Assembly (NCBI RefSeq): GCF_015840335.1
Contig: NZ_CP060395.1
Coordinates: forward strand, 806,001-870,000
DNA length: 64,000 bases
Source: Synechococcus sp. CBW1108
GTDB taxonomy: Bacteria; Cyanobacteriota; Cyanobacteriia; PCC-6307; Cyanobiaceae
Reading direction: 5' to 3'
The translations under genes were made by a program, and so were the position numbers. Below are positions 1 through 64,000 of this stretch, piece after piece (within the stretch, counting starts at the first letter, position 1; each line of letters starts with the position of its first letter). The notes beneath the pieces were generated by a model that saw only the letters and a list, made by a program, of their open reading frames with translations, searched no databases and was not told where the DNA came from.

Positions 1-1530
1 CGTCGCCCTCCCGTGGTGACGGTGATGGGCCACGTCGACCATGGCAAAACAAGCCTGCTTGATGCCATTCGCAAAACCCGCGTGGCCGCTGGCGAAGCCG
101 GGGGCATCACCCAGCACATCGGTGCTTACCAGGTGCAGATTCCCCACGCCGGCGAACAGCGCAAGATCACCTTCCTGGATACACCGGGCCACGAGGCCTT
201 CACCGCCATGCGGGCCCGCGGCACCAAGGTGACCGACGTGGCGGTGTTGGTGGTGGCCGCCGATGACGGCGTCCGCCCCCAAACCCTGGAGGCGATCAGC
301 CACGCCCGCGCGGCCAAGGTGCCGATCGTGGTGGCGATCAACAAGATCGACAAGGAGGGGGCCTCCCCCGATCGGGTGAAGCAGGAGCTCTCGGGACTCG
401 AGCTGGTGGCTGAAGACTGGGGCGGCAACACCGTGATGGTGCCGGTGAGCGCCCTCAAGGGTGTGAACGTCGACAAGTTGCTGGAGATGATCCTGCTGGT
501 GACGGAGGTGGAAGACCTCAAGGCCAACCCGGGTCGCATGGCCCGCGGCACCGTGATCGAGGCCCACCTGGACAAGGCCAAGGGTCCGGTGGCCACCCTG
601 CTTGTGCAGAACGGCACCCTGCGGGCCGGAGATGTGCTGGCGGCGGGGCCCGTACTCGGCAAGGTGCGGGCCATGGTTGACGACGGCGGCAAACGGGTCA
701 AGGAGGCCGGCCCCTCCTATGCGGTTGAGGCCCTGGGCTTCAGCGAAGTGCCCACCGCAGGCGACGAGTTTGAGGTCTATCCCGACGAGAAGACCGCCCG
801 CTCGGTGGTGGGTGACCGGGCCAGCGAAGCCCGCGCCACCCGACTGGCCCAGCAAATGGCTTCCCGTCGGGTCTCCCTGGCCTCAATGTCGAGCCAGGCC
901 AGCGAGGGCGAGCTCAAGGAGCTCAACCTGATCCTCAAGGCCGACGTACAGGGTTCGGTGGAAGCCATCCTTGGCTCCCTCGAACGACTGCCCCAAGGCG
1001 AAGTGCAGGTGCGGGTGCTGCTCTCGGCGCCGGGCGAGATCACCGAAACCGACGTCGACCTGGCGGCCGCCTCCGGTGCGGTGATCGTGGGCTTCAATAC
1101 CTCGATGGCGCCAGGGGCCAAGCGGGCCGCCGATGCCACCGGCGTCGATGTGCGCGACTACGACGTGATCTACAAGCTGCTGGAAGACATCCAGCTGGCC
1201 ATGGAAGGCCTGCTGGAGCCGGAGCTGGTGGAGGAGTCCCTCGGCGAAGCCGAGGTGCGGGCCGTATTCAGCATTGGCCGCAGTGCGGTGGCGGGTTGTT
1301 ACGTCACCAGCGGCAAGTTGCAACGCAACTGCAAGGTGCGGGTTTGGCGCGGCAAGGAGAAGGTGTTCGAGGGCGACCTCGACTCCCTGCGCCGCAACAA
1401 AGACGACGTCAAGGAAGTGGCCACCGGCTTCGAGTGCGGCATCGGCACCGATCGCTACACGGGCTGGCAGGAGGGCGATCGGGTGGAGGCCTACAAGCTG
1501 GTCACCCAGCGCCGCACCCTCAGCACCTGA
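1..1530 (+). CDS. infB: Translation initiation factor IF-2 (3' part, truncated by window edge)
   Basis: This is the C-terminal ~509 residues of IF-2, the GTPase that brings initiator fMet-tRNA to the 30S subunit and promotes subunit joining. The frame is open from base 1, so the natural start lies upstream; the GTG at 13 is internal. The G domain opens with GHVDHGKTS (P loop), followed by DTPGHEAF (G3), NKID (G4) and a G5 region (SALKG). Domain II and the C-terminal IF2 domains, including the initiator-tRNA-binding barrel, follow to the stop. The variable N-terminal region is missing from the window. The next gene begins 5 bases after the stop, so the two are probably cotranscribed. Identification is secure. 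Confidence 0.98.
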
Positions 1531-1535
1531 GCGCG

Positions 1536-2228
1536 GTGAACACCCGCAGCGAGCCCCTGCTCTGGCTCCAGCTCGTGGCCCTCGGGGCCATTCCGCTGGA
1601 GCTGCTGGGGCTGCTGCTGCTGCTGGCCGGTGCCGATCCTGGCCCCTTGCCAGGTCTAGAGCGGCTGCTGGCCTGGGCCATCGGCGTGCTGGGGCCTGCG
1701 ATCCTGCTCTGGCAGCGACCTGCCGACGTCTGCTCCCTGCTGCTGGTGCAGGTGCCGGTGCGGGGTCGCAGCGAAGCCCAGCTCCAGCTCGCGGCCCTGC
1801 AAAGCCCCCTGCCGGCCAGGCTGGCCATGCTGCTGGGGGCCGCTGCCCTACTGCCGCTCTTCTGGTGGCTTGATCAGCACGCCGCCCTGGCCGCGCCCCT
1901 CTCCCCACTGACGGCCAGCCCACGCTTTGTCGCTCTGCTGCTGGCCTGCCCGCTGCTGGCCCTGGTCCTGTGGCAGGTGCAGGAGCTGGTCCAGGCGATC
2001 GCGCTGCTGAGCCGCAAGCCGGACCCACTGGCTAGCTACCCGCCTATGACCCGTGCGGAGGTGGACTCCCAGCGGCTCTGCCTGGGGCTGCCCCTGCTGC
2101 TGCTAGAGCCACTCCAGGTGGCATCTGGCGCCTCAGCTGCCGGATCAGCTGCCGGCTCGGTTGCGATCCAGCCAGAGGAGGCTGCCGAACAAGCCGAGGG
2201 CACCGACCTGGATCAGGAGATCGGCTGA
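1536..2228 (+). CDS. Membrane protein with low-complexity C-terminal tail
   Basis: A 230-residue protein starting at GTG 1536, just after infB. Leu-rich stretches near residues 8-30, 40-55, 90-110 and 122-145 look like four membrane segments. The last ~45 residues are a polar Ala/Ser/Gly/Glu-rich tail (ASGASAAGSAAGS followed by an acidic stretch). A protein of this architecture sits next to infB in other marine and freshwater picocyanobacteria, where it is annotated by its low-complexity tail. No catalytic motif is visible and the function is unknown. Its 3' end overlaps the convergent DUF3493-type gene by 84 bases. Confidence 0.75.
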   Translation: MNTRSEPLLWLQLVALGAIPLELLGLLLLLAGADPGPLPGLERLLAWAIGVLGPAILLWQRPADVCSLLLVQVPVRGRSEAQLQLAALQSPLPARLAMLLGAAALLPLFWWLDQHAALAAPLSPLTASPRFVALLLACPLLALVLWQVQELVQAIALLSRKPDPLASYPPMTRAEVDSQRLCLGLPLLLLEPLQVASGASAAGSAAGSVAIQPEEAAEQAEGTDLDQEIG

Positions 2229-2399
2229 GGCCACCTCGGCGCCGCTCGCCGCTCGCATGGCCATCGTTGCCAACCCAACCGCCCCTGAGGCCGCCAGGGC
2301 CAGCCACAGCCCCCTGCGCAGTCCTCGCCAGGGAGTGCGGACTTCCTGGAGAAGCCGGGCACGCAAGGCAGGATCAATCGGGTCAGAGTTTGGTCCCAT
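2145..2399 (-). CDS. DUF3493 (LPA1/Rep27-like) membrane protein
   Basis: An 84-residue protein with the DUF3493 pattern: a basic N-terminal stretch (LRARLLQEVRTPWRGLRRGLW) leading into one or two hydrophobic segments (about residues 30-48 and 62-78). The Pfam family is named after plant LPA1 and algal Rep27, which help D1 synthesis and photosystem II assembly or repair, so a thylakoid role is a reasonable guess but not shown for the short cyanobacterial forms. It is convergent with the gene downstream of infB and overlaps its tail region, which is coding in both frames. The ATG at 2399 is the natural start. Confidence 0.75.
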   Translation of the reverse strand: MGPNSDPIDPALRARLLQEVRTPWRGLRRGLWLALAASGAVGLATMAMRAASGAEVASADLLIQVGALGLFGSLLWLDRNRAGS

Positions 2400-2461
2400 C
2401 TTCAGGCAGGCAGCGGGGCAAGGGAGTGGGGCAAGCTGGTCAATGCTAATTTCATTGGGGC

Positions 2462-2533
<72 letters not shown>

Positions 2534-2541
2534 TTTGGGCC

Positions 2542-3723
2542 TCAATTATCAGCCAAAGAGCTGATTTGGGGCTCGTAAAAGTATCCGTCGCCTGAAGGGG
2601 CCTGGGATACGACCACACAGCGACTTGCCACCCGCCAGAGCGCGGTATGTATTGCTGTGGGGTCATGGCGCACCAGTGCCGGAAACTGCTGCCTCAAAAG
2701 GGCAGTGGCCTGCCAGGCGTTGTAGTGGGGAATTCGGGAGTTAACGTGGTGGCACACGTGGGTTGAACCAATCCCATGGTGAAGAAAGTTCAACAGGGGC
2801 CCGTAGGGACGATCCACAGTCTGAAGAGCACCCTTCGCCCAGGTCCAGTCGCCCGAAGAAAAATGGGGAATATCGGTATCACTGTGCTGCAGCCAAGTAT
2901 AGGCAACCAGCCAGGCGTTGACCACCAGATATGGGAGCCCATAGACGCACAAAACCCGCAAAAAAGAATAATTAAATGAGGCCAGCACCAACACCAAAAG
3001 CATGGCCAGCAGGCCCAGGTTTGATAGCAGCATCAGCTTCCGAACGGAATCCGGAAACAGCTGCTTTTTGCCCTTGTTAAAAGGCAATGAATTCGAGAAA
3101 TGGGAGGTGGGAGCGCCATAATCTGCGCCCCCTGTAACTCCAAAAAGTAAATAGAGCGGCCACCCCACCAGCAGGTGGAAAATCAGGGCGTAGACGCCAT
3201 ACAGTTCCGGCCCAATCCGACTGAGCACCCCTTTAAGCAGCCTGCCCTCAGCGGAATTGGAACGGGGAGGCACATGGGTTTCACCTGCTTCGAGGTGGTT
3301 GCAATTGGCGTGGTGCACCGCATGGCTGCGCTGCCAGCTGAAGTAGGGCACCAGCAGCAGGCTGTGGAGCACAAAGCCCACCGCCGTTTCCACCCGGGGG
3401 TTGGGGTGAAAGGCGCGGTGCCCGCACTCATGGGCAATCACCCAGCAACCGCCCGCCACAGTCCCTGTCACCGTGGCATAGAGCAGCCAGAGTGGCGTAG
3501 CGCTTAGCCGGAGGGGTATCTGGGTGCCCACGCCGTAGGCAAGCAGGGTCAGGCCTAGAGACATGGCCAAACTTCCCCAGGCCTTGACGGGGTCAATGGT
3601 CAGCAGGGAGGCAGGAAGGCAGGCCAGCAATTGCGCCTTGCTGGGGTAGGTAGTGGGCGTCGAGGAAAGATGGGACTGGGATTGGGCGAGCAGGAATTCA
3701 GACGACTTCAAGGACGCTGCCAC
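2542..3723 (-). CDS. Membrane fatty acid desaturase, DesA-like
   Basis: A 393-residue membrane di-iron desaturase that inserts double bonds into lipid-bound acyl chains, probably at the Delta-12 position, using ferredoxin. The three histidine boxes are present in order: HECGH near residue 99, HAVHH near 135 and HVCHH near 325, with the usual hydrophobic segments between boxes one and two and between two and three. The spacing fits the DesA/DesB (omega-6/omega-3) family rather than the Delta-9 DesC type. Regiospecificity cannot be read from the sequence. The gene lies downstream of psbA on the same strand but beyond a strong terminator, so it has its own promoter. Unsaturated lipids matter for cold tolerance and photosystem II repair. 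Confidence 0.9.
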   Translation of the reverse strand: MAASLKSSEFLLAQSQSHLSSTPTTYPSKAQLLACLPASLLTIDPVKAWGSLAMSLGLTLLAYGVGTQIPLRLSATPLWLLYATVTGTVAGGCWVIAHECGHRAFHPNPRVETAVGFVLHSLLLVPYFSWQRSHAVHHANCNHLEAGETHVPPRSNSAEGRLLKGVLSRIGPELYGVYALIFHLLVGWPLYLLFGVTGGADYGAPTSHFSNSLPFNKGKKQLFPDSVRKLMLLSNLGLLAMLLVLVLASFNYSFLRVLCVYGLPYLVVNAWLVAYTWLQHSDTDIPHFSSGDWTWAKGALQTVDRPYGPLLNFLHHGIGSTHVCHHVNSRIPHYNAWQATALLRQQFPALVRHDPTAIHTALWRVASRCVVVSQAPSGDGYFYEPQISSLADN

Positions 3724-3817
3724 ATGACAAGGGGAGACGAATCACGCTGAAAGGATTCCTCCAAACCCTAGGAATAGGGGCCCTCAAGCCGCGACTGATT
3801 GGCTGTTGTCGAGCCAA

Positions 3818-3842
3818 CAAAAAACCCCCTCTTGCGAGGGGG
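3818..3842 (-). terminator. Rho-independent terminator of psbA
   Basis: On the minus strand, a 7-bp perfect stem (CCCCCTC/GAGGGGG, 3825-3831 with 3836-3842) with a four-base loop is followed by a T-rich run (complement of 3818-3824). It lies about 48 bases after the psbA stop codon. Confidence 0.88.
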
Positions 3843-3889
3843 CCGGGGGGATTCCGTTTATGGGTTGGCGTTAGCCAGGTTGTAAAGCC

Positions 3890-4969
3890 TCAGCCAATAG
3901 CCGGTGCGGTCAGTGCCACGGGGGTGGCGGTGGCAGCAGCCAGGTCAAGCGGGAAGTTGTGAGCGTTGCGCTCGTGCATCACTTCCATACCCAGACCAGC
4001 GCGGTTCAGCACGTCTGCCCAGGTGTTCACCACGCGGCCTTGGCCGTCGAGGATCGACTGGTTGAAGTTGAAACCGTTCAGGTTGAAGGCCATCGTGCTC
4101 ACGCCCAGGGCGGTGAACCAGATGCCAACCACGGGCCAGGCAGCCAGGAAGAAGTGGAGGCTGCGGCTGTTGTTGAACGAGGCGTATTGGAAGATCAGGC
4201 GACCGAAGTAACCGTGGGCAGCCACGATGTTGTAGGTCTCTTCCTCTTGGCCAAACTTGTAGCCGTAGTTCTGGCTCTCGCTCTCGGTGGTCTCACGAAC
4301 CAGCGAAGAAGTAACCAGCGAACCGTGCATGGCAGAGAACAGGCTGCCACCGAAGACACCAGCCACACCCAGCATGTGGAAGGGGTGCATCAGGATGTTG
4401 TGCTCAGCCTGGAACACCAACATGTAGTTGAAGGTGCCGGAGATACCCAGGGGCATGGCATCCGAGAAGGAGCCCTGACCGAAGGGATACACCAGGAACA
4501 CAGCAGACGCTGCTGCCACAGGGGCGCTGTAGGCAACGCAGATCCAGGGGCGCATGCCCAAGCGGTAGGAGAGTTCCCACTCGCGGCCCATGTAGGCGTA
4601 GATGCCGATCAGGAAGTGGAAGACCACCAGCTGGAAAGGCCCACCGTTGTACAGCCACTCATCGAGGCTGGCGGCTTCCCAGATGGGGTAGAAGTGCAGG
4701 CCGATGGCGTTGCTGGAGGGCACAACGGCACCGGAGATGATGTTGTTGCCATACATCAGGGAGCCAGCTACGGGCTCACGGATGCCGTCGATGTCGACAG
4801 GGGGTGCGGCGATGAAGGCCACGATGAAGCAGATGGTGGCAGCCAGCAGGCAGGGGATCATCAGCACACCGAACCAGCCCACGTAGAGGCGGTTGTTGGT
4901 GGAGGTGACCCAGTCGCAAAACTGGTTCCACGCAGAAGCGCCTTGGCGCTGCTGAATAGTGGTTGTCAT
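3890..4969 (-). CDS. psbA: Photosystem II D1 protein, Glu130 (high-light) type
   Basis: The 359-residue D1 reaction-centre subunit. Key residues are all in place: Tyr161 (YZ), Asp170, Glu189, His190, His198 (P680 ligand), His215 and His272 (non-heme iron), Ser264 (QB pocket), and His332, Glu333, His337, Asp342 and Ala344 of the manganese cluster. Position 130 is Glu (GREWELS), as in the high-light or D1:2 isoforms, rather than Gln as in low-light D1:1. The precursor carries a 15-residue extension after Ala344 that CtpA would remove. The ATG at 4969 begins MTTTIQQ. Cyanobacteria usually hold several psbA copies; only this one is in the window. A small hairpin lies in the leader. Confidence 0.99.
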
Positions 4970-4986
4970 GAGAACGAGAAGAGAGT

Positions 4987-4999
4987 GTTCCTAGGGAAC
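4987..4999 (-). promoter_or_regulatory. Small hairpin in the psbA leader
   Basis: Inverted arms GTTCC and GGAAC are separated by three bases, 18 bases ahead of the psbA ATG. Further up (about 5020-5075) is a longer imperfect inverted pair with arms around CGGGAATCCG and CGGAATCCCG. Both could shape the 5' leader, which in psbA genes often controls mRNA stability or translation. This is an inference from base pairing only. Confidence 0.3.
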
Positions 5000-5218
5000 G
5001 GGTATGGAAGGCGGGAATCCGGTCTGCCGAGGCAGCCGAAGCGGAAACCGCCGGACGGAATCCCGTCTCTCGCAACTGTAACGGAAGATTGCGCTGAGCC
5101 TGAGAGGCAATTGGGAAGAATTTCTATTGCTCCCCTGCTGGGCGGTGCCAGGGACGGGAATCCGTAGCCAGGGGCTGCCCGCACTGCTAAGAAGACAGCT
5201 GCACAGGCCCTTTTCGGC

Positions 5219-5551
5219 ATGGCCCGCATCTCTTCGCTTCAAGCCCTGGCCGCCGGGGCTGGCGCCGCCCTGCTGCTGGCCAGCTGCCAACGCCAGCCTT
5301 CCGCCGAGCTGCAGCAGATGCAGCAGCGCCAGGAACAGGTCGAGGTCAAGATCCAGCAACTGGAGCAGAAGCTCAATGCCGTGGCTCCCGGCAACGGTGC
5401 CGACCCGGCCGGCAAGCCCCCCGCCGGCGCCATCAAATCACTCACCTACCGCAGCGGCACCGCAGACGACCGCCTGCGCATTTACTGGGCCGACGGCAGC
5501 ACCACAAACCTGCCTTGCAAGCAGGAGCAGGCCACCCTGGTATGCGGTTGA
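5219..5551 (+). CDS. Small lipoprotein with coiled coil
   Basis: A 110-residue protein starting at ATG 5219. The N-terminus is a lipoprotein signal ending in a lipobox (LLASC, Cys at residue 23), so it should be lipid-anchored at a membrane. Residues 28-55 are Gln/Glu-rich heptad-like sequence (QQMQQRQEQVEVKIQQLEQ), a likely short coiled coil. The C-terminal ~40 residues (RLRIYWADGSTTNLPC) contain two Cys residues that could pair. It is divergent from psbA. I do not recognise a characterised family; it looks like a picocyanobacterial conserved hypothetical. Confidence 0.7.
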   Translation: MARISSLQALAAGAGAALLLASCQRQPSAELQQMQQRQEQVEVKIQQLEQKLNAVAPGNGADPAGKPPAGAIKSLTYRSGTADDRLRIYWADGSTTNLPCKQEQATLVCG

Positions 5552-5600
5552 CAGGCCCCTGACCCCGCGTTGAGCTGGGGGAGCTAGTCGACTTTGAACC

Positions 5601-5990
5601 ATGGTTTTTCGCCTGATAGGCATCACAGCAGCGGTGCTGGGTTCGGGGTTGCTCGCCGGCAGCGTGCCGATGCTGGCCCCCAAGGCGGCCCTGGCCCAGG
5701 ACGCACCAGTGCCCTTCAGCGCCGTACGGGCTCTCAACCTGGCCCGTAACACGGCGGTGCAACTGAACGGGGGCCTCAACGTCTATCGCCCCGCCAAATG
5801 CATGTTTGAAACCGCCGGGGCAGGGAACCAGTGCCTGATCAGCTCCAGTGACGGTTACCAGTTCCGCTTCCTTGGCGGGGTACCCGGTTGGCAGCAGCTC
5901 GACATAGCCCCCAGCGTGGAGACGGAGATCCGGATTTCCAGCGATGGAAAAAGCGTTTTAGGGGTGGATTACAACGGTGCTCCCCGCTGA
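5601..5990 (+). CDS. Exported protein of unknown function
   Basis: A 129-residue protein starting at ATG 5601, 49 bases after the preceding lipoprotein gene. A Sec signal peptide spans roughly residues 1-33 with a likely AlaLeuAla cleavage site before QDAPV. The mature part (about 96 residues) has two Cys residues in a YRPAKCMFET...NQCLIS arrangement, which could form a disulfide, and reads like a small beta-rich domain. No known domain is recognised. Its last 22 bases overlap the convergent aspartoacylase gene. Confidence 0.7.
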   Translation: MVFRLIGITAAVLGSGLLAGSVPMLAPKAALAQDAPVPFSAVRALNLARNTAVQLNGGLNVYRPAKCMFETAGAGNQCLISSSDGYQFRFLGGVPGWQQLDIAPSVETEIRISSDGKSVLGVDYNGAPR

Positions 5991-6934
5991 GCCAGCCGGT
6001 TCGAGAGGGCTTCGAGGGCCTTGGGCCACTCGCTGCTGACGGGCCAGCATTCCCGGCTGGTGAGGCTCAGGGCAATGCCCTTCTCGCCATAGGCCGCCTC
6101 ATTGACAAATACGGGCCAGACGGGCTGGCCCTCCAGGCCCCTGGGCGGCACGAAGCCCAAGGTCGCCCCATGGGAATCGAGAAAAACGGGGTCCCCCGGC
6201 TGGAGCGGATGCCAGTCGCGGTGCTGCAGGGCCGGATGCAGGCAGGCAGAAGGAGAGCCATCCGGGCGCCGCGGCAAATCGAGACTGCCGAGATGGCGAT
6301 GCACCACCAGCTCGGCGGGCAACCGCAATGGCCCCCGCTGGGCCGCCGCCAGCACCTCCAGGGCAGCCTCAACGCCCAGCTGGGTCTGGCGACAGATCTG
6401 GGCCTGGATCACCCCCTGGGGCACGGGGCCCACCTCGATCACCAGGCCGCAGGGCCAGCTCTCCACCAGAAAACCTGTCTGGGCATGGTCGGCCTCATGG
6501 AGATAGATCGGCAGGCCCAGCAGCCCCTGCACGCCCGCCGCCAGGGCCAGATCCGCCGGGCGGCGGCCGTAGACCACCAGCGCATTGCCCATGGCGCTGG
6601 TGGTGCTGTGCAGATCCAGCACCACCAGGCACGGTGCCTCCCCTGCGGGGCCATGGCGGAGCAGCAACTCCCGGGCACGCTGCAGATCGGCCCCATCGAG
6701 GCTGGCATCGGCCAGCAGGGATGGGGCAAAACAGCGGTTCAGATCCCGCTCGAGATAGCGCCGGTTCTGGGCATGGGCAGCGGGGTTGCCCAGCACCAGC
6801 TCCAGCGCCAGGCCATGGCTCTGGAGGGCCCCAGGCCGGCTCCGCCAGTGCTCGAGCAGCCAGGGCCCATTGCGCTCATTGCCGTGGGTGCCTGCCACCA
6901 CGAGCACCTTGGCCGGGTTCGAATTGGGGCCCAT
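5969..6934 (-). CDS. Aspartoacylase-family zinc carboxypeptidase-like hydrolase
   Basis: A 321-residue protein of the AstE/AspA family (M14-like zinc hydrolases that cleave N-acyl amino acids such as N-acetylaspartate). The zinc site is visible as GTHGNERNG (His and Glu ligands) and LDLHSTTSAMG (third His). An Arg-rich segment RRYLERDLNRCF matches the substrate-carboxylate-binding region, and a Glu (VIEVGPVPQG) fits the catalytic general base. The ATG at 6934 is chosen because the family motif begins 12 residues later; an in-frame start at 6958 would add eight residues. It overlaps the preceding convergent gene at its 3' end. The physiological substrate in cyanobacteria is not established. 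Confidence 0.88.
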   Translation of the reverse strand: MGPNSNPAKVLVVAGTHGNERNGPWLLEHWRSRPGALQSHGLALELVLGNPAAHAQNRRYLERDLNRCFAPSLLADASLDGADLQRARELLLRHGPAGEAPCLVVLDLHSTTSAMGNALVVYGRRPADLALAAGVQGLLGLPIYLHEADHAQTGFLVESWPCGLVIEVGPVPQGVIQAQICRQTQLGVEAALEVLAAAQRGPLRLPAELVVHRHLGSLDLPRRPDGSPSACLHPALQHRDWHPLQPGDPVFLDSHGATLGFVPPRGLEGQPVWPVFVNEAAYGEKGIALSLTSRECWPVSSEWPKALEALSNRLAQRGAPL

Positions 6935-7011
6935 CAACGGAAGGCTCGCGCCTGGCACTGGATTTCAGGCCCAGCCTGACGCAGATTCGGGGTTCTGCCG
7001 CCGCCTTGACC

Positions 7012-7989
7012 ATGGCCCCTCCCGCTCCCCTGGTGCGCACGGCGCGGGCCATCTGGCACTGGCAGTGGTGCCAACTGATGGGGGGCCTGGGCCCGGCCGA
7101 TGCCGCCGGCAATTACCAGCGGCCCGCTGGGGCCTTCACCAGCCTGCCGCCCCTGCCCAGCGAAGCAGCCAGCGCCGATGGCCATGTGCTGATTGTCGGC
7201 CGCAGCTGCCCCTGGGCCCACCGGGCCTGGCTGGTGTGGGCTCTGCGCCGCCTCGACGCCAGCATCACGCTGGTGGTAGTGGATCCCGATCCCGCCGAGG
7301 GGCGCTGGCGCTTCGCCGAACCCTTCGGGGGCTGCGCCAACCTGATCGAGCTCTACCAGCGCTCCGGCGCCGATTCCGGCCAGCGGGCCACGGTGCCGGC
7401 CCTCTATTCGCGCCGGCAGGAGCGCATCCTGGTCAGTGAGAGTGCCCGGCTGATTGAGCTGCTCAACCGCTGGCCCGCCCCCGACGGGCCCGATCTGGAG
7501 CCTGGGGCCCAGCAGGAGGCCACCCTGCGCTGGCGCGAGCTGCTGCAGAGCGATGTCAACGATGGGGTGTATCGCTGCGGCTTCGCCCGCACCCAGGCGG
7601 CCTACGACCGGGCTGAGGCCGCCCTGTTTGGCGCCCTGGCCGAAGCGGATCGGGTCCTGCAGGAAAGCCCCTGGCTAGCTGGAGCTGAGCTGAGCCTGGC
7701 CGATGTGGTGCTGTTTCCCACCCTGATCCGCCTGGAGCTGGTCTATGCGCCGCTGTTTGGCTGCAGCCGGCTGCCGCTCTGGCAGCTGCCGGCGCTGTGG
7801 GAATGGCGCCAACGCTTCTTCCACCTGCCCGGCGTGGCCGCCACCTGCTGGCCTGAGGCCTGGCGGCGCGACTATTTCGGAGCCCTTTTTCCCCTGCATC
7901 CCTCCGGGATCATCCCGGCCGGGCCGCCCCTAGCCACACTGGTTGGAAGCCGACCAGCCCCCCGAGGCCTGCAACATGACCATGACTGA
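7012..7989 (+). CDS. Xi-class glutathione S-transferase / glutathionyl-hydroquinone reductase
   Basis: A 325-residue protein of the ECM4/YqjG type, which reduces glutathionyl-hydroquinones with glutathione. The thioredoxin-like N-terminal domain carries the catalytic Cys in GRSCPWAHRAW (near residue 65), the xi-class signature. The helical C-terminal domain contains VNDGVYRCGFARTQ and AYDRAEAALF, both typical. The ATG at 7012 is the first reasonable start. The long frame upstream of it is antisense to aspartoacylase and not coding. Its last 14 bases overlap the next gene, so the two are likely coupled in translation. Confidence 0.92.
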   Translation: MAPPAPLVRTARAIWHWQWCQLMGGLGPADAAGNYQRPAGAFTSLPPLPSEAASADGHVLIVGRSCPWAHRAWLVWALRRLDASITLVVVDPDPAEGRWRFAEPFGGCANLIELYQRSGADSGQRATVPALYSRRQERILVSESARLIELLNRWPAPDGPDLEPGAQQEATLRWRELLQSDVNDGVYRCGFARTQAAYDRAEAALFGALAEADRVLQESPWLAGAELSLADVVLFPTLIRLELVYAPLFGCSRLPLWQLPALWEWRQRFFHLPGVAATCWPEAWRRDYFGALFPLHPSGIIPAGPPLATLVGSRPAPRGLQHDHD

Positions 7990-8619
7990 CCCGGTGTTTG
8001 AAGGGGTCTATGGCACCTACACCATCGATGCCACCGACCGACGCGAAGTGCTGGGCTACCGGCTGGCCCTCACCGCCGTGGCCCTGGGCCAGGCCGGGCT
8101 GATGCTGCAGTGGCGCCAGCTGGGCCCGGAGCTGGTGTGGCCCTGGATGGTGCTGATGGCGGTGGGGCTGGGCCTGGCCCTGCGCTGGATCCACATCTAC
8201 CTAGTGCCCCTGCACCGGGCCCTGCAGCTCTTCTGGCTACTGGGCTGCGCTGGCGCCCTGGTGCTGGCGGCCCGCAGCGGCCCGGGCGCCATGGTGACGG
8301 CCGTAGCAAGCCAGCCCCTCTGGATCCTGGCGATCGGCCCCTTCTTCGCAGCCCTGGCCGGGGTGGGCTTTAAGGAGTTCTTCTGCTTCCGCAGGCCCGA
8401 GGCCATCGGCGTGACGCTGCTGCTGCCGATCGCCCTGCTCGGCCATCTGGTCGGCCTGCTGGACGGCCGGGTTACCACGAGCCTGCTGGCCCTCGAGAGT
8501 GGGCTGCTGCTGGTGCTCTGCCTGCGCAAGTTCCCGATGCCCGCGGCGGCGGATGTGGGCGACAAAAGCGTTTTCGCCTACCTCAAGGCCCAGGCGAGCG
8601 GTGCCGAAGGAGCCACACC

Positions 8620-8623
<4 letters not shown>
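7976..8623 (+). CDS. DUF2301 integral membrane protein
   Basis: A 215-residue protein with six or so hydrophobic segments and the N-terminal soluble signature FEGVYGTYTIDATDRREV seen in DUF2301 cyanobacterial membrane proteins. A conserved-looking GVGFKEFFCFRRPE loop lies between the third and fourth membrane segments. No function is known for the family. ATG 7976 and ATG 7982 are both possible starts. The 5' end overlaps the GST gene, and its stop overlaps the TTG start of the ABC-F gene (TTGA), so these three genes form a tight operon. Confidence 0.75.
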
Positions 8624-10542
<1,919 letters not shown>

Positions 10543-10647
10543 GGGGCCCAACGGCGGGGCCGGATTGTTGCCAAGCCAACACGTGGGCGAGACCACGGCC
10601 GTAAGGTGGGCCGCGATCAGCTCCGGTCCGATCCGGCCGGTTTTCGT

Positions 10648-10866
10648 ATGAAGAACATCGATGAGCACATCCAGCAAGACCAGAGCGAGATAGAAGCCGC
10701 TCGTGCCGCTGGCGACATGGGCAAGGTTCGCCACCTGGAAGAGGAGCTCCAGGGGCTCAAGGAGTTCAAGGAGCACCATCCCGAGGACAGCCACGACCCC
10801 TCCCCCCTGGAGGTGTTCTGCGACCTGAACCCCTCAGCCCCCGAGTGCCGCGTCTACGACGACTGA
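10648..10866 (+). CDS. CP12 Calvin-cycle regulator (C-terminal Cys pair only)
   Basis: A 72-residue, mostly charged and probably disordered protein ending in the CP12 signature LEVFCDLNPSAPECRVYDD. CP12 bridges GAPDH and phosphoribulokinase in a dark-inactivated complex; the C-terminal loop closed by the Cys pair (here residues ~59 and ~68) inserts into GAPDH. The N-terminal Cys pair that contacts phosphoribulokinase in canonical CP12 is absent; that region is the acidic/basic helix DQSEIEAARAAGDMGKVRHLEEE. ATG 10648 is preferred; an in-frame start at 10606 would add 14 residues with no family match. It stands alone after the ABC-F gene. Confidence 0.93.
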   Translation: MKNIDEHIQQDQSEIEAARAAGDMGKVRHLEEELQGLKEFKEHHPEDSHDPSPLEVFCDLNPSAPECRVYDD

Positions 10867-10889
10867 GGCCCCAGGGACTACCCCAGAGG

Positions 10890-11900
10890 TTATGCCGAGG
10901 CAATGCCGAGCTGCTGCCACACCGCGGCCAGCAGCTCCGGCAAATTCCTGGCTGCCGCCGCCGAAATGGCCAGCACCGGCTGGCCACCCTGGCCCGCCAC
11001 ATGGCGATTCAGGATCTTGAGCTTGCTCGCCAGCTCTGTAGGTTCCAACAGCTCGATCTTACTGAGCACCACCAGGCGCGGCCGTTGATCAAGGCCATGG
11101 CCATAGGCGCTTAGCTCCCTTTCCACCACCTGCAGATCCGCCAGCACGTCGCCTGAGCTGGAATCGAGCAGATGCACCAGCAGGCGGGTGCGCTCGATAT
11201 GGCGCAGGAAGTCGTGGCCCAGGCCTGCCCCCCGGGCCGCACCGGCGATCAGGCCGGGGATGTCGGCAAAGACGGTGCCATCGCCACTGGGCCTGCGCAC
11301 CACGCCCAGGTTTGGCACCAGGGTGGTGAATGGGTAGTCGGCGATCTTGGGCCGCGCCGCTGACAGCACGGCGATCAGGGTGCTCTTGCCGGCATTGGGC
11401 AGGCCGATGATCCCCACCTCGGCAAGCAGTTTGAGCTCCAGCTGCAGCAGCCAGTCTTCGCCGTCCCTGCCTTCGGTGAACTTTTCCGGCGCCCGGTTGC
11501 GGTTGCTGAGGTAGTGGGCATTGCCCAGGCCGCCGCGGCCGCCCAGGGCCACCAGCAGCTCCTCGCCGGGGTCGGTGAGATCGCCGAGCAGGATTGCCGT
11601 GCGGGCGTCGCGCACCTGGGTGCCACAGGGCACCTTGATCACCAGGTGATCACCGCTGGCACCGGTGCGGCGGTTGGGGCCGCCCCGCCGCCCCTCGATG
11701 GCGGCAAACAGGCGCTTGTACTTGAAATCCAGCAGGGTCTGGAGGTTGGCATCGGCCACCAGCAGCACATCCCCGCCACGACCGCCATCGCCGCCGGAGG
11801 GCCCACCGGCGGGCACATATTTCTCGCGCCGAAAGGTGACGATTCCGTCACCCCCGCGGCCGGCCTTGACCGCGATCCGGGCCTGATCGATGAACTGCAT
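10890..11900 (-). CDS. obgE: Obg/CgtA GTPase
   Basis: A 336-residue ribosome-associated GTPase involved in 50S assembly and the stringent response. The Gly-rich Obg fold spans residues 1-158 ([36 protein letters not shown]), followed by the G domain with GLPNAGKST (G1), a switch region ending in DIPGLI (G3) and VLSKIE (G4). There is no long C-terminal OCT domain, as is usual for cyanobacterial Obg. The start is ATG 11900. Convergent with CP12 and divergent from the ABC ATPase gene. Confidence 0.97.
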
Positions 11901-11938
11901 TGCTCCAAACCTAGGATCGCGCCGTCTGAAGGCCCGTC

Positions 11939-13159
11939 TTGGCAGAGGTTCGCTTCCAGCAGGTCAGCAAGACCTACCCACCCCGCCGGGGGAGCGAGCC
12001 GGTGGAGGTGCTGCGCCAACTCGATCTCGATATCGAGGACGGCGAATTCCTGGTGTTGGTGGGGCCGTCGGGCTGCGGCAAGAGCACCCTGCTGCGCCTG
12101 CTGGCGGGCCTGGAACAGCCCACTGGCGGCGAGATCTACGTGGGCAGCCGGCCCGTGAGCCAGCTGCGCCCGGCCCAGCGCGACGTGGCCATGGTGTTTC
12201 AGAGCTATGCGCTCTATCCCCACCTGAGCGTGGCCGACAACATCGGCTTCGGGCTGCGGCGCAGCCGCCGGCGCAGCCTCCTGCAGCAGCTGCAGGACAG
12301 CCTGCACCTGGCCAGCCGGGGCCTGCCGCGGCGACTGCAGCTGCACTCGCCACGGGAAGGGCGCATTGCCGAGCGGATCGCCGAGGTGGCCGAAACCCTG
12401 GAGCTAGGCCAGCTGCTGGAGCGGCTGCCCAAGGAACTCTCCGGCGGCCAGAAGCAGCGTGTGGCCCTGGGCCGGGCCATCGCCCGGCAGCCGGCGGTGT
12501 TCCTGATGGATGAACCGCTCAGCAACCTCGACGCCAAGCTGCGCACCGGCACCCGCACCCAAATCGTTGAGCTGCAGCGGCGCCTGGGCACCACCACCTT
12601 GTATGTCACCCACGACCAGGTGGAGGCCATGACCATGGGCCACCGCATCGCCGTGCTCAACGCCGGCCGGCTGCAGCAACTGGGCACACCGATGGAGCTC
12701 TACCAGTGGCCCGCCAATTTGTTTGTGGCCCAGTTCATCGGCAGCCCGCCGATGAATCTGCTGCCGGTGCAGGCGATCGGCTCGGCTCAGGTGCAGCTGG
12801 GCAGCCGCAAGCTTGCAGTGGAGGGTCCCCTGGCCGAGGCGCTGGCGGCCCGCACCGGCCAGGAGCTCACCGGTGGGCTGCGGCCGGAGCACTTCCAGCT
12901 AGCTCCCGCCACCAACCGCAACCTGAGGGCCGAGGTGAGCCATGGCGAAGCCCTGGGCAACGAACAACTGCTCACCTGCCGGCTGGAGGAGGGCGGTCAC
13001 CTGGTGCAGGTTCGGGTCGGCCCAGAGGTAAGCCTGCCGCCGGGGGCAAGCCTGCACCTGGATGTGGATCCCCGCGGCTGGCGCCTGTTCGATCGGGCTG
13101 GCGATGCCCTGCCCCCATCGAGGCCTCGGGCCGCGCTGCCGGAACTGAAGCTGCCGTGA
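11939..13159 (+). CDS. Sugar-type ABC transporter ATPase (MalK/UgpC family)
   Basis: A 406-residue ATPase subunit of an importer for sugars, glucosylglycerol or glycerol-3-phosphate-like solutes. Walker A is GPSGCGKST, the Q loop [10 protein letters not shown], signature LSGGQKQR, Walker [13 protein letters not shown], and H loop VTHDQ. The C-terminal third is a TOBE/OB regulatory domain. Between the Q loop and the signature there is an extra ~40-residue basic segment ([17 protein letters not shown] and onward) compared with MalK, placed where the ATPase contacts its membrane partner. No permease or binding-protein gene is nearby, so the ATPase probably serves partners encoded elsewhere. The start is taken at TTG 11939; no ATG is well placed. 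Confidence 0.9.
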
Positions 13160-13170
13160 CGCCCAGCGCC

Positions 13171-13433
13171 ATGCCCGTTCGATCGTTGACGCAATCACTA
13201 CTGCGCTGGCCTGAGCCGGAGCTGGTGCTTCACCAGGTTTTCGGCTGGGCCGAACTGATGGCGGTGCAGCACCCCGGCCTGGAGCGGGTGGGCGTTTTCG
13301 GCAGCTACGGCCGCGGCGACGCCGGCGTGGGCAGCGACCTGGATCTGCTGTGCCCTGGTGTTCACTCCCGCCGAGCACGGTGAACTGATCGCCTCCGGCA
13401 CCGCCATGGCCCGCGCGGCTCGCACCCCCTTCA
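13171..13433 (+). pseudogene. Decayed nucleotidyltransferase (MNT-like)
   Basis: ATG 13171 opens a frame that reads as the N-terminus of a small polbeta-type nucleotidyltransferase: GSYGRGDAGVGSDLDLL is the GSx10DxD motif. The frame then ends at 13383 after 70 residues. The +1 frame immediately continues with VFTPAEHGELIASGTAMAR, which looks like the C-terminal part of the same family (LLVFTPAEW-type). The ~30 residues that normally lie between these blocks, with the third catalytic Asp, are missing. This looks like an internal deletion of about 100 bases that also shifted the frame, followed by loss of the true 3' end near the Uma2 gene. A functional enzyme is unlikely. It could be compared with the intact pair at 17407-18380. 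Confidence 0.7.
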
Positions 13434-14135
13434 GCCCGCCCAGATTTCCTCCAGCTCCAGCACCAGAGCGGGAAAGTGGGGCGCCCCATCCAGCCGGGTG
13501 GCAGCCCCGATCCGCCAGCCCTGCTTGCCATCGGCCAGCGGTCCCCACACTTCCGCGGTCCGCTCTGCTGGGATCAGCAACCAGCCCAGCTTGGCCCCGT
13601 TGCGCTGGTAGGCGGCCATCTTCTGGCGCAATGCGGTGATCCCGCGCGGGCCGTCATCGCTGGGACTGGCCAGTTCCACCACCAGATCGGGGCAGAGCGG
13701 CGCGAAGCCACGGCGCTCTGCCCCGCTGAGGGCCTGCCAGCGATCCAGGTCAACCAGCGAGACATCAGGACTGAGCACCGAGTTGTCCGGCAGGCGGAAA
13801 CCGGTGGAGCTGTCGAACACCTTCCAGCCGCCGGCGGTACGCGTCCAGGCCTGAATCTGAAAGAGCAGGTTGGCGTTGCGGGCTCCTGTTTCGCCTCCGG
13901 TAGGAGTCATCGGGATCAGGGAGCCATCAGCGGCCAGCTCAAGCACGGCCTCAGGATTGGCCTGGCACAGCTCGGCGAACTGCTCCGGGTTGAGCCTCAG
14001 GCTGCCGCTGAGCGGCAGCGGCAGAGTCAGCGAGCCGCACGGTTGTTCCGGGATCAAAAGCCCAGGGCAGGGCGAGCCAGTGCAGGGCGGCTTGGGGGAG
14101 AGCGGCGCTTCGGTACTGGCTGGGGCGAGCGTCAT
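13431..14135 (-). CDS. Uma2 family nuclease-like protein (DUF820)
   Basis: A 234-residue protein of the Uma2 group, cyanobacterial proteins with a PD-(D/E)XK restriction-like fold and often many copies per genome. The pattern is present: VLELAADGSLIPMTPTGG, LSPDVSLVDLDRW (Asp), CPDLVVELASPSDD (Glu) and QKMAAYQRNGAKLGWLLIP (Lys). The biological role of the family is unsettled. The ATG at 14135 lies inside a 35-bp sequence that is repeated at 14753-14787, next to the mutS2 stop. This suggests uma2 once followed mutS2 directly. The N-terminal ~45 residues before LRLNPEQF are Pro-rich and poorly conserved. Confidence 0.85.
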   Translation of the reverse strand: MTLAPASTEAPLSPKPPCTGSPCPGLLIPEQPCGSLTLPLPLSGSLRLNPEQFAELCQANPEAVLELAADGSLIPMTPTGGETGARNANLLFQIQAWTRTAGGWKVFDSSTGFRLPDNSVLSPDVSLVDLDRWQALSGAERRGFAPLCPDLVVELASPSDDGPRGITALRQKMAAYQRNGAKLGWLLIPAERTAEVWGPLADGKQGWRIGAATRLDGAPHFPALVLELEEIWAG

Positions 14136-14149
14136 GTCCCTGCCGAAGG
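14115..14149. repeat. 35-bp direct repeat, copy 1 (uma2 start region)
   Basis: Exact match over 35 bases to 14753-14787. It covers the start codon and first codons of uma2 on the minus strand. The flanks differ immediately on both sides. The two copies bracket the antitoxin/toxin pair, 638 bases apart. Confidence 0.95.
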
Positions 14150-14216
14150 ATGGCCCAAGGCTAAAGGCAGCATCCCATATATCACAACATCGTCTCGGGT
14201 CTCGCGGTACGCTTTT

Positions 14217-14224
14217 ACGTACGT
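14217..14224 (+). promoter_or_regulatory. Palindrome ahead of the antitoxin gene (possible operator)
   Basis: The perfect 8-base palindrome ACGTACGT lies 24 bases before the proposed antitoxin start, with a related GGTAC element at 14206-14210. Phd/YefM-type antitoxins usually repress their own operon by binding short palindromes in this position. The stretch 14170-14230 is noticeably AT-richer than its surroundings, as expected for a promoter. Confidence 0.35.
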
Positions 14225-14247
14225 TCTCCGAGGTCCGTGCGACCATT

Positions 14248-14481
14248 GTGTCGGCCACGGAAGCTCGCAGGCGCCTCTACGCCTTAATTGATGAGGTGGG
14301 GCAATCCCATCAACCGGTGCAGATCCACGGCAAGAGGGGGAACGCGGTCCTGATTTCCGAGGCCGACTGGCACTCGATTGAGGAAACGCTCCATCTGTTG
14401 GCCATTCCCGGGATGCGCGAGTCGATCCTGGAAGGAATGGCCACCGAAGCCTCAGAACTGAGCAGCGAACCAGGCTGGTGA
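14248..14481 (+). CDS. Phd/YefM-type antitoxin
   Basis: A 77-residue protein, the antitoxin of a type II toxin-antitoxin pair. SATEARRRLYALIDEV is the Phd/YefM N-terminal DNA-binding signature; PVQIHGKRGNAVLISEADW completes the fold, and the C-terminal acidic tail (GMRESILEGMATEASEL) would wrap the toxin. GTG 14248 is proposed as start because the family begins right there; a GAGG 14 bases upstream is a weak ribosome site. An in-frame ATG at 14134, inside the direct repeat, would add 38 unrelated residues. Its stop overlaps the toxin start (GTGA), the standard coupled arrangement. Confidence 0.85.
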   Translation: MSATEARRRLYALIDEVGQSHQPVQIHGKRGNAVLISEADWHSIEETLHLLAIPGMRESILEGMATEASELSSEPGW

Positions 14482-14744
14482 GCTGGACCGTTTTATTCAC
14501 CAAACAGGCTCAGAAGGATGCCCGCAAACTTGCCTCCGCCTCGCCTGCTCTAAAGCAGAAAGCCCAGGCCCTGCTTGATCTGTTGGCTGCTGATCCCTAC
14601 CAACAACCACCGCCCTACGAAGCCCTGGTGGGAGATCTCAGCGGATGCTGCTCCAGGCGGATCAACATCCAACACCGGTTGGTGTATCAAGTGCTGGAGG
14701 ACTTGCGCCTGGTGAAGGTGTTACGCATGTGGACTCGCAACTAA
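14478..14744 (+). CDS. YoeB/Txe-type mRNA interferase toxin, altered C-terminus
   Basis: An 88-residue RelE-superfamily toxin of the YoeB type, which cleaves mRNA on the ribosome. GDLSGCCSRRINIQHRLVYQV matches the YoeB core, with YEAL giving the Glu equivalent to Glu46 and the Arg of HRLVY equivalent to Arg65. YoeB proteins end in a His-Tyr pair (His83/Tyr84 in E. coli; RMWTHYE in many homologs) where the His is catalytic. Here the end is RMWTRN, so Arg and Asn replace them. The toxin may therefore be weakened or dead, or the end may have been altered. Starts at GTG 14478, overlapping the antitoxin stop. Confidence 0.87.
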   Translation: MSWTVLFTKQAQKDARKLASASPALKQKAQALLDLLAADPYQQPPPYEALVGDLSGCCSRRINIQHRLVYQVLEDLRLVKVLRMWTRN

Positions 14745-14752
14745 TAGGCGTG

Positions 14753-14787
14753 ACTGGCTGGGGCGAGCGTCATGTCCCTGCCGAAGG
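14753..14787. repeat. 35-bp direct repeat, copy 2 (next to mutS2 end)
   Basis: Identical to 14115-14149. It starts 8 bases after the toxin stop codon and ends 9 bases before the mutS2 stop. On the minus strand it still contains the ATG and first codons of uma2 (MTLAPAS), here followed by unrelated sequence, so it reads as a duplicated fragment of the uma2 start. Confidence 0.95.
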
Positions 14788-14796
14788 GCAGCCCCC

Positions 14797-17229
14797 TCAC
14801 TTCACCCACACCACGCTGCAGCCCGCGCCCCCGTCGCCCTGCTCGGCATCGCTCACCCTCTCCACGTAGGGCACCGTTGCCAACCAGGCCCGCAGGCCGC
14901 CCTTGAGCTTGCCGGTGCCGATGCCGTGGATCACCCACACCGGGCCATTGGCCTGGCGCAGGCGCTCCTCCAGTTGGGCCTCCGCCTCATGCACCCTGAG
15001 GCCGCGCACGTCCACCGTGTTGCGCTCACTGCGCACAGCGGGGCCCCGGCCGCCCAGCCCCCGCTGCCCCTTGACCTGCACCTGCACCTCAGGGGGTGAC
15101 GGTTTTTCGCCATGAAGCCCCTCGATCGCGGCCAGCTCCAGGGTCAGCCGCATCAGGCCGCAGCGCACGGTGAGCTCCCGGCCGTCATCGGAGAGGGCCA
15201 GCACCTCGCCGGCTTTGCCCAGCGACAACACCCGCACCCGATCGCCAACCACCGGCATCCAGCCGCGATGCTCGCGCCGCTCCGGGGTGGGGCGGTGCTG
15301 CTGCTCGAGGTGCTTGAGCCGCTGGCCGGCCTGGCGGGCGGTTTCACCCAGGGCGGCGCTGCTGGCGGCCCCCGAGCCTGAACCCTGGCGCAACCGGCGG
15401 ATGATCCGCTTCACCTCATTCTGGCCCTGGCGAATCGAGCGCTCCAGCTGCTGGCGCCGCTGCTCCTGCAGCTCGGCGCTCTGCTGCTTTTGCTGCTGCC
15501 AGCGCTCCAGCAGCTCCTCATGCAGCAGCTCGGTGCGGGCCAGCAGAACAGCGGCCTCCTCGGCGGCCTCCTGCTGGCGCTGGCGCTGGTTTTCCAGCCC
15601 AGCGATCACCTGGTTCACCTCCCCCTCGCCGCGCGGCGCCAGCAGCGCTTCGGCCTCGCTCAGCACGGCGCCAGCGAGGCCGAGGCGGCTGGCGATCGCC
15701 AGGGCATTGCTGCGGCCTGGGATGCCCCACTGCAGGTGGTAGGTGGGTGAGAGGGTCTCCACGTTGAACGCCACCGAGGCGTTCTCGAAGCGCGGGTCGT
15801 TGTACTTGAGGGCCTTGAGTTCGCCGAAGTGGGTGGTGGCGATAGTCAGCCGGGCCCGATCGGCCAGGTGCTTGAGCAGGGCCGTGGCCAGGGCCGAACC
15901 CTCGAGCGGATCGGTGCCGGCACCCACCTCATCGAGCAGCACCAGGGCCGGCCCCGCCACCAGACCTTCCCCAGCCCCAGCGGGAAGGGCAGCCAGGATG
16001 CGGGCGATGCGGCGGATGTGGCCGCTGAAGGTGGAGAGGTTCTGCTGCAGCGATTGCTCATCGCCGATGTCGGCCAGCACAAGAGCGCACCAGGGCAGGC
16101 GCGGCGTGCCGCTGCAGGGCAGGAACAGGCCGGCCCTGGCCATCAGCGCCGCCAGGCCCACACTCTTGAGGGTGACGGTCTTGCCGCCGGTGTTCGGGCC
16201 GGTAATCGCCACCACCCGCAGCTCTGGGGCCACCTGAATCGTCACCGGCACCACCGGCTGACCGCCCTCGCGCTTGTGCTGCCACAGCAGCAGCGGATGG
16301 CGCAGGTCGCGCAGCTCAAAGGGGGCCGCCGAGCCGTCCAGCAGCACAGGGCGCACCGCCCCCAGCCAGGCGCCGTAGCGGGCCCGGGCCAGGGCAGCAT
16401 CCAGGCGCACCAAAATCCCATGCAGCTGATCCAACGGCTCCGCCTGCTCCCCCACCAGGGCGCTGAGGGCCAACAGCACCTCACGCTCGAGTTCCCGCTC
16501 CTGCCCCTGCAGCTCCCGCAGGCGGTTGCCGAGGGAGATCACCGCCTGGGGTTCGATGAACACCGTCTGGCCCGAGGCGGAGCTGTCGTGCACCAGGCCC
16601 TTCACCTGGCCGGCGGCCCCGGCCTTCACCGCCAGCACCGGCCGGCCTGAGCGCTCCGAGATCACGCTGTCTTGCAGCAGGGGCCCGTAGCGGCGCACCA
16701 GCTCCTGCAGCCGCTCGCGCCGCTCGGCCAACGCCGCCTGCAGGCGGCGGCGCAGGGCCGCCAGCTCCTCGCTGGCCCGATCCGCCACCCGGCCGCCCTC
16801 CTCCAGGCAGTGGTGCAGGCGCTGCTCCAGCTCCGGCAGGGTGCGCAGCTCGCTCACCAGCTCGGTGCAGACCGGTCGCAGCTCCGGATCGTCGATCTGA
16901 CGCCTCAGCCGCCGCGCCGCCGCCAGGGTGCCGGCCAGGGCCAGCAGCTGCTCGCCACCGGCGCAGCCGCCCTTGGCGCCCAGGGCCACCGTGGGGCTGA
17001 TGTCCACCGCCCCCAGGAAACTGAGGCCGCCCTCCACCAACCCATCGAGACCCAACAACTCGGTGGTTTCGGCCAGCAGCCGTTGACTGGCGGCGAGATC
17101 GGCAGGCAGGGGCAGGGCGCGGCAGTGGCGACCACCGGCGTCGGTGCTGGCAAAGCTGGCCAGGTGGGCCGCCAGCCGCGGCCACTCCAGCAGCACCAGG
17201 GTTTCGGCGGCGATGGCGGCATCACTCAC
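14797..17229 (-). CDS. mutS2: Endonuclease MutS2
   Basis: An 810-residue MutS-family protein without the mismatch-recognition domain; it acts on branched DNA, suppressing recombination, and on collided ribosomes in some bacteria. The lever/core helices occupy residues ~1-290, then the ATPase with GPNTGGKTVTLK (Walker A), LVLADIGDEQS and VLLDEVGAGTDPLEG (Walker B/signature). A long Gln/Arg-rich coiled coil spans ~510-620. The C-terminal ~80 residues are the Smr nuclease domain: VDVRGLRVHEAEAQLE and VIHGIGTGKLKGGLRAWL. Start ATG 17229. The two toxin-antitoxin pairs flank it on either side, on the opposite strand. Confidence 0.96.
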   Translation of the reverse strand: MSDAAIAAETLVLLEWPRLAAHLASFASTDAGGRHCRALPLPADLAASQRLLAETTELLGLDGLVEGGLSFLGAVDISPTVALGAKGGCAGGEQLLALAGTLAAARRLRRQIDDPELRPVCTELVSELRTLPELEQRLHHCLEEGGRVADRASEELAALRRRLQAALAERRERLQELVRRYGPLLQDSVISERSGRPVLAVKAGAAGQVKGLVHDSSASGQTVFIEPQAVISLGNRLRELQGQERELEREVLLALSALVGEQAEPLDQLHGILVRLDAALARARYGAWLGAVRPVLLDGSAAPFELRDLRHPLLLWQHKREGGQPVVPVTIQVAPELRVVAITGPNTGGKTVTLKSVGLAALMARAGLFLPCSGTPRLPWCALVLADIGDEQSLQQNLSTFSGHIRRIARILAALPAGAGEGLVAGPALVLLDEVGAGTDPLEGSALATALLKHLADRARLTIATTHFGELKALKYNDPRFENASVAFNVETLSPTYHLQWGIPGRSNALAIASRLGLAGAVLSEAEALLAPRGEGEVNQVIAGLENQRQRQQEAAEEAAVLLARTELLHEELLERWQQQKQQSAELQEQRRQQLERSIRQGQNEVKRIIRRLRQGSGSGAASSAALGETARQAGQRLKHLEQQHRPTPERREHRGWMPVVGDRVRVLSLGKAGEVLALSDDGRELTVRCGLMRLTLELAAIEGLHGEKPSPPEVQVQVKGQRGLGGRGPAVRSERNTVDVRGLRVHEAEAQLEERLRQANGPVWVIHGIGTGKLKGGLRAWLATVPYVERVSDAEQGDGGAGCSVVWVK

Positions 17230-17406
17230 CAGCGTTGAGCGGCAGCCCCTGGGCCAAGGGGCCGAGTGATTGGGTTGGGGCCGCAGCCATGGTGATGAGA
17301 CTTGCTCTGACCATTCTCGGGCAATGCACCAGCGGCAGCGAGTTTGGGCATAGGGGAGTTAAACCAACTGGAATCCCACGACAAGCAACTTGCCTACGAT
17401 GAATAC

Positions 17407-17802
17407 ATGGCCAAGACGCCCCTGCTGACACCCCTACAGCGTGAACACTGGCAGCGCCGCTGGGCCAGCGAGGCCGGGCAATTGCAGCAGCGCCGCCGCC
17501 AGCTGCTGGAGGTGGCGGCGACCGTGGCGTCCGAGCTGCGTGCTCAGTGGCCCGAAGTGTCGCTCTGGCTATTTGGCTCGAGCCTGGGACCAGGCTTTCA
17601 TGCCGATTCGGATCTCGATTTAGCTGTGGCACAGTTGCCGGCCGGGGACCTGATTGAGGCTTTGGATTTGGCGCAACGCTGCGCTGGTCGGGAACTAGAC
17701 CGCCACAAAGCCTCGCCGGTCGCCCTCGACCTTGTGCGACTGGAGGCGTTGCCCTTGTGCTGGCAGGAGCGGATCCAGCGAGATGGCCAACCCCTGCGCT
17801 GA
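17407..17802 (+). CDS. MNT-type nucleotidyltransferase (probable antitoxin)
   Basis: A 131-residue minimal nucleotidyltransferase. The active-site motif GSSLGPGFHADSDLDLAV (GSx10DxD) and a third Asp in PVALDLVRLEALP are present. In MNT/HepT modules this protein AMPylates or oligoadenylates the HEPN RNase encoded next to it and so neutralises it; a downstream HepT-like gene is present here. ATG 17407 is preferred; a TTG at 17344 would extend it by 21 residues. A TACGAT box at 17395-17400 lies so close to the ATG that the message might be leaderless. The gap to the next start is five bases. Confidence 0.8.
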   Translation: MAKTPLLTPLQREHWQRRWASEAGQLQQRRRQLLEVAATVASELRAQWPEVSLWLFGSSLGPGFHADSDLDLAVAQLPAGDLIEALDLAQRCAGRELDRHKASPVALDLVRLEALPLCWQERIQRDGQPLR

Positions 17803-17807
17803 TTGCC

Positions 17808-18380
17808 ATGCCACCTGATCCACCCCCGCCCAGGCGACTGCGCGATCTGGCAACCGATCTGGCGGTGGAGCGCCAGCGGCTGGAAGCCCTGATCGCAAGC
17901 TTGGAGAGGCTTTCCCAGCGATGGCAAAGCGAGGGCGCTGATGCCGAGCGGGTGGATGCGGCAGCCCTACGTCTGCAAAACCTCTACACCGGCATCGAGC
18001 GCTGCCTGCTGCAGATCGTGCGGGTACTGAATGGCGGCACTCCTGAAGGTGCCGACTGGCACCGCCGGCTATTGGATCGCCTCACCCAGGCCACGGACCT
18101 AAGACCGCCCCTGTTGTCTGCCTCTACGGCTCAATCACTGGCGAAACTGCTGGGATTTCGCCATGTTGTCCGTCACCTCTACGCCGACGATCTGGATCCA
18201 GAGCAAGTGAACCTGCGGTTGGCAGGTGCCCTGGAACTCTGGCCGCGGCTAAGCGCCGATCTGGCGAGCTTCGATAGCTGGCTGAAGGAACTGATCACCA
18301 TTGGAGAGGCCGGCCGCAGGCCCCTTGGAGGACTTGGTCAGCCGCCCAGGTTGGAGGGGATTCCGCCGGCGGGCTCATAG
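17808..18380 (+). CDS. HepT-like HEPN-domain RNase toxin
   Basis: A 190-residue helical protein directly after the MNT gene. The segment FRHVVRHLYADDLDPEQV contains an Rx4H pair followed by a Tyr, the HEPN/HepT catalytic pattern (Rx4-6H.Y). The middle, NLYTGIERCLLQIVRVLNGG, matches the helix that in HepT proteins carries the dimer interface. HEPN toxins cleave RNA, often tRNA. It is longer than the usual ~110-150 residue HepT, with an N-terminal Leu/Arg-rich helix. The last 43 bases overlap the convergent VOC gene. Family placement rests on motif and gene order. Confidence 0.75.
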   Translation: MPPDPPPPRRLRDLATDLAVERQRLEALIASLERLSQRWQSEGADAERVDAAALRLQNLYTGIERCLLQIVRVLNGGTPEGADWHRRLLDRLTQATDLRPPLLSASTAQSLAKLLGFRHVVRHLYADDLDPEQVNLRLAGALELWPRLSADLASFDSWLKELITIGEAGRRPLGGLGQPPRLEGIPPAGS

Positions 18381-18727
18381 AGCATCTCCAGCCAGTTGCC
18401 TTCCGGATCCTGCAGGTAGAAGGAGGCCGTGCCGTCGCGGTGGTCGTGCACCGGACCACAGCTGTGGCCGGCCGCCAACAGGCCGGCGCGTACCTCATCC
18501 ACCTCCGAGCGCTGGTGAAAGTGGAAAGCGAAGTGGGGGCCTGCGGCCCGGTAGCTTTCGCTGAGCAGGGCGATGCCCGTGCCGCCGCCTGGCCATTCCA
18601 GGTAGGCCCAGTCGGGGGCATCCCAGGTGAGTTGCAAGCCCAAGGAGAGATAGAAAGCCTTGGCCCGCTCCATGTCCTGCACCCGCAGGGCCACATGGCC
18701 AAGGCGATGGACTGGGGCCGGAGCCAT
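18338..18727 (-). CDS. VOC/glyoxalase-fold protein
   Basis: A 129-residue vicinal-oxygen-chelate protein with two beta-alpha-beta-beta-beta units: HRLGHVALRVQDMERAKAFYLSLG (first) and EVDEVRAGLLAAGHSCG to FYLQDPEGNWLEML (second). Metal-ligand candidates are the His in LGHVAL, the His in GPHFAFHF and the Glu in NWLEML. This resembles glyoxalase I or fosfomycin-resistance relatives, but the substrate cannot be assigned. ATG 18727 is preferred; an in-frame ATG at 18751 adds eight residues. The 3' end overlaps the HepT-like gene from the other strand. Confidence 0.8.
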   Translation of the reverse strand: MAPAPVHRLGHVALRVQDMERAKAFYLSLGLQLTWDAPDWAYLEWPGGGTGIALLSESYRAAGPHFAFHFHQRSEVDEVRAGLLAAGHSCGPVHDHRDGTASFYLQDPEGNWLEMLYEPAGGIPSNLGG

Positions 18728-18842
18728 GGACGCCTGTAGCAAAGAAGGCATTGTCGGGCACTGCGCCAGTCAGTGTGGTTCTGGTGCAGCTTGACCACCA
18801 GCAGCAACCAGGCCGTGCCGACAAGGGTATGCAGGGGGTAAG

Positions 18843-19664
18843 TCATCGATGGGGAGGGGATGACAAGGGGAAGCAGGGCGAGTCCATAGGCGGGGGGCAG
18901 GTCAGTTGCGCCAGTTGCAGGGCCAGACCAGTGACCAACACCGCCAGGAAGGCCGCCTGGGGAGAAACCCCCAGGATTTCCACCAGAATTGAACCCGCCA
19001 CCGCTGCCACTCCCGTGACCAGCAACACTGCAAAGGGACGCTCCTGCCAGGGGCAGTGATGGGGCTGGGCAAGCATTTCCCAGCAGATCACAAACAGAGG
19101 TGGGTAGAGCACTACGCGCGAGCCGAGCAGCTGCACCAGCAGCAGACCCCCGGCCACAAAAATGGCCAGGGGCAGCCATGGGGAGGGAATGGGGCCATGG
19201 CCGAGAGCTAGGCGAGGTTGGGGAATGGTGCCCGGGGCCAAGCGGCTGGGCAGCACCGCCAACAGGGCCAGACCTCCGGTGCCGACCAGGATGGTGGCCG
19301 GATACTGCCAACTTGTGATCCCCAAGGCCAGGGGCAGCATCCCGGCTGAAATGGCTGGCACGATCGGCGAGCGCAGGGCCCGGATCACCAGCAAGCTCAA
19401 CAGCAGGATCAGCACCACCGAAACGGGGCCATAGGGAATCGTGCGGCTGATTCCCACCCCCAGAATCGCCGTGAGCACTGGCGTCAACACCAGCAGCCGG
19501 GGCGAGCGGGCCAAGCTGCCAGCGGGATCGCTGAACAGCACCGATGCCAGGGCTCCCAGTTTCGGAAACAACAGAAGAGGGATGGCGCTGGCGTTAGCAA
19601 GGGCCGTAATCAAGGCCAGATAAAGGGCCGTTGCCAGGGTGGGCCCCGATCGCAATTGAATCAA
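18843..19664 (-). CDS. Polytopic membrane protein, HPP-like
   Basis: A 273-residue protein with about eight hydrophobic segments. The pattern FPKLGALASVLFSDPAGSLARSP near the N-terminus resembles the HPP family (integral membrane proteins linked to nitrite transport in chloroplasts and cyanobacteria), and a second half-repeat (LYPPLFVICWEML, then GVAAVAGSILVEILG) has the same outline. The short soluble tail contains CPPPMDSPC. The assignment is from pattern only. It is followed on the same strand by the VOC gene and preceded by hemB with one base between, which suggests cotranscription with hemB. Confidence 0.55.
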   Translation of the reverse strand: MIQLRSGPTLATALYLALITALANASAIPLLLFPKLGALASVLFSDPAGSLARSPRLLVLTPVLTAILGVGISRTIPYGPVSVVLILLLSLLVIRALRSPIVPAISAGMLPLALGITSWQYPATILVGTGGLALLAVLPSRLAPGTIPQPRLALGHGPIPSPWLPLAIFVAGGLLLVQLLGSRVVLYPPLFVICWEMLAQPHHCPWQERPFAVLLVTGVAAVAGSILVEILGVSPQAAFLAVLVTGLALQLAQLTCPPPMDSPCFPLSSPPHR

Positions 19665-19665
19665 C

Positions 19666-20667
19666 TCATCCCTGCCTCAGCCACTGGGCCGCCTCGCAGG
19701 CGTGATAGGTGAGGATCAGATCGGCGCCGGCCCGTTTGAAGCAGAGCAGGGTTTCCAGCACCACCGCCCGCTCGTCGATCCAGCCCCTCTCAGCCGCCGC
19801 CTTGACCATGGCGTATTCACCGCTGACGTTGTATGCGGCAATGGGAAGCTCGGTTTCACCCCGCAGCCGGTAAATGATGTCGAGGTAGGCCAGGCCTGGC
19901 TTCACCATGATGATGTCAGCGCCCTCGTGCTCATCGAGCTGGGCCTCGGTGAGGGCTTCACGGCCATTGGCCGGATCCATTTGATAAGTAGATTTGTCGC
20001 CAGGGATGGGCTTGCCGGCGGCGGCCCGAGGAGCGGAATCCAGGGCTTCACGGAAGGGGCCGTAATAGGCGGAGGCGTATTTGGCGGTATAGCTGATGAT
20101 GCCGATGTGCTCAAAACCCTCCTCATCGAGAGCCTCGCGGATGGCCCCAACCCGGCCGTCCATCATGTCGCTGGGGCCGATCAGGTCGGCACCGGCCCGG
20201 GCCTGGGCCACGGCCTGCTTGCAGAGCACCGCCACCGTCTCATCGTTGAGCACCACCCCCCCATCGCTGACGATGCCGTCGTGGCCATCGCAGGAATAGG
20301 GATCCAGGGCCACGTCGGTCATGATCGCCATGCCCGGATGCATCTCCTTGAGCCGGCGAATGGCTCGGGGGATCAGGCCATGCTCGTTGAAGCACTCGGC
20401 CCCGTCCTCCGTTTTGAGGCCGTCGGCCACCTTGGGGAACAGCACCACGCAGCGGATGCCCAGGTCCCAGGCGCGGCCCACTTCCTCCACCAGCCCCTCC
20501 AAGCTCCAGCGCATGGCCCCTGGCATGGCCCCGATCGGCTCGTTGCTGGCGCCCTCATGCACAAAGAGCGGATAGATGAAGTCGGCGGCGCTGAGCTGGT
20601 GCTCCCGCACCATCGCCCGCAGGGCCGGGGTGCGGCGCAGCCTGCGGGGGCGGTAGGTGAGCTCCAT
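19666..20667 (-). CDS. hemB: Porphobilinogen synthase (5-aminolevulinate dehydratase)
   Basis: A 333-residue enzyme condensing two 5-aminolevulinate molecules to porphobilinogen, the common step toward chlorophyll, heme and bilins. YPLFVHEG is the N-terminal arm signature; PYSCDGHDGIV is the metal-site region in which only one of the zinc cysteines remains, as in Mg-dependent cyanobacterial and plant forms. The Schiff-base lysines lie in YTAKYASAYYGPFREA and IMVKPGLAYLDII. ATG 20667 (MELTYRPRR) is chosen; an upstream in-frame start at 20781 would run into the dnaJ-like gene. It lies downstream of that gene on the same strand. Confidence 0.97.
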   Translation of the reverse strand: MELTYRPRRLRRTPALRAMVREHQLSAADFIYPLFVHEGASNEPIGAMPGAMRWSLEGLVEEVGRAWDLGIRCVVLFPKVADGLKTEDGAECFNEHGLIPRAIRRLKEMHPGMAIMTDVALDPYSCDGHDGIVSDGGVVLNDETVAVLCKQAVAQARAGADLIGPSDMMDGRVGAIREALDEEGFEHIGIISYTAKYASAYYGPFREALDSAPRAAAGKPIPGDKSTYQMDPANGREALTEAQLDEHEGADIIMVKPGLAYLDIIYRLRGETELPIAAYNVSGEYAMVKAAAERGWIDERAVVLETLLCFKRAGADLILTYHACEAAQWLRQG

Positions 20668-20692
20668 GGGGCCAATCTCTCTAGGGCGGATC

Positions 20693-21661
20693 CTAGAGAC
20701 GGGCGGCCTGAATCCAACCCGCCCGGGGATCGGCACTGCGGGCGGCGCGCAACTGCTCCAGCAACTGCCGTTCCTCGGCACTGAGCTGGCCTGGCAACTT
20801 GAGCACCGGGGTGAGCAGCAGGTCGCCGCGGCCGTCCTTGAGCGGCCAACCCTTGCCCTTGAGCCGCAGGCTGCGGCCCAGGGTCATGCCGGGGGGCACC
20901 TGGACGGAGGCCTCTCCATCGGGGGTGGCCACCCGCACCTCGCCGCCGAGGGCCAGCTCATCGAGGCTGAGGGGTAGCTCGGCCCGCAGCTGGTCGCCGT
21001 CGAGCTTCCACACCGGATGCTCCTGGAGCTGCAGGTTGAGGTAGAGGTCGCCGCGGCGGCCGGTGCCGGGCTGCAGATTGCCCTTGCTCTTAAGCCGCAG
21101 CCGGCTGCCGTGCTTCACCCCCGGGGGGATGCGCACCTGCACCCGCTCGTCGTTGACGGCCAGGGTGCGCTCGGAACCGCGGAAGGCGTCGGCAAAGGAG
21201 AGGCTGATGCTGGCCTCAGCATCGAGATTCACCGCCGGGGCGCGGCCACCTCCGGACATACCGCCGGCAAATCCACCGGGAAAGCCCGAACTAAAACCGA
21301 AACCGCCCGGGGCACCGCCAGGGGCGGGCCCACCAAAACGTCCCAGCAGGTCGTTGATGAAATCGTCGAAATTGCCGTAGCGGCCGAAGTCAACGTCCAC
21401 CCCGCCCGTGCCAGAGCCGCCGCCGGCCTGGCTCCAGTACTGGCCAAACTGTTCATAGCGGCGGCGCTTATCCGGGTCGGAGAGCACCTCATAGGCCTCG
21501 CTCACCTCCTTGAACTTGGCCTCGGCACCCGCATCGCCTGGATTGACATCCGGGTGGTACTGGCGGGCCAGCTTGCGAAAGGCCCGCTTGATGGCGTCCG
21601 CATCGGCGCTCCGCTCCACGCCCAGCACTTTGAAGTAGTCGCGGTAGCCGTTTGCGCCCAT
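20693..21661 (-). CDS. DnaJ-class co-chaperone without zinc finger (CbpA/DnaJ2 type)
   Basis: A 322-residue type II J-domain protein that stimulates DnaK. The J domain covers residues 1-70 with [20 protein letters not shown] and the HPD triad (YHPDVNPGD). A Gly-rich stretch (residues ~80-150, [16 protein letters not shown]) follows. The two C-terminal beta domains start at [19 protein letters not shown], with [10 protein letters not shown] and [11 protein letters not shown] as the paired substrate-binding strands. There are no CxxCxGxG repeats. Start ATG 21661; hemB follows 25 bases after the stop. Confidence 0.93.
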
Positions 21662-21845
21662 CGACCTCCCTATCCACCGCTAGTTGTCCATTGTTTCAGC
21701 CATGGGGCTGTTCAGCCGCAGCGCCGAAGGGCGGAAGGCCGAACGCCGGCGCCCCAACTCCCCGCTGTGGTTTTGCGCACACGGCCCGGCCAGAGCCGGC
21801 CATCAGCCGTAGCCTCCGGCCGCTGACCCGCACACCCGCACCCCG

Positions 21846-22286
21846 ATGCCCGAGTTCGGCTCCCTGCGTTCTGCCCTATTGATCGGCCTGAGCACGGTGC
21901 TTCTGGGCTTTACGGCCACCGCCAGTGCCGCCAAAGGAGCCAACGTTCCTGGCGCCCCAACCACCCCCAGCCTCGGCGAGGACCTGGCCCCCTCCAGCCC
22001 GGAACAAAAGGCCCTCAGCGACTACCTGCGAGCCAAGGGGGCGATTTTCTATGGCGCCTGGTGGTGTCCAGCCTGCTTCCAGCAGAAAAATCTGTTTGGC
22101 AAAGAGGCCGGCAACACCCTTCCCTACGTGGAGTGCGACAAAACTGACCCAGGTCGGGCCCGCTGCCAGGCGGCCCAGATCCGCGCCTACCCCACCTGGG
22201 ACCAGCCAGGCAAGGAGCGCCGCGAAGGGGTCCAGACCCTCCAGGAACTGAAGATCTGGAGCGGCTTCCCAGGAAGCACCCCCTAA
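21846..22286 (+). CDS. Exported thioredoxin-like protein (CPAC active site)
   Basis: A 146-residue protein with a Sec signal or N-terminal anchor (residues ~8-29, LLIGLSTVLLGFTATASAA). The mature domain has a thioredoxin-like active site WWCPACFQQKNLFG and two further Cys residues (VECDK and RARCQ), followed by IRAYPTWDQ, which resembles the cis-Pro region (YPTW). The pattern is that of the thioredoxin-like domain fused to VKOR in cyanobacteria, here as a free-standing protein. It should act in periplasmic or lumenal disulfide exchange. Start ATG 21846. The 180 bases before it show no clear gene. Confidence 0.82.
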   Translation: MPEFGSLRSALLIGLSTVLLGFTATASAAKGANVPGAPTTPSLGEDLAPSSPEQKALSDYLRAKGAIFYGAWWCPACFQQKNLFGKEAGNTLPYVECDKTDPGRARCQAAQIRAYPTWDQPGKERREGVQTLQELKIWSGFPGSTP

Positions 22287-22320
22287 AAAGCTGCCATGCA
22301 GCCATCCCAATCTGAAGCGC

Positions 22321-22956
22321 GTGGTCCTCTCCCCAGCCTGCGAACGCAATAAGCAGCCGCTCCTGGCCCTGCTTCAAGCCTGGCTGCCCGAGCGGGCGCG
22401 GGTGCTTGAGATTGGCTCCGGCAACGGTCAGCACGCCGCCTATTTCGGCGCGAACATCCCAGCTTTGACCTGGCAAGCCAGCGAGCGACAGGAGGGGCTG
22501 GCAATCCTGCGGGGCCAACTGGCAGGCCTGGCCCGGCAGGAGCTGGCGCCAGCTGCCGAACTGCCCACAGCAATCCGCCTCGATGTGACCGAGGCCGAAC
22601 AGTGGCCTAACGGCCGCTTCGACGCCGTATTCAGCGCCAACACCTGCCACATCATGCCGGCACTGGCCCTGCCCCAGCTGCTGGCCGGAGTGCACCAGGT
22701 GCTGGAGCCCGGTGGCCTGCTGCTGCTCTACGGCCCCTTTCACGACGGTGGGGTGCACACCGCGGCCAGCAACCTCAGTTTCGATGCCCATCTGCGCAGC
22801 CTCGATCCAGCCATGGGGGTGCGGGATGCACTTGAGCTAAAGCAGCAAGCCCTCGCCGTGGGCCTGGAGCCCCTTGACGATGTGGCCATGCCAACCAACA
22901 ACCGCACCCTGATCTTCAGCTCAGGGCCCTGGCAATCCAGCAGGATGTTGCCATGA
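22321..22956 (+). CDS. DUF938 class I SAM-dependent methyltransferase
   Basis: A 211-residue protein. SPACERNKQPLL is the typical DUF938 opening, VLEIGSGNGQHAAYFG is the SAM-binding glycine loop, and DAVFSANTCHIM is the motif after strand four. LLLYGPFHDGGVHTAASNLSFDAHLR is also family-typical. The substrate is unknown. The only usable start is GTG 22321, close to the conserved region. It lies 34 bases after the thioredoxin-like gene and its stop overlaps the SemiSWEET start (ATGA). Confidence 0.88.
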   Translation: MVLSPACERNKQPLLALLQAWLPERARVLEIGSGNGQHAAYFGANIPALTWQASERQEGLAILRGQLAGLARQELAPAAELPTAIRLDVTEAEQWPNGRFDAVFSANTCHIMPALALPQLLAGVHQVLEPGGLLLLYGPFHDGGVHTAASNLSFDAHLRSLDPAMGVRDALELKQQALAVGLEPLDDVAMPTNNRTLIFSSGPWQSSRMLP

Positions 22957-23312
22957 GCCAACAAACATCCGCCATTGAACTGCTGGGCTACGCGGCAGCT
23001 TCCCTGACCACCTTGAGCTTCATTCCCCAGGCAATGAGAACCCTCAGCAGTGGCGACACCCGGGGGATCTCCCTAAGCATGTATGCCTTTTTCACCAGTG
23101 GTATTGCCCTGTGGCTGGTTTATGGCATTTTCACGCGCAATGGCCCTCTGATCATTGCCAATGCGATCACGGTTGTGCTCTCGGGCCTGATTCTGCAGCG
23201 CAAGCTGGAGGATCATTTAGGCGAAAAGCGCAGCAACAGCAAAGCCGGGTCTAGCAAAACCGGGAGAAAGCATAGAATTACCAGGCCGAGGACACGAGCA
23301 AGTCAATTATAA
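22953..23312 (+). CDS. SemiSWEET (PQ-loop/MtN3) transporter
   Basis: A 119-residue protein with one triple-helix bundle, residues ~5-88, the unit that dimerises to form a bacterial SemiSWEET sugar facilitator. The PQ motif sits in LSFIPQAMRTL and is followed by the usual GDTRGISLSMYAFF; a further helix begins GPLIIANAIT. The last ~30 residues are a Lys/Ser/Arg-rich tail (EKRSNSKAGSSKTGRKHR) absent from most family members. Substrate unknown, sugars by family. Start ATG 22953, overlapping the methyltransferase stop by four bases. Confidence 0.88.
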   Translation: MSQQTSAIELLGYAAASLTTLSFIPQAMRTLSSGDTRGISLSMYAFFTSGIALWLVYGIFTRNGPLIIANAITVVLSGLILQRKLEDHLGEKRSNSKAGSSKTGRKHRITRPRTRASQL

Positions 23313-23367
23313 AAATAAATTACAAAGGCAAGCAATCGGCCTGGCTTAGCAAACAATAAGCCTGGGC

Positions 23368-23730
23368 CTAGCCAACCAAATAATCAGGAATTACGCTAAA
23401 TAAAATCGCCAATGCCAAGGCGGCAAAGCAATTCTCTAGACCCTGCAAGCCGGCGAACAGATTGCTCAAATCATTGCCAGCCGAATTAGTAATCCTGTAG
23501 AGCCTTACACTGCTAAAATACAATGAATAGCAGGAATACATTGCCACCAGGAAAGACGCTACTGCAAACATAATTTCCTGCCAGTTGGCAGAGGAGGCAC
23601 CCTGGAGGGCGCCCCCAGCCTTGATTACAACAAGCAAAGCGATGGCGATGGCAGCAATTCTCTGCTTGGCCACAAGCTGCCTGAACTCAACATCCTGCTT
23701 TGGAGTGAATTCAAATTGGAATTTGGCCAT
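23368..23730 (-). CDS. AT-rich orphan membrane protein
   Basis: A 120-residue protein with three probable membrane segments (about residues 25-45, 53-75 and 98-115) after a charged N-terminus (KFQFEFTPKQDVEF). I do not recognise the family. The base composition is clearly AT-richer than the neighbours, with frequent AAT, ATT and TTA codons, which suggests a foreign or recent origin. ATG 23730 is the most likely start; a TTG at 23757 is possible. Nearby non-coding bases (23280-23367 and 23731-23800) are also AT-rich. It stands alone, convergent with the SemiSWEET gene. Confidence 0.6.
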   Translation of the reverse strand: MAKFQFEFTPKQDVEFRQLVAKQRIAAIAIALLVVIKAGGALQGASSANWQEIMFAVASFLVAMYSCYSLYFSSVRLYRITNSAGNDLSNLFAGLQGLENCFAALALAILFSVIPDYLVG

Positions 23731-23861
23731 TAATTCAGAATTTCCCAGTAGCAGCAAGTCTAGACCAGAGTTGATCAGGCTCTGATTGAAAAAGCGAGAG
23801 CCATTGCCTGATCAAGTGCAAGTCTGCAGGGTTTGAAGGAGTTGACTCACCGGGCCCTACG

Positions 23862-24734
23862 GTGAATTTTTGCCCCCAGCCTCTCGCAGTGCAGCCGCAT
23901 ACAGCCCGCCCGCCCGTAGCCCTGGTCACCGGGGCCTCCTCCGGCATCGGCCTGGCGACAGCGCAGGCCCTACTCGAGCGCGGCTTCAAGGTGGTTGGGG
24001 CGGCGCGGCGCCAGGAGCCGATGGCCCCCCTGGTGCCTGCCGGCCTGCAGCCACTGGCCCTCGATCTGGCCAAGCCCGCCAGCATTGCGGCAGCTGCGGA
24101 GCGCCTCGCCCAGGACAACCCCGGCGGCATCGACCTGCTCGTAAATAATGCCGGCTATGGCGTCTACGGTTCGGTAGAGGAAACGCCACTGGCTGTGGCT
24201 CGCCGCCAGTTTGAAGTGAACCTGTTCGGCCTGGCGGACCTCACCCAGCGCCTGCTGCCGGCTATGCGAGAGCGCCGTTCGGGGCGAATCATCAACGTCT
24301 CCTCAATGGGTGGGCGCATCTATGCGCCGCTGGGGGCCTGGTATCACGCCTCCAAGCACGCCCTGGAGGGTTGGTCTGACTGCCTGCGGCTGGAGCTTGC
24401 CGATTTCGGCATTCACGTGGTGGTGGTGCAACCCGGCATCATCCGCACCAACTTTGCCGAAATGATGCAGGAGCCCCTGCTGGAGCGCTCCGGCAACGGC
24501 CCCTACGGCCAACTCACCAAGATTTTGCTGGAGGGCTTTGCTGACATCTACGACGCCCGCCGCAGCTCCTCACCCAACCTGGTGGGCCGCACGATCGCAG
24601 CTGCAGCCTGTGCGGCCCATCCCCGCAGCCGTTACGTGGTGGGCTATCTGGCCCGGCCCCTGCTGCTGGTGCGCAACCTGCTCGGCGATCGCATCTACGA
24701 CTCGCTCACGATGGCCAACTTCCGCCGCCGCTAA
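23862..24734 (+). CDS. Short-chain dehydrogenase/reductase
   Basis: A 290-residue NAD(P)-dependent oxidoreductase of the classical SDR type. The nucleotide site is TGASSGIG (near residue 25), the structural motif NNAGYGVYG, the catalytic Ser in INVSSMGG and the Tyr/Lys pair in YHASKHALEG. An Arg after the glycine motif (GAARRQE) suggests preference for NADP. The C-terminal extension (YVVGYLARPLLLVRNLLGD) resembles retinol/sterol-type SDRs that touch a membrane. Substrate unknown. Starts at GTG 23862. It faces the permuted tmRNA gene. Confidence 0.88.
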   Translation: MNFCPQPLAVQPHTARPPVALVTGASSGIGLATAQALLERGFKVVGAARRQEPMAPLVPAGLQPLALDLAKPASIAAAAERLAQDNPGGIDLLVNNAGYGVYGSVEETPLAVARRQFEVNLFGLADLTQRLLPAMRERRSGRIINVSSMGGRIYAPLGAWYHASKHALEGWSDCLRLELADFGIHVVVVQPGIIRTNFAEMMQEPLLERSGNGPYGQLTKILLEGFADIYDARRSSSPNLVGRTIAAAACAAHPRSRYVVGYLARPLLLVRNLLGDRIYDSLTMANFRRR

Positions 24735-24739
24735 CTACT

Positions 24740-24760
24740 AAAAAGGGCCCTTCCAGGCCC
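24740..24760 (-). terminator. Terminator of the tmRNA gene
   Basis: On the minus strand a GGGCC/GGCCC stem (24756-24760 with 24745-24749) with a six-base loop is followed by five T residues (complement of 24740-24744). Confidence 0.8.
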
Positions 24761-25021
24761 CATGGATCATTTGGGTGATAAGGCTGATCTCACCCCATCT
24801 CCCTTAAAGGGTCAGGCGGCCACGGGGGCGGTCTGACGGGAGAAACGAACGATGTTATTCGCTGTTACGGATTTGCTCTTACCGAGCAGGCTTCAGTCAC
24901 CCTCCTCATACCCCGTCGAAACCATTGCAGCCCCGGGAAGGGGGAATGGAGCTGAGCGGAATCGAACCGCTGTCCGAAGCACCGGTGTGGATCACCTAGT
25001 CCGACCGAAACCGGACTCCGT
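24761..25021 (-). ncRNA. ssrA: Two-piece (circularly permuted) tmRNA
   Basis: On the minus strand the acceptor piece comes first: a T arm (GCGGTTCGATTCCGC) and the 3' acceptor strand CAGCTCC plus discriminator A end at about 24945. A short spacer follows, then the coding piece begins at 24934 with GGGGCTGCAATGGTTTCGAC, whose first seven bases pair with that acceptor strand. The tag frame runs 24862-24812 from resume codon GCG and encodes ANNIVRFSRQTAPVAA then TGA, very close to known picocyanobacterial tags. Pseudoknot-forming sequence follows up to a terminator. Processing would remove the spacer and leave two RNAs held by pairing. Outer ends are approximate. It rescues stalled ribosomes with SmpB. 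Confidence 0.95.
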
Positions 25022-25053
25022 CATTGTGACAGCTTCAACCGCAGACCGCAGGG

Positions 25054-26244
25054 GTGGGCATCACCGACCAAGACACCAGCTCAATCAGCGGCGTGGCTGT
25101 GGTGCCACCGGGTCTTGAGGAAGCAGCAGCGGCCGAGCTCACGGCCCTGGGCTGTCAGGCCGGCCCACCCCTACGCCGGGCCGTGCGCTTCCAAACAAAC
25201 CTGGCCGGCTACTACCGGCTGCACCTCCAGGCCCGCCTGCCCTTCCGGCTGCTGCGGGAGCTGGCCAGCTTTCCCTGCCACAGCCGCGACGAGCTCTACG
25301 CCGGTGTGCAGCGCGCCGTCGACTGGAGCCGCTGGCTACCTCCTGGTGCCAGCTTCCGGGTCGATGCCACCGGCAGCGCCCCCGGCCTCAACCACAGCCA
25401 CTACAGCGCCCTGCAGGTCAAAAATGCCCTGGTAGATCTGCAGCGCCAGCAGTGGGGCGCCCGCTCCTCGGTCGACCTGGACGATCCCGACCTGGCCCTG
25501 CACCTGCACCTAGGCGGTGGTGCAGCAGCCCTGAGCATCGATGGCAGCGGCGCCAGCCTGCATAAGCGGGGCTACCGGGCTGCCATGGGCCTGGCCCCGC
25601 TCAAGGAAAACCTGGCCGCCGGCCTGATCGCCCTCACCAGCTGGGATGGCTCGGTACCCCTGGCAGATCCCCTCTGCGGCTCCGGCACCCTGCTGATCGA
25701 AGCCGCCTGCCTGGCCCTGGGCCGGGCGCCGGGGCTGGGGCGCCCCTTCGGCCTCGAGCGCTGGCCCGATTTCAACCCCCAGCTCTGGCAGCAGGAGCGC
25801 GAGGCCGCCGCCGCCCTGGCCCGGGAGACCCTCCCCTGCGGCAAGGCCCTGGCACCAATCGTGGGCATGGAGCAGGACGCCGGGGTGCTGGAGCAGGCCC
25901 GCAGCAACGCCAAGGAGGCCGGCGTGGCCGGGGCCCTCGATCTGCGCCAGGGCGACTGCCGCGACTTTGAGCCGCCGACCGGGCCAGGGATCCTGGTCTG
26001 CAACCCGCCCTACGGCGAGCGCCTCGGTGGGGGCCTCGGTGGGGGCCTCGGTGGGGGCGAGGCCCTGGAATCCCTCTACGCCGACCTGGGCCACATGGTG
26101 AAGGAGCGCTGCAGCGGCTGGAGCCTGTGGCTGCTGAGCGGCAACCCTGAACTCACCGGCGCCCTGAGGATGAAGGCGAGCCGCCGCATCCCGATCAGCA
26201 ACGGGGGCATTGACTGCCGCTGGCTGCACTACGAGGTGCGCTAA
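25054..26244 (+). CDS. THUMP-domain rRNA methyltransferase, RlmL-like
   Basis: A 396-residue SAM-dependent RNA methyltransferase like the N-terminal half of RlmL (23S rRNA m2G2445). A THUMP/ferredoxin-like region (residues 1-160) contains FRVDATGSAPGLNHS, and DGSGASLHKRGYR leads into the Rossmann domain. The SAM site is DPLCGSGTLLIEAA and the catalytic motif NPPYGERL. Directly after it, three 12-base repeats encode GGGL units, an in-frame expansion in a surface loop. Starts at GTG 25054. It is divergent from ssrA with about 30 bases between. Confidence 0.9.
   Translation: MGITDQDTSSISGVAVVPPGLEEAAAAELTALGCQAGPPLRRAVRFQTNLAGYYRLHLQARLPFRLLRELASFPCHSRDELYAGVQRAVDWSRWLPPGASFRVDATGSAPGLNHSHYSALQVKNALVDLQRQQWGARSSVDLDDPDLALHLHLGGGAAALSIDGSGASLHKRGYRAAMGLAPLKENLAAGLIALTSWDGSVPLADPLCGSGTLLIEAACLALGRAPGLGRPFGLERWPDFNPQLWQQEREAAAALARETLPCGKALAPIVGMEQDAGVLEQARSNAKEAGVAGALDLRQGDCRDFEPPTGPGILVCNPPYGERLGGGLGGGLGGGEALESLYADLGHMVKERCSGWSLWLLSGNPELTGALRMKASRRIPISNGGIDCRWLHYEVR
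26021..26057 (+). repeat. 12-bp tandem repeat in the RlmL-like gene
   Basis: Three near-perfect copies of a GC-rich 12-base unit beginning at 26021, 26033 and 26045. The unit length is a multiple of three, so each copy adds four residues (Gly-Gly-Gly-Leu type) without a frameshift. Confidence 0.9.
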
Positions 26245-26248
26245 TCAA

Positions 26249-26635
26249 CTAGCGCCCCAGAATCGCCCTGGTGGTCTTGCTCAGACCGGCGGTGGTCTGG
26301 GGCAGGTAGGGCCCCTTGAGCAGCTGGCCGCCCACCCGCACAAACACCCCGGCCAGCACCAGATCCAAAGCGGCCACCACCAGGGCGGCATGGATCCAGC
26401 TCAGCCCCAGGGCCGCGTGCAGCCATAGGAGCAGGGCCAGCTCGGCACCGATCAGGGCCAGCAGCAGCAGGGCCAGCCCGCCGCTGAGCAGCAGGGCACC
26501 GCTGATCAGGCGCCGCTTCTCCCGATCCACCTCCTGCAGGGCAATGCGCACGTGCAGGTCCATCACAGAAGTCAGCAGGGCGCCAACCCGGCCCGCCGCC
26601 ACCCGGGCCACGCCGGGCGAGGTCGAATCCGTCAT
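26249..26635 (-). CDS. Phage-holin-superfamily membrane protein (YqjE-like)
   Basis: A 128-residue protein with two strong membrane segments (about residues 44-68 and 78-100), separated by a short loop, and an amphipathic N-terminus (MDLHVRIALQEVDREKRRLI) typical of the holin-X/YqjE superfamily. These are small stress-related inner-membrane proteins, not real phage holins. The gene overlaps by four bases the gene upstream that encodes a YqjD-like protein, the same order as yqjD-yqjE in enterobacteria. Confidence 0.72.
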   Translation of the reverse strand: MTDSTSPGVARVAAGRVGALLTSVMDLHVRIALQEVDREKRRLISGALLLSGGLALLLLALIGAELALLLWLHAALGLSWIHAALVVAALDLVLAGVFVRVGGQLLKGPYLPQTTAGLSKTTRAILGR

Positions 26636-27054
26636 GAGGAACGCCGGCCTGAGGCCAGCAGCAGGCCCAGCAACACCCCAACGCCCGCGGCAATACCGAT
26701 CGCCAGCAGGGGACGCTCCCGCACCGGCTTCTCAATCCGAGGCCGCAGGCTGGAATTGAGCTCATCGAGCAGGCTCTCCAGCTGGGCTTCGATCGGTGCC
26801 AGGTTTTCGGCCAGGCGGCTTGTCTGGCCGCCGGCCACGTCCAGCAGCTCGAGAAGCTGGTCCTTGACCACCGTGGCCGTTCGACCGGATTGGCTGGCGA
26901 TCACCTCCACCACCTCATCGAAGCTGCCCCGGGTGGCCTCAAGGGCCTGGCGGGCCACGGCCGGCCACTCCCGCTGAATGGAGGGGATCAGGGTCTCGAA
27001 ACGATCGCGAAAGCCCTCGGGGCTGGCGCTGTGGGGAGGCGCTTCGGCGGTCAT
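26632..27054 (-). CDS. YqjD/DUF883-like membrane-anchored protein
   Basis: A 140-residue protein: a helical, charged N-terminal ~100 residues (FDEVVEVIASQSGRTATVVKD) followed by one C-terminal membrane segment with a glycine-zipper look (LLAIGIAAGVGVLLGLLLA) and a short SGRRSS end. This is the layout of ElaB/YqjD proteins, which bind ribosomes at the membrane in E. coli stationary phase. Homology is judged by architecture only. Start ATG 27054; divergent from smc across a 99-base region with an inverted repeat. Confidence 0.68.
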   Translation of the reverse strand: MTAEAPPHSASPEGFRDRFETLIPSIQREWPAVARQALEATRGSFDEVVEVIASQSGRTATVVKDQLLELLDVAGGQTSRLAENLAPIEAQLESLLDELNSSLRPRIEKPVRERPLLAIGIAAGVGVLLGLLLASGRRSS

Positions 27055-27076
27055 GGCGGAGGGGGAGGCAACTCAG

Positions 27077-27106
27077 CTCAACCCACAACCTAAGGAGGGG
27101 GTTGAG
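27077..27106. promoter_or_regulatory. Inverted repeat between yqjD-like gene and smc
   Basis: Perfect 8-base arms CTCAACCC (27077-27084) and GGGTTGAG (27099-27106) with a 14-base spacer sit in the short divergent region, where both promoters must lie. A regulator site or an early hairpin in one transcript are both possible. Confidence 0.4.
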
Positions 27107-27153
27107 ATTTCGAAACCCTCCGCTACATTTCTGCTGCTCGGCGCACGGGCCTG

Positions 27154-30100
27154 TTGGTTCACATCAATCAGGTCGGGCTCACCCACTTCAAGTCGTTCGG
27201 CGGATCAATCACGATTCCGCTGGAAGAGGGCTTCACCGTGGTGACCGGCCCCAACGGCTCTGGCAAGAGCAACATTCTCGACGCGGTGCTGTTCTGCCTG
27301 GGCCTGGCCAGCAGCCGCGGCATGCGGGCCGATCGCCTGCCAGACCTGATCAACAGCGCCATGCTGCGGGAGGGCAAGGCCGCCGAAACCTCAGTGAACG
27401 TGCGCTTTGACCTCAGCGATTGGCAGCCCGACCCAGCCGAAGCGGGCCTGGAGCCCCCCGAGGAGGGCCCCTGGATCAGACCCGACCAGACCGAGTGGAC
27501 CGTGAGCCGCCGCCTGCGGGTGGCCCCCGGCGGCACCTATGCCAGCAGCTTCAGCGCCGACGGGGTGCCCTGCAACCTGCAGCAGCTACAGGGCCAGCTG
27601 CGGCGCCTGCGGGTGGATCCGGAGGGCAGCAATGTGGTGATGCAGGGCGACGTGACCCGCATCGTTTCGATGGGCGCCAAGGATCGACGCGGCATCATCG
27701 ATGAGCTGGCCGGCGTCGCCCTCTTCGATTCCCGGATAGAGCAGAGTCGGGCCAAGCTCGACGAGGTGCAGGAGCGCCAGGAGCGCTGTGCAATCGTCCA
27801 GCAGGAATTGCTGGGCTCCCGCCAGAAACTCGAACGCGACTGCGCCAAGGCCCGCACCTACCAAGACCTGCGCCAGCGCCACCACACGGGCCGACTACAG
27901 GAGCAAGTACTGGCCTTCGAAGCGGCCCGGGCCAACCAGGCCGCCCTCAGCCGGCGCCGCGAAGAGCTCACCGCCCAGCAACAGACAGGCCGCGAGGCCA
28001 TCGCCGCCGGCGAGCAGGCGCTGGGGGCCGCCACCGCCGCCCTCGAGCAGCTGCAGGCGGAGGTGAAGGCCCTCGGCGAAGACCAGCTGATCGCCGTGCA
28101 GGCCGAACTTGCCGGCCTCGAAGCCAGTGGCCGCGAACTGGCCCGCCAGGGGGAAAAACACCAGCTCGAAGCCGAAGCGCTGCAACGCCAGCGGCAGGAA
28201 CTGGCCCGCGGCCAGGGCGACCTTCGCCAGCAGCAGCAGGCCCTCGAGACCAGCTCCGATCTGGCCGAGCTGGAAGCCGCCGAGCAGGCCTGCCGCAGCG
28301 CTGAAGGCGCCGTGGAACTCTCCCGCCGCCGCCTGGGCGAAGTGGCGGGCCGCTCCGGCAGCTGGCTGGAGGAACAGAGGCAACGCAGCCTGGCCCGCCA
28401 GCAACTGGCCGAGCAGATCGGGCCACTGGAGGCGGAGCGCCAACAACTGCAAGAGCGGCTGCGCCAGCAGCAGGAGCGGCTAGCGGAGCTGGGGGCCGAG
28501 GAGCAGCAGGAGGGGATCAGCCAACAGGGCGTCCAGCAGCAGCTCGAGGCCATCGAAAGCGCCTGGCAGCAGGTGGGGGAGGCCACCCGGCTGAGGCAGC
28601 AGCAGGTGCAGGAGCTGGCCGAGGCCCTGGCCCTGCAGCAGCGCACCCGCAGCCGCCTGGAGCAGGAACAGGCCACCCTGGAGCGGGAGATCGCCCGGCT
28701 CGACAGTCGCCGCGAAACCCTGCAGGAAAGCCGTGGCACCGGCGCCCTGAGGGTGCTACTGGAGGCGGGCCTCGACGGCATCCACGGGCCCGTGGCCCAG
28801 CTCGCTGAGGTGGAGGAGCGCCATCGCTATGCGCTCGAGGTGGCGGCCGGCGGGCGCCTCGGCCAGGTGGTGGTCGACGACGACCGCATCGCCGCCCAGG
28901 CGATTGAGCTGCTCAAGCAACGCCGGGCCGGCCGGCTCACCTTTCTGCCGCTCAACAAGATTCGGGGCGGCTCCAGTGGCGGCTCCAGTGGCAGTGGCGG
29001 GGCCGCCCTGCAACGCGGTGGTGGGGCAGGGGGTGGGGCAGGAAGTGCAGGTGGTGGCGGGCTAGTCGGCAGGGCCGTCGAGCTGGTGCGTCACGAGCCG
29101 GTTTACGCGGAGGTGTTCCGCTACGTCTTCGGTGACACCCTGGTGTTCGACAACCTGGCCAACGCCAGGCGCGAGTTGGGCCGCTGCCGGGCGGTGACCC
29201 TCGAGGGCGAACTGCTCGAGAAGAGCGGTGCCATGACCGGCGGCAGCCTGCAGCAGCGGGGCGGCCAACTCAGCTTTGGTCGGGCCCAGGATGGCGACGA
29301 GGCCGAACCCCATCGCCAACGGTTGCTGGAGCTGGGCGAGAGCCTGCTGGCCTGCCGCCGCAGGGAAGCCGACCTGGGCCAGCAGCTCGAGCGCCTGCGG
29401 CCCCAGCTGCTGGAGCTCCAGCAACGTCAGGCGGCCCTGGAGGCCGAGCGCAGCGCCGCCCAGCGCGCCCTGGCCCCCCAGCAGCAACGCCAGCAGCAGC
29501 TGGGCACCCGCCTGGGGCAACTGCAGGCCACCCTGCAGAGCGATCTGCAGCGCCAACAGGAGCTGGAGGGGCTCCTCAGCCCCCTCCAGGCCCAGCGCAC
29601 GGCCCTCGAGGCGAGCGAAACCGCCGTGCAGGCCTCCGGCGACGCTGCCCGCTGGCAGGGCCTCCAGAGCGAGCTGGAGTCGGCCGACTCCGCCCTGGCC
29701 GCGGCCCGCAACCAGCGCGATGGCCTGCTGGCAGCCCGACGCGAGCGGGCGCTGGTGGCCGAGCGGCTGAGCAACCAGCTCCAAGCCCTGGCGACCGATG
29801 AACAGCGGCTGGTGGCGGCCGTCAATGCCCTGGTGGCAGACCGGGCCCAGTGGAAGGAGCGGCAGCAGGCCGACCAGCAGCGGCGCAGCGCCCTGGAAAG
29901 CCAGCAGCAGGATCTGCAAACCCGCTTCGGCGAGCGGCGGCGCGCCCGCGACGCCGCCGAGGCCCAGCTCTCAGCCCAACGCCAGGCCCTGCAGCAGCAG
30001 CAGTGGGAGCTGCAACGCCTGGCTGAAGAGCTCGACTCCCTGGCCGAGCAGCTGCGCGGCGACCAACTGCGCCTCGAGCAACTGGAGCGGGAGTTGCCCG

Positions 30101-30786
30101 ATCCCCGGCCCGAGATCCCGACTGAGGTGCGCGAGGCGGGTCTGGAGGCGTTGCAGGAAGAGCTGCGCAGCCTCCAGGCCCGCATGGAAGCCCTCGAACC
30201 GGTGAACATGCTGGCGCTCGAAGAGCTCGAGCAGCTGGAAATCCGGCTGGCGGAGCTGGAGGAGCGCCTCGAGGTGCTCAGCAAGGAACGCGAGGAGCTG
30301 CTGCTGCGCATCGAAACCGTGGCCACCCTGCGCCAGGAGGCTTTCCTGGAGGCGTTCACGGCGGTGGACGGCCACTTCCGCACGATCTTCGAGGGTCTCT
30401 CCGACGGCGAAGGTCACCTGCAGCTGGAAAATCCCGAATCCCCCCTGGATGGGGGCCTCACCCTGGTGGCCCATCCCAAGGGCAAGGCCGTGCGCCGCCT
30501 CAACTCAATGAGCGGCGGCGAGAAGTCACTGACGGCCCTGAGTTTCCTTTTTGCCCTCCAGCGCTTTCGGCCATCGCCCTTCTACGCCCTCGATGAGGTG
30601 GACAGCTTCCTTGACGGGGTCAACGTCGAACGGCTGGCAGCCCTGATCGCCAGCCAGGCCGACCAGGCCCAGTTCATGGTGGTGAGCCACCGGCGCCCGA
30701 TGATCGCAGCTGCCACCCGCACCATCGGCGTCACCCAGGCCCGGGGAGCCCACACCCAGGTGGTGGGGTTACCGCCCGCGGCCTGA
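27154..30786 (+). CDS. smc: Chromosome segregation protein SMC
   Basis: A 1210-residue SMC ATPase, the DNA-loop-forming core of condensin. The N-terminal head has HFKSFGG and Walker A GPNGSGKS; two long Gln/Glu/Arg-rich coiled coils (about residues 170-520 and 690-1020) flank the hinge (from ~525). The C-terminal head has MSGGEKSLTALSFLFA (signature) and PFYALDEVDSFLDG (Walker B). Inside the hinge lies a ~33-residue Gly/Ser-rich insertion (28964-29062). The start is TTG 27154. The PRC-barrel gene follows 67 bases downstream on the same strand. Confidence 0.96.
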   Translation: MVHINQVGLTHFKSFGGSITIPLEEGFTVVTGPNGSGKSNILDAVLFCLGLASSRGMRADRLPDLINSAMLREGKAAETSVNVRFDLSDWQPDPAEAGLEPPEEGPWIRPDQTEWTVSRRLRVAPGGTYASSFSADGVPCNLQQLQGQLRRLRVDPEGSNVVMQGDVTRIVSMGAKDRRGIIDELAGVALFDSRIEQSRAKLDEVQERQERCAIVQQELLGSRQKLERDCAKARTYQDLRQRHHTGRLQEQVLAFEAARANQAALSRRREELTAQQQTGREAIAAGEQALGAATAALEQLQAEVKALGEDQLIAVQAELAGLEASGRELARQGEKHQLEAEALQRQRQELARGQGDLRQQQQALETSSDLAELEAAEQACRSAEGAVELSRRRLGEVAGRSGSWLEEQRQRSLARQQLAEQIGPLEAERQQLQERLRQQQERLAELGAEEQQEGISQQGVQQQLEAIESAWQQVGEATRLRQQQVQELAEALALQQRTRSRLEQEQATLEREIARLDSRRETLQESRGTGALRVLLEAGLDGIHGPVAQLAEVEERHRYALEVAAGGRLGQVVVDDDRIAAQAIELLKQRRAGRLTFLPLNKIRGGSSGGSSGSGGAALQRGGGAGGGAGSAGGGGLVGRAVELVRHEPVYAEVFRYVFGDTLVFDNLANARRELGRCRAVTLEGELLEKSGAMTGGSLQQRGGQLSFGRAQDGDEAEPHRQRLLELGESLLACRRREADLGQQLERLRPQLLELQQRQAALEAERSAAQRALAPQQQRQQQLGTRLGQLQATLQSDLQRQQELEGLLSPLQAQRTALEASETAVQASGDAARWQGLQSELESADSALAAARNQRDGLLAARRERALVAERLSNQLQALATDEQRLVAAVNALVADRAQWKERQQADQQRRSALESQQQDLQTRFGERRRARDAAEAQLSAQRQALQQQQWELQRLAEELDSLAEQLRGDQLRLEQLERELPDPRPEIPTEVREAGLEALQEELRSLQARMEALEPVNMLALEELEQLEIRLAELEERLEVLSKEREELLLRIETVATLRQEAFLEAFTAVDGHFRTIFEGLSDGEGHLQLENPESPLDGGLTLVAHPKGKAVRRLNSMSGGEKSLTALSFLFALQRFRPSPFYALDEVDSFLDGVNVERLAALIASQADQAQFMVVSHRRPMIAAATRTIGVTQARGAHTQVVGLPPAA
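28964..29062 (+). repeat. Gly/Ser-rich low-complexity insertion in the SMC hinge
   Basis: About 33 codons rich in Gly, Ser and Ala, built from short repeats (GGSSGGSSGSGG and GGGAGGGAGSAGGGG). It interrupts the hinge between LPLNKIR and VGRAVELV, where most SMC proteins have a short loop. Confidence 0.85.
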
Positions 30787-30853
30787 CCGCCCTTACCCCA
30801 GCGAACCAGGTGGGCCACAATGGATCGACTGGGCCCCAGGTTCGACCCTTTCA

Positions 30854-31861
30854 TTGACCTCCTCCATTCCCCCTTCCACCGATCTCGGAGCAGCCGCTGC
30901 CGCCCCGAGCGATCGCCTCTGGTTGCGCTCCGAGTTGATGGGCACCCAGGTGATCACCCGCGACACCGGCCGGCGACTGGGGGTTGTCGGTGAGGTGGTG
31001 GTGGATGTCGACCGGCGCGAAGTGGTGGCGCTGGGCCTGCGCGACAACCCCCTGACCCGTTTCCTGCCGGGCCTGCCGCGCTGGATGCCCCTCGATCGGA
31101 TCCGCCAGGTGGGCGATGTGATCCTGGTGGATTCGGCCGACTCCCTGGCCGAGGGCTTCAACCCTGATCGCTACAGCAAGGTGATCAACTGCCAGGTGAT
31201 CACCGAGGCAGGCGCCCAGCTGGGCCGGGTACTGGGCTTCAGCTTCGACATCGAAACCGGTGAGCTGGCCACCCTCGTGATCGGCGCCCTGGGGGTGCCG
31301 ATCCTGGGCGAAGGGGTACTCAGCACCTGGGAACTCAGGGTTGAGGAGATTGTCAGCAGTGGACCAGATCGGATCATTGTCTACGAGGGGGCCGAAGACA
31401 AGCTCAAGCAACTGGGCTCAGGCCTGTTGGAAAAGCTGGGCATTGGCGGGCCCAGCTGGGAACAGGAGGAGCGGGAGCGCTACCGCTCAGGCATGGTGCC
31501 GGTGGAAAACCAGTTGGCTGCAGGCCAGCCCGCGGTACAGGAGCAGCGCCGCATCCAGCCAGCCACCAGCCGGGCCCTGGAAGCAGAGGCAGAACTCGAC
31601 TACGTCGAGCTGGAGGAACGGCGCCAGCAGCAACCCCTGCGTCAACGCCGCTACCTCGACGAAGACGAACCCCGCTACGACGAGAGGTCTTTCGAGCAAC
31701 CCAGATTCGAAGAACCCAGCTTTCCGGAGCGCCGCCCCGAGACCCCCCGCCGGCCCCTCCAGGCCGAGCCCCTGCCCCGGGCGCCCCAACGCCGCCCCGC
31801 CCCCACTCCCGCCCGAGAGCCGGTGGATGTGGAGGCCGAAGACCTGGCGGATCCCTGGTGA
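30854..31861 (+). CDS. PRC-barrel domain protein with disordered C-terminus
   Basis: A 335-residue soluble protein. Two PRC-barrel repeats lie at residues ~25-95 (LMGTQVITRDTGRRLGVVGE) and ~110-180 (VINCQVITEAGAQLGRVLGF). From ~200 onward it is charged and disordered, with many Glu, Arg and Pro residues (RRYLDEDEPRYDERSFEQ). PRC barrels act in RNA processing, photosynthetic assembly and cell-division scaffolds. The gene follows smc, which is suggestive but no more. The start is taken at TTG 30854, because no ATG precedes the first barrel in frame. Confidence 0.8.
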   Translation: MTSSIPPSTDLGAAAAAPSDRLWLRSELMGTQVITRDTGRRLGVVGEVVVDVDRREVVALGLRDNPLTRFLPGLPRWMPLDRIRQVGDVILVDSADSLAEGFNPDRYSKVINCQVITEAGAQLGRVLGFSFDIETGELATLVIGALGVPILGEGVLSTWELRVEEIVSSGPDRIIVYEGAEDKLKQLGSGLLEKLGIGGPSWEQEERERYRSGMVPVENQLAAGQPAVQEQRRIQPATSRALEAEAELDYVELEERRQQQPLRQRRYLDEDEPRYDERSFEQPRFEEPSFPERRPETPRRPLQAEPLPRAPQRRPAPTPAREPVDVEAEDLADPW

Positions 31862-31876
31862 AGCTGGGCTGGTGAA

Positions 31877-32347
31877 TCAGGGCTGATTTCGGGGCTGCCG
31901 GAAGACCAGCGAGGCTGAATTGACGCAGTGGCGCTGGCCGGTCGGGGCAGGCCCATCGTTGAAAAGGTGGCCCAGGTGGGCGTCACAGTTGGCGCAGCGG
32001 ATCTCCGTGCGCACCATGCCGTGGGACCTGTCGGTGTGGGTGCTGATGGCGCCCGCGCTCACGCCGTCCCAGAAGCTGGGCCAACCCGTGCCGGATTCGA
32101 ATTTGGTGGCACTGCTAAACAGCTCGGCGTCACAGCACACGCAGTGGTACATCCCGCTGGCCTTGTGGTTCCAGTAGGCACCGCTGAAGGCCCGCTCGGT
32201 GCCGCCCTGGCGGGCAATGCGAAATTGCTCTGGCGTGAGCTGCTGGCGCCACTGCTCCTCGCTGGTGCCCCGCGCCAGGCCGCTGTCCAGGCCGCAGGCA
32301 GAGGGGTTGGGGGGGGGGAGGTTAGGGATGCTGGCTGCGTCGGCCAT
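31877..32347 (-). CDS. msrB: Peptide-methionine (R)-S-oxide reductase
   Basis: A 156-residue enzyme that repairs methionine-R-sulfoxide in proteins. The structural zinc site is CVCCDAELF and CANCDAHLGH; the catalytic Cys is in RHCVNSASLVF. Sequence upstream of WRQQLTPEQFRIARQGGTE is a Pro-rich leader of about 35 residues. ATG 32347 is chosen over a TTG four codons upstream. It is convergent with the PRC-barrel gene and follows the glycosyltransferase gene on the same strand. Confidence 0.95.
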   Translation of the reverse strand: MADAASIPNLPPPNPSACGLDSGLARGTSEEQWRQQLTPEQFRIARQGGTERAFSGAYWNHKASGMYHCVCCDAELFSSATKFESGTGWPSFWDGVSAGAISTHTDRSHGMVRTEIRCANCDAHLGHLFNDGPAPTGQRHCVNSASLVFRQPRNQP

Positions 32348-32374
32348 GGGAGGGAACAAATACTGGCGTGAACC

Positions 32375-33634
32375 TTAGGAACCCAGGCCCGGGGGCAGGA
32401 GCTCCAGAACCAGCTCCGCCAGGCTGGCCACCGCCCCCGACTGGCCCCTCAAACCATGCAAATCAGCCCGCATCCCGGCGAGGCGCTCAGGGGAGCCAAG
32501 CCAATCGGCGGCCTCGGCCGCAATCGACTCGGGCGTGATCACCCCCACCCGCTCTGGCACCAGCAAGCGACCCGCAGCGATGTTTGGCGAAGCCAGGAAA
32601 CCCCGGTGGCGCAGGCGCCAGGCCGTGAGCAGCAGGCCAAACCCCCAGCGCAGCAGCGGCAGCCGCGCCACCAGTCCGGCCAGCCCATCCCAGGCCTGCA
32701 TCACATGCAGGTGTTGGGTGGGCAGCAGCACCAGCATGGGCACCCCCAGGGCGGCCAACTCGGCCGTATTGGCGCCCACGGTGGTGAGGGCCAGGGCGCA
32801 CTGGCTCAGGGCGCCGTGGGCAGGATTTTCACGCACCAGCTGGATCGGGGTGCCGGCCGGCGTCACGAGCAGATCCGGCTCCCGCAGCCGCGGCAGCCCC
32901 GATCGGTAGGAGCTGGCAATCGGATTGGCGGGACCCGCCTGGGCAAGCAGCTCATCGATGCTGGTGGTGGGGGCGAGCGGCAACAGGAAACGGCAGCCCG
33001 GGCGCAGCGCCGCAATGCGATCGGCCGTCTCCAGTAAAAACGGCACTCCCACCCGCAACTTGGCCCGCTTGGAGCCCGGCAACAGGGCCAGCCACTCCCC
33101 TTGGGGCAACGGTGCCTCGCTGCGGGCCGACTCGGAGAGATCGGCCATCAGATCTCCCACCACCGTGCAGCGCTGCGCCCAACGGGGCGACAGCCGGGCT
33201 GCGGCCCTAGGCCCCATGGCCGCAATGCGATCGTTCCAGCGCGGCCAGCGCGCCACCCATTCGGCATAGGTGAGGTGTCGGTAGCCCAGACGCGCCGACA
33301 GCAGCACCGTCCAGAACTGATCCCCCCCCAGAAACACCACCACTCCGCGCTTTCCCCAGGGACCAAACCTCCCAGGGGAAAGCAGCAGCGACCAGAACTG
33401 GCGCGCCGGCACGATGCGCTCAAACAACCCCCACCCCGCCGCAGCCAGGTGTTCGCGGCCCGTGCCATTGGGACAGGGCACCAGCACCAGCTCCAAGCTG
33501 CAGTCCGCCGCAGCGGCGATGGGGCGCAGGGGGATGCGGCGCTGCAGGCGCTGGGCCAGGGGCCTGACCCAGGTGGACAGCTCCCCAGGGCCGTTGCTGA
33601 CCAGCACGATCGAGACCGGTGGCGGCGGGGTCAC
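32375..33634 (-). CDS. LpxB-related glycosyltransferase
   Basis: A 419-residue protein resembling the lipid-A-disaccharide synthase-related family found in cyanobacteria. VLVSNGPGELSTWV near the N-terminus is the GT-B opening; VVFLGGDQFWT and LLPGSKRAKL follow, and LTTVGANTAELAALGVPMLVLLP is the nucleotide-sugar-binding region. It differs from true LpxB and its acceptor is unknown. GTG 33634 is preferred: earlier in-frame starts would extend into the tRNA-Leu gene at 33686-33767. msrB follows 27 bases downstream. Confidence 0.83.
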   Translation of the reverse strand: MTPPPPVSIVLVSNGPGELSTWVRPLAQRLQRRIPLRPIAAAADCSLELVLVPCPNGTGREHLAAAGWGLFERIVPARQFWSLLLSPGRFGPWGKRGVVVFLGGDQFWTVLLSARLGYRHLTYAEWVARWPRWNDRIAAMGPRAAARLSPRWAQRCTVVGDLMADLSESARSEAPLPQGEWLALLPGSKRAKLRVGVPFLLETADRIAALRPGCRFLLPLAPTTSIDELLAQAGPANPIASSYRSGLPRLREPDLLVTPAGTPIQLVRENPAHGALSQCALALTTVGANTAELAALGVPMLVLLPTQHLHVMQAWDGLAGLVARLPLLRWGFGLLLTAWRLRHRGFLASPNIAAGRLLVPERVGVITPESIAAEAADWLGSPERLAGMRADLHGLRGQSGAVASLAELVLELLPPGLGS

Positions 33635-33685
33635 CCTGGGAACCCGCTTCGGTTCAGGCAACGGCTGGCTGAAATGAAAAAGAAA

Positions 33686-33767
33686 TGCGGATGACGAGAC
33701 TTGAACTCGTAAGGCCGAAGCCACACGCCCCTCAAACGTGCGTGTCTACCAATTCCACCACATCCGC
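33686..33767 (-). tRNA. tRNA-Leu (anticodon GAG)
   Basis: An 82-base class II tRNA with a long variable arm. On the minus strand the acceptor strand GCGGATG pairs with CATCCGC; discriminator A. The D arm is GTGGAATTGGTAGACAC, the anticodon stem CACGT/GCGTG encloses loop TTGAGGG (anticodon GAG), the variable arm contains GGCTTCGGCC, and the T arm contains GAGTTCAAGTCTC. CCA is not encoded. Confidence 0.95.
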
Positions 33768-33902
33768 ATCGATCTGGGATCACCGCAGGGCGCCCCAAGC
33801 GTGCAATATACCCATCGCTCTTCCCTGTAGCCGGTTGGTGCCGGCCGGCTTGGGAGGCACTGATACAGTCCGCTTTGGCCCATATCAGCTGAGTCGCCGC
33901 GG

Positions 33903-35261
33903 ATGCCCATCGGCAAGTTGCTGATCGCCAACCGTGGCGAGATTGCCCTGCGAATCCTGCGCACCTGCCGGGAACTGGGCATTCCCACGGTGGCCGTGTT
34001 CAGCACGGTGGATAAAAACGCCCTGCACGTGCAACTGGCCGACGAAGCGGTGTGCGTCGGGGAGGCGCCCAGCTCCAAGAGCTACCTCCATATCCCCAAC
34101 ATTCTGGCCGCGGCTACCTCCCGAGGGGCCGACGCCATCCACCCCGGCTACGGCTTTCTGGCGGAAAACGACCGCTTTGCCGAGATCTGCGCCGACCACG
34201 GCATCACCTTTGTGGGGCCATCCCCCGAGGCGATTCGTTCGATGGGAGACAAGTCGACCGCCAAGGCCACCATGCAGAGGGTGGGCGTACCCACCATCCC
34301 CGGCAGCGAAGGGCTGCTCGACAGCACTGCCGACGCCGCCCGCCTCGCCGATGGGATGGGCTATCCGGTGATGATCAAGGCCACCGCCGGCGGCGGGGGC
34401 CGGGGCATGCGGCTGGTGCCCGGCCCCGACCAGCTCGAAAGCCTGTTCAAGGCAGCCCAGGGGGAAGCGGAAGCCGCCTTCGGCAACCCCGGGCTCTACA
34501 TGGAGAAATTCATCGACCGGCCGAGGCACGTGGAAGTGCAGGTGCTGGCCGATCGCCACGGCAACGTGGTGCACCTAGGCGAAAGGGACTGCTCAATCCA
34601 GCGGCGCCACCAGAAGCTGCTGGAGGAGGCACCGAGCGTTGCCATCGATGCAAATCTGCGCCGCCAGATGGGTGAAGCCGCCGTGGCAGCGGCACGCACC
34701 ATCAACTACGAGGGAGCGGGCACCGTCGAATTTCTGGTCGACCGCCACGGCACGTTCTATTTCATGGAGATGAACACCCGCATCCAGGTGGAGCACCCAG
34801 TCACCGAAATGGTTACCGGCGTCGACCTGATCGCCGAGCAGCTGCGCATCGCCGGCGGCGAACCCATCTCGATTACCCAGGACCAGGTAAAACTCTGCGG
34901 CCACGCCATCGAGGCGCGGATCAACGCAGAGGATCCCCGTCAGAATTTTCGGCCCGCTCCGGGCAAAATCACCGGCTGGCTGCCCCCCGGCGGCCCGGGG
35001 GTGCGGGTCGACAGCCATGTCTACACGGGCTATGAGATCCCTCCCTTCTATGACTCTCTAATCGGCAAGGTGATCGTGTGGGGCACCGACCGGCCCCATG
35101 CCCTGCGGCGCCTGCGCCGGGCCCTGTCGGAATGTGCTGTCACCGGCATCCCCACAACGATCGATTTCCACTTGCAGTTGCTGGATCGACCCGAGTTCCA
35201 GGCCGGCGATGTGCACACCAAGTTTGTCGAGCAAGACATGCTTCCTCAGACGGGTGCCTAG
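33903..35261 (+). CDS. accC: Biotin carboxylase of acetyl-CoA carboxylase
   Basis: A 452-residue ATP-grasp enzyme that carboxylates biotin on BCCP, the first half of acetyl-CoA carboxylase in fatty acid synthesis. [14 protein letters not shown] opens the pre-ATP-grasp domain; [12 protein letters not shown] is the ATP-binding glycine loop; the active-site region is [17 protein letters not shown], and RINAEDP leads to the C-terminal domain. ATG 33903. The stop overlaps the convergent YggT gene by four bases. Confidence 0.98.
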
Positions 35262-35596
35262 GCGACAGCCCCCGACCGCATCAGCACCTGGGTGATCAAC
35301 CCCTGCTGCCCCACCAACAACTCGCGCACCAGGCTGAGCAGGCCCACCCAAACCACGGGGGTCACATCAACACCCCCGATCGGTTGGATCAGTCGACGGG
35401 TGGGGGCCAACAGGGGCTCGGTGGGGCCGCCAATCAAACGCATCACCCCTCGGCTCAGATCCACCTGGGGGTACCAGGTGAGCACGATCCGAAACAGAAA
35501 CAACAGGGTCCAGATCGCCAGCCCGAGCCCCAAAACCAGATGGGCCCCTGACGCCAAGGAGTGCCACGACAGGTAAGACGAGGGCAGGGCCGTCAC
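35258..35596 (-). CDS. YggT/Ycf19-family membrane protein
   Basis: A 112-residue protein with two membrane segments (about residues 15-40 and 80-100) around [16 protein letters not shown] and [20 protein letters not shown], the YggT signature. Plant and cyanobacterial relatives act in cytochrome b6 heme attachment (CCB3) or thylakoid/nucleoid organisation. Starts at GTG 35596. Divergent from psbX. Confidence 0.9.
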
Positions 35597-35684
35597 AAAG
35601 CTCTAAGCAGCTGGGTTGCCAGCGTAGGAACCCGCCCCCACTGCCTAGGATTGGGGAACGGTTTACGTTCAAAACTGGCCCGCT

Positions 35685-35807
35685 ATGACGCCTTCCCTAG
35701 CCAACTTCCTGAGCAGCCTCGCCTGGGGGGCAGTGATCGTGGTGGTGCCCATCACCATCGCCCTGGTGCTGATCAGCCAGAACGATCGCCTCGATCGTCG
35801 CCTCTGA
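35685..35807 (+). CDS. psbX: Photosystem II protein PsbX
   Basis: A 40-residue single-span subunit of photosystem II, at the periphery near cytochrome b559, affecting quinone exchange at QB. The sequence opens [15 protein letters not shown] and has one membrane helix (about residues 12-33), then a charged end (QNDRLDRRL). ATG 35685. It is short enough to be missed by length cut-offs. The neighbour ycf66, 69 bases downstream, is the usual cyanobacterial partner. Confidence 0.95.
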
Positions 35808-35876
35808 AAGAGCTGGGGCCTAGGCAGCCCAGGCAGCCTGCCTACAGTGGGCGAATGGTTGAACGGGTGAGACACC

Positions 35877-36740
35877 GTGGTTAATGCCAGCCTGAATTGG
35901 GCCAGCATCGTGGGCATTGTGCTGGCCGTCGGCGGCGCCCTGCTCTATTTCATGCGGAGCTTCAAGCCCGCCCTGGCCCGCGACTACGACGTTTTCTTTG
36001 CGGCGATTGGCCTGCTCTGCGGCGGCATTTTGTTTTTTCAGGGTTGGCGCCTGGACCCCATCCTCCAGTTTGGCCAGTTCCTGCTGGCCGCCACCACCGT
36101 TTTCTTCGCCTACGAAAGCGTCCGGCTGCGGGGTGTGACCACCGAGCAGGCGCGGCGCTCTTCCTACTTCGACGACGACGAACCGATGCCCACCCCGGGG
36201 CCCGCCCGCGCCCGGGTGGCCGGAAGAACCTGGGGCGAAGCTGATGTGGATCGCTTTGATGAGCCCCAGCCCCTGCGCCGCCGCATTCCTTCCCGCGAAG
36301 ACGAAAGCGAAGACGAAGACTTCTACAGGGCACGCCGGCCCAACCGCACGGCCATCCCCGAGCGGGCAGCGAGCCGCAGGCCGGCCCAGGGCGACTGGGC
36401 AAGCCCAAGCCAGGAGCCTGAGCCCAGCCGTTTCAGCGGCTCAGCACGGTCAGCCGCCAGGCCAGGCGCCGATTTCGGCTCCCGCCGCCGCGAGCGTGAT
36501 GCCACCCCAGAACCGCGCCGGGGCAGCCGACCCACTGCAGCACCTGAGGCCATGCCCCGCTCCACCAGGCGAGCCACCACCCCTGAGGTTGCCCCCCCAA
36601 CCGGGCCAGCCGGAATCCCCCAGGGTTCTCCTATCTCTGGGGCAAGCGAGCAGATCAGCGATGCAGACTTCACTCCGCTGAAACCCCGCGGACCTGGCGC
36701 ACCCCGGCCGCGGGACAACAGCTCCCGCTTCGACGACTGA
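35877..36740 (+). CDS. ycf66: Ycf66 family membrane protein
   Basis: A 287-residue protein. Residues 1-85 are the conserved Ycf66 part with three membrane segments (LNWASIVGIVLAVGGALLYF, then VFFAAIGLLCGGILFF and FGQFLLAATTVFFAYE). The remaining ~200 residues are a charged, disordered Arg/Pro/Ser-rich tail. Found in cyanobacteria and some plastids; function unknown. Starts at GTG 35877. Its stop is directly followed by the next reading frame. Confidence 0.9.
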   Translation: MVNASLNWASIVGIVLAVGGALLYFMRSFKPALARDYDVFFAAIGLLCGGILFFQGWRLDPILQFGQFLLAATTVFFAYESVRLRGVTTEQARRSSYFDDDEPMPTPGPARARVAGRTWGEADVDRFDEPQPLRRRIPSREDESEDEDFYRARRPNRTAIPERAASRRPAQGDWASPSQEPEPSRFSGSARSAARPGADFGSRRRERDATPEPRRGSRPTAAPEAMPRSTRRATTPEVAPPTGPAGIPQGSPISGASEQISDADFTPLKPRGPGAPRPRDNSSRFDD

Positions 36741-36746
36741 GGCGCC

Positions 36747-37319
36747 CTGAACCAACCAAATACGGCGCCAGCCCTGGCAGCCCTGCTGCTGCCAGCCTGC
36801 CTCCTGCTCCTGGCAGGTTGCAGCGGTGGACCCTGGTTCGGCCGCCGCAGTGCCGGCCCCGCCGGCGGCCTCGGTGAAGCCAGCCGCCAGGATCCGGCCC
36901 TAAGCGGCCAGGGGCAGCTGCTGGCCTCCGTGGTGGAGCGCAGCAGTGGGCCCACCCTGCTGCTACAGGAACAACCCAGCGGGAAGGTCCTGAACCTCCG
37001 CCACTTCCAGAGGCACCAGCCCCACAGCTCCCCCTCCCTGAGTTGGAACGGCCGCTACGTGGCTGCCCTGGTGCAGCAGGGCAGCCAGCGGGTGCCCTTG
37101 ATCGAAGATCGGCTCAGCGGGGCCCTGCATAGGCTGCCCCTGCCGGCCGATCACACCGCCCTGCGGCTCAGCCTGGCCCCGGAAGCGGGTCGGCTGGCCG
37201 TGCAGGTGGCCCTCGATGGCCAGGTGCGGGTGCAGTTGTTTGATCTGACTGGCCTGCTGGAGCCCGACCGCCCGGGCGGGATGGCCATCCAGGGGGGCGG
37301 TCCTGGAGCCCCCCCATGA
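36747..37319 (+). CDS. TolB-like lipoprotein, apparent CTG start
   Basis: A 190-residue lipoprotein with beta-propeller-like repeats, of the kind that precedes a TolB-like partner in picocyanobacteria. The frame from 36747 reads as a lipoprotein signal (NQPNTAPALAALLLPACLLL, then LAGC with Cys at residue 25). An in-frame stop at 36738 blocks anything further upstream, and no ATG, GTG or TTG occurs before GTG 36930, which would delete the signal. CTG 36747 has a GAGG four bases upstream, so a CTG start is the simplest reading. The mature part has SLSWNGRYVAALVQQGSQ and SLAPEAGRLAVQVALDGQ, TolB-like blade motifs. Its stop overlaps the next start (ATGA). Confidence 0.75.
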   Translation: MNQPNTAPALAALLLPACLLLLAGCSGGPWFGRRSAGPAGGLGEASRQDPALSGQGQLLASVVERSSGPTLLLQEQPSGKVLNLRHFQRHQPHSSPSLSWNGRYVAALVQQGSQRVPLIEDRLSGALHRLPLPADHTALRLSLAPEAGRLAVQVALDGQVRVQLFDLTGLLEPDRPGGMAIQGGGPGAPP

Positions 37320-37810
37320 GGGTGCCTGTCCTTGCAACGGCCACAGGCACTCTCATGGCCATGGCCCTGCTGCTGGGCAGCTGCATGGGGCCGATGCCGA
37401 GGCCACTGCAACCAGTCAACAGCCGCCTCGAGGCCTTGGGCGCCACCCGGGAGCCTTCTCTCTCGGGTCGCTGGCTGGCCCTGATCAGCGGCCGGGGCGG
37501 GCGGGAGCAGGTGATGCTGCTCGATCTGGAGCGCCAGCAGCCCCAGCCCCTGCTAGGCCTCAACCGGGCCGATGCCCAGCCCTTGAGCGTCAGTATCGAT
37601 GCAGCTGGGGAAAAAATAGCCCTGGTGCGCCAGCTGGAAGGCCGCACCGAGCTGGTGCTCTACCGCCGCTCGCTGCAGAGCCTGCAGCCAATCGCCATGG
37701 TGCCCAACGGTGTGCCCAAAGCAGTGCAACTCCAGGCCGATGGCCGCCAGCTGGCCGTGCAGGTGAGCCGCAATGGGATCTGGCAGGTAGACCTGATCCA
37801 TATCCCCTGA
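37316..37810 (+). CDS. TolB-like lipoprotein
   Basis: A 164-residue lipoprotein, with signal ending LLLGSC (Cys near residue 23). Propeller-like motifs are PSLSGRWLALISGRGGREQV, LSVSIDAAGEKIALVRQ and LQADGRQLAVQVSRNG. It parallels the preceding protein, and the two probably form one unit by translation coupling (overlap of four bases). Function unknown; TolB-like lipoproteins usually act at the outer membrane or in peptidoglycan linkage, which is inference here. Confidence 0.8.
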   Translation: MRVPVLATATGTLMAMALLLGSCMGPMPRPLQPVNSRLEALGATREPSLSGRWLALISGRGGREQVMLLDLERQQPQPLLGLNRADAQPLSVSIDAAGEKIALVRQLEGRTELVLYRRSLQSLQPIAMVPNGVPKAVQLQADGRQLAVQVSRNGIWQVDLIHIP

Positions 37811-37867
37811 GTGCGGGCCCAGGGCCCCCAGTGAGAGGCCTCCAGGGCGGCGACTCAGGGAGAGGGC

Positions 37868-38092
37868 TCAGGGCACCAGGCCCGCCCAGTGCAGGAAGGT
37901 GTCTCCGCTGATGGCCTCGATCAGCAGCAGGGCCGCAAAACCCACCATGGCAAAACGACCATTGACCCGCTCGGCGTAGCCACTCCAGCCAAAAGCCGGA
38001 ATGTCGCCGGTAGTGGCACTGGTGGTTGCACTGGTGGTTGCACTAGTGGGTGGATTTGTGGCCGGAGTCTCAGCAGGCATGGGATCAGGCAT
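37868..38092 (-). CDS. High-light-inducible (HLIP) protein
   Basis: A 74-residue single-helix light-harvesting-like protein. The chlorophyll-binding signature AERVNGRFAMVGFAALLLIE (ExxNxRxAMxGF) is intact. These proteins bind chlorophyll and carotenoid and protect pigment synthesis and photosystem II assembly in excess light. The N-terminal ~35 residues hold a repeat of Thr-Ser-Ala units. ATG 38092 is chosen; it lies inside the 3' end of the ABC transporter gene (8-base overlap), which suggests the two are cotranscribed. Confidence 0.93.
   Translation of the reverse strand: MPDPMPAETPATNPPTSATTSATTSATTGDIPAFGWSGYAERVNGRFAMVGFAALLLIEAISGDTFLHWAGLVP
38012..38047 (-). repeat. 12-bp tandem repeat in the HLIP N-terminus
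   Basis: Three near-identical 12-base units (38012, 38024 and 38036) encoding a Ser-Ala-Thr-Thr repeat ahead of the membrane helix. Confidence 0.85.
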
Positions 38093-40076
38093 GACGTCCC
38101 ACGTCATAGCCGGCCGCCGGCAACAGTCGCCACTTACCACTGCCGTCGAGCTCCAGCACCGTGTCGTGGAAGGCGGTGAGGGTGGGGCGGTGACCCACGC
38201 TCACAAAGGCCATTTCCCGCTCGCTTAGCAGGGAATAGAGGTGGCGCTCCGTGGCAACATCGAGGGCACTGGTGGCCTCATCGAGCACAACAAAGCTGGG
38301 TGAATTGAGCAGCAGGCGGGCAAAGGCCAAACGCTGCTGCTCGCCCAGGGACAACAGCCGGGGCCAGTCTTGGATGATATTTAGGTCGGGATAACGCTGC
38401 ACCAGCTCGCCCAGGCGCACCTCCTCGAGCACATGGCGCAGCTGGCCATCGCTAAAGCGATCCGGCTGCTGGGGATAGCAGAGCTGCTCCCGCAGGCTGC
38501 CCAGCAGCATGTAGGGCTTCTGGGGGATGAACATCAACTCCCCCTCGCTGGGCCGCTCCACCCGCCCGCATGCCGGCGGCCAAAGGCCGCTCACCATGCG
38601 CAGGAAAGAGGTTTTGCCACAGCCGGAAGGCCCCACCACCAGCAGGCGCTGGCTGCGATTCACCTCGAGGCTCAGATCCCGAATCAGGGTGCGGTTGGTG
38701 CGGGGCGGCACCAGGTCCACATGGCTGACCAGGATCGAGCCGTCGTCACGGCCCCCACTGGTGGCCGCCAGCTGGGCCTCTAGGGCGGCGGCTTCAGTGC
38801 CGATCGCATCAACCTTTCCCTGGAATCCCTCCAAACGGCTAATCGAAGCGGAGAAGGCGGCGAGGCGATCAATGTTGTTAACGATATAACTCACCGAAAA
38901 CAAAACCTGACTGAAGGCAATGCTGGCCTGGGTAAATACACCAAAATCAACCTGCTTAGCGAAGTAGATCGGTGCAATCACCAGCCAGGGCAAAAATCTA
39001 GAGAAATAATCGTAGGAGCGCTGGATCACACTGATCAGGGCTTCCCAGACAATCAAACGGTCGTAGTTTTGAATCGCTCCTCCCAGCCGCCGCTGGGCCT
39101 CGCTGGCTTCCTGCTGCTCTCCGCGGTAGAAGGCGATCGACTCGGCGTTATCGCGGATGTGCACAAGGCCATAACGAAAATCGGCCTCTAGCTTGAGCTG
39201 CAAATAATTTAGATTGACCAGCTTACGGCTTGCAAACACAATCAAACCGGTGCCCCCCACCGAGTACATCAAAAGCACCAAGGCCAGCTGGTCACTGATG
39301 TTCCATAGCACAATGATGAAACTGGCAAATGTGAGCAGGGCTGCGATGATCTCAACAACAACGCTCAAGCTAGTGCCAGTAAAACTGGCCGTATCCTGGG
39401 AAATTCGCTGGTCTGGATTATCAATTTCTTCGATCGACTCATCGTTTGGATTGAGAATATAATAGGCTCGATTAGAGAGGTAGCGATTCAACAAGCGCCC
39501 ACTCAGCCACTCTCGCCATAACAAGCCAAGCTTGGGAATCAGGTAGCTCTGGATCGCCCGGATAGGCAGGGCCAGCACCAGACAAAAAGCATATATGGCT
39601 ACGATTTTCCAAAAATCATCCGCCTTATAGGCCACCAGGGCATTTTCAATATTGCGAGCGATGAAGCTGATTCCCACATTTATCCCATTGATCACCAGGA
39701 TCAGCAGGGTGATCACTCCCATCAGCAGCCAGGGCAGCCAGCGGCCCTGCCTCAATTTGCCGCGAAAGGCCACAAAACAGCCCAGTCCACCGGCCAGCAA
39801 CACCATCACCAGCGGCCCGATCGGGCTACGCCAGATCGCCGCCACCTGCTCCGGCACCCCCGGCAAAAAGCGGCTGCGCAATTCGGGGATCAGGGCCCCA
39901 CTGAGGGCCAGCACCCCAGTCAGCAGTAGCAAGGTGCTGCCCACCACCACCGCCAGCAGCGCGGCCACCAGCAACAGGAACTGCCAGCCCCGGGTGTCGT
40001 CCACCGGCAGGAAGTAGGGCTGGGCGAGACGCTGCAGCTTGCCTAGCTGATCGCGTAGGGCCTTAAAGAAATTCAT
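38085..40076 (-). CDS. ABC transporter, fused permease/ATPase (SbmA/BacA-like)
   Basis: A 663-residue half-transporter with N-terminal membrane domain (about six helices in residues 30-380) of the ABC_membrane_2 type, related to SbmA/BacA, YddA and peroxisomal ABCD proteins, followed by an ATPase domain: GPSGCGKTSFLR (Walker A), FIPQKPYM (Q loop), LSLGEQQRLAFARLLL (signature) and FVVLDEATSALD (Walker B). In bacteria this group handles peptides, very-long-chain acyl groups or vitamin B12. The middle of the gene (about 38880-39660) is somewhat less GC-rich than the rest. It is followed by hli on the same strand with overlap. Confidence 0.87.
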   Translation of the reverse strand: MNFFKALRDQLGKLQRLAQPYFLPVDDTRGWQFLLLVAALLAVVVGSTLLLLTGVLALSGALIPELRSRFLPGVPEQVAAIWRSPIGPLVMVLLAGGLGCFVAFRGKLRQGRWLPWLLMGVITLLILVINGINVGISFIARNIENALVAYKADDFWKIVAIYAFCLVLALPIRAIQSYLIPKLGLLWREWLSGRLLNRYLSNRAYYILNPNDESIEEIDNPDQRISQDTASFTGTSLSVVVEIIAALLTFASFIIVLWNISDQLALVLLMYSVGGTGLIVFASRKLVNLNYLQLKLEADFRYGLVHIRDNAESIAFYRGEQQEASEAQRRLGGAIQNYDRLIVWEALISVIQRSYDYFSRFLPWLVIAPIYFAKQVDFGVFTQASIAFSQVLFSVSYIVNNIDRLAAFSASISRLEGFQGKVDAIGTEAAALEAQLAATSGGRDDGSILVSHVDLVPPRTNRTLIRDLSLEVNRSQRLLVVGPSGCGKTSFLRMVSGLWPPACGRVERPSEGELMFIPQKPYMLLGSLREQLCYPQQPDRFSDGQLRHVLEEVRLGELVQRYPDLNIIQDWPRLLSLGEQQRLAFARLLLNSPSFVVLDEATSALDVATERHLYSLLSEREMAFVSVGHRPTLTAFHDTVLELDGSGKWRLLPAAGYDVGRHA

Positions 40077-40114
40077 GGGGGGAACTAGATCAGGCCATTG
40101 TTGCCGGGCCGCGC

Positions 40115-40486
<372 letters not shown>

Positions 40487-40512
40487 CTAATAATCCAGTG
40501 GCCCCAGGCAGG

Positions 40513-42063
40513 ATGTTGGCACGGTGCAAGACGGCAGCGCTGCTGGGGCTGGAGGCCCGGCCGGTGCTGGTGGAAGTGGATCTGGCGCCGGGGCTCCCGG
40601 GGCTGCAGATGGTGGGGTTGGCCGATGCCGCCGTGCAGGAATCCCGGGAGCGGGTGCGCTCCGCCTTGCGCCACAGCAACCAGAAAGTGCCCCAGACGCG
40701 GGTGGTGGTGAATCTGGCCCCGGCCGACCTGCGCAAGGAGGGGCCCGGCTTCGACCTGCCGATCGCCCTGGGGCTGCTGCTGGCCTCAGGCCAGTTGGCC
40801 GAAGCGAGCAGCGAGGCGGTATGGAGCGCGGGGGAGCTGGCCCTCAACGGGGAGTTGCGGCCGATCCGGGGGGTGTTGGCCATCGCCATCGCCGCCCGCC
40901 AGCACGGCGCCCGGGCCCTGGTGGTGCCCCAGGCCAATGCCTGGGAGGCCGCCCTGGTGGACGGACTGCAGGTGTGGGGTGCCAGCGATCTAAACCAGGT
41001 GCTCTGGCACCTGCAGCATCCCCACGCCAGCCATCAGAACCTGCAGCCGCTTGGCCCCCAGGCGCGCCGGCCCGGCCCAACTGGCCCGGAGGTCGGCGAT
41101 CTCGCCGCCGTCAAGGGCCAGGCCCATGGCCGCCGCGCCCTCGAAATCGCTGCGGCTGGAGGCCATCACCTGCTGCTCTGTGGCCCGCCCGGCAGCGGCA
41201 AAACGATGCTGGCCCAGCGACTGGCCGGCCTACTGCCAGCCCTGAACCCCGCCGAGGCCCTTGAGCTCACGGCCATCCACTCGGTGGCCGGCCTGCTGGA
41301 CAGCAGCCAGGGCCTGCTGGAAACCAGACCCTTTCGGAGCCCCCACCACAGCTGCTCGGCAGCGGGGCTGCTCGGCGGCGGCGGCTTGCCGCGCCCGGGC
41401 GAGCTGGCCCTGGCCCACCACGGGGTGTTGTTCCTCGATGAACTGGCCGAATTCCGGCGGGCGGTGCTCGACCAGCTGCGCCAGCCGCTGGAAGACGGGG
41501 AAGTATGGATCCACCGGGCGCGACAACGCACCCGCTTTCCCTGTCAGATCACCCTGGTGGCAGCCACGAACCCCTGCCCCTGCGGCTGGCTGGGGGATCC
41601 GGAGCGCAGCTGCAGCTGTGGCGAAGGGCAAAGGCAGCGCTACTGGGGGCGGTTGTCAGGCCCCCTGCTGGATCGCATCGACCTCCAGGTGGTGATGCGC
41701 CGCCCCAGCAGTCACGCCCTCACCGCCCCCTTTCGCCAGCACAGCGATGGGGATGGGCCCGAGTCGACGGCCGTGGTGCGGCAACGGGTACTGCGGGCCC
41801 GCGAGCAGATGGCCGCCCGCAACCCCGCTGGCTGCAGCAATGGCCGCATTCCCGGCGGCGTCCTGCATCAGGTGGTGCAGCTGGAGCCCCAGGCCCTGCT
41901 GGTTTGGGAGGGGGCCTTAAAGCAGCGGCAACTGAGCGCCCGGGCCGGGGCCCGACTGCTACGGGTCGCCCAGACAATCAGCGACCTTGGCGCCCAATCT
42001 CAAATAAGTGCGGCTGCGATCGCTGAAGCTCTCACCTACCGCTCTTTTGACCAGTTGCACTGA
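40513..42063 (+). CDS. comM: Mg-chelatase-like ATPase ComM/YifB
   Basis: A 516-residue AAA+ protein; ComM is a hexameric helicase that speeds branch migration during natural transformation. The Lon-protease-like N-terminal domain opens with VLVEVDLAPGLPGLQMVGLAD; the ATPase has GPPGSGKTMLAQRL (Walker A), FLDELAEFRR (Walker B) and the sensor region CPCGWLGDPERSCSCGEG with a Cys cluster typical of the family. ATG 40513 fits homologs; longer frames upstream are antisense to the HIT gene. It is convergent with rpsU. Confidence 0.93.
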   Translation: MLARCKTAALLGLEARPVLVEVDLAPGLPGLQMVGLADAAVQESRERVRSALRHSNQKVPQTRVVVNLAPADLRKEGPGFDLPIALGLLLASGQLAEASSEAVWSAGELALNGELRPIRGVLAIAIAARQHGARALVVPQANAWEAALVDGLQVWGASDLNQVLWHLQHPHASHQNLQPLGPQARRPGPTGPEVGDLAAVKGQAHGRRALEIAAAGGHHLLLCGPPGSGKTMLAQRLAGLLPALNPAEALELTAIHSVAGLLDSSQGLLETRPFRSPHHSCSAAGLLGGGGLPRPGELALAHHGVLFLDELAEFRRAVLDQLRQPLEDGEVWIHRARQRTRFPCQITLVAATNPCPCGWLGDPERSCSCGEGQRQRYWGRLSGPLLDRIDLQVVMRRPSSHALTAPFRQHSDGDGPESTAVVRQRVLRAREQMAARNPAGCSNGRIPGGVLHQVVQLEPQALLVWEGALKQRQLSARAGARLLRVAQTISDLGAQSQISAAAIAEALTYRSFDQLH

Positions 42064-42072
42064 GCTGGTGAC

Positions 42073-42243
42073 TCAGCGGCGGCGGCGGCGCTGCTGGGCC
42101 TTGCGCTTGTATTTCTCTACGGGAGTTTCGTGGTGGCGCAGGCGCTTGAGGTCGGCAAAGATGCCCGCCTTGGACACCTGGCGCTTGAAGCGGCGCAGGG
42201 CCGATTCAATGCCTTCGTTTTCGCCGACGGTGACCTGGGTCAT
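42073..42243 (-). CDS. rpsU: 30S ribosomal protein S21
   Basis: A 56-residue basic protein. It reads [20 protein letters not shown] at the start, has [20 protein letters not shown] in the middle and ends in a poly-Arg tail (RRRRR). The length and pattern match S21, which helps mRNA binding and start-site selection. It is too short for most length filters. It is convergent with comM. Confidence 0.96.
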
Positions 42244-42287
42244 GAAGCGCTGCGCTGCTCACGGAGTCGATCAATGTAGCAACCGCC

Positions 42288-42968
42288 TCATACCTGGGGT
42301 TCGCCCGGCTGCTGTACTGGCTGTACTGGCTGTACTGGCTGTACTGGTTGTACTGGTTGAACGGACTGGTCAGGATTGACAGGTAGGACCGGCTGGGCCA
42401 GGGCATCGGGCCAACCCTCGCGATAGACGTAGACGTGGCCCAAGTTGCGGCCGCCGAAGGCCCGGCGCTTGAGCTGCCAGCCCGGCTCAAACACCAACTG
42501 CAGGAAGCCCGTGCCGGCACCCTGGGTGCGGGCTACCACCATTTCCGGCCCCGCCCCAGCCTTGGTGGGCACGGCCAGCAACAGGTTGTCGCCACTTTTG
42601 CGCACCACGGTGAGCCGGTAGCTAGCACCCTGATCATCGCCGCCCACCCGCACGGAGTAGCCATTGGCATCGATAAAGCGGCTGCAGATGCCGGTGAAAT
42701 CAAAGCTGCCCAGCAGCGGCTCTACCGGCGCAGGCGCGCCAGGCACGACGGCAAAGCAGGGCCGGGTGGGCTTCACCTGTTCATAGATGTTGAGTTGGGC
42801 TCGCGTGCCATCCCCGATCGGCGCCGCCACGAGCACAAAGCTTTCCTGGCTCAGGTCGACCGCTTGAAACAGGGCGCTGGCCCGGGAAGGGTTGGGTGCC
42901 CAGACACCCAGAACGGCCGTGAATGCTGCCAGAGCAAGCGCAGGGGTGCGGGGATCGGGCAAACGCAT
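42288..42968 (-). CDS. DUF3747 exported protein with PVQ repeats
   Basis: A 226-residue protein with a Sec signal (residues ~1-32, PALALAAFTAVLGVWA then SRASA). The body matches DUF3747, a cyanobacterial family: FQAVDLSQESFVLVAAPIGD and RSQLN-like strands, GSFDFTGICSRFIDANGYSV and LGHVYVYREGWPD. The extreme C-terminus holds a run of Pro-Val-Gln units from a 9-base tandem repeat. ATG 42968 is chosen; ATG 42995 would add nine residues to the signal. Function unknown. Confidence 0.85.
   Translation of the reverse strand: MRLPDPRTPALALAAFTAVLGVWAPNPSRASALFQAVDLSQESFVLVAAPIGDGTRAQLNIYEQVKPTRPCFAVVPGAPAPVEPLLGSFDFTGICSRFIDANGYSVRVGGDDQGASYRLTVVRKSGDNLLLAVPTKAGAGPEMVVARTQGAGTGFLQLVFEPGWQLKRRAFGGRNLGHVYVYREGWPDALAQPVLPVNPDQSVQPVQPVQPVQPVQPVQQPGEPQV
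42312..42356 (-). repeat. 9-bp tandem repeat encoding Pro-Val-Gln
   Basis: Five consecutive 9-base units, four identical (CTGTACTGG on the plus strand) and one with a single change. It encodes the C-terminal repeat of the DUF3747 protein and is likely to vary in copy number between strains. Confidence 0.95.
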
Positions 42969-43020
42969 CGCGGCATCAAGCAGGTATCGATGCAATCGTA
43001 TGCACCCTGGGAAGCCCCGG

Positions 43021-43218
43021 CTAGGCAGGCTTGTTGATGCGAATGGCCACCAGTAAGGCCAAGAGGGTGCCCGGCAGGCTCAAGCCCAGAATCCAGCCGG
43101 TGAGCTGGGTTCCCAGGTCGGGATCGCCATAGGCGAGCTCAAACACCGAGCCGGTGGCCGCGATTCCAAGCAGGCAGGCCAGGGCCAGGAACAGCCCGGC
43201 CAAGGGCTTCATCGGCAT
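43021..43218 (-). CDS. Small membrane protein (two spans)
   Basis: A 65-residue hydrophobic protein with two membrane segments (about residues 5-28 and 38-60) joined by a polar loop (ELAYGDPDLGTQL) and ending INKPA. I do not recognise a named family, though it looks like a conserved small picocyanobacterial protein. It lies after def on the same strand with 30 bases between, likely cotranscribed. Confidence 0.65.
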   Translation of the reverse strand: MPMKPLAGLFLALACLLGIAATGSVFELAYGDPDLGTQLTGWILGLSLPGTLLALLVAIRINKPA

Positions 43219-43248
43219 GGGGAAAACCTGATTGACATGGTGGAAAGC

Positions 43249-43833
43249 TCAGCGAATGGTGTGGACGTCGGCCCGCTGGAAGCCCTTCTCCTGGAGCCCC
43301 TCGTTGAGGCTGAGCTCATCGGTGACCCGGTCTACGAACAACACCCCGCTGAGATGGTCCATTTCGTGCTGGATGCAACGGGCCAGCAGCCCATCGGCCT
43401 TGAGCCGCTGGGGGCGGCCCAGCTCATCGCGGAAGCTGACCTCAACGGCAGCTGGACGCACCACATTGAGATAGACGCCAGGGATGCTCAGGCAGCCTTC
43501 CTCATAGGTTTCGATGGCGGCCCCAAAGGAGCTGATCTCCGGGTTGATCAGCACCAGCGGCGGGGTGGCGGCATTTTCGGGATCGAGATCAATCACAAGC
43601 AGTTGCTTGTGCACGCCCACCTGGGGGGCGGCCAGGCCGATGCCACTGGCGCTGTACATGCTGCGCAACATGTTGCGGGCCAGCTCGCGCACGTTCCCAT
43701 CCACCTTGCTGATGCGCCTGGCGGTGGTGCGCAGCTCGGCATCGCCCAGGGTGTGGATGGTGAGGGGGGGCTGCTCAAGCGCCTGCTTGGGCACCTGCAC
43801 GCCGCGGCTGGCCTGCACCGCGGTGCGAGCCAT
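43249..43833 (-). CDS. def: Peptide deformylase
   Basis: A 194-residue metalloenzyme that removes the formyl group from new proteins. All three motifs are present: GIGLAAPQVG, EGCLSIPG (Cys metal ligand) and QHEMDHLSG (two His ligands and catalytic Glu). ATG 43833 is preferred; a TTG at 43866 would add eleven residues and give the ~205-residue length seen in some relatives. It also acts on D1, whose formyl-Met must be removed during photosystem II repair. Confidence 0.96.
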   Translation of the reverse strand: MARTAVQASRGVQVPKQALEQPPLTIHTLGDAELRTTARRISKVDGNVRELARNMLRSMYSASGIGLAAPQVGVHKQLLVIDLDPENAATPPLVLINPEISSFGAAIETYEEGCLSIPGVYLNVVRPAAVEVSFRDELGRPQRLKADGLLARCIQHEMDHLSGVLFVDRVTDELSLNEGLQEKGFQRADVHTIR

Positions 43834-44020
43834 CTGGGCAAAGCTGGCAGCGGAGCTGGGGGCCAAAGGATACTTGGATTGATAAGCCCGATTCTAAGCC
43901 GGTTCGCCCAAGCAGCCGCCCCCTGCTGGGGGTTAGGCGGCCAAGTTGGGCGGCCAGGCTGAACAGCACACTCTTCAAATCGCCCTTGAACTCGCCTTGA
44001 ACTCCCCGTTGGACTAGCCG

Positions 44021-45964
44021 TTGAACGATCAGTTGGGCCCAGTATTGAAGCCATCCTTGGGGGGGCCGGCACGGCCCAACCTGGAGCAAGGCCCCCTGGC
44101 CGCCTCGCTGGTGGAGGGGTGCATCCCAACGATCAAGGAGCCCAAACTCAGGGGTGGACGGCTGCTATGGCTGGAGCAACGCCCCCAGGAGCAGGGCCGC
44201 ACCACCTTGATGCGGCGTGAGCCCGCTGGGTCCCTAGCCCGCGAGCTCACCCCCGGCCACTGGAACCTGCGCAGCCGGGTGCACGGCTATGGCGGCGGCG
44301 TTTATGCCCTGGCCAACGACACCCTGGTCTTCGTCGATGACGGCGACCGCTGCCTCTGGCAGCTCCAGCTAGCTGGGGCCGCCCCCAGCCAGCCCAGCCG
44401 TCTCACCAGCCCCACCGATCGCGCCTTCGCCGATGGGCTGATCGACAGCCGGCGCCAGCGCTGGCTGGGCGTAATGGAGGCCGGGGGCCGCGACCAACTG
44501 GTGGCGGTGCCCCTGGCCGGGGGCGAGCCAGAGCTCCTGCACCTGGCAGCCGACTTCTGCGGCTATGCCGCCCTCAGCCCCGATGGCGGGCAGCTGGCCT
44601 GGGTGGAGTGGCACCAACCCTGGATGCCGTGGCAGCGCAGCCAGCTGTGGCTAGCCCGGATCACCGCCGCCGGAGCCCTGGAGGATGCCCGGCCGGTGGC
44701 CGGCTCCGGGGCGGGCTCCGGGGCGGAAAGCCCGCTGGCCAGCTCGATATTTCAGCCGCTCTGGATCAGCCCCACCGAGTTGGTGGTGGCCAGCGACGCC
44801 ACGGGCTGGTGGAACCTGCAACGGCTGGAGATCGGCACCGGCAGCTGGCAGCCCCTGCTGCCCCTTGAGGCCGAATTCGCCATGCCCCAGTGGGTCTACG
44901 GGATGGCCACCACAGCCTGGGACGGCGAGCAGCTGATTGCCGCCGCCTGCACCGGTGGCGTCTGGCAGCTGGGCCGGGTGGATCTGGCCGCGGGGCGCGT
45001 GGGCACCCCAGAGGCCTGGCAGCCCCTAGGTGTGCCCTTCGACGACCTGGCCGCCCTCTGCGCCGAAGCCGGCCAGCTGGTGGCCGTGGCAAGCAGTCCC
45101 ACCATCCCGGAAGGGCTGCTGGAGTTGGAGCTCGCCAGCGGCAGCTGGCGACACACCCCCATGGCCCCCTGCCCGCTGGCCCTGGAGGCGATCAGCCGGC
45201 CCGAGCCGCTCTGGTTTGCCGGCCATGGGGGGCAGCAGAGCCATGCCTGGTTCTATCCGCCCGCCACCGGGGCCTGCGCCAGCTCGCCGCTGCTGGTGAA
45301 GGGCCACAGCGGCCCCACCGGCATGGCCCGCCGAGGTTTGAACCTGGGCATTCAGTTCTGGACCTCGCGGGGCTGGGGCGTGCTGGATGTGAACTACGGC
45401 GGCTCCACCGGCTTTGGCCGGGCCTACCGGGAGCGACTCGATAGCCAGTGGGGCGTGGTGGATGTGGCCGACTGTGCCGCCGCTGCCCAGGCCCTGGTGG
45501 CGGCGGGAAAAGCCAGCGATGCGCGCATCGCCATCGAAGGCGGCAGTGCCGGTGGCTTCACTGCCCTGGCCGCCCTCTGCTTTACGGATGTCTTTCGCGC
45601 CGGCGCGAGCCGCTACGGCGTCAGCGACCCCAGCGCGTTGGCGAGCGAGAGCCATCGCTTTGAAGCCCGCTATCTCGATGGGCTGATCGGCCCCTGGCCC
45701 CAAGCGCGCCCCACCTACGAGGCCCGCTCACCCCTGGCCCATGCCGGGCAGATCCACTGCCCCGTAATCTTCTTCCAGGGCCTCGATGATCAGGTGGTGC
45801 CGCCGGCCCAAACAGAGCGCATGGCCCTTGCCCTGCAGACCCAAGGCATACCGGTGGAGGTGCATCTGTTTGCCAATGAGGGCCACGGCTTCCGCAGCGG
45901 TGCGGTTCGGATCGAGGTGCTGGAAGCCACCGAAGCCTTTTTCCGCCGCCACTTCCAACTGTGA
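44021..45964 (+). CDS. S9-family serine peptidase (prolyl oligopeptidase type)
   Basis: A 647-residue protein with an N-terminal beta-propeller (residues ~40-370) and a C-terminal alpha/beta hydrolase. The nucleophile is the Ser of IEGGSAGGFTALAAL (GxSxGG), the Asp is in FQGLDDQVVPP and the His in NEGHGFRSG. VNYGGSTGFGRAYRERL is the oxyanion-side motif. It resembles dipeptidyl aminopeptidase/acylaminoacyl peptidases. Start taken as TTG 44021 (NDQLGPVLKP); this is uncertain since the conserved part begins about 30 residues later. It overlaps the GltS start. Confidence 0.93.
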   Translation: MNDQLGPVLKPSLGGPARPNLEQGPLAASLVEGCIPTIKEPKLRGGRLLWLEQRPQEQGRTTLMRREPAGSLARELTPGHWNLRSRVHGYGGGVYALANDTLVFVDDGDRCLWQLQLAGAAPSQPSRLTSPTDRAFADGLIDSRRQRWLGVMEAGGRDQLVAVPLAGGEPELLHLAADFCGYAALSPDGGQLAWVEWHQPWMPWQRSQLWLARITAAGALEDARPVAGSGAGSGAESPLASSIFQPLWISPTELVVASDATGWWNLQRLEIGTGSWQPLLPLEAEFAMPQWVYGMATTAWDGEQLIAAACTGGVWQLGRVDLAAGRVGTPEAWQPLGVPFDDLAALCAEAGQLVAVASSPTIPEGLLELELASGSWRHTPMAPCPLALEAISRPEPLWFAGHGGQQSHAWFYPPATGACASSPLLVKGHSGPTGMARRGLNLGIQFWTSRGWGVLDVNYGGSTGFGRAYRERLDSQWGVVDVADCAAAAQALVAAGKASDARIAIEGGSAGGFTALAALCFTDVFRAGASRYGVSDPSALASESHRFEARYLDGLIGPWPQARPTYEARSPLAHAGQIHCPVIFFQGLDDQVVPPAQTERMALALQTQGIPVEVHLFANEGHGFRSGAVRIEVLEATEAFFRRHFQL

Positions 45965-47331
45965 ACCCACCCGAACTCTGGATCGAGGCCCTGCCCAAAC
46001 TGGGCTGGCTGGCACTGGCCATCGCAGCCCTCAGCCTGACCCTGGCCCTGGGACGGCTGATCGGTTCAGCTCTGCAGCTCCGGCTCTGGGGGATCCCGGA
46101 AGCACTGGTGGCCGGCTTGCTTGGCCTGCTGCTGGCGCCGGGCGGACCCTTGCCCCTGCTGCCGCTGCCGGTGCTGGAGCTCTGGGCCGGGCTGCCGCTG
46201 GTGCTGCTCACCCTGGTATTTGGCTCGCTGATGCTCAGCAAGCCTCTGCCCCAGCTCGGCAGCCTGTGGCGACCGGTATCGGGCCAGGTGTCCCTGGCCC
46301 TGGTACTTGCCTTCGGCCAGTACGTGGTGGGCGGCCTAGCGGTGCTGCTGGTGCTGCAGCCCTTGCTGGGGGTCAGCCCGGTGATGGCCTGCCTGATCGA
46401 AGTGGCCTACGAAGGCGGCCATGGTTCCGCCGCGGCCATGGGCCCCAGCTATGCGGCCCTGGGCTTCCCCGGTGGGCAGGATCTGGGCCTGGCGATGGCC
46501 ACCGTGGGACTCCTGAGCTCCACCCTGGTGGGAGGCCTCGTGGTGGTGCTGGCCAGGCGCCAGGGCTGGTTACTGGCAACCAGCCCGACCAAACCCATCC
46601 AGGGCGAAGGGGCCAGTGCGGCCGCCAGCCCGGCTGGACCCGCCGCCTGGGCCGTGAATCTGGCCCTGGTGGGGGTGGCTGTTTTGGTGGGAGAGCTGCT
46701 GCTGCTGGCCCTGCGGGCACTCACCGTGCCCCTGGGCGGGGGCGTGGCCGCAGTGGCGCAGGCCCTGCCGGTGTTTCCCCTGGCCATTTTGGGTTCACTG
46801 TTTGTGCGCTGGGTCCTGGAGCGCAGTGGCCACAGCCAGTGGGCCTCAGCGCCAATCCAAAGCGAACTCAGCACCCTTGCCGCCGATCTCCTGATCACGG
46901 CAGCCACCGCAGGTCTAAACCTGAAATTGCTGCAGGCCGACTGGCTGCCGCTGTCGGTTCTGGCCCTGGGGGGACTGACCTGGAACCTGGCTGTGGTGCT
47001 GCTGCTGGCGCCGCGGGTGCTGCCGGCCGACTGGTTTGAGCGGGCGGTAATCGAATTCGGCCAGGCCACCGGCGTGGCCGCCAGCGGCTTGCTGTTGCTG
47101 CGCATGGCCGACCCGGAAGACCAGAGCAATGCCCTGTCCGCCTTCTCGATCAAACAGCTGCTGCTCCAACCATTTCTGGCGGGCGGAGTGATCACGGTGG
47201 TGGCCCCCCTGGCGGTGGCGGGCTGGGGGTTGCCGGTATGGACGGGCTTCTGCTTTGGCCTGGTGCTGCTGGCCGGCGGGGCAGGGCTGTGGTTGGCTGG
47301 CTCTCAGCCGGCGGCCGCACCTGCGCCGTAG
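45961..47331 (+). CDS. Sodium/glutamate symporter, GltS family
   Basis: A 456-residue membrane protein with about ten to twelve spans in two inverted halves. The GltS signature IEVAYEGGHGSAAAMGPSYA is clear, with LGFPGGQDLGLAMATVGLLS following. Substrate is glutamate by family; the cyanobacterial homolog could also move other acids. Starts at GTG 45961, overlapping the peptidase stop (GTGA), so the pair forms an operon: a peptidase plus an amino-acid carrier. Convergent with the aldolase gene with 28 bases of overlap. Confidence 0.88.
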   Translation: MNPPELWIEALPKLGWLALAIAALSLTLALGRLIGSALQLRLWGIPEALVAGLLGLLLAPGGPLPLLPLPVLELWAGLPLVLLTLVFGSLMLSKPLPQLGSLWRPVSGQVSLALVLAFGQYVVGGLAVLLVLQPLLGVSPVMACLIEVAYEGGHGSAAAMGPSYAALGFPGGQDLGLAMATVGLLSSTLVGGLVVVLARRQGWLLATSPTKPIQGEGASAAASPAGPAAWAVNLALVGVAVLVGELLLLALRALTVPLGGGVAAVAQALPVFPLAILGSLFVRWVLERSGHSQWASAPIQSELSTLAADLLITAATAGLNLKLLQADWLPLSVLALGGLTWNLAVVLLLAPRVLPADWFERAVIEFGQATGVAASGLLLLRMADPEDQSNALSAFSIKQLLLQPFLAGGVITVVAPLAVAGWGLPVWTGFCFGLVLLAGGAGLWLAGSQPAAAPAP

Positions 47332-48020
47332 TGCAGCTCCCGGAACTGCCGCCGCACCACCTCCATCTGGCTGGGCGAGAGCTGGGGCGGTTCGCCCAGC
47401 TGCAGAGCCTGCAGATACATGTGGGCAAGGGTTTCCACCTCGATCGCGATACGCAGGGCCTGGTCCAGGCTGTCCCCGAGAGCTACCTGGCCGTGTTGGC
47501 CCAACAAACAGGCCAGCCGATCGGTGAGGGCCTCCAGGGCGAGGCCTGAGAGCTCAGCAGTGCCAAAGGGGGCGTAGGGGGCACAGCGAATGTCATCGCC
47601 TCCGGCCACAGCCGTCATGTAGTGGAAGGGCGGAATGGCGCGGCCATGGCAGGCCAGGGCCGTGGCCTGGATGGAGTGGCAGTGGAGCACCGCCTGAATC
47701 TCAAGGCGGCTGCGCAGGATGTCGGCATGGAGCCGCCACTCCGAAGAAGGGCGCCTGGCGCCTGCATCCCTGGGAGCACCGGCCAGATCCAGGGCCACCA
47801 GATCGGCAGGTTCCATCTGCTCATAGGGCAGGGAACTGGGGGTGATCAACATCCCGCCAGGGATGCGCACCGACAGGTTGCCCGAGGTGCCCTGGTTGAC
47901 GCCGCAGGTATTCATGCGCCGGGCAGCGGCCACAAGCTGCCGGCGCAATTCGGGCTCGGGGCCGGGGACGGCAGGCAAGGGCAGGGAGCTAGATGGCCTG
48001 ACGCTAGGTGGGCGACGCAC
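47304..48020 (-). CDS. Class II aldolase, FucA/Ald2-like
   Basis: A 238-residue zinc aldolase. NQGTSGNLSVRIPGGMLITP, SSEWRLHADILRS (catalytic Glu), HCHSIQATALA (two zinc His), IPPFHYMTAVAGGDDI and GQHGQVALG (third His) follow E. coli FucA (L-fuculose-1-phosphate aldolase) motif by motif. It lies directly after mtnA (6-base gap, same strand), so the substrate is likely methylthioribulose-1-phosphate, the product of MtnA, giving DHAP plus an aldehyde, as in the DHAP shunt. MtnB (dehydratase) belongs to the same fold and is the alternative. The first ~25 residues are a Pro/Ser leader, so the start may be later than 48020. Confidence 0.83.
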   Translation of the reverse strand: MRRPPSVRPSSSLPLPAVPGPEPELRRQLVAAARRMNTCGVNQGTSGNLSVRIPGGMLITPSSLPYEQMEPADLVALDLAGAPRDAGARRPSSEWRLHADILRSRLEIQAVLHCHSIQATALACHGRAIPPFHYMTAVAGGDDIRCAPYAPFGTAELSGLALEALTDRLACLLGQHGQVALGDSLDQALRIAIEVETLAHMYLQALQLGEPPQLSPSQMEVVRRQFRELHYGAGAAAG

Positions 48021-48026
48021 TCAGTC

Positions 48027-49112
48027 TCAGCCCGCGTAGAGCTGCCCCAATCCAGCTTCGGTGGCTGCAGCCACTCCCCGCTCGGTGATCAGGGCCGTCA
48101 CCAGCCGCGCCGGGGTCACATCAAAGGCCGGGTTGAAGCCGGCGGAGCCCGTTGGCGTTAGCTGCACCGTGGTGATTGCCCCATTGGCGCCGCGCCCCTG
48201 GATGTGGGTCACCTCCTCGGCGCTGCGGGCCTCGATCGGGATCTCGGCCACGCCATCGCCAATCGTCCAGTCGATCGTGGAGGAGGGCAGGGCCACATAA
48301 AAGGGCACGCCGTTGTCGTGGGCCGCAAGGGCCTTGAGATAGGTGCCGATCTTGTTGCACACATCGCCGCGGCGGGTGGTGCGATCGGTGCCCACGATCA
48401 CCGCATCCACCTGGCCGTGCTGCATCAGGTGGCCGCCGGCGTTGTCGACGATCACGGTGTGGGGCACGCCCTCCTGGCCCAGCTCAAAGGCGGTGAGCGA
48501 GGCGCCCTGGTTGCGCGGGCGGGTCTCATCCACCCATACATGGATATGGAGCCCGGCGCGGTGGGCCTTGTAGATCGGCGCCAGGGCCGTACCCCAGTCG
48601 ACCGTGGCGAGCCAGCCGGCGTTGCAGTGGGTGAGCACATTGAGCGTCGCGCCGGGCTTGCGGGCCGCCAACTGCTGGAAGATCGCCAGGCCGTGCTCGC
48701 CGATGGCCTCGCCCATGGCCACGTCCTCATTGGCGATCACCGCTGCCTCCAACCTGGCCGCCTCGGCCCGCTCGGCCGGCGGCAGCGGTGCCACCAGCGC
48801 CCGCACCCGCTCCAGGGCCCAGCGCAGGTTGATCGCCGTGGGCCGGGTGGCATTGAGTTGCTCAAAGGCCGCCGCCAGGGCGCCATCGCTGGGGTCGGCC
48901 TGCAGGGCCAGCATCAGCCCGTAGGCGCCCGTCACGCCGATCAGCGGCGCCCCGCGCACCACCATCGTGCTGATCGCGTCGGCCGCCTCAGCGCAGCTGC
49001 GCAGGGTGCGCGTCGTGAACTGGTGGGGCAGCAGGGTCTGATCGATCACCCCCACTGCGCGGCCATCCGGCTCTAGCCAGATCGTGCGCCAGGCCTTGCC
49101 GTCGATGTTCAT
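48027..49112 (-). CDS. mtnA: Methylthioribose-1-phosphate isomerase
   Basis: A 361-residue enzyme of the eIF2B-like fold that isomerises methylthioribose-1-phosphate (and 5-deoxyribose-1-phosphate) to the ribulose form. The catalytic Cys is in [11 protein letters not shown] and the catalytic Asp in [36 protein letters not shown] is the substrate loop. ATG 49112. The class II aldolase gene follows after six bases, so the two act on the same pathway; no mtnC, mtnD or mtnP is in view. Confidence 0.95.
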
Positions 49113-49289
49113 GGGCGCGGGACGTGCGAGATCAGCCCTTGATCATCCCTGGGGGAGGGCAGGCCGACTCGAGCTGAGCGGAGCAGGACCAGATCCGGAA
49201 GGATCCAGGCATGGACCGTTCTCCAATCCGTACAGCTTGTACAGATTTCCGGAGCCTTTCGCAGCAACACAACAGCGGCCCCTACCTGC

Positions 49290-49829
49290 TCAAATCAACC
49301 GGTAGCCGAACCAATCCGGCACCTGGCTCTGGCTCAGGCCCTCCGGGTGGGGCTCCAGCTGTACATGCCAGCGCTCCCCGCCCAGCAGCTCCAGCTGCTC
49401 GATCGACAGGCAGTCGTCTACGCCCACCAGATCATCCTTGTGCTGCTGCAGGGCGCCACGCAGCCACTGGCGCTTGGCCGCCGCCTTGGCCGCCTGGAGC
49501 GAGCGGGCCACCACCAGGCCGAAGTGGTGCAGCTCCGCCAGCGAATCAGGGCGGTAGGCGCCCAGGTTTACAAACCACAGCCGCTCGGGCCTGGGCGCGG
49601 ACGGCTCGCGCCCGAGGCTCACCGCGTAGCCATCCACCGCCCGCACCGCCATGTAGCTGTCCAGGTGAAGGCCCTCACGCCTCCCGAACCACTGGCGCCG
49701 CAACTCCGGAAGCGCCGCTTCGATCGTGGCGCCGGCCACGAAGCGCACGTCGTGGAGCTCGATGTGACAGCCCGGCGCACGGCCGCCCAGTACCACCAGA
49801 AACAGACTTGGGGCGTTGCGCGTCGCCAT
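49290..49829 (-). CDS. DUF1543 domain protein
   Basis: A 179-residue protein with two DUF1543 units: LVVLGGRAPGCHIELHDVRFV and a second one beginning LWFVNLGAYRPDSLAELHHFG. Both have the Gly-rich strand and a His-containing turn. Also GLHLDSYMAVRAVDGYAV. The fold is thought to bind small ligands, but no function is known. ATG 49829 is used; ORFs extending to 49928 overlap the divergent methyltransferase gene. Confidence 0.85.
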   Translation of the reverse strand: MATRNAPSLFLVVLGGRAPGCHIELHDVRFVAGATIEAALPELRRQWFGRREGLHLDSYMAVRAVDGYAVSLGREPSAPRPERLWFVNLGAYRPDSLAELHHFGLVVARSLQAAKAAAKRQWLRGALQQHKDDLVGVDDCLSIEQLELLGGERWHVQLEPHPEGLSQSQVPDWFGYRLI

Positions 49830-49888
49830 CGGGACTCGGACGTTTTTCCAGCCTATGGCGAGCACAATGAACAGGTTGCCGAGCGCCC

Positions 49889-50611
49889 ATGGACTTCTTT
49901 GAAAACCAATGGAGCACCTATAAAACAATCGTGCAACACGATTTCATGCACCATCGGGCCCTGGTTGGGGCGGTGGAGCAGGTTCTCAAGCACTACTTCA
50001 ATAGCGCCCCAGCTGGGCACCGCCCCCACTTTGTAGACCTGGGCTGTGGCGATGCCGACCCCCTGGCAGCAGTGCTGCGGGACCTCCCCCTCGGTTCGCT
50101 CCTGGGTATGGATCAGGCCAGCAGCGTGCTGCCCCTGGCTGCAAAAGCCCTGGGGGAGGTGGCCTACCCCTGTGACTGGATCCAGGCTGACCTGCTGGAG
50201 TGGGCCACGGCGCCAGCGGCTGAAGCGGCTCCGGCCACCAATCCGGTGGACATCATCTATTCCTCCTTCGCCATCCACCACCTGGATGGGGAGAACCAAG
50301 AGGCCTTCCTGGCGGGGGCCCGCAAGAAGATCAGCCCCAGTGGCATTTTTCTCTGGGCCGACATTTTTCGCGAACCCGGTGAAACGGTTGATGCCTTTCG
50401 ACATCGCTACACCCAACGGATGACCAACCACTGGGGGGGTGCCCTCGAGCCGCAGCAACTGGCCCATGCCTGCTTCCACGTGAGCAACTTCGACCTGCCC
50501 GCTGACCGCGAAGCGATCGGAACCACAGCCCGCATCCAGGGATGGACCCTTTCCTGGAACTGGGCTGGACCCGACAAGGCCGAGGCGATGGCGGTGCTGA
50601 CGCCGGCCTAG
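49889..50611 (+). CDS. Class I SAM-dependent methyltransferase
   Basis: A 240-residue methyltransferase. VDLGCGDADPLAAVL is the SAM-binding glycine loop, and SFAIHHLDGENQEAFLAGARK is the post-strand-4 region. The N-terminal MDFFENQWSTYKTIVQHDFMHHR suggests an added helical lid. The substrate is unknown. ATG 49889. It is convergent with sufS, whose stop is one base beyond. Confidence 0.85.
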   Translation: MDFFENQWSTYKTIVQHDFMHHRALVGAVEQVLKHYFNSAPAGHRPHFVDLGCGDADPLAAVLRDLPLGSLLGMDQASSVLPLAAKALGEVAYPCDWIQADLLEWATAPAAEAAPATNPVDIIYSSFAIHHLDGENQEAFLAGARKKISPSGIFLWADIFREPGETVDAFRHRYTQRMTNHWGGALEPQQLAHACFHVSNFDLPADREAIGTTARIQGWTLSWNWAGPDKAEAMAVLTPA

Positions 50612-51925
50612 CTAGCTGTGCTCACGCAGGAAGGTGATCGTGCCCTCCAGCTCCGCGGCGAAGCGGTCGATCTCTTCAGGGGTGGTGGTGAAGCCCAGGC
50701 TGGCGCGGGCCGAGCCGGGGATGCCGTAGAGGCGGTGCAGCGGCTGGGTGCAGTGGTGGCCGCTGCGGATGCAGATGCCGGCTGAATCGAGCAGGGCAGC
50801 TATGTCGTTGGCATGCAACCCGTCGACGGTGAAGGCCGCCAGGGCGCCGCGGTCGGGTTGTTGCTCGGGGGTAGGGCCCAGGATCCGCACGCCCTCGATC
50901 GCCTGCAGGCGCGCAAACAACTGGCGGGTGAGCAGCTGCTCCCAGGCATGGATACGTTCGATGCCCAGGGCACTGAGGTAGTCGAGGGCGGCGCCCATGC
51001 CGATCGCCTCAGCGATCGCTGGCGTGCCGGCCTCGAACTTGTGGGGCAGCTCGGCCCAGCTGCTGTGATCCAAATACACGTCCTGAATCATCTCGCCGCC
51101 ACCCAGGAAGGGGGGCATGGCCTCCAGCAGGGCCTCGCGGGCCCAGAGGAAGCCCATGCCGGTGGGGCCGCAGAGCTTGTGGGAACTGCCCACCAGGAAG
51201 TCGGCGCCGAGGGCCGCCACATTCAGCGGCAGGTGGGGCAGGCTCTGGCAGGCATCCACCAGCACCAGGGCGCCGGCGGCGTGGGCCAGAGCCGCCACCT
51301 GCTCGATCGGGTTGAGGCAGCCGAGGGTGTTGCTCACCTGCACCAGGCTCACCAGCTTGGTGCGCTCAGTGATCTGGCTGCGCAGATCGTCGAGATCGAG
51401 CTCGCCGGTTTCGGTGAGGCCGGCATGACGCAGCACGCAGCCGGTGCGGGCCGCCAGCAGCTGCCAGGGCACCAGGTTGGAGTGGTGCTCCATCACCGTG
51501 AGCAGCACCTCATCGCCGAGGCCGAGATTGGCATCGCCCCAGCTGCGGGCCACGAGGTTGATCGCCTCGCTGGCGTTGCGGGTGAACACGATCTCCCGCG
51601 CACTCGCCGCACCTATGAAGGCGGCAACCTTGGCCCGGGCAGCCTCAAAGCCCTCGGTGGCGCGGGCGCTGAGTTGGTGGGCGCCGCGGTGGACATTGGC
51701 GTTGTCGTGGTCGTAGTAGTGCTGCAGGGCCGCCAGCACCTGGCGCGGCTTCTGGCTGGTGGCGGCGTAATCCAGGTAGATCAGCGGCTGACCCAGGCAG
51801 GCCGTCTGGGCCAGCAAGGGGAAATCGGGCCGGGTCAGGGCCGCCAGATTTTCCGCCAGGGGCAAGGATTGGGCCAGCCCGGAAGTGGCGGGGGCGGGGG
51901 TCAGCGGGGAGGCGGTCATGGTCAT
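50612..51925 (-). CDS. sufS: SufS-type cysteine desulfurase
   Basis: A 437-residue PLP enzyme that draws sulfur from cysteine for Fe-S cluster assembly. The PLP lysine is in VGSSHKLCGPTGMGFLWA, the active Cys in IRSGHHCTQPLH, and the cofactor region includes TRNASEAINLVARSW. The first 25 residues are extra. The start at 51925 overlaps the sufD stop by four bases (ATGA). Last gene of the ftrC-sufBCDS operon. Confidence 0.96.
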   Translation of the reverse strand: MTMTASPLTPAPATSGLAQSLPLAENLAALTRPDFPLLAQTACLGQPLIYLDYAATSQKPRQVLAALQHYYDHDNANVHRGAHQLSARATEGFEAARAKVAAFIGAASAREIVFTRNASEAINLVARSWGDANLGLGDEVLLTVMEHHSNLVPWQLLAARTGCVLRHAGLTETGELDLDDLRSQITERTKLVSLVQVSNTLGCLNPIEQVAALAHAAGALVLVDACQSLPHLPLNVAALGADFLVGSSHKLCGPTGMGFLWAREALLEAMPPFLGGGEMIQDVYLDHSSWAELPHKFEAGTPAIAEAIGMGAALDYLSALGIERIHAWEQLLTRQLFARLQAIEGVRILGPTPEQQPDRGALAAFTVDGLHANDIAALLDSAGICIRSGHHCTQPLHRLYGIPGSARASLGFTTTPEEIDRFAAELEGTITFLREHS

Positions 51926-53034
51926 GGGCGCTCCCGCAGCAGGAGCTGGAGGGGATGGGCAGAAGCCGCGGCGGCAGGCAGCTCACGCAACACCTCATCG
52001 CAGTAGCCCCGCAAGAGAAGCCGGGAGGCCTGGTCGGCGGCGATGCCCCGACTTTGCAGATAGAAAAGCTCATTTTGCTGCAGTCGGCTGACGGTGGCGC
52101 CGTGAGCACACTTCACGTCGTCGGCGACGATCTCCAGCTCGGGCTTGGTGTCCACCCGGGCCCGATCCGAGAGCAGCAGGCTGCGGCTGAGCTGGGCGGC
52201 GTTGGTGCGCTGGGCGCTGCGCGGCACCCACACGGCGCCGTTGAACACACTGCGGCCAGCGCCATCGGCCACCACCTTGTGGAGCTGGTCGAGCTGGCCA
52301 TCTGGTCCGTTGAATTGCACCTGGCTATGGGTATCGGCCAGCTCCTGGCCAGCCACCAACTGCAGGGCCCGAAGGCGGGTGAGGGCCGCACCTTCGCTCT
52401 GGCAGATGCGGGGCTCGAATCGGCTCAGGGCCCAGCCCCCCACGGCGGTGGTGAGCTGCAGCTCACTGGCGGGGGCCTGGCTGATGGCCAGGTGGCTGAG
52501 CAGGCAGGCGCGGGCGTCCCCGGGAGCCAGCACGCCAAGGTTGAGCTTGGCCCCTTGGCCCAGCTGGGCCACCGTCACCAAGCTGGTGGCATTGGCTGCC
52601 CGCGACCCGTGGTGCAGCAACAGCTCCAGGCTGGCCCCCGGCTCGAGCACCAGCAGCAGCTGCAGGGCCAGCAGGCCCTGGCCTGCGGCCGCATCGAAAG
52701 TCAACTGCAGGGGCTCGACTGAGCCGCTCACCCGCAGGGCGAGAAAGTGGGGAGACGCGCCCCGGTTGAGCCGCACCGGCCAGGAGGCAGAACTGCCGGT
52801 GGCTTGCAGACCCTGATCCAGCAGCAGCTGGGCCTGCGCAGGAGCGATCCGGCTGATTCCACCGGGCAGGCTGAACTGGCTGAAGGGATCGGGCCCCGAC
52901 CACAGCTCAGCTGCAACGGCCTGCAGCGGGGCGAGATCGGTGAAGCGCCAATCTTCCTGACGGCGGCCCGGCAGGGGCTCGCCCGCCAGCTCGGCCAGCC
53001 AGGCGGCGGTTTTCGGCAGGGCCAACGCGGGCAT
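51922..53034 (-). CDS. sufD: Fe-S cluster assembly protein SufD
   Basis: A 370-residue scaffold protein that forms the SufBC2D complex. [24 protein letters not shown] and ASRLLLRGYCDEVL are the C-terminal SufB/SufD motifs. The N-terminal ~100 residues contain EDWRFTDLAPL, typical of SufD. ATG 53034 overlaps the sufC stop by one base (TGATG). Confidence 0.94.
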   Translation of the reverse strand: MPALALPKTAAWLAELAGEPLPGRRQEDWRFTDLAPLQAVAAELWSGPDPFSQFSLPGGISRIAPAQAQLLLDQGLQATGSSASWPVRLNRGASPHFLALRVSGSVEPLQLTFDAAAGQGLLALQLLLVLEPGASLELLLHHGSRAANATSLVTVAQLGQGAKLNLGVLAPGDARACLLSHLAISQAPASELQLTTAVGGWALSRFEPRICQSEGAALTRLRALQLVAGQELADTHSQVQFNGPDGQLDQLHKVVADGAGRSVFNGAVWVPRSAQRTNAAQLSRSLLLSDRARVDTKPELEIVADDVKCAHGATVSRLQQNELFYLQSRGIAADQASRLLLRGYCDEVLRELPAAAASAHPLQLLLRERP

Positions 53035-53807
53035 CAGGCCACCTCCTGGTCCACCCAGTCGTAGCCGCTGCGCTCCAGTTCAACGGCCAGCTCCTTGCCG
53101 CCGGTGCGCAGGATCCTGCCGGCCGCCATCACGTGCACGTAGTCGGGGGTGATCAGATCCAGTAGGCGCTGATAGTGGGTGATCAGCAGGGTGGCGTTGT
53201 CGGGGCCGGCCAGCTGGCAGACCCCCCCAGCCACAATCCGCAGGGCGTCGATGTCGAGGCCGGAATCTGTTTCATCGAGAATCGCCACGAGCGGCTCAAG
53301 TAGCGCCATCTGCAGGATTTCATTGCGCTTCTTCTCTCCCCCTGAGAAACCCTCATTCACCGAGCGCTCCAGGAAGGCAGGATCCATCTGAACAAGCTTC
53401 AACCGCTCGCGCACCAGATCCTCAAAGGCAAAGGTATCGAGCTCCTCGTCGCCCCTCTCGACCCGGCGGGCATTGGTCGCCACCCGCAAAAATTCCAGGT
53501 TGCTGACCCCGGGAATCTCCACCGGGTACTGAAAGCCCAGGAACACGCCAATTCTGGCCCGCTGCTCCGGTTGGAGCTCCAGCAAGTCCTGCCCCCGAAA
53601 GAGCACGCTGCCAGCGGTCACGCTGTAGGCGGGGTGGCCGGCCAGCAGCTTGGAAAGGGTGCTCTTGCCACTGCCGTTGCGGCCCATCACCGCGTGAATT
53701 TCACCGGCACGCACCGAGAGGTTGACGCCCTTGAGAATCGGTTGATCCTCCACTCGGGCATGGAGATCACGGATCTCAAGCAGCAGTGGGGCGTCGGGGC
53801 GAATCAC
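53034..53807 (-). CDS. sufC: Fe-S cluster assembly ATPase SufC
   Basis: A 257-residue soluble ABC ATPase of the Suf machinery. [16 protein letters not shown] is Walker [18 protein letters not shown] the SufC signature, and [18 protein letters not shown] the Walker B with the SufC-specific sequence. [12 protein letters not shown] is also diagnostic. ATG 53807. The 57 bases between sufB and sufC are AT-rich and contain no obvious terminator. Confidence 0.97.
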
Positions 53808-53864
53808 AGCGAGGCAATAGGAAGGTATAGGAATAGAGAGAAATCAATAAATAACTAGGAGAAT

Positions 53865-55304
53865 TCAGCCCACTGATCCCTCGAGTTTGAGGGCAAGCAA
53901 CTTGTCGGCCTCAGCGGCAAATTCCATCGGCAGCTGGTTGAACACGTCGCGGCAGAAGCCACTCACCATCATCGAAACGGCCTCTTCAAAGCCAATACCC
54001 CGGCTTTGCAGGTAGAAGAGTTGGTCGGCGGAGATACGACAGGTGCTGGCCTCATGCTCCACCACGGCGTCGGGCTGCTGGGAGCGGATGTAGGGGTAGG
54101 TATTGGCTGCTGCCTGATCCCCGATCAACATCGAGTCGCATTGGCTGTAATTCTTAGCCCCAATCGCCTTGGCCCCCATCTGGACCAAACCGCGGTAGCT
54201 ATTGGATGAGTGACCAGCACTGATTCCCTTGCTCACAATGGTGGAGCGGGTGCGGGCCCCGACATGGATCATTTTCGTGCCCGTGTCTGCCTGCTGGTAG
54301 TTGTTTGTAAGTGCGACAGAATAGAATTCTCCAACCGAGTCAGCTCCCTGCAAAACACAGCTGGGATATTTCCAGGTGATTGCCGAGCCCGTTTCCACCT
54401 GAGTCCAGCTGATCCGACTGCGATCACCACGGCACTGGCCGCGTTTAGTCACAAAATTATAGATACCGCCGACGCCGTTTTCATCGCCAGCATACCAATT
54501 TTGCACCGTGGAATACTTGATCGAAGCATCGTCTAGCACCACCAGCTCTACCACCGCCGCATGGAGCTGGTTGGTATCAAACATCGGGGCCGTGCATCCC
54601 TCGAGATAGCTCACGGAGGCACCTTCCTCAGCCACGATCAATGTGCGCTCGAACTGACCAGTGTCAGCGGAATTGATCCGAAAATAGGTAGATAGCTCCA
54701 TCGGGCATTCCACACCCTTGGGAATGAAAACAAAAGAGCCATCACTAAACACGGCGGAATTTAGCGCCGCGAAATAATTGTCATTACCTGGCACCACCGA
54801 CCCCAGGTATTTCTCCACCAGCTCGGGATGGTCCTTGACCGCCTCGCTGATTGAGCAGAAAATTACCCCATGTTCCGCCAACTTTTCCCTGTAGGTGGTG
54901 GCGATTGAGACGCTGTCAAAGACCGCATCCACAGCCACATTGGAGAGGCGCTTCTGTTCGCTGAGCGGGATACCCAGCTTCTCAAATGTTTCCAGCAGCT
55001 TGGGATCTACCTCGTCGAGGCTGGCCTTTTTTTCCTGCTGCTTGGGGGCGGCGTAGTAAATAATGTTTTGATAATCAATCCTGGGATGGCCCAGGGCTGC
55101 CCAGTCGGGCTCTGCCATCTGCAGCCACTGGCGGTATGCCCTCAAACGAAAGCGCAGCAGAAAATCCGGCTCATCTTTTTTGGACGAGATCAAACGGACC
55201 ACGTCTTCACTGAGGCCCTTGGCAATCTTCTCGGTTTCAATATCTGTAACGAACCCGTGTTTATAGGGCTGCGAAACCAGATCGCTAACAGTTGCGGTGC
55301 TCAT
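53865..55304 (-). CDS. sufB: Fe-S cluster assembly protein SufB
   Basis: A 479-residue scaffold on which clusters are built with SufC and Suf[23 protein letters not shown] and [20 protein letters not shown] carry the conserved Cys and Glu regions; GKRGQC-like sequence is present as [21 protein letters not shown] 55304, 14 bases after ftrC. Composition is slightly less GC-rich than the flanks. Confidence 0.97.
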
Positions 55305-55318
55305 CTCGGTCAGCGGAC

Positions 55319-55687
55319 TCAGCCGGCAGTAAGGGCCTTGACTTCATCGAGGGCAATCGACTGCTTGTCCCCGCGGAAGGGGTTGTCTTCGGTGAGGAAG
55401 AGCATGCAGTGGCATTCCTTGCGTTCTCGCATCGGCACGCAGGGGCAGTTCCAGAAAGCCTGGGAGACCTCTGCCTGCTTGTCTTCGTAGTGGCGACAAG
55501 GGCAAAGGGCCCCACCGAGCTCATCCTTGTTCTTGGCCAGACCCGCCAGCACCACGGCGGTGACGCCGGGATCACTGCAGAAGTAGGTGCCGGTGCGCTG
55601 GGCGTAGGTCTCAGCAAACTTGCGAATCACCTCCAGGCTGTCAGCTGCAGAGCTGGCAGCGGCAGGGCTGGCCGCAGAGTCGGACAT
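55319..55687 (-). CDS. ftrC: Ferredoxin-thioredoxin reductase, catalytic beta chain
   Basis: A 122-residue Fe-S protein that passes electrons from ferredoxin to thioredoxin and so links light to Calvin-cycle control. The Cys motifs CPC (LCPCRHY), CPC (NCPCVPM) and CHC (ECHCMLF), plus FCSDP, supply the 4Fe-4S cluster and the active disulfide. ATG 55687. It is the first gene of the transcript leading into sufB (14-base gap), a placement that ties a photosynthetic Fe-S enzyme to the Suf operon. Confidence 0.96.
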
Positions 55688-55769
55688 GGCTCGAAAGTGG
55701 GTTGATGATCTGTGCGCGCTCGGGAAACGCGACCGAAAGAATGCCGGACGGCGATTTCAAAGCCCAGTT

Positions 55770-55789
55770 ACGAAACATCTTCGTTTCGT
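55770..55789. promoter_or_regulatory. Inverted repeat in the sufR-ftrC divergent region (possible SufR operator)
   Basis: Perfect 7-base arms ACGAAAC (55770-55776) and GTTTCGT (55783-55789) with a 6-base spacer. The site lies 83 bases upstream of ftrC and 108 upstream of sufR, where a shared operator would sit. SufR represses suf genes in Synechocystis by binding inverted repeats in such a region. The assignment is positional only. Confidence 0.45.
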
Positions 55790-55819
55790 TACCTAACGAG
55801 CCTAGGGCACGGGCCTGGA

Positions 55820-55837
55820 GACTGGGGGGCCCCAGTC
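55820..55837. promoter_or_regulatory. Perfect inverted repeat ahead of sufR
   Basis: Arms GACTGGGG (55820-55827) and CCCCAGTC (55830-55837) are complementary over 8 bases with a 2-base centre. It is 60 bases before the sufR start and could be a second regulator site or a hairpin in the sufR leader. Confidence 0.4.
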
Positions 55838-55896
55838 TTCGTTGGGGCGTGGCATGGTGATGGAGTTCGGCGTCAGCCCTGAGCGCCAGCCCCCAA

Positions 55897-56568
55897 ATGC
55901 CCCGCCAGCAAACCGACCCTGCTCCCACCAGAGAGGCTGCTCCCACCAGAGAAGCTGCCCTCACAGTGCTGGTGCGCCAGGGCGAAGCCACCGCCGGCGA
56001 CCTGGCCGACCACTTGGCAGTTTCGGTGCAGGTGATGCGCCGTCACCTGCGCAGCCTCGAAGAAGACGGCCTGGTGGAGGCCAGTTCCGCCCAGGAAGGG
56101 CCGGGCAGACCAAGCAATCTCTGGCGTCTCACAGCCAAAGGCCAAGGCCAATTTGCCGATGGCAGCGACCATTTTGCCCTCGGACTGCTGCAGTCGATGG
56201 CAGGCAACCTGCCGGCGGAAATGCTCCATAACCTGCTTGAGCAACAGGCCCTTCAGCAGGCCGGCACCTACCGGGGAAGGATCGGCGAGGGGGCGCTCCC
56301 CCAACGGCTCGAGCGGCTGGTGGAGCTTCGTCGCCAGGAGGGATACCTGGCGGAGTGCAGCCCCGACCCCGAACACCCCGATGGCTGGCTGATCAGTGAA
56401 TTTCACTGCTCGGTGATGCGCATAGCCGAGCAGTTTCCCTGCATCTGCGACCAGGAGCTGCAGCTGATCCGCCACACCTTTCCCGACTGCCAGGTTGACC
56501 GCGTGCAATGGCGCCTGGAGAAGGGCCACTCCTGCGGCTTCCGCCTGATTCCCAGCAGTGGCGGCTGA
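55897..56568 (+). CDS. sufR: Fe-S biogenesis repressor SufR
   Basis: A 223-residue regulator with an N-terminal winged helix (residues ~15-80, REAALTVLVRQGEATAGDLA and VMRRHLRSLEEDGLV). The C-terminal part has Cys residues for a 4Fe-4S cluster in FHCSVMRIAEQFPCICD, HTFPDCQVDR and GHSCGFRLIP. When the cluster is present it represses the suf operon; loss of the cluster relieves repression. It is divergent from ftrC-sufBCDS, the layout of a feedback circuit. Residues 12-24 contain a PTREAA doublet (the sequence before the HTH duplicates). ATG 55897. Confidence 0.95.
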   Translation: MPRQQTDPAPTREAAPTREAALTVLVRQGEATAGDLADHLAVSVQVMRRHLRSLEEDGLVEASSAQEGPGRPSNLWRLTAKGQGQFADGSDHFALGLLQSMAGNLPAEMLHNLLEQQALQQAGTYRGRIGEGALPQRLERLVELRRQEGYLAECSPDPEHPDGWLISEFHCSVMRIAEQFPCICDQELQLIRHTFPDCQVDRVQWRLEKGHSCGFRLIPSSGG

Positions 56569-56956
56569 CGGCCCCCTGAGCCCGGCCGAGCTAGCCGAGC
56601 TCGAATCCACCCTGCTGCCTGCCCTGGAGCGCCACCACCTGCGGCTGCTGGCCCACGGACTGCGCACCTTGCAGGCCATTGCCGCAGCCCACGGGGCCCA
56701 GCCTGGCAGCGGCGAGCTGCCGGATCGGTCGGCGATCCGCAGCTGGGCCGCAGACCAGCCCCCGATCGCCCAGGACAGGGCCTTCATCGAAGTTCTCAGC
56801 AGCCAACTGGAGTCGGCCGGTCGCCAACTGGAGCAGCTCGCAGCCGAATTGGGGCGGCCGCCCCTCAGCCTCGAGCTCAGAGACCTGATCGCCTGGGCCC
56901 GCAACCAGGCAAACCAACGCATTGCGATCATTTCTGCAGTCAACTTGCCCCCGTGA
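56558..56956 (+). CDS. Uncharacterised helical protein after sufR
   Basis: A 132-residue helical protein, Leu/Ala/Glu/Gln-rich with no membrane segment or metal site (LAELESTLLPALERHHLRLL and VLSSQLESAGRQLEQLAAEL). It starts at GTG 56558 inside the sufR end and its own stop overlaps the phycobiliprotein lyase start (GTGA). I do not recognise the family. Coupling to sufR and the lyase implies expression with them. Confidence 0.7.
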   Translation: MAADGPLSPAELAELESTLLPALERHHLRLLAHGLRTLQAIAAAHGAQPGSGELPDRSAIRSWAADQPPIAQDRAFIEVLSSQLESAGRQLEQLAAELGRPPLSLELRDLIAWARNQANQRIAIISAVNLPP

Positions 56957-57570
56957 GCGACAACCGGCCCCTATCGATCCCCGATGCCCTCAGCTTTTTC
57001 CAGCTGAGCTGCGGTCGCTGGCGCTCCCAGCGCAGCAGCCACCACCTCCTGCACCGGCGGGCAGAGGCAGGCAGCTCCTTCATCGAGGTGGTGGAGATCG
57101 CCGCCGCAGATCCGCGCCTGATCGCCATCGCGGTGATGCATGGCGAAGACCCCTCCCGGCTCGTGGGCGGCTGCCGGGTCACCTGGAACGCCTCAATGGC
57201 CTGGGACAGGGCTGGTGAGGCCCACGACGGGGAAAGCTTGTTCGGCCTGATCCCCACCGATGGCCGCGGCCGGACCGGACTGCTGCTGCGCGACCGGGGC
57301 TATGCGGAAACCGCCGCGGTGGCTGGCCATTTCGCCATGGATGAACGGGATGGCCTGCTGCTCACCACCGGTTACGAGACCATGAACAGCCTGGAGCACT
57401 TCAGCTTCGCGGGGGCCGATGTGCGCCTGCGCACGAGCACGGTGGAGGGCCTCTCCAACACCGCTTCCTTCTGCGTCGAAACCAGGGTGCTGGAAGCCCA
57501 GGTCCCGAGCTCCGCAGGAGCAGCCGAGGCGGCCGCAACGGGGCCGACGCTCTCACCGCTGGGATGGTGA
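56953..57570 (+). CDS. Phycobiliprotein lyase, CpcS/CpeS family
   Basis: A 205-residue lipocalin-like lyase that attaches bilin chromophores to Cys in phycobiliproteins. FFQLSCGRWRSQRSSHHLLHRR matches the CpcS/CpeS opening strand and helix; GLIPTDGRGRTGLLLRDRGYAETAAV and MNSLEHFSFAGADVRLRTST give further barrel strands. Which phycobiliprotein it serves cannot be decided from this sequence. It lies just before cpcG on the same strand. Confidence 0.88.
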   Translation: MSDNRPLSIPDALSFFQLSCGRWRSQRSSHHLLHRRAEAGSSFIEVVEIAAADPRLIAIAVMHGEDPSRLVGGCRVTWNASMAWDRAGEAHDGESLFGLIPTDGRGRTGLLLRDRGYAETAAVAGHFAMDERDGLLLTTGYETMNSLEHFSFAGADVRLRTSTVEGLSNTASFCVETRVLEAQVPSSAGAAEAAATGPTLSPLGW

Positions 57571-57661
57571 CGAACGTTACGGACTGTGAGCCCTGCAAGA
57601 GCCATGCGAACCCCACTGCAGCCGCCCCAATACGATCCTGGTTGACGGATGCTGATGTCGT

Positions 57662-58423
57662 GTGGCCCTGCCCCTCCTGAAGTACGCGCCCACCACCCAG
57701 AACTCGCGGGTCAACCCGCTGCGGGTGGGCTCGGATGAGGACTCCAAAGCCGCGTCCATGGACAGGGCTATGGATCCCAAAGACCTAAATCTGCTCATTG
57801 AGTCTTGTTATCGGCAAATTTTCTTCTACGCCTTCAAGGTCGACCGCAACTTGACATTGGAGAGCCAGCTGCGCGACGGCCAAATGAGTGTGCGGGATTT
57901 CATTCGCTCCCTTTGTCTCTCAGACACATTCACGCGCAGCTTCTACAACCTGAACAGCAACTACCGAGTGGTGCGCCACCTGGTGGAAAAGCTTCTGGGT
58001 CGCCCCACCCACGGCAGGTCTGAAGAGATCGCCTGGGCAGCCGTGCTTATGACCCGCGGGGTAAGGGGCATGGTTGACGACATTCTCAACGGCCAGGAAT
58101 ACCTGGACGCCTTTGGCTACGACACCGTTCCCTACCACCGCAACCGCGTGGTGGGCTCCCGGGATCTGGGCGAAACCCCCTTCAACATCACCACTCCGCG
58201 CTACGAGGCCTACTACCGCGGCATCCTGGGCTTCCCCCAGATCGTCTACAGCGGCGGCATGAAAACCATCCCCGCCCGCTCCCGTCAGCGCCGGGGGGGC
58301 TTCCCCGAGGACTACCTGCCCTGGGTACGCAACCTGCCAGCCATGCGCAGCCAGGGCGGTGGCTCCGGCAACGCGAGCATCGATTACCTCGCCAAAGTTC
58401 CCTACCGCAGCATCGGTCGCTGA
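57662..58423 (+). CDS. cpcG: Phycobilisome rod-core linker CpcG
   Basis: A 253-residue linker that joins phycocyanin rods to the allophycocyanin core. It opens MALPLLKYAPTTQNSRV, the conserved CpcG start, then a single pfam linker domain: LLIESCYRQIFFYAFKVDR, LRDGQMSVRDFIRSLCLSDTF, and LLGRPTHGRSEEIAWAAVLM. The C-terminal ~60 residues are Arg/Gly-rich. GTG 57662. A strong terminator sits 34 bases after the stop. Confidence 0.96.
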   Translation: MALPLLKYAPTTQNSRVNPLRVGSDEDSKAASMDRAMDPKDLNLLIESCYRQIFFYAFKVDRNLTLESQLRDGQMSVRDFIRSLCLSDTFTRSFYNLNSNYRVVRHLVEKLLGRPTHGRSEEIAWAAVLMTRGVRGMVDDILNGQEYLDAFGYDTVPYHRNRVVGSRDLGETPFNITTPRYEAYYRGILGFPQIVYSGGMKTIPARSRQRRGGFPEDYLPWVRNLPAMRSQGGGSGNASIDYLAKVPYRSIGR

Positions 58424-58456
58424 ATCGGCCGGCACCACTGGCTTCATCAAGCCTGT

Positions 58457-58481
58457 AAGGCGGTCCAAGGGCCGCCTTTTT
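58457..58481 (+). terminator. Rho-independent terminator after cpcG
   Basis: A 7-base stem (AAGGCGG 58457-58463 with CCGCCTT 58472-58478), 8-base loop, ending in a T run (58477-58481), 34 bases after the cpcG stop. Confidence 0.88.
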
Positions 58482-58588
58482 CAATGCCTTGCCAGGGCCC
58501 AGGCGTCAGTGGATGCTGACCGCCGGGCCGCAAGGCCGACCGTGGGCAAGAAACTCATCCAGATTGATCCCGAAAGAATTCTGTTGTT

Positions 58589-59665
58589 ATGACCCAAGCT
58601 CTCGCTGCTATGGCTCGTATGACCCTGAGGCAGTTGCGTCAGGTGGCCAGCGGCCTCGGTGTGAGCCTTTACAGCCGTAAGTCCAAGGACGAGCTCCTGG
58701 CAGCCATCAACGACCGCCAAGACGAGGATCCGCCCAGCCTCGAGGCCATTGAGGACGAGCTCCCCCCCGCGCCCCGCCCGGGCTCGGTGACCACCAATGT
58801 GGTTTTTCTGCCGCGCGATCCCCAGTGGGCATACGTTTTTTGGGAAATCTCCCCGGCCGATCGCAACCAGGCTCAAGCCGGTGGCGCGTCCCAGCTCTGC
58901 CTGCGGGTTGCCGATGTAACCGGGCTGCCCATGGGATCTGCCCATCCCCACGCCCTGCAGGAAGTGGTGGTCGACAGCCATGCCACCGAGTGGTATTTGC
59001 CGGTGCCCCTGAGTGACCGTGACTACCGGGTGGAGCTTGGCTACCGCCTAGGCAATGGGGGCGGCTGGATCTCCCTGGCCTTCTCTTCAGTGGCCCGGGT
59101 GCCAGCCCTCCATCCCAGCGAGCAGATCCTCGACCAATTTGTGCCCTTTTCGCTAGAGACCTCTCCGGGCGTCAGCATGCCGGCGATTGCGGCGCCGAGC
59201 CCCGACTCCGGCCTGCATGAAAGGCTCTACCAAACCGCCACCTCCCGCTGGCGTCGCCTGGGCCGCGGCTCTGAAGCCTTCCACGAACTGGAGGAGGCCG
59301 GCATCGACACGAGCGAGCTCCACGCCTCAGGGGCCGGCATCTGGGCCAGTGGCCGCAACGACTCCGGCCGGGGCGGCGTGGGATCTCGCCAACGCTCCTT
59401 CTGGCTGGTGGCCGACGCCGAGCTGATCGTCTACGGGGCCACCGACCCCTCGGCACGGCTGTGCATCGGCGATCAGGAGGTTCCCCTCACTGCGGACGGC
59501 ACCTTCCGGGTGCAGGTGCCCTTCCGTGACGGCCAACAGCTCTACCCGATCGAGGCGGTAGCCGCCGATGGCGAGCAGAAGCGCAACATCACCCTGGAAT
59601 TCAACCGCACGACCCCTGAAGACAACAGCAATCCTGCAGACAAGGCCATAGGCGAATGGTTCTGA
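58589..59665 (+). CDS. DUF4912 protein with SAP/Rho-N-like N-terminus
   Basis: A 358-residue protein. Residues ~10-42 (LRQLRQVASGLGVSLYSRKS then KDELLAAI) resemble a SAP/Rho-N helix pair. The DUF4912 domain follows (VVFLPRDPQWAYVFWEISPA, residues ~70-200) with YLPVPLSDRDYRVELGYRL. A second DUF4912-like unit may lie near WLVADAELIVYGATDPSARL (residues ~270-340). No enzymatic motif is visible. ATG 58589. The final nine bases overlap a small membrane protein gene. Confidence 0.85.
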   Translation: MTQALAAMARMTLRQLRQVASGLGVSLYSRKSKDELLAAINDRQDEDPPSLEAIEDELPPAPRPGSVTTNVVFLPRDPQWAYVFWEISPADRNQAQAGGASQLCLRVADVTGLPMGSAHPHALQEVVVDSHATEWYLPVPLSDRDYRVELGYRLGNGGGWISLAFSSVARVPALHPSEQILDQFVPFSLETSPGVSMPAIAAPSPDSGLHERLYQTATSRWRRLGRGSEAFHELEEAGIDTSELHASGAGIWASGRNDSGRGGVGSRQRSFWLVADAELIVYGATDPSARLCIGDQEVPLTADGTFRVQVPFRDGQQLYPIEAVAADGEQKRNITLEFNRTTPEDNSNPADKAIGEWF

Positions 59666-59838
59666 AGCGCATCGCCGTGGCCCTTACCCCCATGGCAGGG
59701 GCCGTGGCCTTCCCCCTGATCGTGCCTGTGGTGCTGATTCGGCTGGGACTGCCAGCCGCCATGCTCAGCGCCGTGTTGATTGGCACCGTCTGGTTTGTGG
59801 TCATGCTGCGCAGCGCTGAAATGCCCGGGCACCACTAG
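59656..59838 (+). CDS. Small two-span membrane protein
   Basis: A 60-residue protein with two membrane segments (about residues 8-28 and 33-50) and short polar ends. ATG 59656 lies inside the preceding gene (ten-base overlap), so translation is probably coupled. No family recognised. Confidence 0.6.
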   Translation: MVLKRIAVALTPMAGAVAFPLIVPVVLIRLGLPAAMLSAVLIGTVWFVVMLRSAEMPGHH

Positions 59839-59887
59839 GCGCCCCGGGCTAAGAAACAAGCCTGAGCAACAAGCCTGAGAAACGGGC

Positions 59888-61381
59888 CTGTGGGAACCCT
59901 GGCTGCAGTCGCTTCTGAGCGCGATCAAACCCTTCAGCCCATCATTTGCACCGCTGGCCTGGGCCAGTTTGCTGGGGCTTGGCCTGGCCAGCTGCAGCGC
60001 CGAAGCCCAGCTGCTGGGAAAGCCCGCCAAGCACGCGCCCCTGCCCAAGGGCATCGAGCTGGTGTTCAACCACTCAGAAACCAGCCGCTACCGCAGCCCG
60101 ATCACGGGCCAATGGCGCCAGGGCGACGACCTGGAGGCCTTTGTGCTCGCCAGCATCCAGCAGGCGAAGCGGGAGATTCTGGTGGCGGTGCAGGAGCTCT
60201 CGCTGCCGAAGGTGGCCGAAGCCCTGGTTGAGCGCCATCGCGAGGGGCTAACGGTGAAGGTGGTGCTGGAAAACACCTACAGCACCCCATGGTCTCAAGA
60301 GAATCCGATCGGTCTGGCGCCGCACAAGCGCAACCGGCACCACCAGCTCCAGGCGCTCGGCTGGGGCGATGCGGTGGCCATCCTGCAGCGGGCCGGTGTG
60401 CCCCTGATCGATGACACCGCCGATGGCAGCGCCGGCAGCGGTCTGATGCACCACAAATTCATGGTGGTGGATCGGGCAGTGGTGGTCACGGGGTCGGCCA
60501 ATTTCACCCCCTCGTGCATCCATGGCGATCCCGGTGGCGATCCCAGTGGCGATCCGGGTAGCAATCGCAGTCGGGGCAACGTCAACCACCTGCTGCGGCT
60601 GCACAGCAGCGCCCTGGCATCGAGCTTCGTGGCCGAATTTGAACGGATGTGGGGTGACGGCCCAGGCGGCCAGAACGACAGCCGCTTTGGCCTGGCCAAA
60701 GGGGGTGGGGCGGCCCAGCGGGCGCTGGTGGGGCAGACCCCGGTCACGGTGCTGTTCGCTCCCCACCGCCGCAAGGATCCCAACCAGGGCTTAGGGCTGC
60801 TGGAAAAGTTGCTCCTGGGCACCCGCAAACAGCTGGATCTGGCCCTGTTCGTGCTCTCAGAGCAGGGCCTGGCCGATGCCATGGCCCGCCTGCAGGAGCG
60901 CGGCGTCAAGATCCGCCTGCTGGCCGACCCTGGCTTCGCCAACCGGGCCTTCAGCGAAGTGCTGGATCTGCTGGGCATCCAGTTGCCCGACCACCGCTGC
61001 GGCCTGGAGGCAGGCAACCGGCCCTGGCAAAAGCCCCTGGAGGGGGTTGGCACCCCGCGGCTGGCCAGCGGCGACAAGCTCCACCACAAGCTGGCGGTGA
61101 TCGACAACCGCACCGTGATCACCGGTTCCTTCAACTGGAGCCCCAGCGCCGCCCACCAAAACGACGAAACCCTGCTGGTGTTTGACTCCCCCCAGCTCGC
61201 CGAACACTTCACCGCCGAAATCAACCGGCTCTGGAAGGGGGCCGAGCTGGGCCTTACCCCCCGGCTGCAGCGCAAAATCGAGCGCCAACGGCTGAGCTGC
61301 GGCAGCGGGGTGCAGCGGGGGATCCACCAGACGAACACCACCCAAGGGAAAACCACCCAGGTCAACACCACCGGTGGATGA
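59888..61381 (+). CDS. Phospholipase D-like lipoprotein, start codon unclear
   Basis: A ~498-residue PLD-superfamily protein with two HKD motifs: HHKFMVVDRAVVVTGSANFT (first) and HHKLAVIDNRTVITGSFNWS (second). Such proteins are phospholipases or nucleases. A lipobox-like LGLASC just before the body suggests a lipoprotein, but TTG 59969 leaves only eight residues ahead of that Cys. The frame stays open to a stop at 59876 with no ATG, GTG or TTG, so a CTG at 59888 (LWEPWLQSLLSAIKPF) gives a plausible signal. Three 12-base repeats (60523-60558) encode GDP-type units after the first HKD motif. Confidence 0.8.
   Translation: MWEPWLQSLLSAIKPFSPSFAPLAWASLLGLGLASCSAEAQLLGKPAKHAPLPKGIELVFNHSETSRYRSPITGQWRQGDDLEAFVLASIQQAKREILVAVQELSLPKVAEALVERHREGLTVKVVLENTYSTPWSQENPIGLAPHKRNRHHQLQALGWGDAVAILQRAGVPLIDDTADGSAGSGLMHHKFMVVDRAVVVTGSANFTPSCIHGDPGGDPSGDPGSNRSRGNVNHLLRLHSSALASSFVAEFERMWGDGPGGQNDSRFGLAKGGGAAQRALVGQTPVTVLFAPHRRKDPNQGLGLLEKLLLGTRKQLDLALFVLSEQGLADAMARLQERGVKIRLLADPGFANRAFSEVLDLLGIQLPDHRCGLEAGNRPWQKPLEGVGTPRLASGDKLHHKLAVIDNRTVITGSFNWSPSAAHQNDETLLVFDSPQLAEHFTAEINRLWKGAELGLTPRLQRKIERQRLSCGSGVQRGIHQTNTTQGKTTQVNTTGG
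60523..60558 (+). repeat. 12-bp tandem repeat in the PLD-like gene
   Basis: Three near-identical 12-base units at 60523, 60535 and 60547, each encoding Gly-Asp-Pro plus one residue, in the loop after the first catalytic motif. Confidence 0.9.
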
Positions 61382-61455
61382 GCTGACAGGCACAGGCCAC
61401 CACATCTAGTGGCCCAACCCTATGCTTACTCGGTCAGTCTGGCCGCGCTTCAGCC

Positions 61456-61869
61456 ATGGAGACCCTGCAAAAGACCGGAAGCCTCTTAAGAACCGGCAGC
61501 CTCTTAAAAACAGGAAGCCTGGTGAAGTCACTGGCCCAATCCCTGATCACCCCAGCCGAAGACACCGCCCCCGCAGCGCCGGTGGTCTACACCACGGCAA
61601 TCCGTAGCACCGGCAGCCTGGGCGAATCCCTGGCCGGAATTTCTCTGCTGGCCACCCAGCTGGGCTTCACCCATGCCACCGAAACCCTCTATGCCGCCGA
61701 CTGCCACAGCGCCGCCTTCCACGCCGACCACGCCATCCGGGCGGTGAGCCTGGCGGTGGAGTGCAATCCCCGCCAGCAAACCGTATCCCTGGCCGTGAGC
61801 GGTCTGGAAACCCAGGACACCTTCGACACCTTCCAGGCCGTGGCATCCGCCCTCTTCGGCGACTGTTGA
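61456..61869 (+). CDS. Uncharacterised protein with N-terminal repeats
   Basis: A 137-residue soluble protein. Residues 6-23 are a threefold repeat of a KTGSLL-type hexapeptide (18-base units at 61471, 61489 and 61507). The rest (VVYTTAIRSTGSLGESLAGI and TLYAADCHSAAFHADHAIRA) is compact and contains one further GSL motif. Not recognised. ATG 61456. Followed by another small gene of unknown function. Confidence 0.65.
   Translation: METLQKTGSLLRTGSLLKTGSLVKSLAQSLITPAEDTAPAAPVVYTTAIRSTGSLGESLAGISLLATQLGFTHATETLYAADCHSAAFHADHAIRAVSLAVECNPRQQTVSLAVSGLETQDTFDTFQAVASALFGDC
61471..61524 (+). repeat. 18-bp tandem repeat at the start of an unknown gene
   Basis: Three in-frame 18-base units at 61471, 61489 and 61507 with a few differences, encoding KTGSLL-like hexapeptides. 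Confidence 0.85.
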
Positions 61870-61918
61870 ACAGCAGGGCAGCTCCTAGGCTGGGAACTAG
61901 TTTTTCTCCCCAGGTTGA

Positions 61919-62161
61919 ATGGATTCCCCGCAGGCCACTCGCTCTACATCAGCGACCCTGGATGCAATCCAGCTGATGCTGCGTGACCTGCACACCAGGC
62001 ACGACGACATCCGCCACCGGGCGGCCTTCCGGGGCTGCACCACGGAGCTGCTGGCCGTGCAACAGGAGCTGGTCGACTACCTGCTCACTAAAAAAAGCCA
62101 GCTGACGGGCCATGTAGATCCGGTGAGCGGCGCCACCCGCAACTACAACTCCTTCGTTTGA
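61919..62161 (+). CDS. Small uncharacterised soluble protein
   Basis: An 80-residue hydrophilic, helical protein (LDAIQLMLRDLHTRHDDIRH and ELLAVQQELVDYLLTKKS) ending GATRNYNSFV. No domain recognised. ATG 61919. Its stop overlaps the TTG start of the FAD monooxygenase gene, so it is probably cotranscribed and translated with it. Confidence 0.65.
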   Translation: MDSPQATRSTSATLDAIQLMLRDLHTRHDDIRHRAAFRGCTTELLAVQQELVDYLLTKKSQLTGHVDPVSGATRNYNSFV

Positions 62162-63387
62162 ACCGGCCTCGCACCCATCCCCAGGTGGTGGTGGTGGGTG
62201 GTGGGCCAGCCGGTGCCAGCCTGGCCCTGGTGCTGGCCCGATCAGGGCTGACCGTGACCCTGGTGGAAGCCCGCACAAGCCTGGTGCGCCAGTTTCGGGG
62301 GGAGGCCCTGATGCCCTCGGGGCTCGATGCCCTCAGCGCCATGGGGCTGGCCGAGCTGTTGCCTGCCCTGCCCCACCGCCCCCTGCAGGGCTGGCGCTTC
62401 ATCGTCAACGGGCGGGAGCTGTTCAGCGCAGCCGAGCCCCTCGGTGGGGATCCCTGCCGCCCCTGCACCCTGGTGAGTCAGCAGGCCCTGCTTGAACTGC
62501 TGATCGAGCAGGCCCAGGCCTTCCCTGGCTTCGTCCTGGAGCGCGGCCAACCCGCCGTCGACCTGCACTGGCGCCAGGAGCGGGTGGTGGGGGTGCAACT
62601 GGGCGATGGCCGGAGCCTGGAGGCCGATCTGGTGCTGGCCTGTGATGGCCGGGCCTCCCTGTTGCGGCAGAAGGCCAAACTGAAGTTGATCGATGGAACC
62701 AGCCCGATCGATCTGCTCTGGTTTCAGCTGGCCTGCCCGGCCGGCTCACCCCTGCAGGGGAATTTCACCACCCTGGTCGGAGCGACCGGCGTGTTCAGCG
62801 CCTTTGAGAGCGCCGCCGGTGGCCTGCAACTGGGCTGGGTGCTGGCCGCCGGCGACCGCGCCCCCGCCCTGGGCCAACCGGAGTGGATCGAAAAGCTAGC
62901 CGGCCTCTGCTCGGGCGAGCTGGCGCTCTGGCTGCGCCAATGGGGAGCAGGCCTGAGCGAACCCACCAGATTGGCGGTGAAAGTTGCTCTGGCGGAGCGC
63001 TGGTGGCGACCCGGACTGCTGCTGCTGGGAGATGCGGCCCACCCGATGGGCCCCGTGCGCGCCCAGGGCATCAACATGGCTCTGCGCGATGCCTGCGTGG
63101 CCAGCGCCCGGCTGGTGCCCCTGCTCTGCGGGCAGACCATTGATGGGGGGCAGGCTCTCGATGGCACCCTCGCAGCCATCGAGGCCGAACGCAGGCCTGA
63201 AATCGAGGCCATCCAGGCCCTCCAGGCCTTGGAAGCCGCCCGGGGGGAACAGCTGCGCAGCCAGGCCTGGTTGCGCCGGGGGCTGGCCCTGGCGGCACCC
63301 CTGATCGGCCCAGCGATCGCCTCCCACTGGAGCCACCAGCAGCAGCCCCTGCGCCATGGCCTGAGCGCTCTGCCACAACCGCCATGA
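62158..63387 (+). CDS. FAD-dependent monooxygenase (UbiH/VisC-like)
   Basis: A 409-residue flavoprotein. VVVVGGGPAGASLALVLARSG is the FAD-binding start, DLVLACDGRASLLR the DG motif region and LLLGDAAHPMGPVRAQGINM the second FAD motif (GDAAHP). The family includes quinone-ring and natural-product hydroxylases. Plastoquinone synthesis or a carotenoid/chlorophyll-related step are possible here. Starts at TTG 62158, overlapping the previous stop (TTGA). Confidence 0.88.
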   Translation: MNRPRTHPQVVVVGGGPAGASLALVLARSGLTVTLVEARTSLVRQFRGEALMPSGLDALSAMGLAELLPALPHRPLQGWRFIVNGRELFSAAEPLGGDPCRPCTLVSQQALLELLIEQAQAFPGFVLERGQPAVDLHWRQERVVGVQLGDGRSLEADLVLACDGRASLLRQKAKLKLIDGTSPIDLLWFQLACPAGSPLQGNFTTLVGATGVFSAFESAAGGLQLGWVLAAGDRAPALGQPEWIEKLAGLCSGELALWLRQWGAGLSEPTRLAVKVALAERWWRPGLLLLGDAAHPMGPVRAQGINMALRDACVASARLVPLLCGQTIDGGQALDGTLAAIEAERRPEIEAIQALQALEAARGEQLRSQAWLRRGLALAAPLIGPAIASHWSHQQQPLRHGLSALPQPP

Positions 63388-63408
63388 TGGGAGCACAGCC
63401 GTGCACCT

Positions 63409-63882
63409 ATGGCCGCCGATCGGATCGACCCAGTCTGCGCTCCCAGGCAGTCAGCCAAGCAGTCAGCCAAGCTCCTGCCGGGGCTGGGGGCCAGCCTGAT
63501 GGGCCTGCTCCTGGCCATGCCCCTGCAGGCGGCCCCCAAGGATCCGCCCTATCCCACCCTGGATGAGCTGCGCGAGCTCCAGCTGCTCACCTTCACCTGC
63601 GGACGAGAGAACACGGCCGAAAGCTGCAATAAGGCCAGCGCCATGGCGGATCCCCTGATGGACCATCCCCGACTCGGGGCTAACTGTAAGGACGCCATCT
63701 GGACCATCCGGGAACGGGCCAAGCCCGCTGCCACCAACAGCTACGAGCGACGCGAGACCATCAACCGGGCTGGCCAGGACCTGATCCCCTTCTGCAAGCT
63801 GCAAAACCGCACTGTCGTGCCGAGCAAGAAGGAAGAAAAGCCCAAGGAGAAAAAGGGCTTCGGCCTGATTCAGGGCTCCTGA
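63409..63882 (+). CDS. Exported Cys-containing protein, unknown
   Basis: A 157-residue protein with a signal peptide near residues 22-42 (LPGLGASLMGLLLAMPLQAA). The mature part has four Cys residues (LTFTCGRENTAESCNKAS, GANCKDAIW and FCKLQNR), likely two disulfides, and a Lys/Glu-rich tail (KKEEKPKEKKGFG). Not recognised. ATG 63409. Confidence 0.65.
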   Translation: MAADRIDPVCAPRQSAKQSAKLLPGLGASLMGLLLAMPLQAAPKDPPYPTLDELRELQLLTFTCGRENTAESCNKASAMADPLMDHPRLGANCKDAIWTIRERAKPAATNSYERRETINRAGQDLIPFCKLQNRTVVPSKKEEKPKEKKGFGLIQGS

Positions 63883-63903
63883 ACCGGGCCCGGGTCGCGG
63901 GGA

Positions 63904-64000
63904 TCAACGCTCTGGGGCCGTGGGCATCAGCTCGAGCACCTGGCGGGCTGTGCTTTCCATGAAGGCCAGCGACCAGCCCATCTGCACGACGGCCTGATCG
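63904..64000 (-). CDS. 3' end of an unidentified gene (truncated by window edge)
   Basis: On the minus strand a frame is open from the window edge to a TGA at 63906-63904. It gives ~31 residues ending VLELMPTAPER. The visible piece (QMGWSLAFMESTARQ) looks like a helical C-terminus, with cyanobacterial codon use. Too short to assign. Confidence 0.5.
   Translation of the reverse strand, partial: DQAVVQMGWSLAFMESTARQVLELMPTAPER

Follow-up and report, generated by a model that had tools for sequence, protein, structure and literature searches.

In a 64,000-nucleotide stretch of the Synechococcus sp. CBW1108 genome (here, the window), a ycf66 gene is followed by a reading frame that encodes a predicted lipoprotein, and the question is where the translation of this second gene starts. 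The genome consists of one contig of 3.2 Mb, and its relatives go by names such as Synechococcus and Cyanobium. As the original prediction stated, the lipoprotein frame contains no ATG, GTG, or TTG from the in-frame stop codon at 36738 to position 36930, where a GTG is the first standard start; a GAGG does lie four bases ahead of a CTG at 36747, and it also overlaps the TGA stop codon. A bounded frame with no usable ATG, GTG, or TTG is one mark of a CUG-initiated gene, and two explanations had been proposed for it: either translation truly begins at the CTG, or the assembly has a wrong base in the first codon. The features of the locus are as follows.

35877 to 36740, plus strand: gene of the Ycf66_N family, the upstream partner (open reading frame list; PF07444, E = 3.7e-30; conserved tail)
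36738 to 36740, plus strand: TGA, stop codon of ycf66 and at the same time the in-frame upstream limit of the lipoprotein frame (from the sequence)
36739 to 36742, plus strand: GAGG, Shine-Dalgarno-like, 4 nt before the CTG and overlapping the stop codon (identical in the sister genome)
36747 to 36749, plus strand: CTG at which lipoprotein A is proposed to start (nearest to the stop in the bounded frame; sister genome; family pattern)
36747 to 36818, plus strand: predicted lipoprotein signal peptide, 24 codons, with no Lys or Arg ahead of the hydrophobic part
36810 to 36821, plus strand: lipobox LAGC (CTG GCA GGT TGC), with the Cys codon at 36819 to 36821
36747 to 37319, plus strand: lipoprotein A, 190 amino acids and a stop codon; TolB-like, covering roughly half a propeller
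36930 to 36932, plus strand: GTG, first standard in-frame start, the use of which would cost the signal and about 60 residues
37316 to 37810, plus strand: lipoprotein B, the ATG of which overlaps the stop of lipoprotein A as ATGA; internal control

In the window, ycf66 and the lipoprotein A gene are in the same frame, and the TGA alone stands between them. Ycf66 ends in RDNSSRFDD, with GAC GAC TGA as its last codons, and the stop is followed by GGC GCC CTG (36747) AAC CAA CCA AAT ACG GCG CCA GCC CTG; from the CTG at 36747, the frame translates as LNQPNTAPALAALLLPACLLLLAGC. This CTG begins 6 nt past the TGA, without the start/stop overlap of a -4-nt reinitiation pair, and lies 24 codons from the lipobox Cys. 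The signal had been called textbook, and it does have a LAGC lipobox after a hydrophobic stretch; however, the segment ahead of that stretch, NQPNTAP, lacks the Lys or Arg of a positively charged n-region, so that the signal is good rather than textbook. When the 64-kb window was scanned by hexamer coding score, five open reading frames passed the cutoff for a coding-like stretch upstream of their first standard start, and the lipoprotein A frame scored second among them. The top-scoring candidate, at 23527-23733, was rejected as a second case in the window, being antisense to a longer open reading frame. Near the lipoprotein B gene, a small open reading frame on the minus strand (37868-38140) resembles a high-light-inducible protein, judging by its NGRFAMVGF motif.

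The junction also exists in a sister genome, that of Synechococcus sp. CS-1331 (locus L002, which has the same sequence as L162), at 97% protein identity. The two junctions are identical from TTCGACGACTGAGGCGCC through CTGAACCAACC, and TGAGGCGCCCTGAAC is common to both; the ACG at 36762 is CCG in the sister genome, whereas the CTG at 36747 is kept. It is true that a single base change turns CTG into any of the standard starts, as an assembly error that hides an ATG, GTG, or TTG would require. Yet the sister genome is a separate assembly, and in the survey described below, 58 of 130 junctions have a CTG and no standard start after the ycf66 stop. We thus regard a base error at the first codon as very unlikely, and the same two observations speak, at the level of sequence comparison, for real CTG initiation.

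Matches to lipoprotein A were found in 16 of 16 genomes in a genus search and in 236 of 400 genomes in a family search. Junctions were read at 131 loci (16 from the genus search, 15 from the family search, and 100 fetched), which were mostly better-scoring matches, with some chosen for diversity; some of the listed matches and all weaker, unlisted ones were left out. One locus at a contig end (L088) was dropped, and the ycf66 stop was placed in the remaining 130 junctions, by sequence pattern in the four cases (L008, L021, L068, and L113) where the ycf66 start was missing or mis-hit. A standard start was scored as missing if there was no in-frame ATG, GTG, or TTG from the ycf66 stop to 13 residues before the lipobox Cys. 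Because the genomes are related, the junction counts are not independent. Internal TGA codons suspected in L129, L130, and L131 proved to be the genes' own stops. Two contigs titled as Verrucomicrobiales and Bifidobacterium breve metagenome-assembled genomes (L163 and L186) carry a cyanobacterial lipoprotein A gene and are probably mislabeled bins.

A standard start is missing in half of the picocyanobacterial junctions (65 of 130). Relative to the ycf66 stop, the lipoprotein A gene lies in phase 2 at 64 loci, in phase 1 at 47, and in phase 0 at 19, a relation that differs even inside one genus, and the junctions without a standard start are distributed over the three phases as 34/64, 28/47, and 3/19. 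An in-frame CTG is present in 58 of these 65, in 12 genera as read off the family match table, among the matches listed; in 17 of the 130, no ATG, GTG, or TTG whatever occurs between the ycf66 stop and the Cys. The other 65 junctions (30 of the 64 phase 2 loci among them) have a standard start, some of these starts being unconvincing as starts of a signal. In phase 2, the codon that shares bases with the ycf66 stop is CTG (as CTGA) at 61 of 64 loci, or 61 of all 130 junctions. Prochlorococcus sp. MIT 0701 (L093, the same as L233) is one genome that combines this layout with the lack of a standard start. From this codon to the Cys, the distance is 16 to 61 codons; the lower limit at 16 is sharp, and most values lie between 16 and 28, as is expected for the length of a lipoprotein signal. 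In at least two cases among the 61 (L113 and L116), an in-frame stop comes after the CTG, which therefore cannot be the start there. In phase 0, the loci L001, L002, and L078 lack a standard start and have a frame that is bounded by an in-frame stop close to the CTG; at L116, too, a TAA immediately precedes a CTG.

The position of the CTG shifts between lineages across the 130 junctions. At four loci of one genus (L033, L037, L038, and L047), CCG occupies the position of the relatives' CTG, and a CTG follows four codons later in three of them; at other loci (for example, L102, L119, L121, and L124), Lys comes straight after the CTG. AT-rich loci (GC content below 0.5) have a TTG 15 to 23 codons before the Cys in seven of seven cases. 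Seven phase 1 junctions (L023, L035, L060, L087, L103, L106, and L129) lack both a CTG and a standard start downstream of the stop. In six of the seven, a standard codon occurs in frame inside ycf66, 27 to 59 codons before the Cys; that of L106 is a TTG 8 nt ahead of the ycf66 stop and is plausibly an ordinary start. Among all 65 junctions without a standard start, 15 have an in-frame ATG, GTG, or TTG inside ycf66 within 60 codons of the Cys (at 27 to 59 codons) and 50 have none; at those of the 15 that were looked at, L106 apart, such a start would take its n-region from the Ycf66 linker. The near-cognate codon at the stop in phase 1 is ACG, in the overlap ACGACTGA. The distance from this ACG to the Cys also has a floor of 16, which is suggestive only, because the two GAC codons force the ACG.

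The lipoprotein B gene serves as a control within the same operon. We kept 80 named genomes of 159 relatives for this comparison, 76 of which are also among the 131 loci, so that the two sets are not independent. In these 80 genomes, a standard start is missing in gene A in 46 cases and in gene B in none; when the minimum length was varied from 9 to 17 residues, gene A lacked a start in 23 to 54 cases and gene B in 0 to 5. The missing starts of gene A are thus not created by the method. Read in the frame of gene B, the overlap with the stop of gene A is ATGA in 58 genomes, GTGA in 12, TTGA in 3, and CTGA in 2, with another frame in 5; both CTGA cases have a standard start elsewhere. These counts indicate that a start in this operon usually shares bases with the TGA. 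Outside the family, 20 related loci, which need not all follow ycf66, were examined, and all 16 in which a lipobox was located (the pattern was not found in four) have a standard start, often GTG. As judged from this comparison, the CTG start is probably a derived state of the picocyanobacterial family.

An in-frame Cys lies near the expected place at 131 of 131 loci and a strict lipobox ([LVI][ASTVI][GAS]C) at 85 of them, and homologs that start far downstream and lack a signal, which would have argued against the original prediction, were not seen among the loci read. Some relatives (L095, L102, and L121) have KR after the start. In 22 pairs, the signal segment from the CTG onward has a pN/pS of 0.69 in frame versus 1.12 and 1.28 in the shifted frames, a test that is weak with respect to the start because much of the segment is the hydrophobic part, which is coding under any start; with a pN/pS of 0.10 in the body, the signal segment evolves fast by comparison. 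The body is TolB-like, as had been claimed: the family profile matches solved TolB chains, with a best E value of 1.1e-11, and matches to PD40 and to Gmad1 were each obtained in 10 of 24 family members. Searches of lipoprotein A against NCBIfam gave no match at E values up to 1, and those against Pfam gave matches below the cutoffs, without reaching that of the curated TolB family. Unlike the TolB beta-propeller, lipoprotein A comprises approximately half a propeller, has a predicted lipid anchor, and belongs to a tandem pair beside ycf66; it need not be part of a Tol-Pal system. The lipoprotein A and B genes (36747-37810) form a tandem of TolB-like halves downstream of ycf66, and many cyanobacteria of other families have two matches to the lipoprotein A profile. 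Lipoproteins A and B might together form one propeller.

The tie to ycf66 and the spread of the trait through the family are points that the original prediction had missed, and the end of ycf66 is itself under constraint. The last residues of Ycf66 (36711-36740 in the window; DN.SRFDD in the family) are nearly invariant, while the preceding linker is variable. The last Asp codon is GAC in 112 of 116 cases versus 67.5 expected from local usage (51 of 54 versus 28.0 in phase 2), and the penultimate Asp codon is GAC in 122 versus 74.2 expected; synonymous constraint also extends to Asn and Ser codons farther from the stop. With gene A downstream, ycf66 ends in CTGA in 122 of 130 cases, versus 1 of 18 in genomes without a match to gene A, several of which are incomplete (53% and up) and for which the profile search had no positive control (in another search, this profile found its gene in 76 of 194 genomes, and three of the 18 are listed there as lacking a match). 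Seventeen of these 18 loci keep the DN...RFD tail, and the lone CTGA is in the one with an unrelated tail. At a GC content of 0.5 or more, CTGA occurs in 119 of 123 loci with gene A and in 1 of 7 without it (Fisher test, 2e-7, uncorrected for kinship), the seven all being of one genus; below 0.5, the numbers are 3 of 7 and 0 of 11.

CTGA is kept equally well in the two phases in which it does not share the frame of gene A (45 of 47 and 16 of 19 loci), so that the role as a start codon is not enough to account for the constraint. Within the last 9 nt plus the stop, 21 of 130 loci with gene A have a strong start triplet in some frame, versus 17 of 18 loci without it. Possibly, then, the tail is constrained so that no frame offers a strong start near the stop; this avoidance is partial, and it does not explain all of the tail constraint.

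Taken as sequence evidence, these observations make it likely that lipoprotein A starts at the CTG at 36747 by coupled reinitiation after ycf66, at an inherently weak start that is kept by selection. Ribosomes finishing ycf66 at the TGA (36738-36740) would be placed next to the CUG, which is 6 nt farther on in the window and overlaps the ycf66 stop as C-UGA in the commonest layout among relatives. Reinitiation there with the initiator tRNA, presumably with the CUG decoded as Met in vivo, would couple the translation of lipoprotein A to that of Ycf66, and a weak CUG kept by selection would leave lipoprotein A at a low level compared with Ycf66. Since, in phase 2, CTG is kept even though a change to TTG would cost only one synonymous change in ycf66, the weak start may itself be selected. 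A CUG start is quoted in PMC11497404 as giving 0.86% of AUG output and as making up 0.024% of bacterial initiation codons. The CUG of Caulobacter dnaA gives a toeprint in vitro and is, according to PMC8443254, unused in vivo, which calls for caution about CTG initiation in lipoprotein A. A wider and distinctly more tentative version, which we consider rather doubtful, is that of a family-wide weak-start device, in which the GAC GAC TGA end of ycf66 would be held synonymously so that few strong starts occur at the stop, and gene A would be reinitiated at near-cognate codons (CUG in one frame and, in a -8 overlap, ACG in another), fixing a low ratio of lipoprotein A to Ycf66.

ORF callers limited to ATG, GTG, and TTG would pick the GTG at 36930, the first standard start in frame, and translation from there would make the signal a relic. 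Such a start is very unlikely: it would lose the lipobox, in spite of the Cys present at all 131 loci read and the strict box at 85 of them, along with conserved columns of the body (e.g., alignment positions P26, S29, and G32), and both in gene B and at the outgroup loci the signal is preceded by a standard start. The shared frame in the window, with nothing but a TGA in between, and the strong constraint on the last ycf66 codons and stop in all three phases would also suit a single Ycf66-lipoprotein A protein, made by stop readthrough or by frameshifting at the end of ycf66. We rejected this fusion as highly improbable, because the frame relation varies between relatives, even within one genus, so that no single recoding event fits the three phases; moreover, the lipobox would become internal.

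A closer competitor retains reinitiation and changes the codon: another near-cognate or a later CTG (36774) would be used, or the codon would be loosely chosen. The seven junctions that lack both a CTG and a standard start beyond the stop would agree with this, as would the ACG in the phase 1 overlap and the several CTGs inside the hydrophobic part of the window signal. However, the ACG at 36762 is not conserved in the sister genome, where the CTG at 36747 is, and a start at 36774 would leave almost nothing ahead of the hydrophobic part, for which reasons we hold such an alternative codon to be unlikely and CUG reinitiation at 36747 to be the better reading.

If CUG reinitiation is indeed the route, lipoprotein A would resemble known gene pairs in part. 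Pairs with a short overlap of -4 nt (ATGA, GTGA, or TTGA) are translated by termination-reinitiation, according to PMC10666635. Gene B looks like an ordinary example of these; gene A has the same position in the operon, and in the commonest layout of its relatives the start shares bases with the TGA, but its putative start is CTG instead of ATG, GTG, or TTG, and there is no overlap in the window. CUG-initiated bacterial genes are rare, with 20 open reading frames in 69 genomes reported in PMC9845219. Lipoprotein A would likewise have a near-cognate CUG start, whereas here one orthologous junction in the 12 genera is concerned, tied to an upstream stop. In the open-license literature that we searched, no report of CTG starts in these genes was found.

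If our reading is true, many picocyanobacteria would begin one and the same orthologous gene with a near-cognate codon thought to be almost unused in bacteria. Gene finders restricted to ATG, GTG, and TTG would then truncate or miss lipoprotein A and lose its membrane anchor. With gene B as a matched control in the same operon, the locus would also offer a natural system for asking whether ribosomes that reinitiate can begin at codons on which free ribosomes do not.
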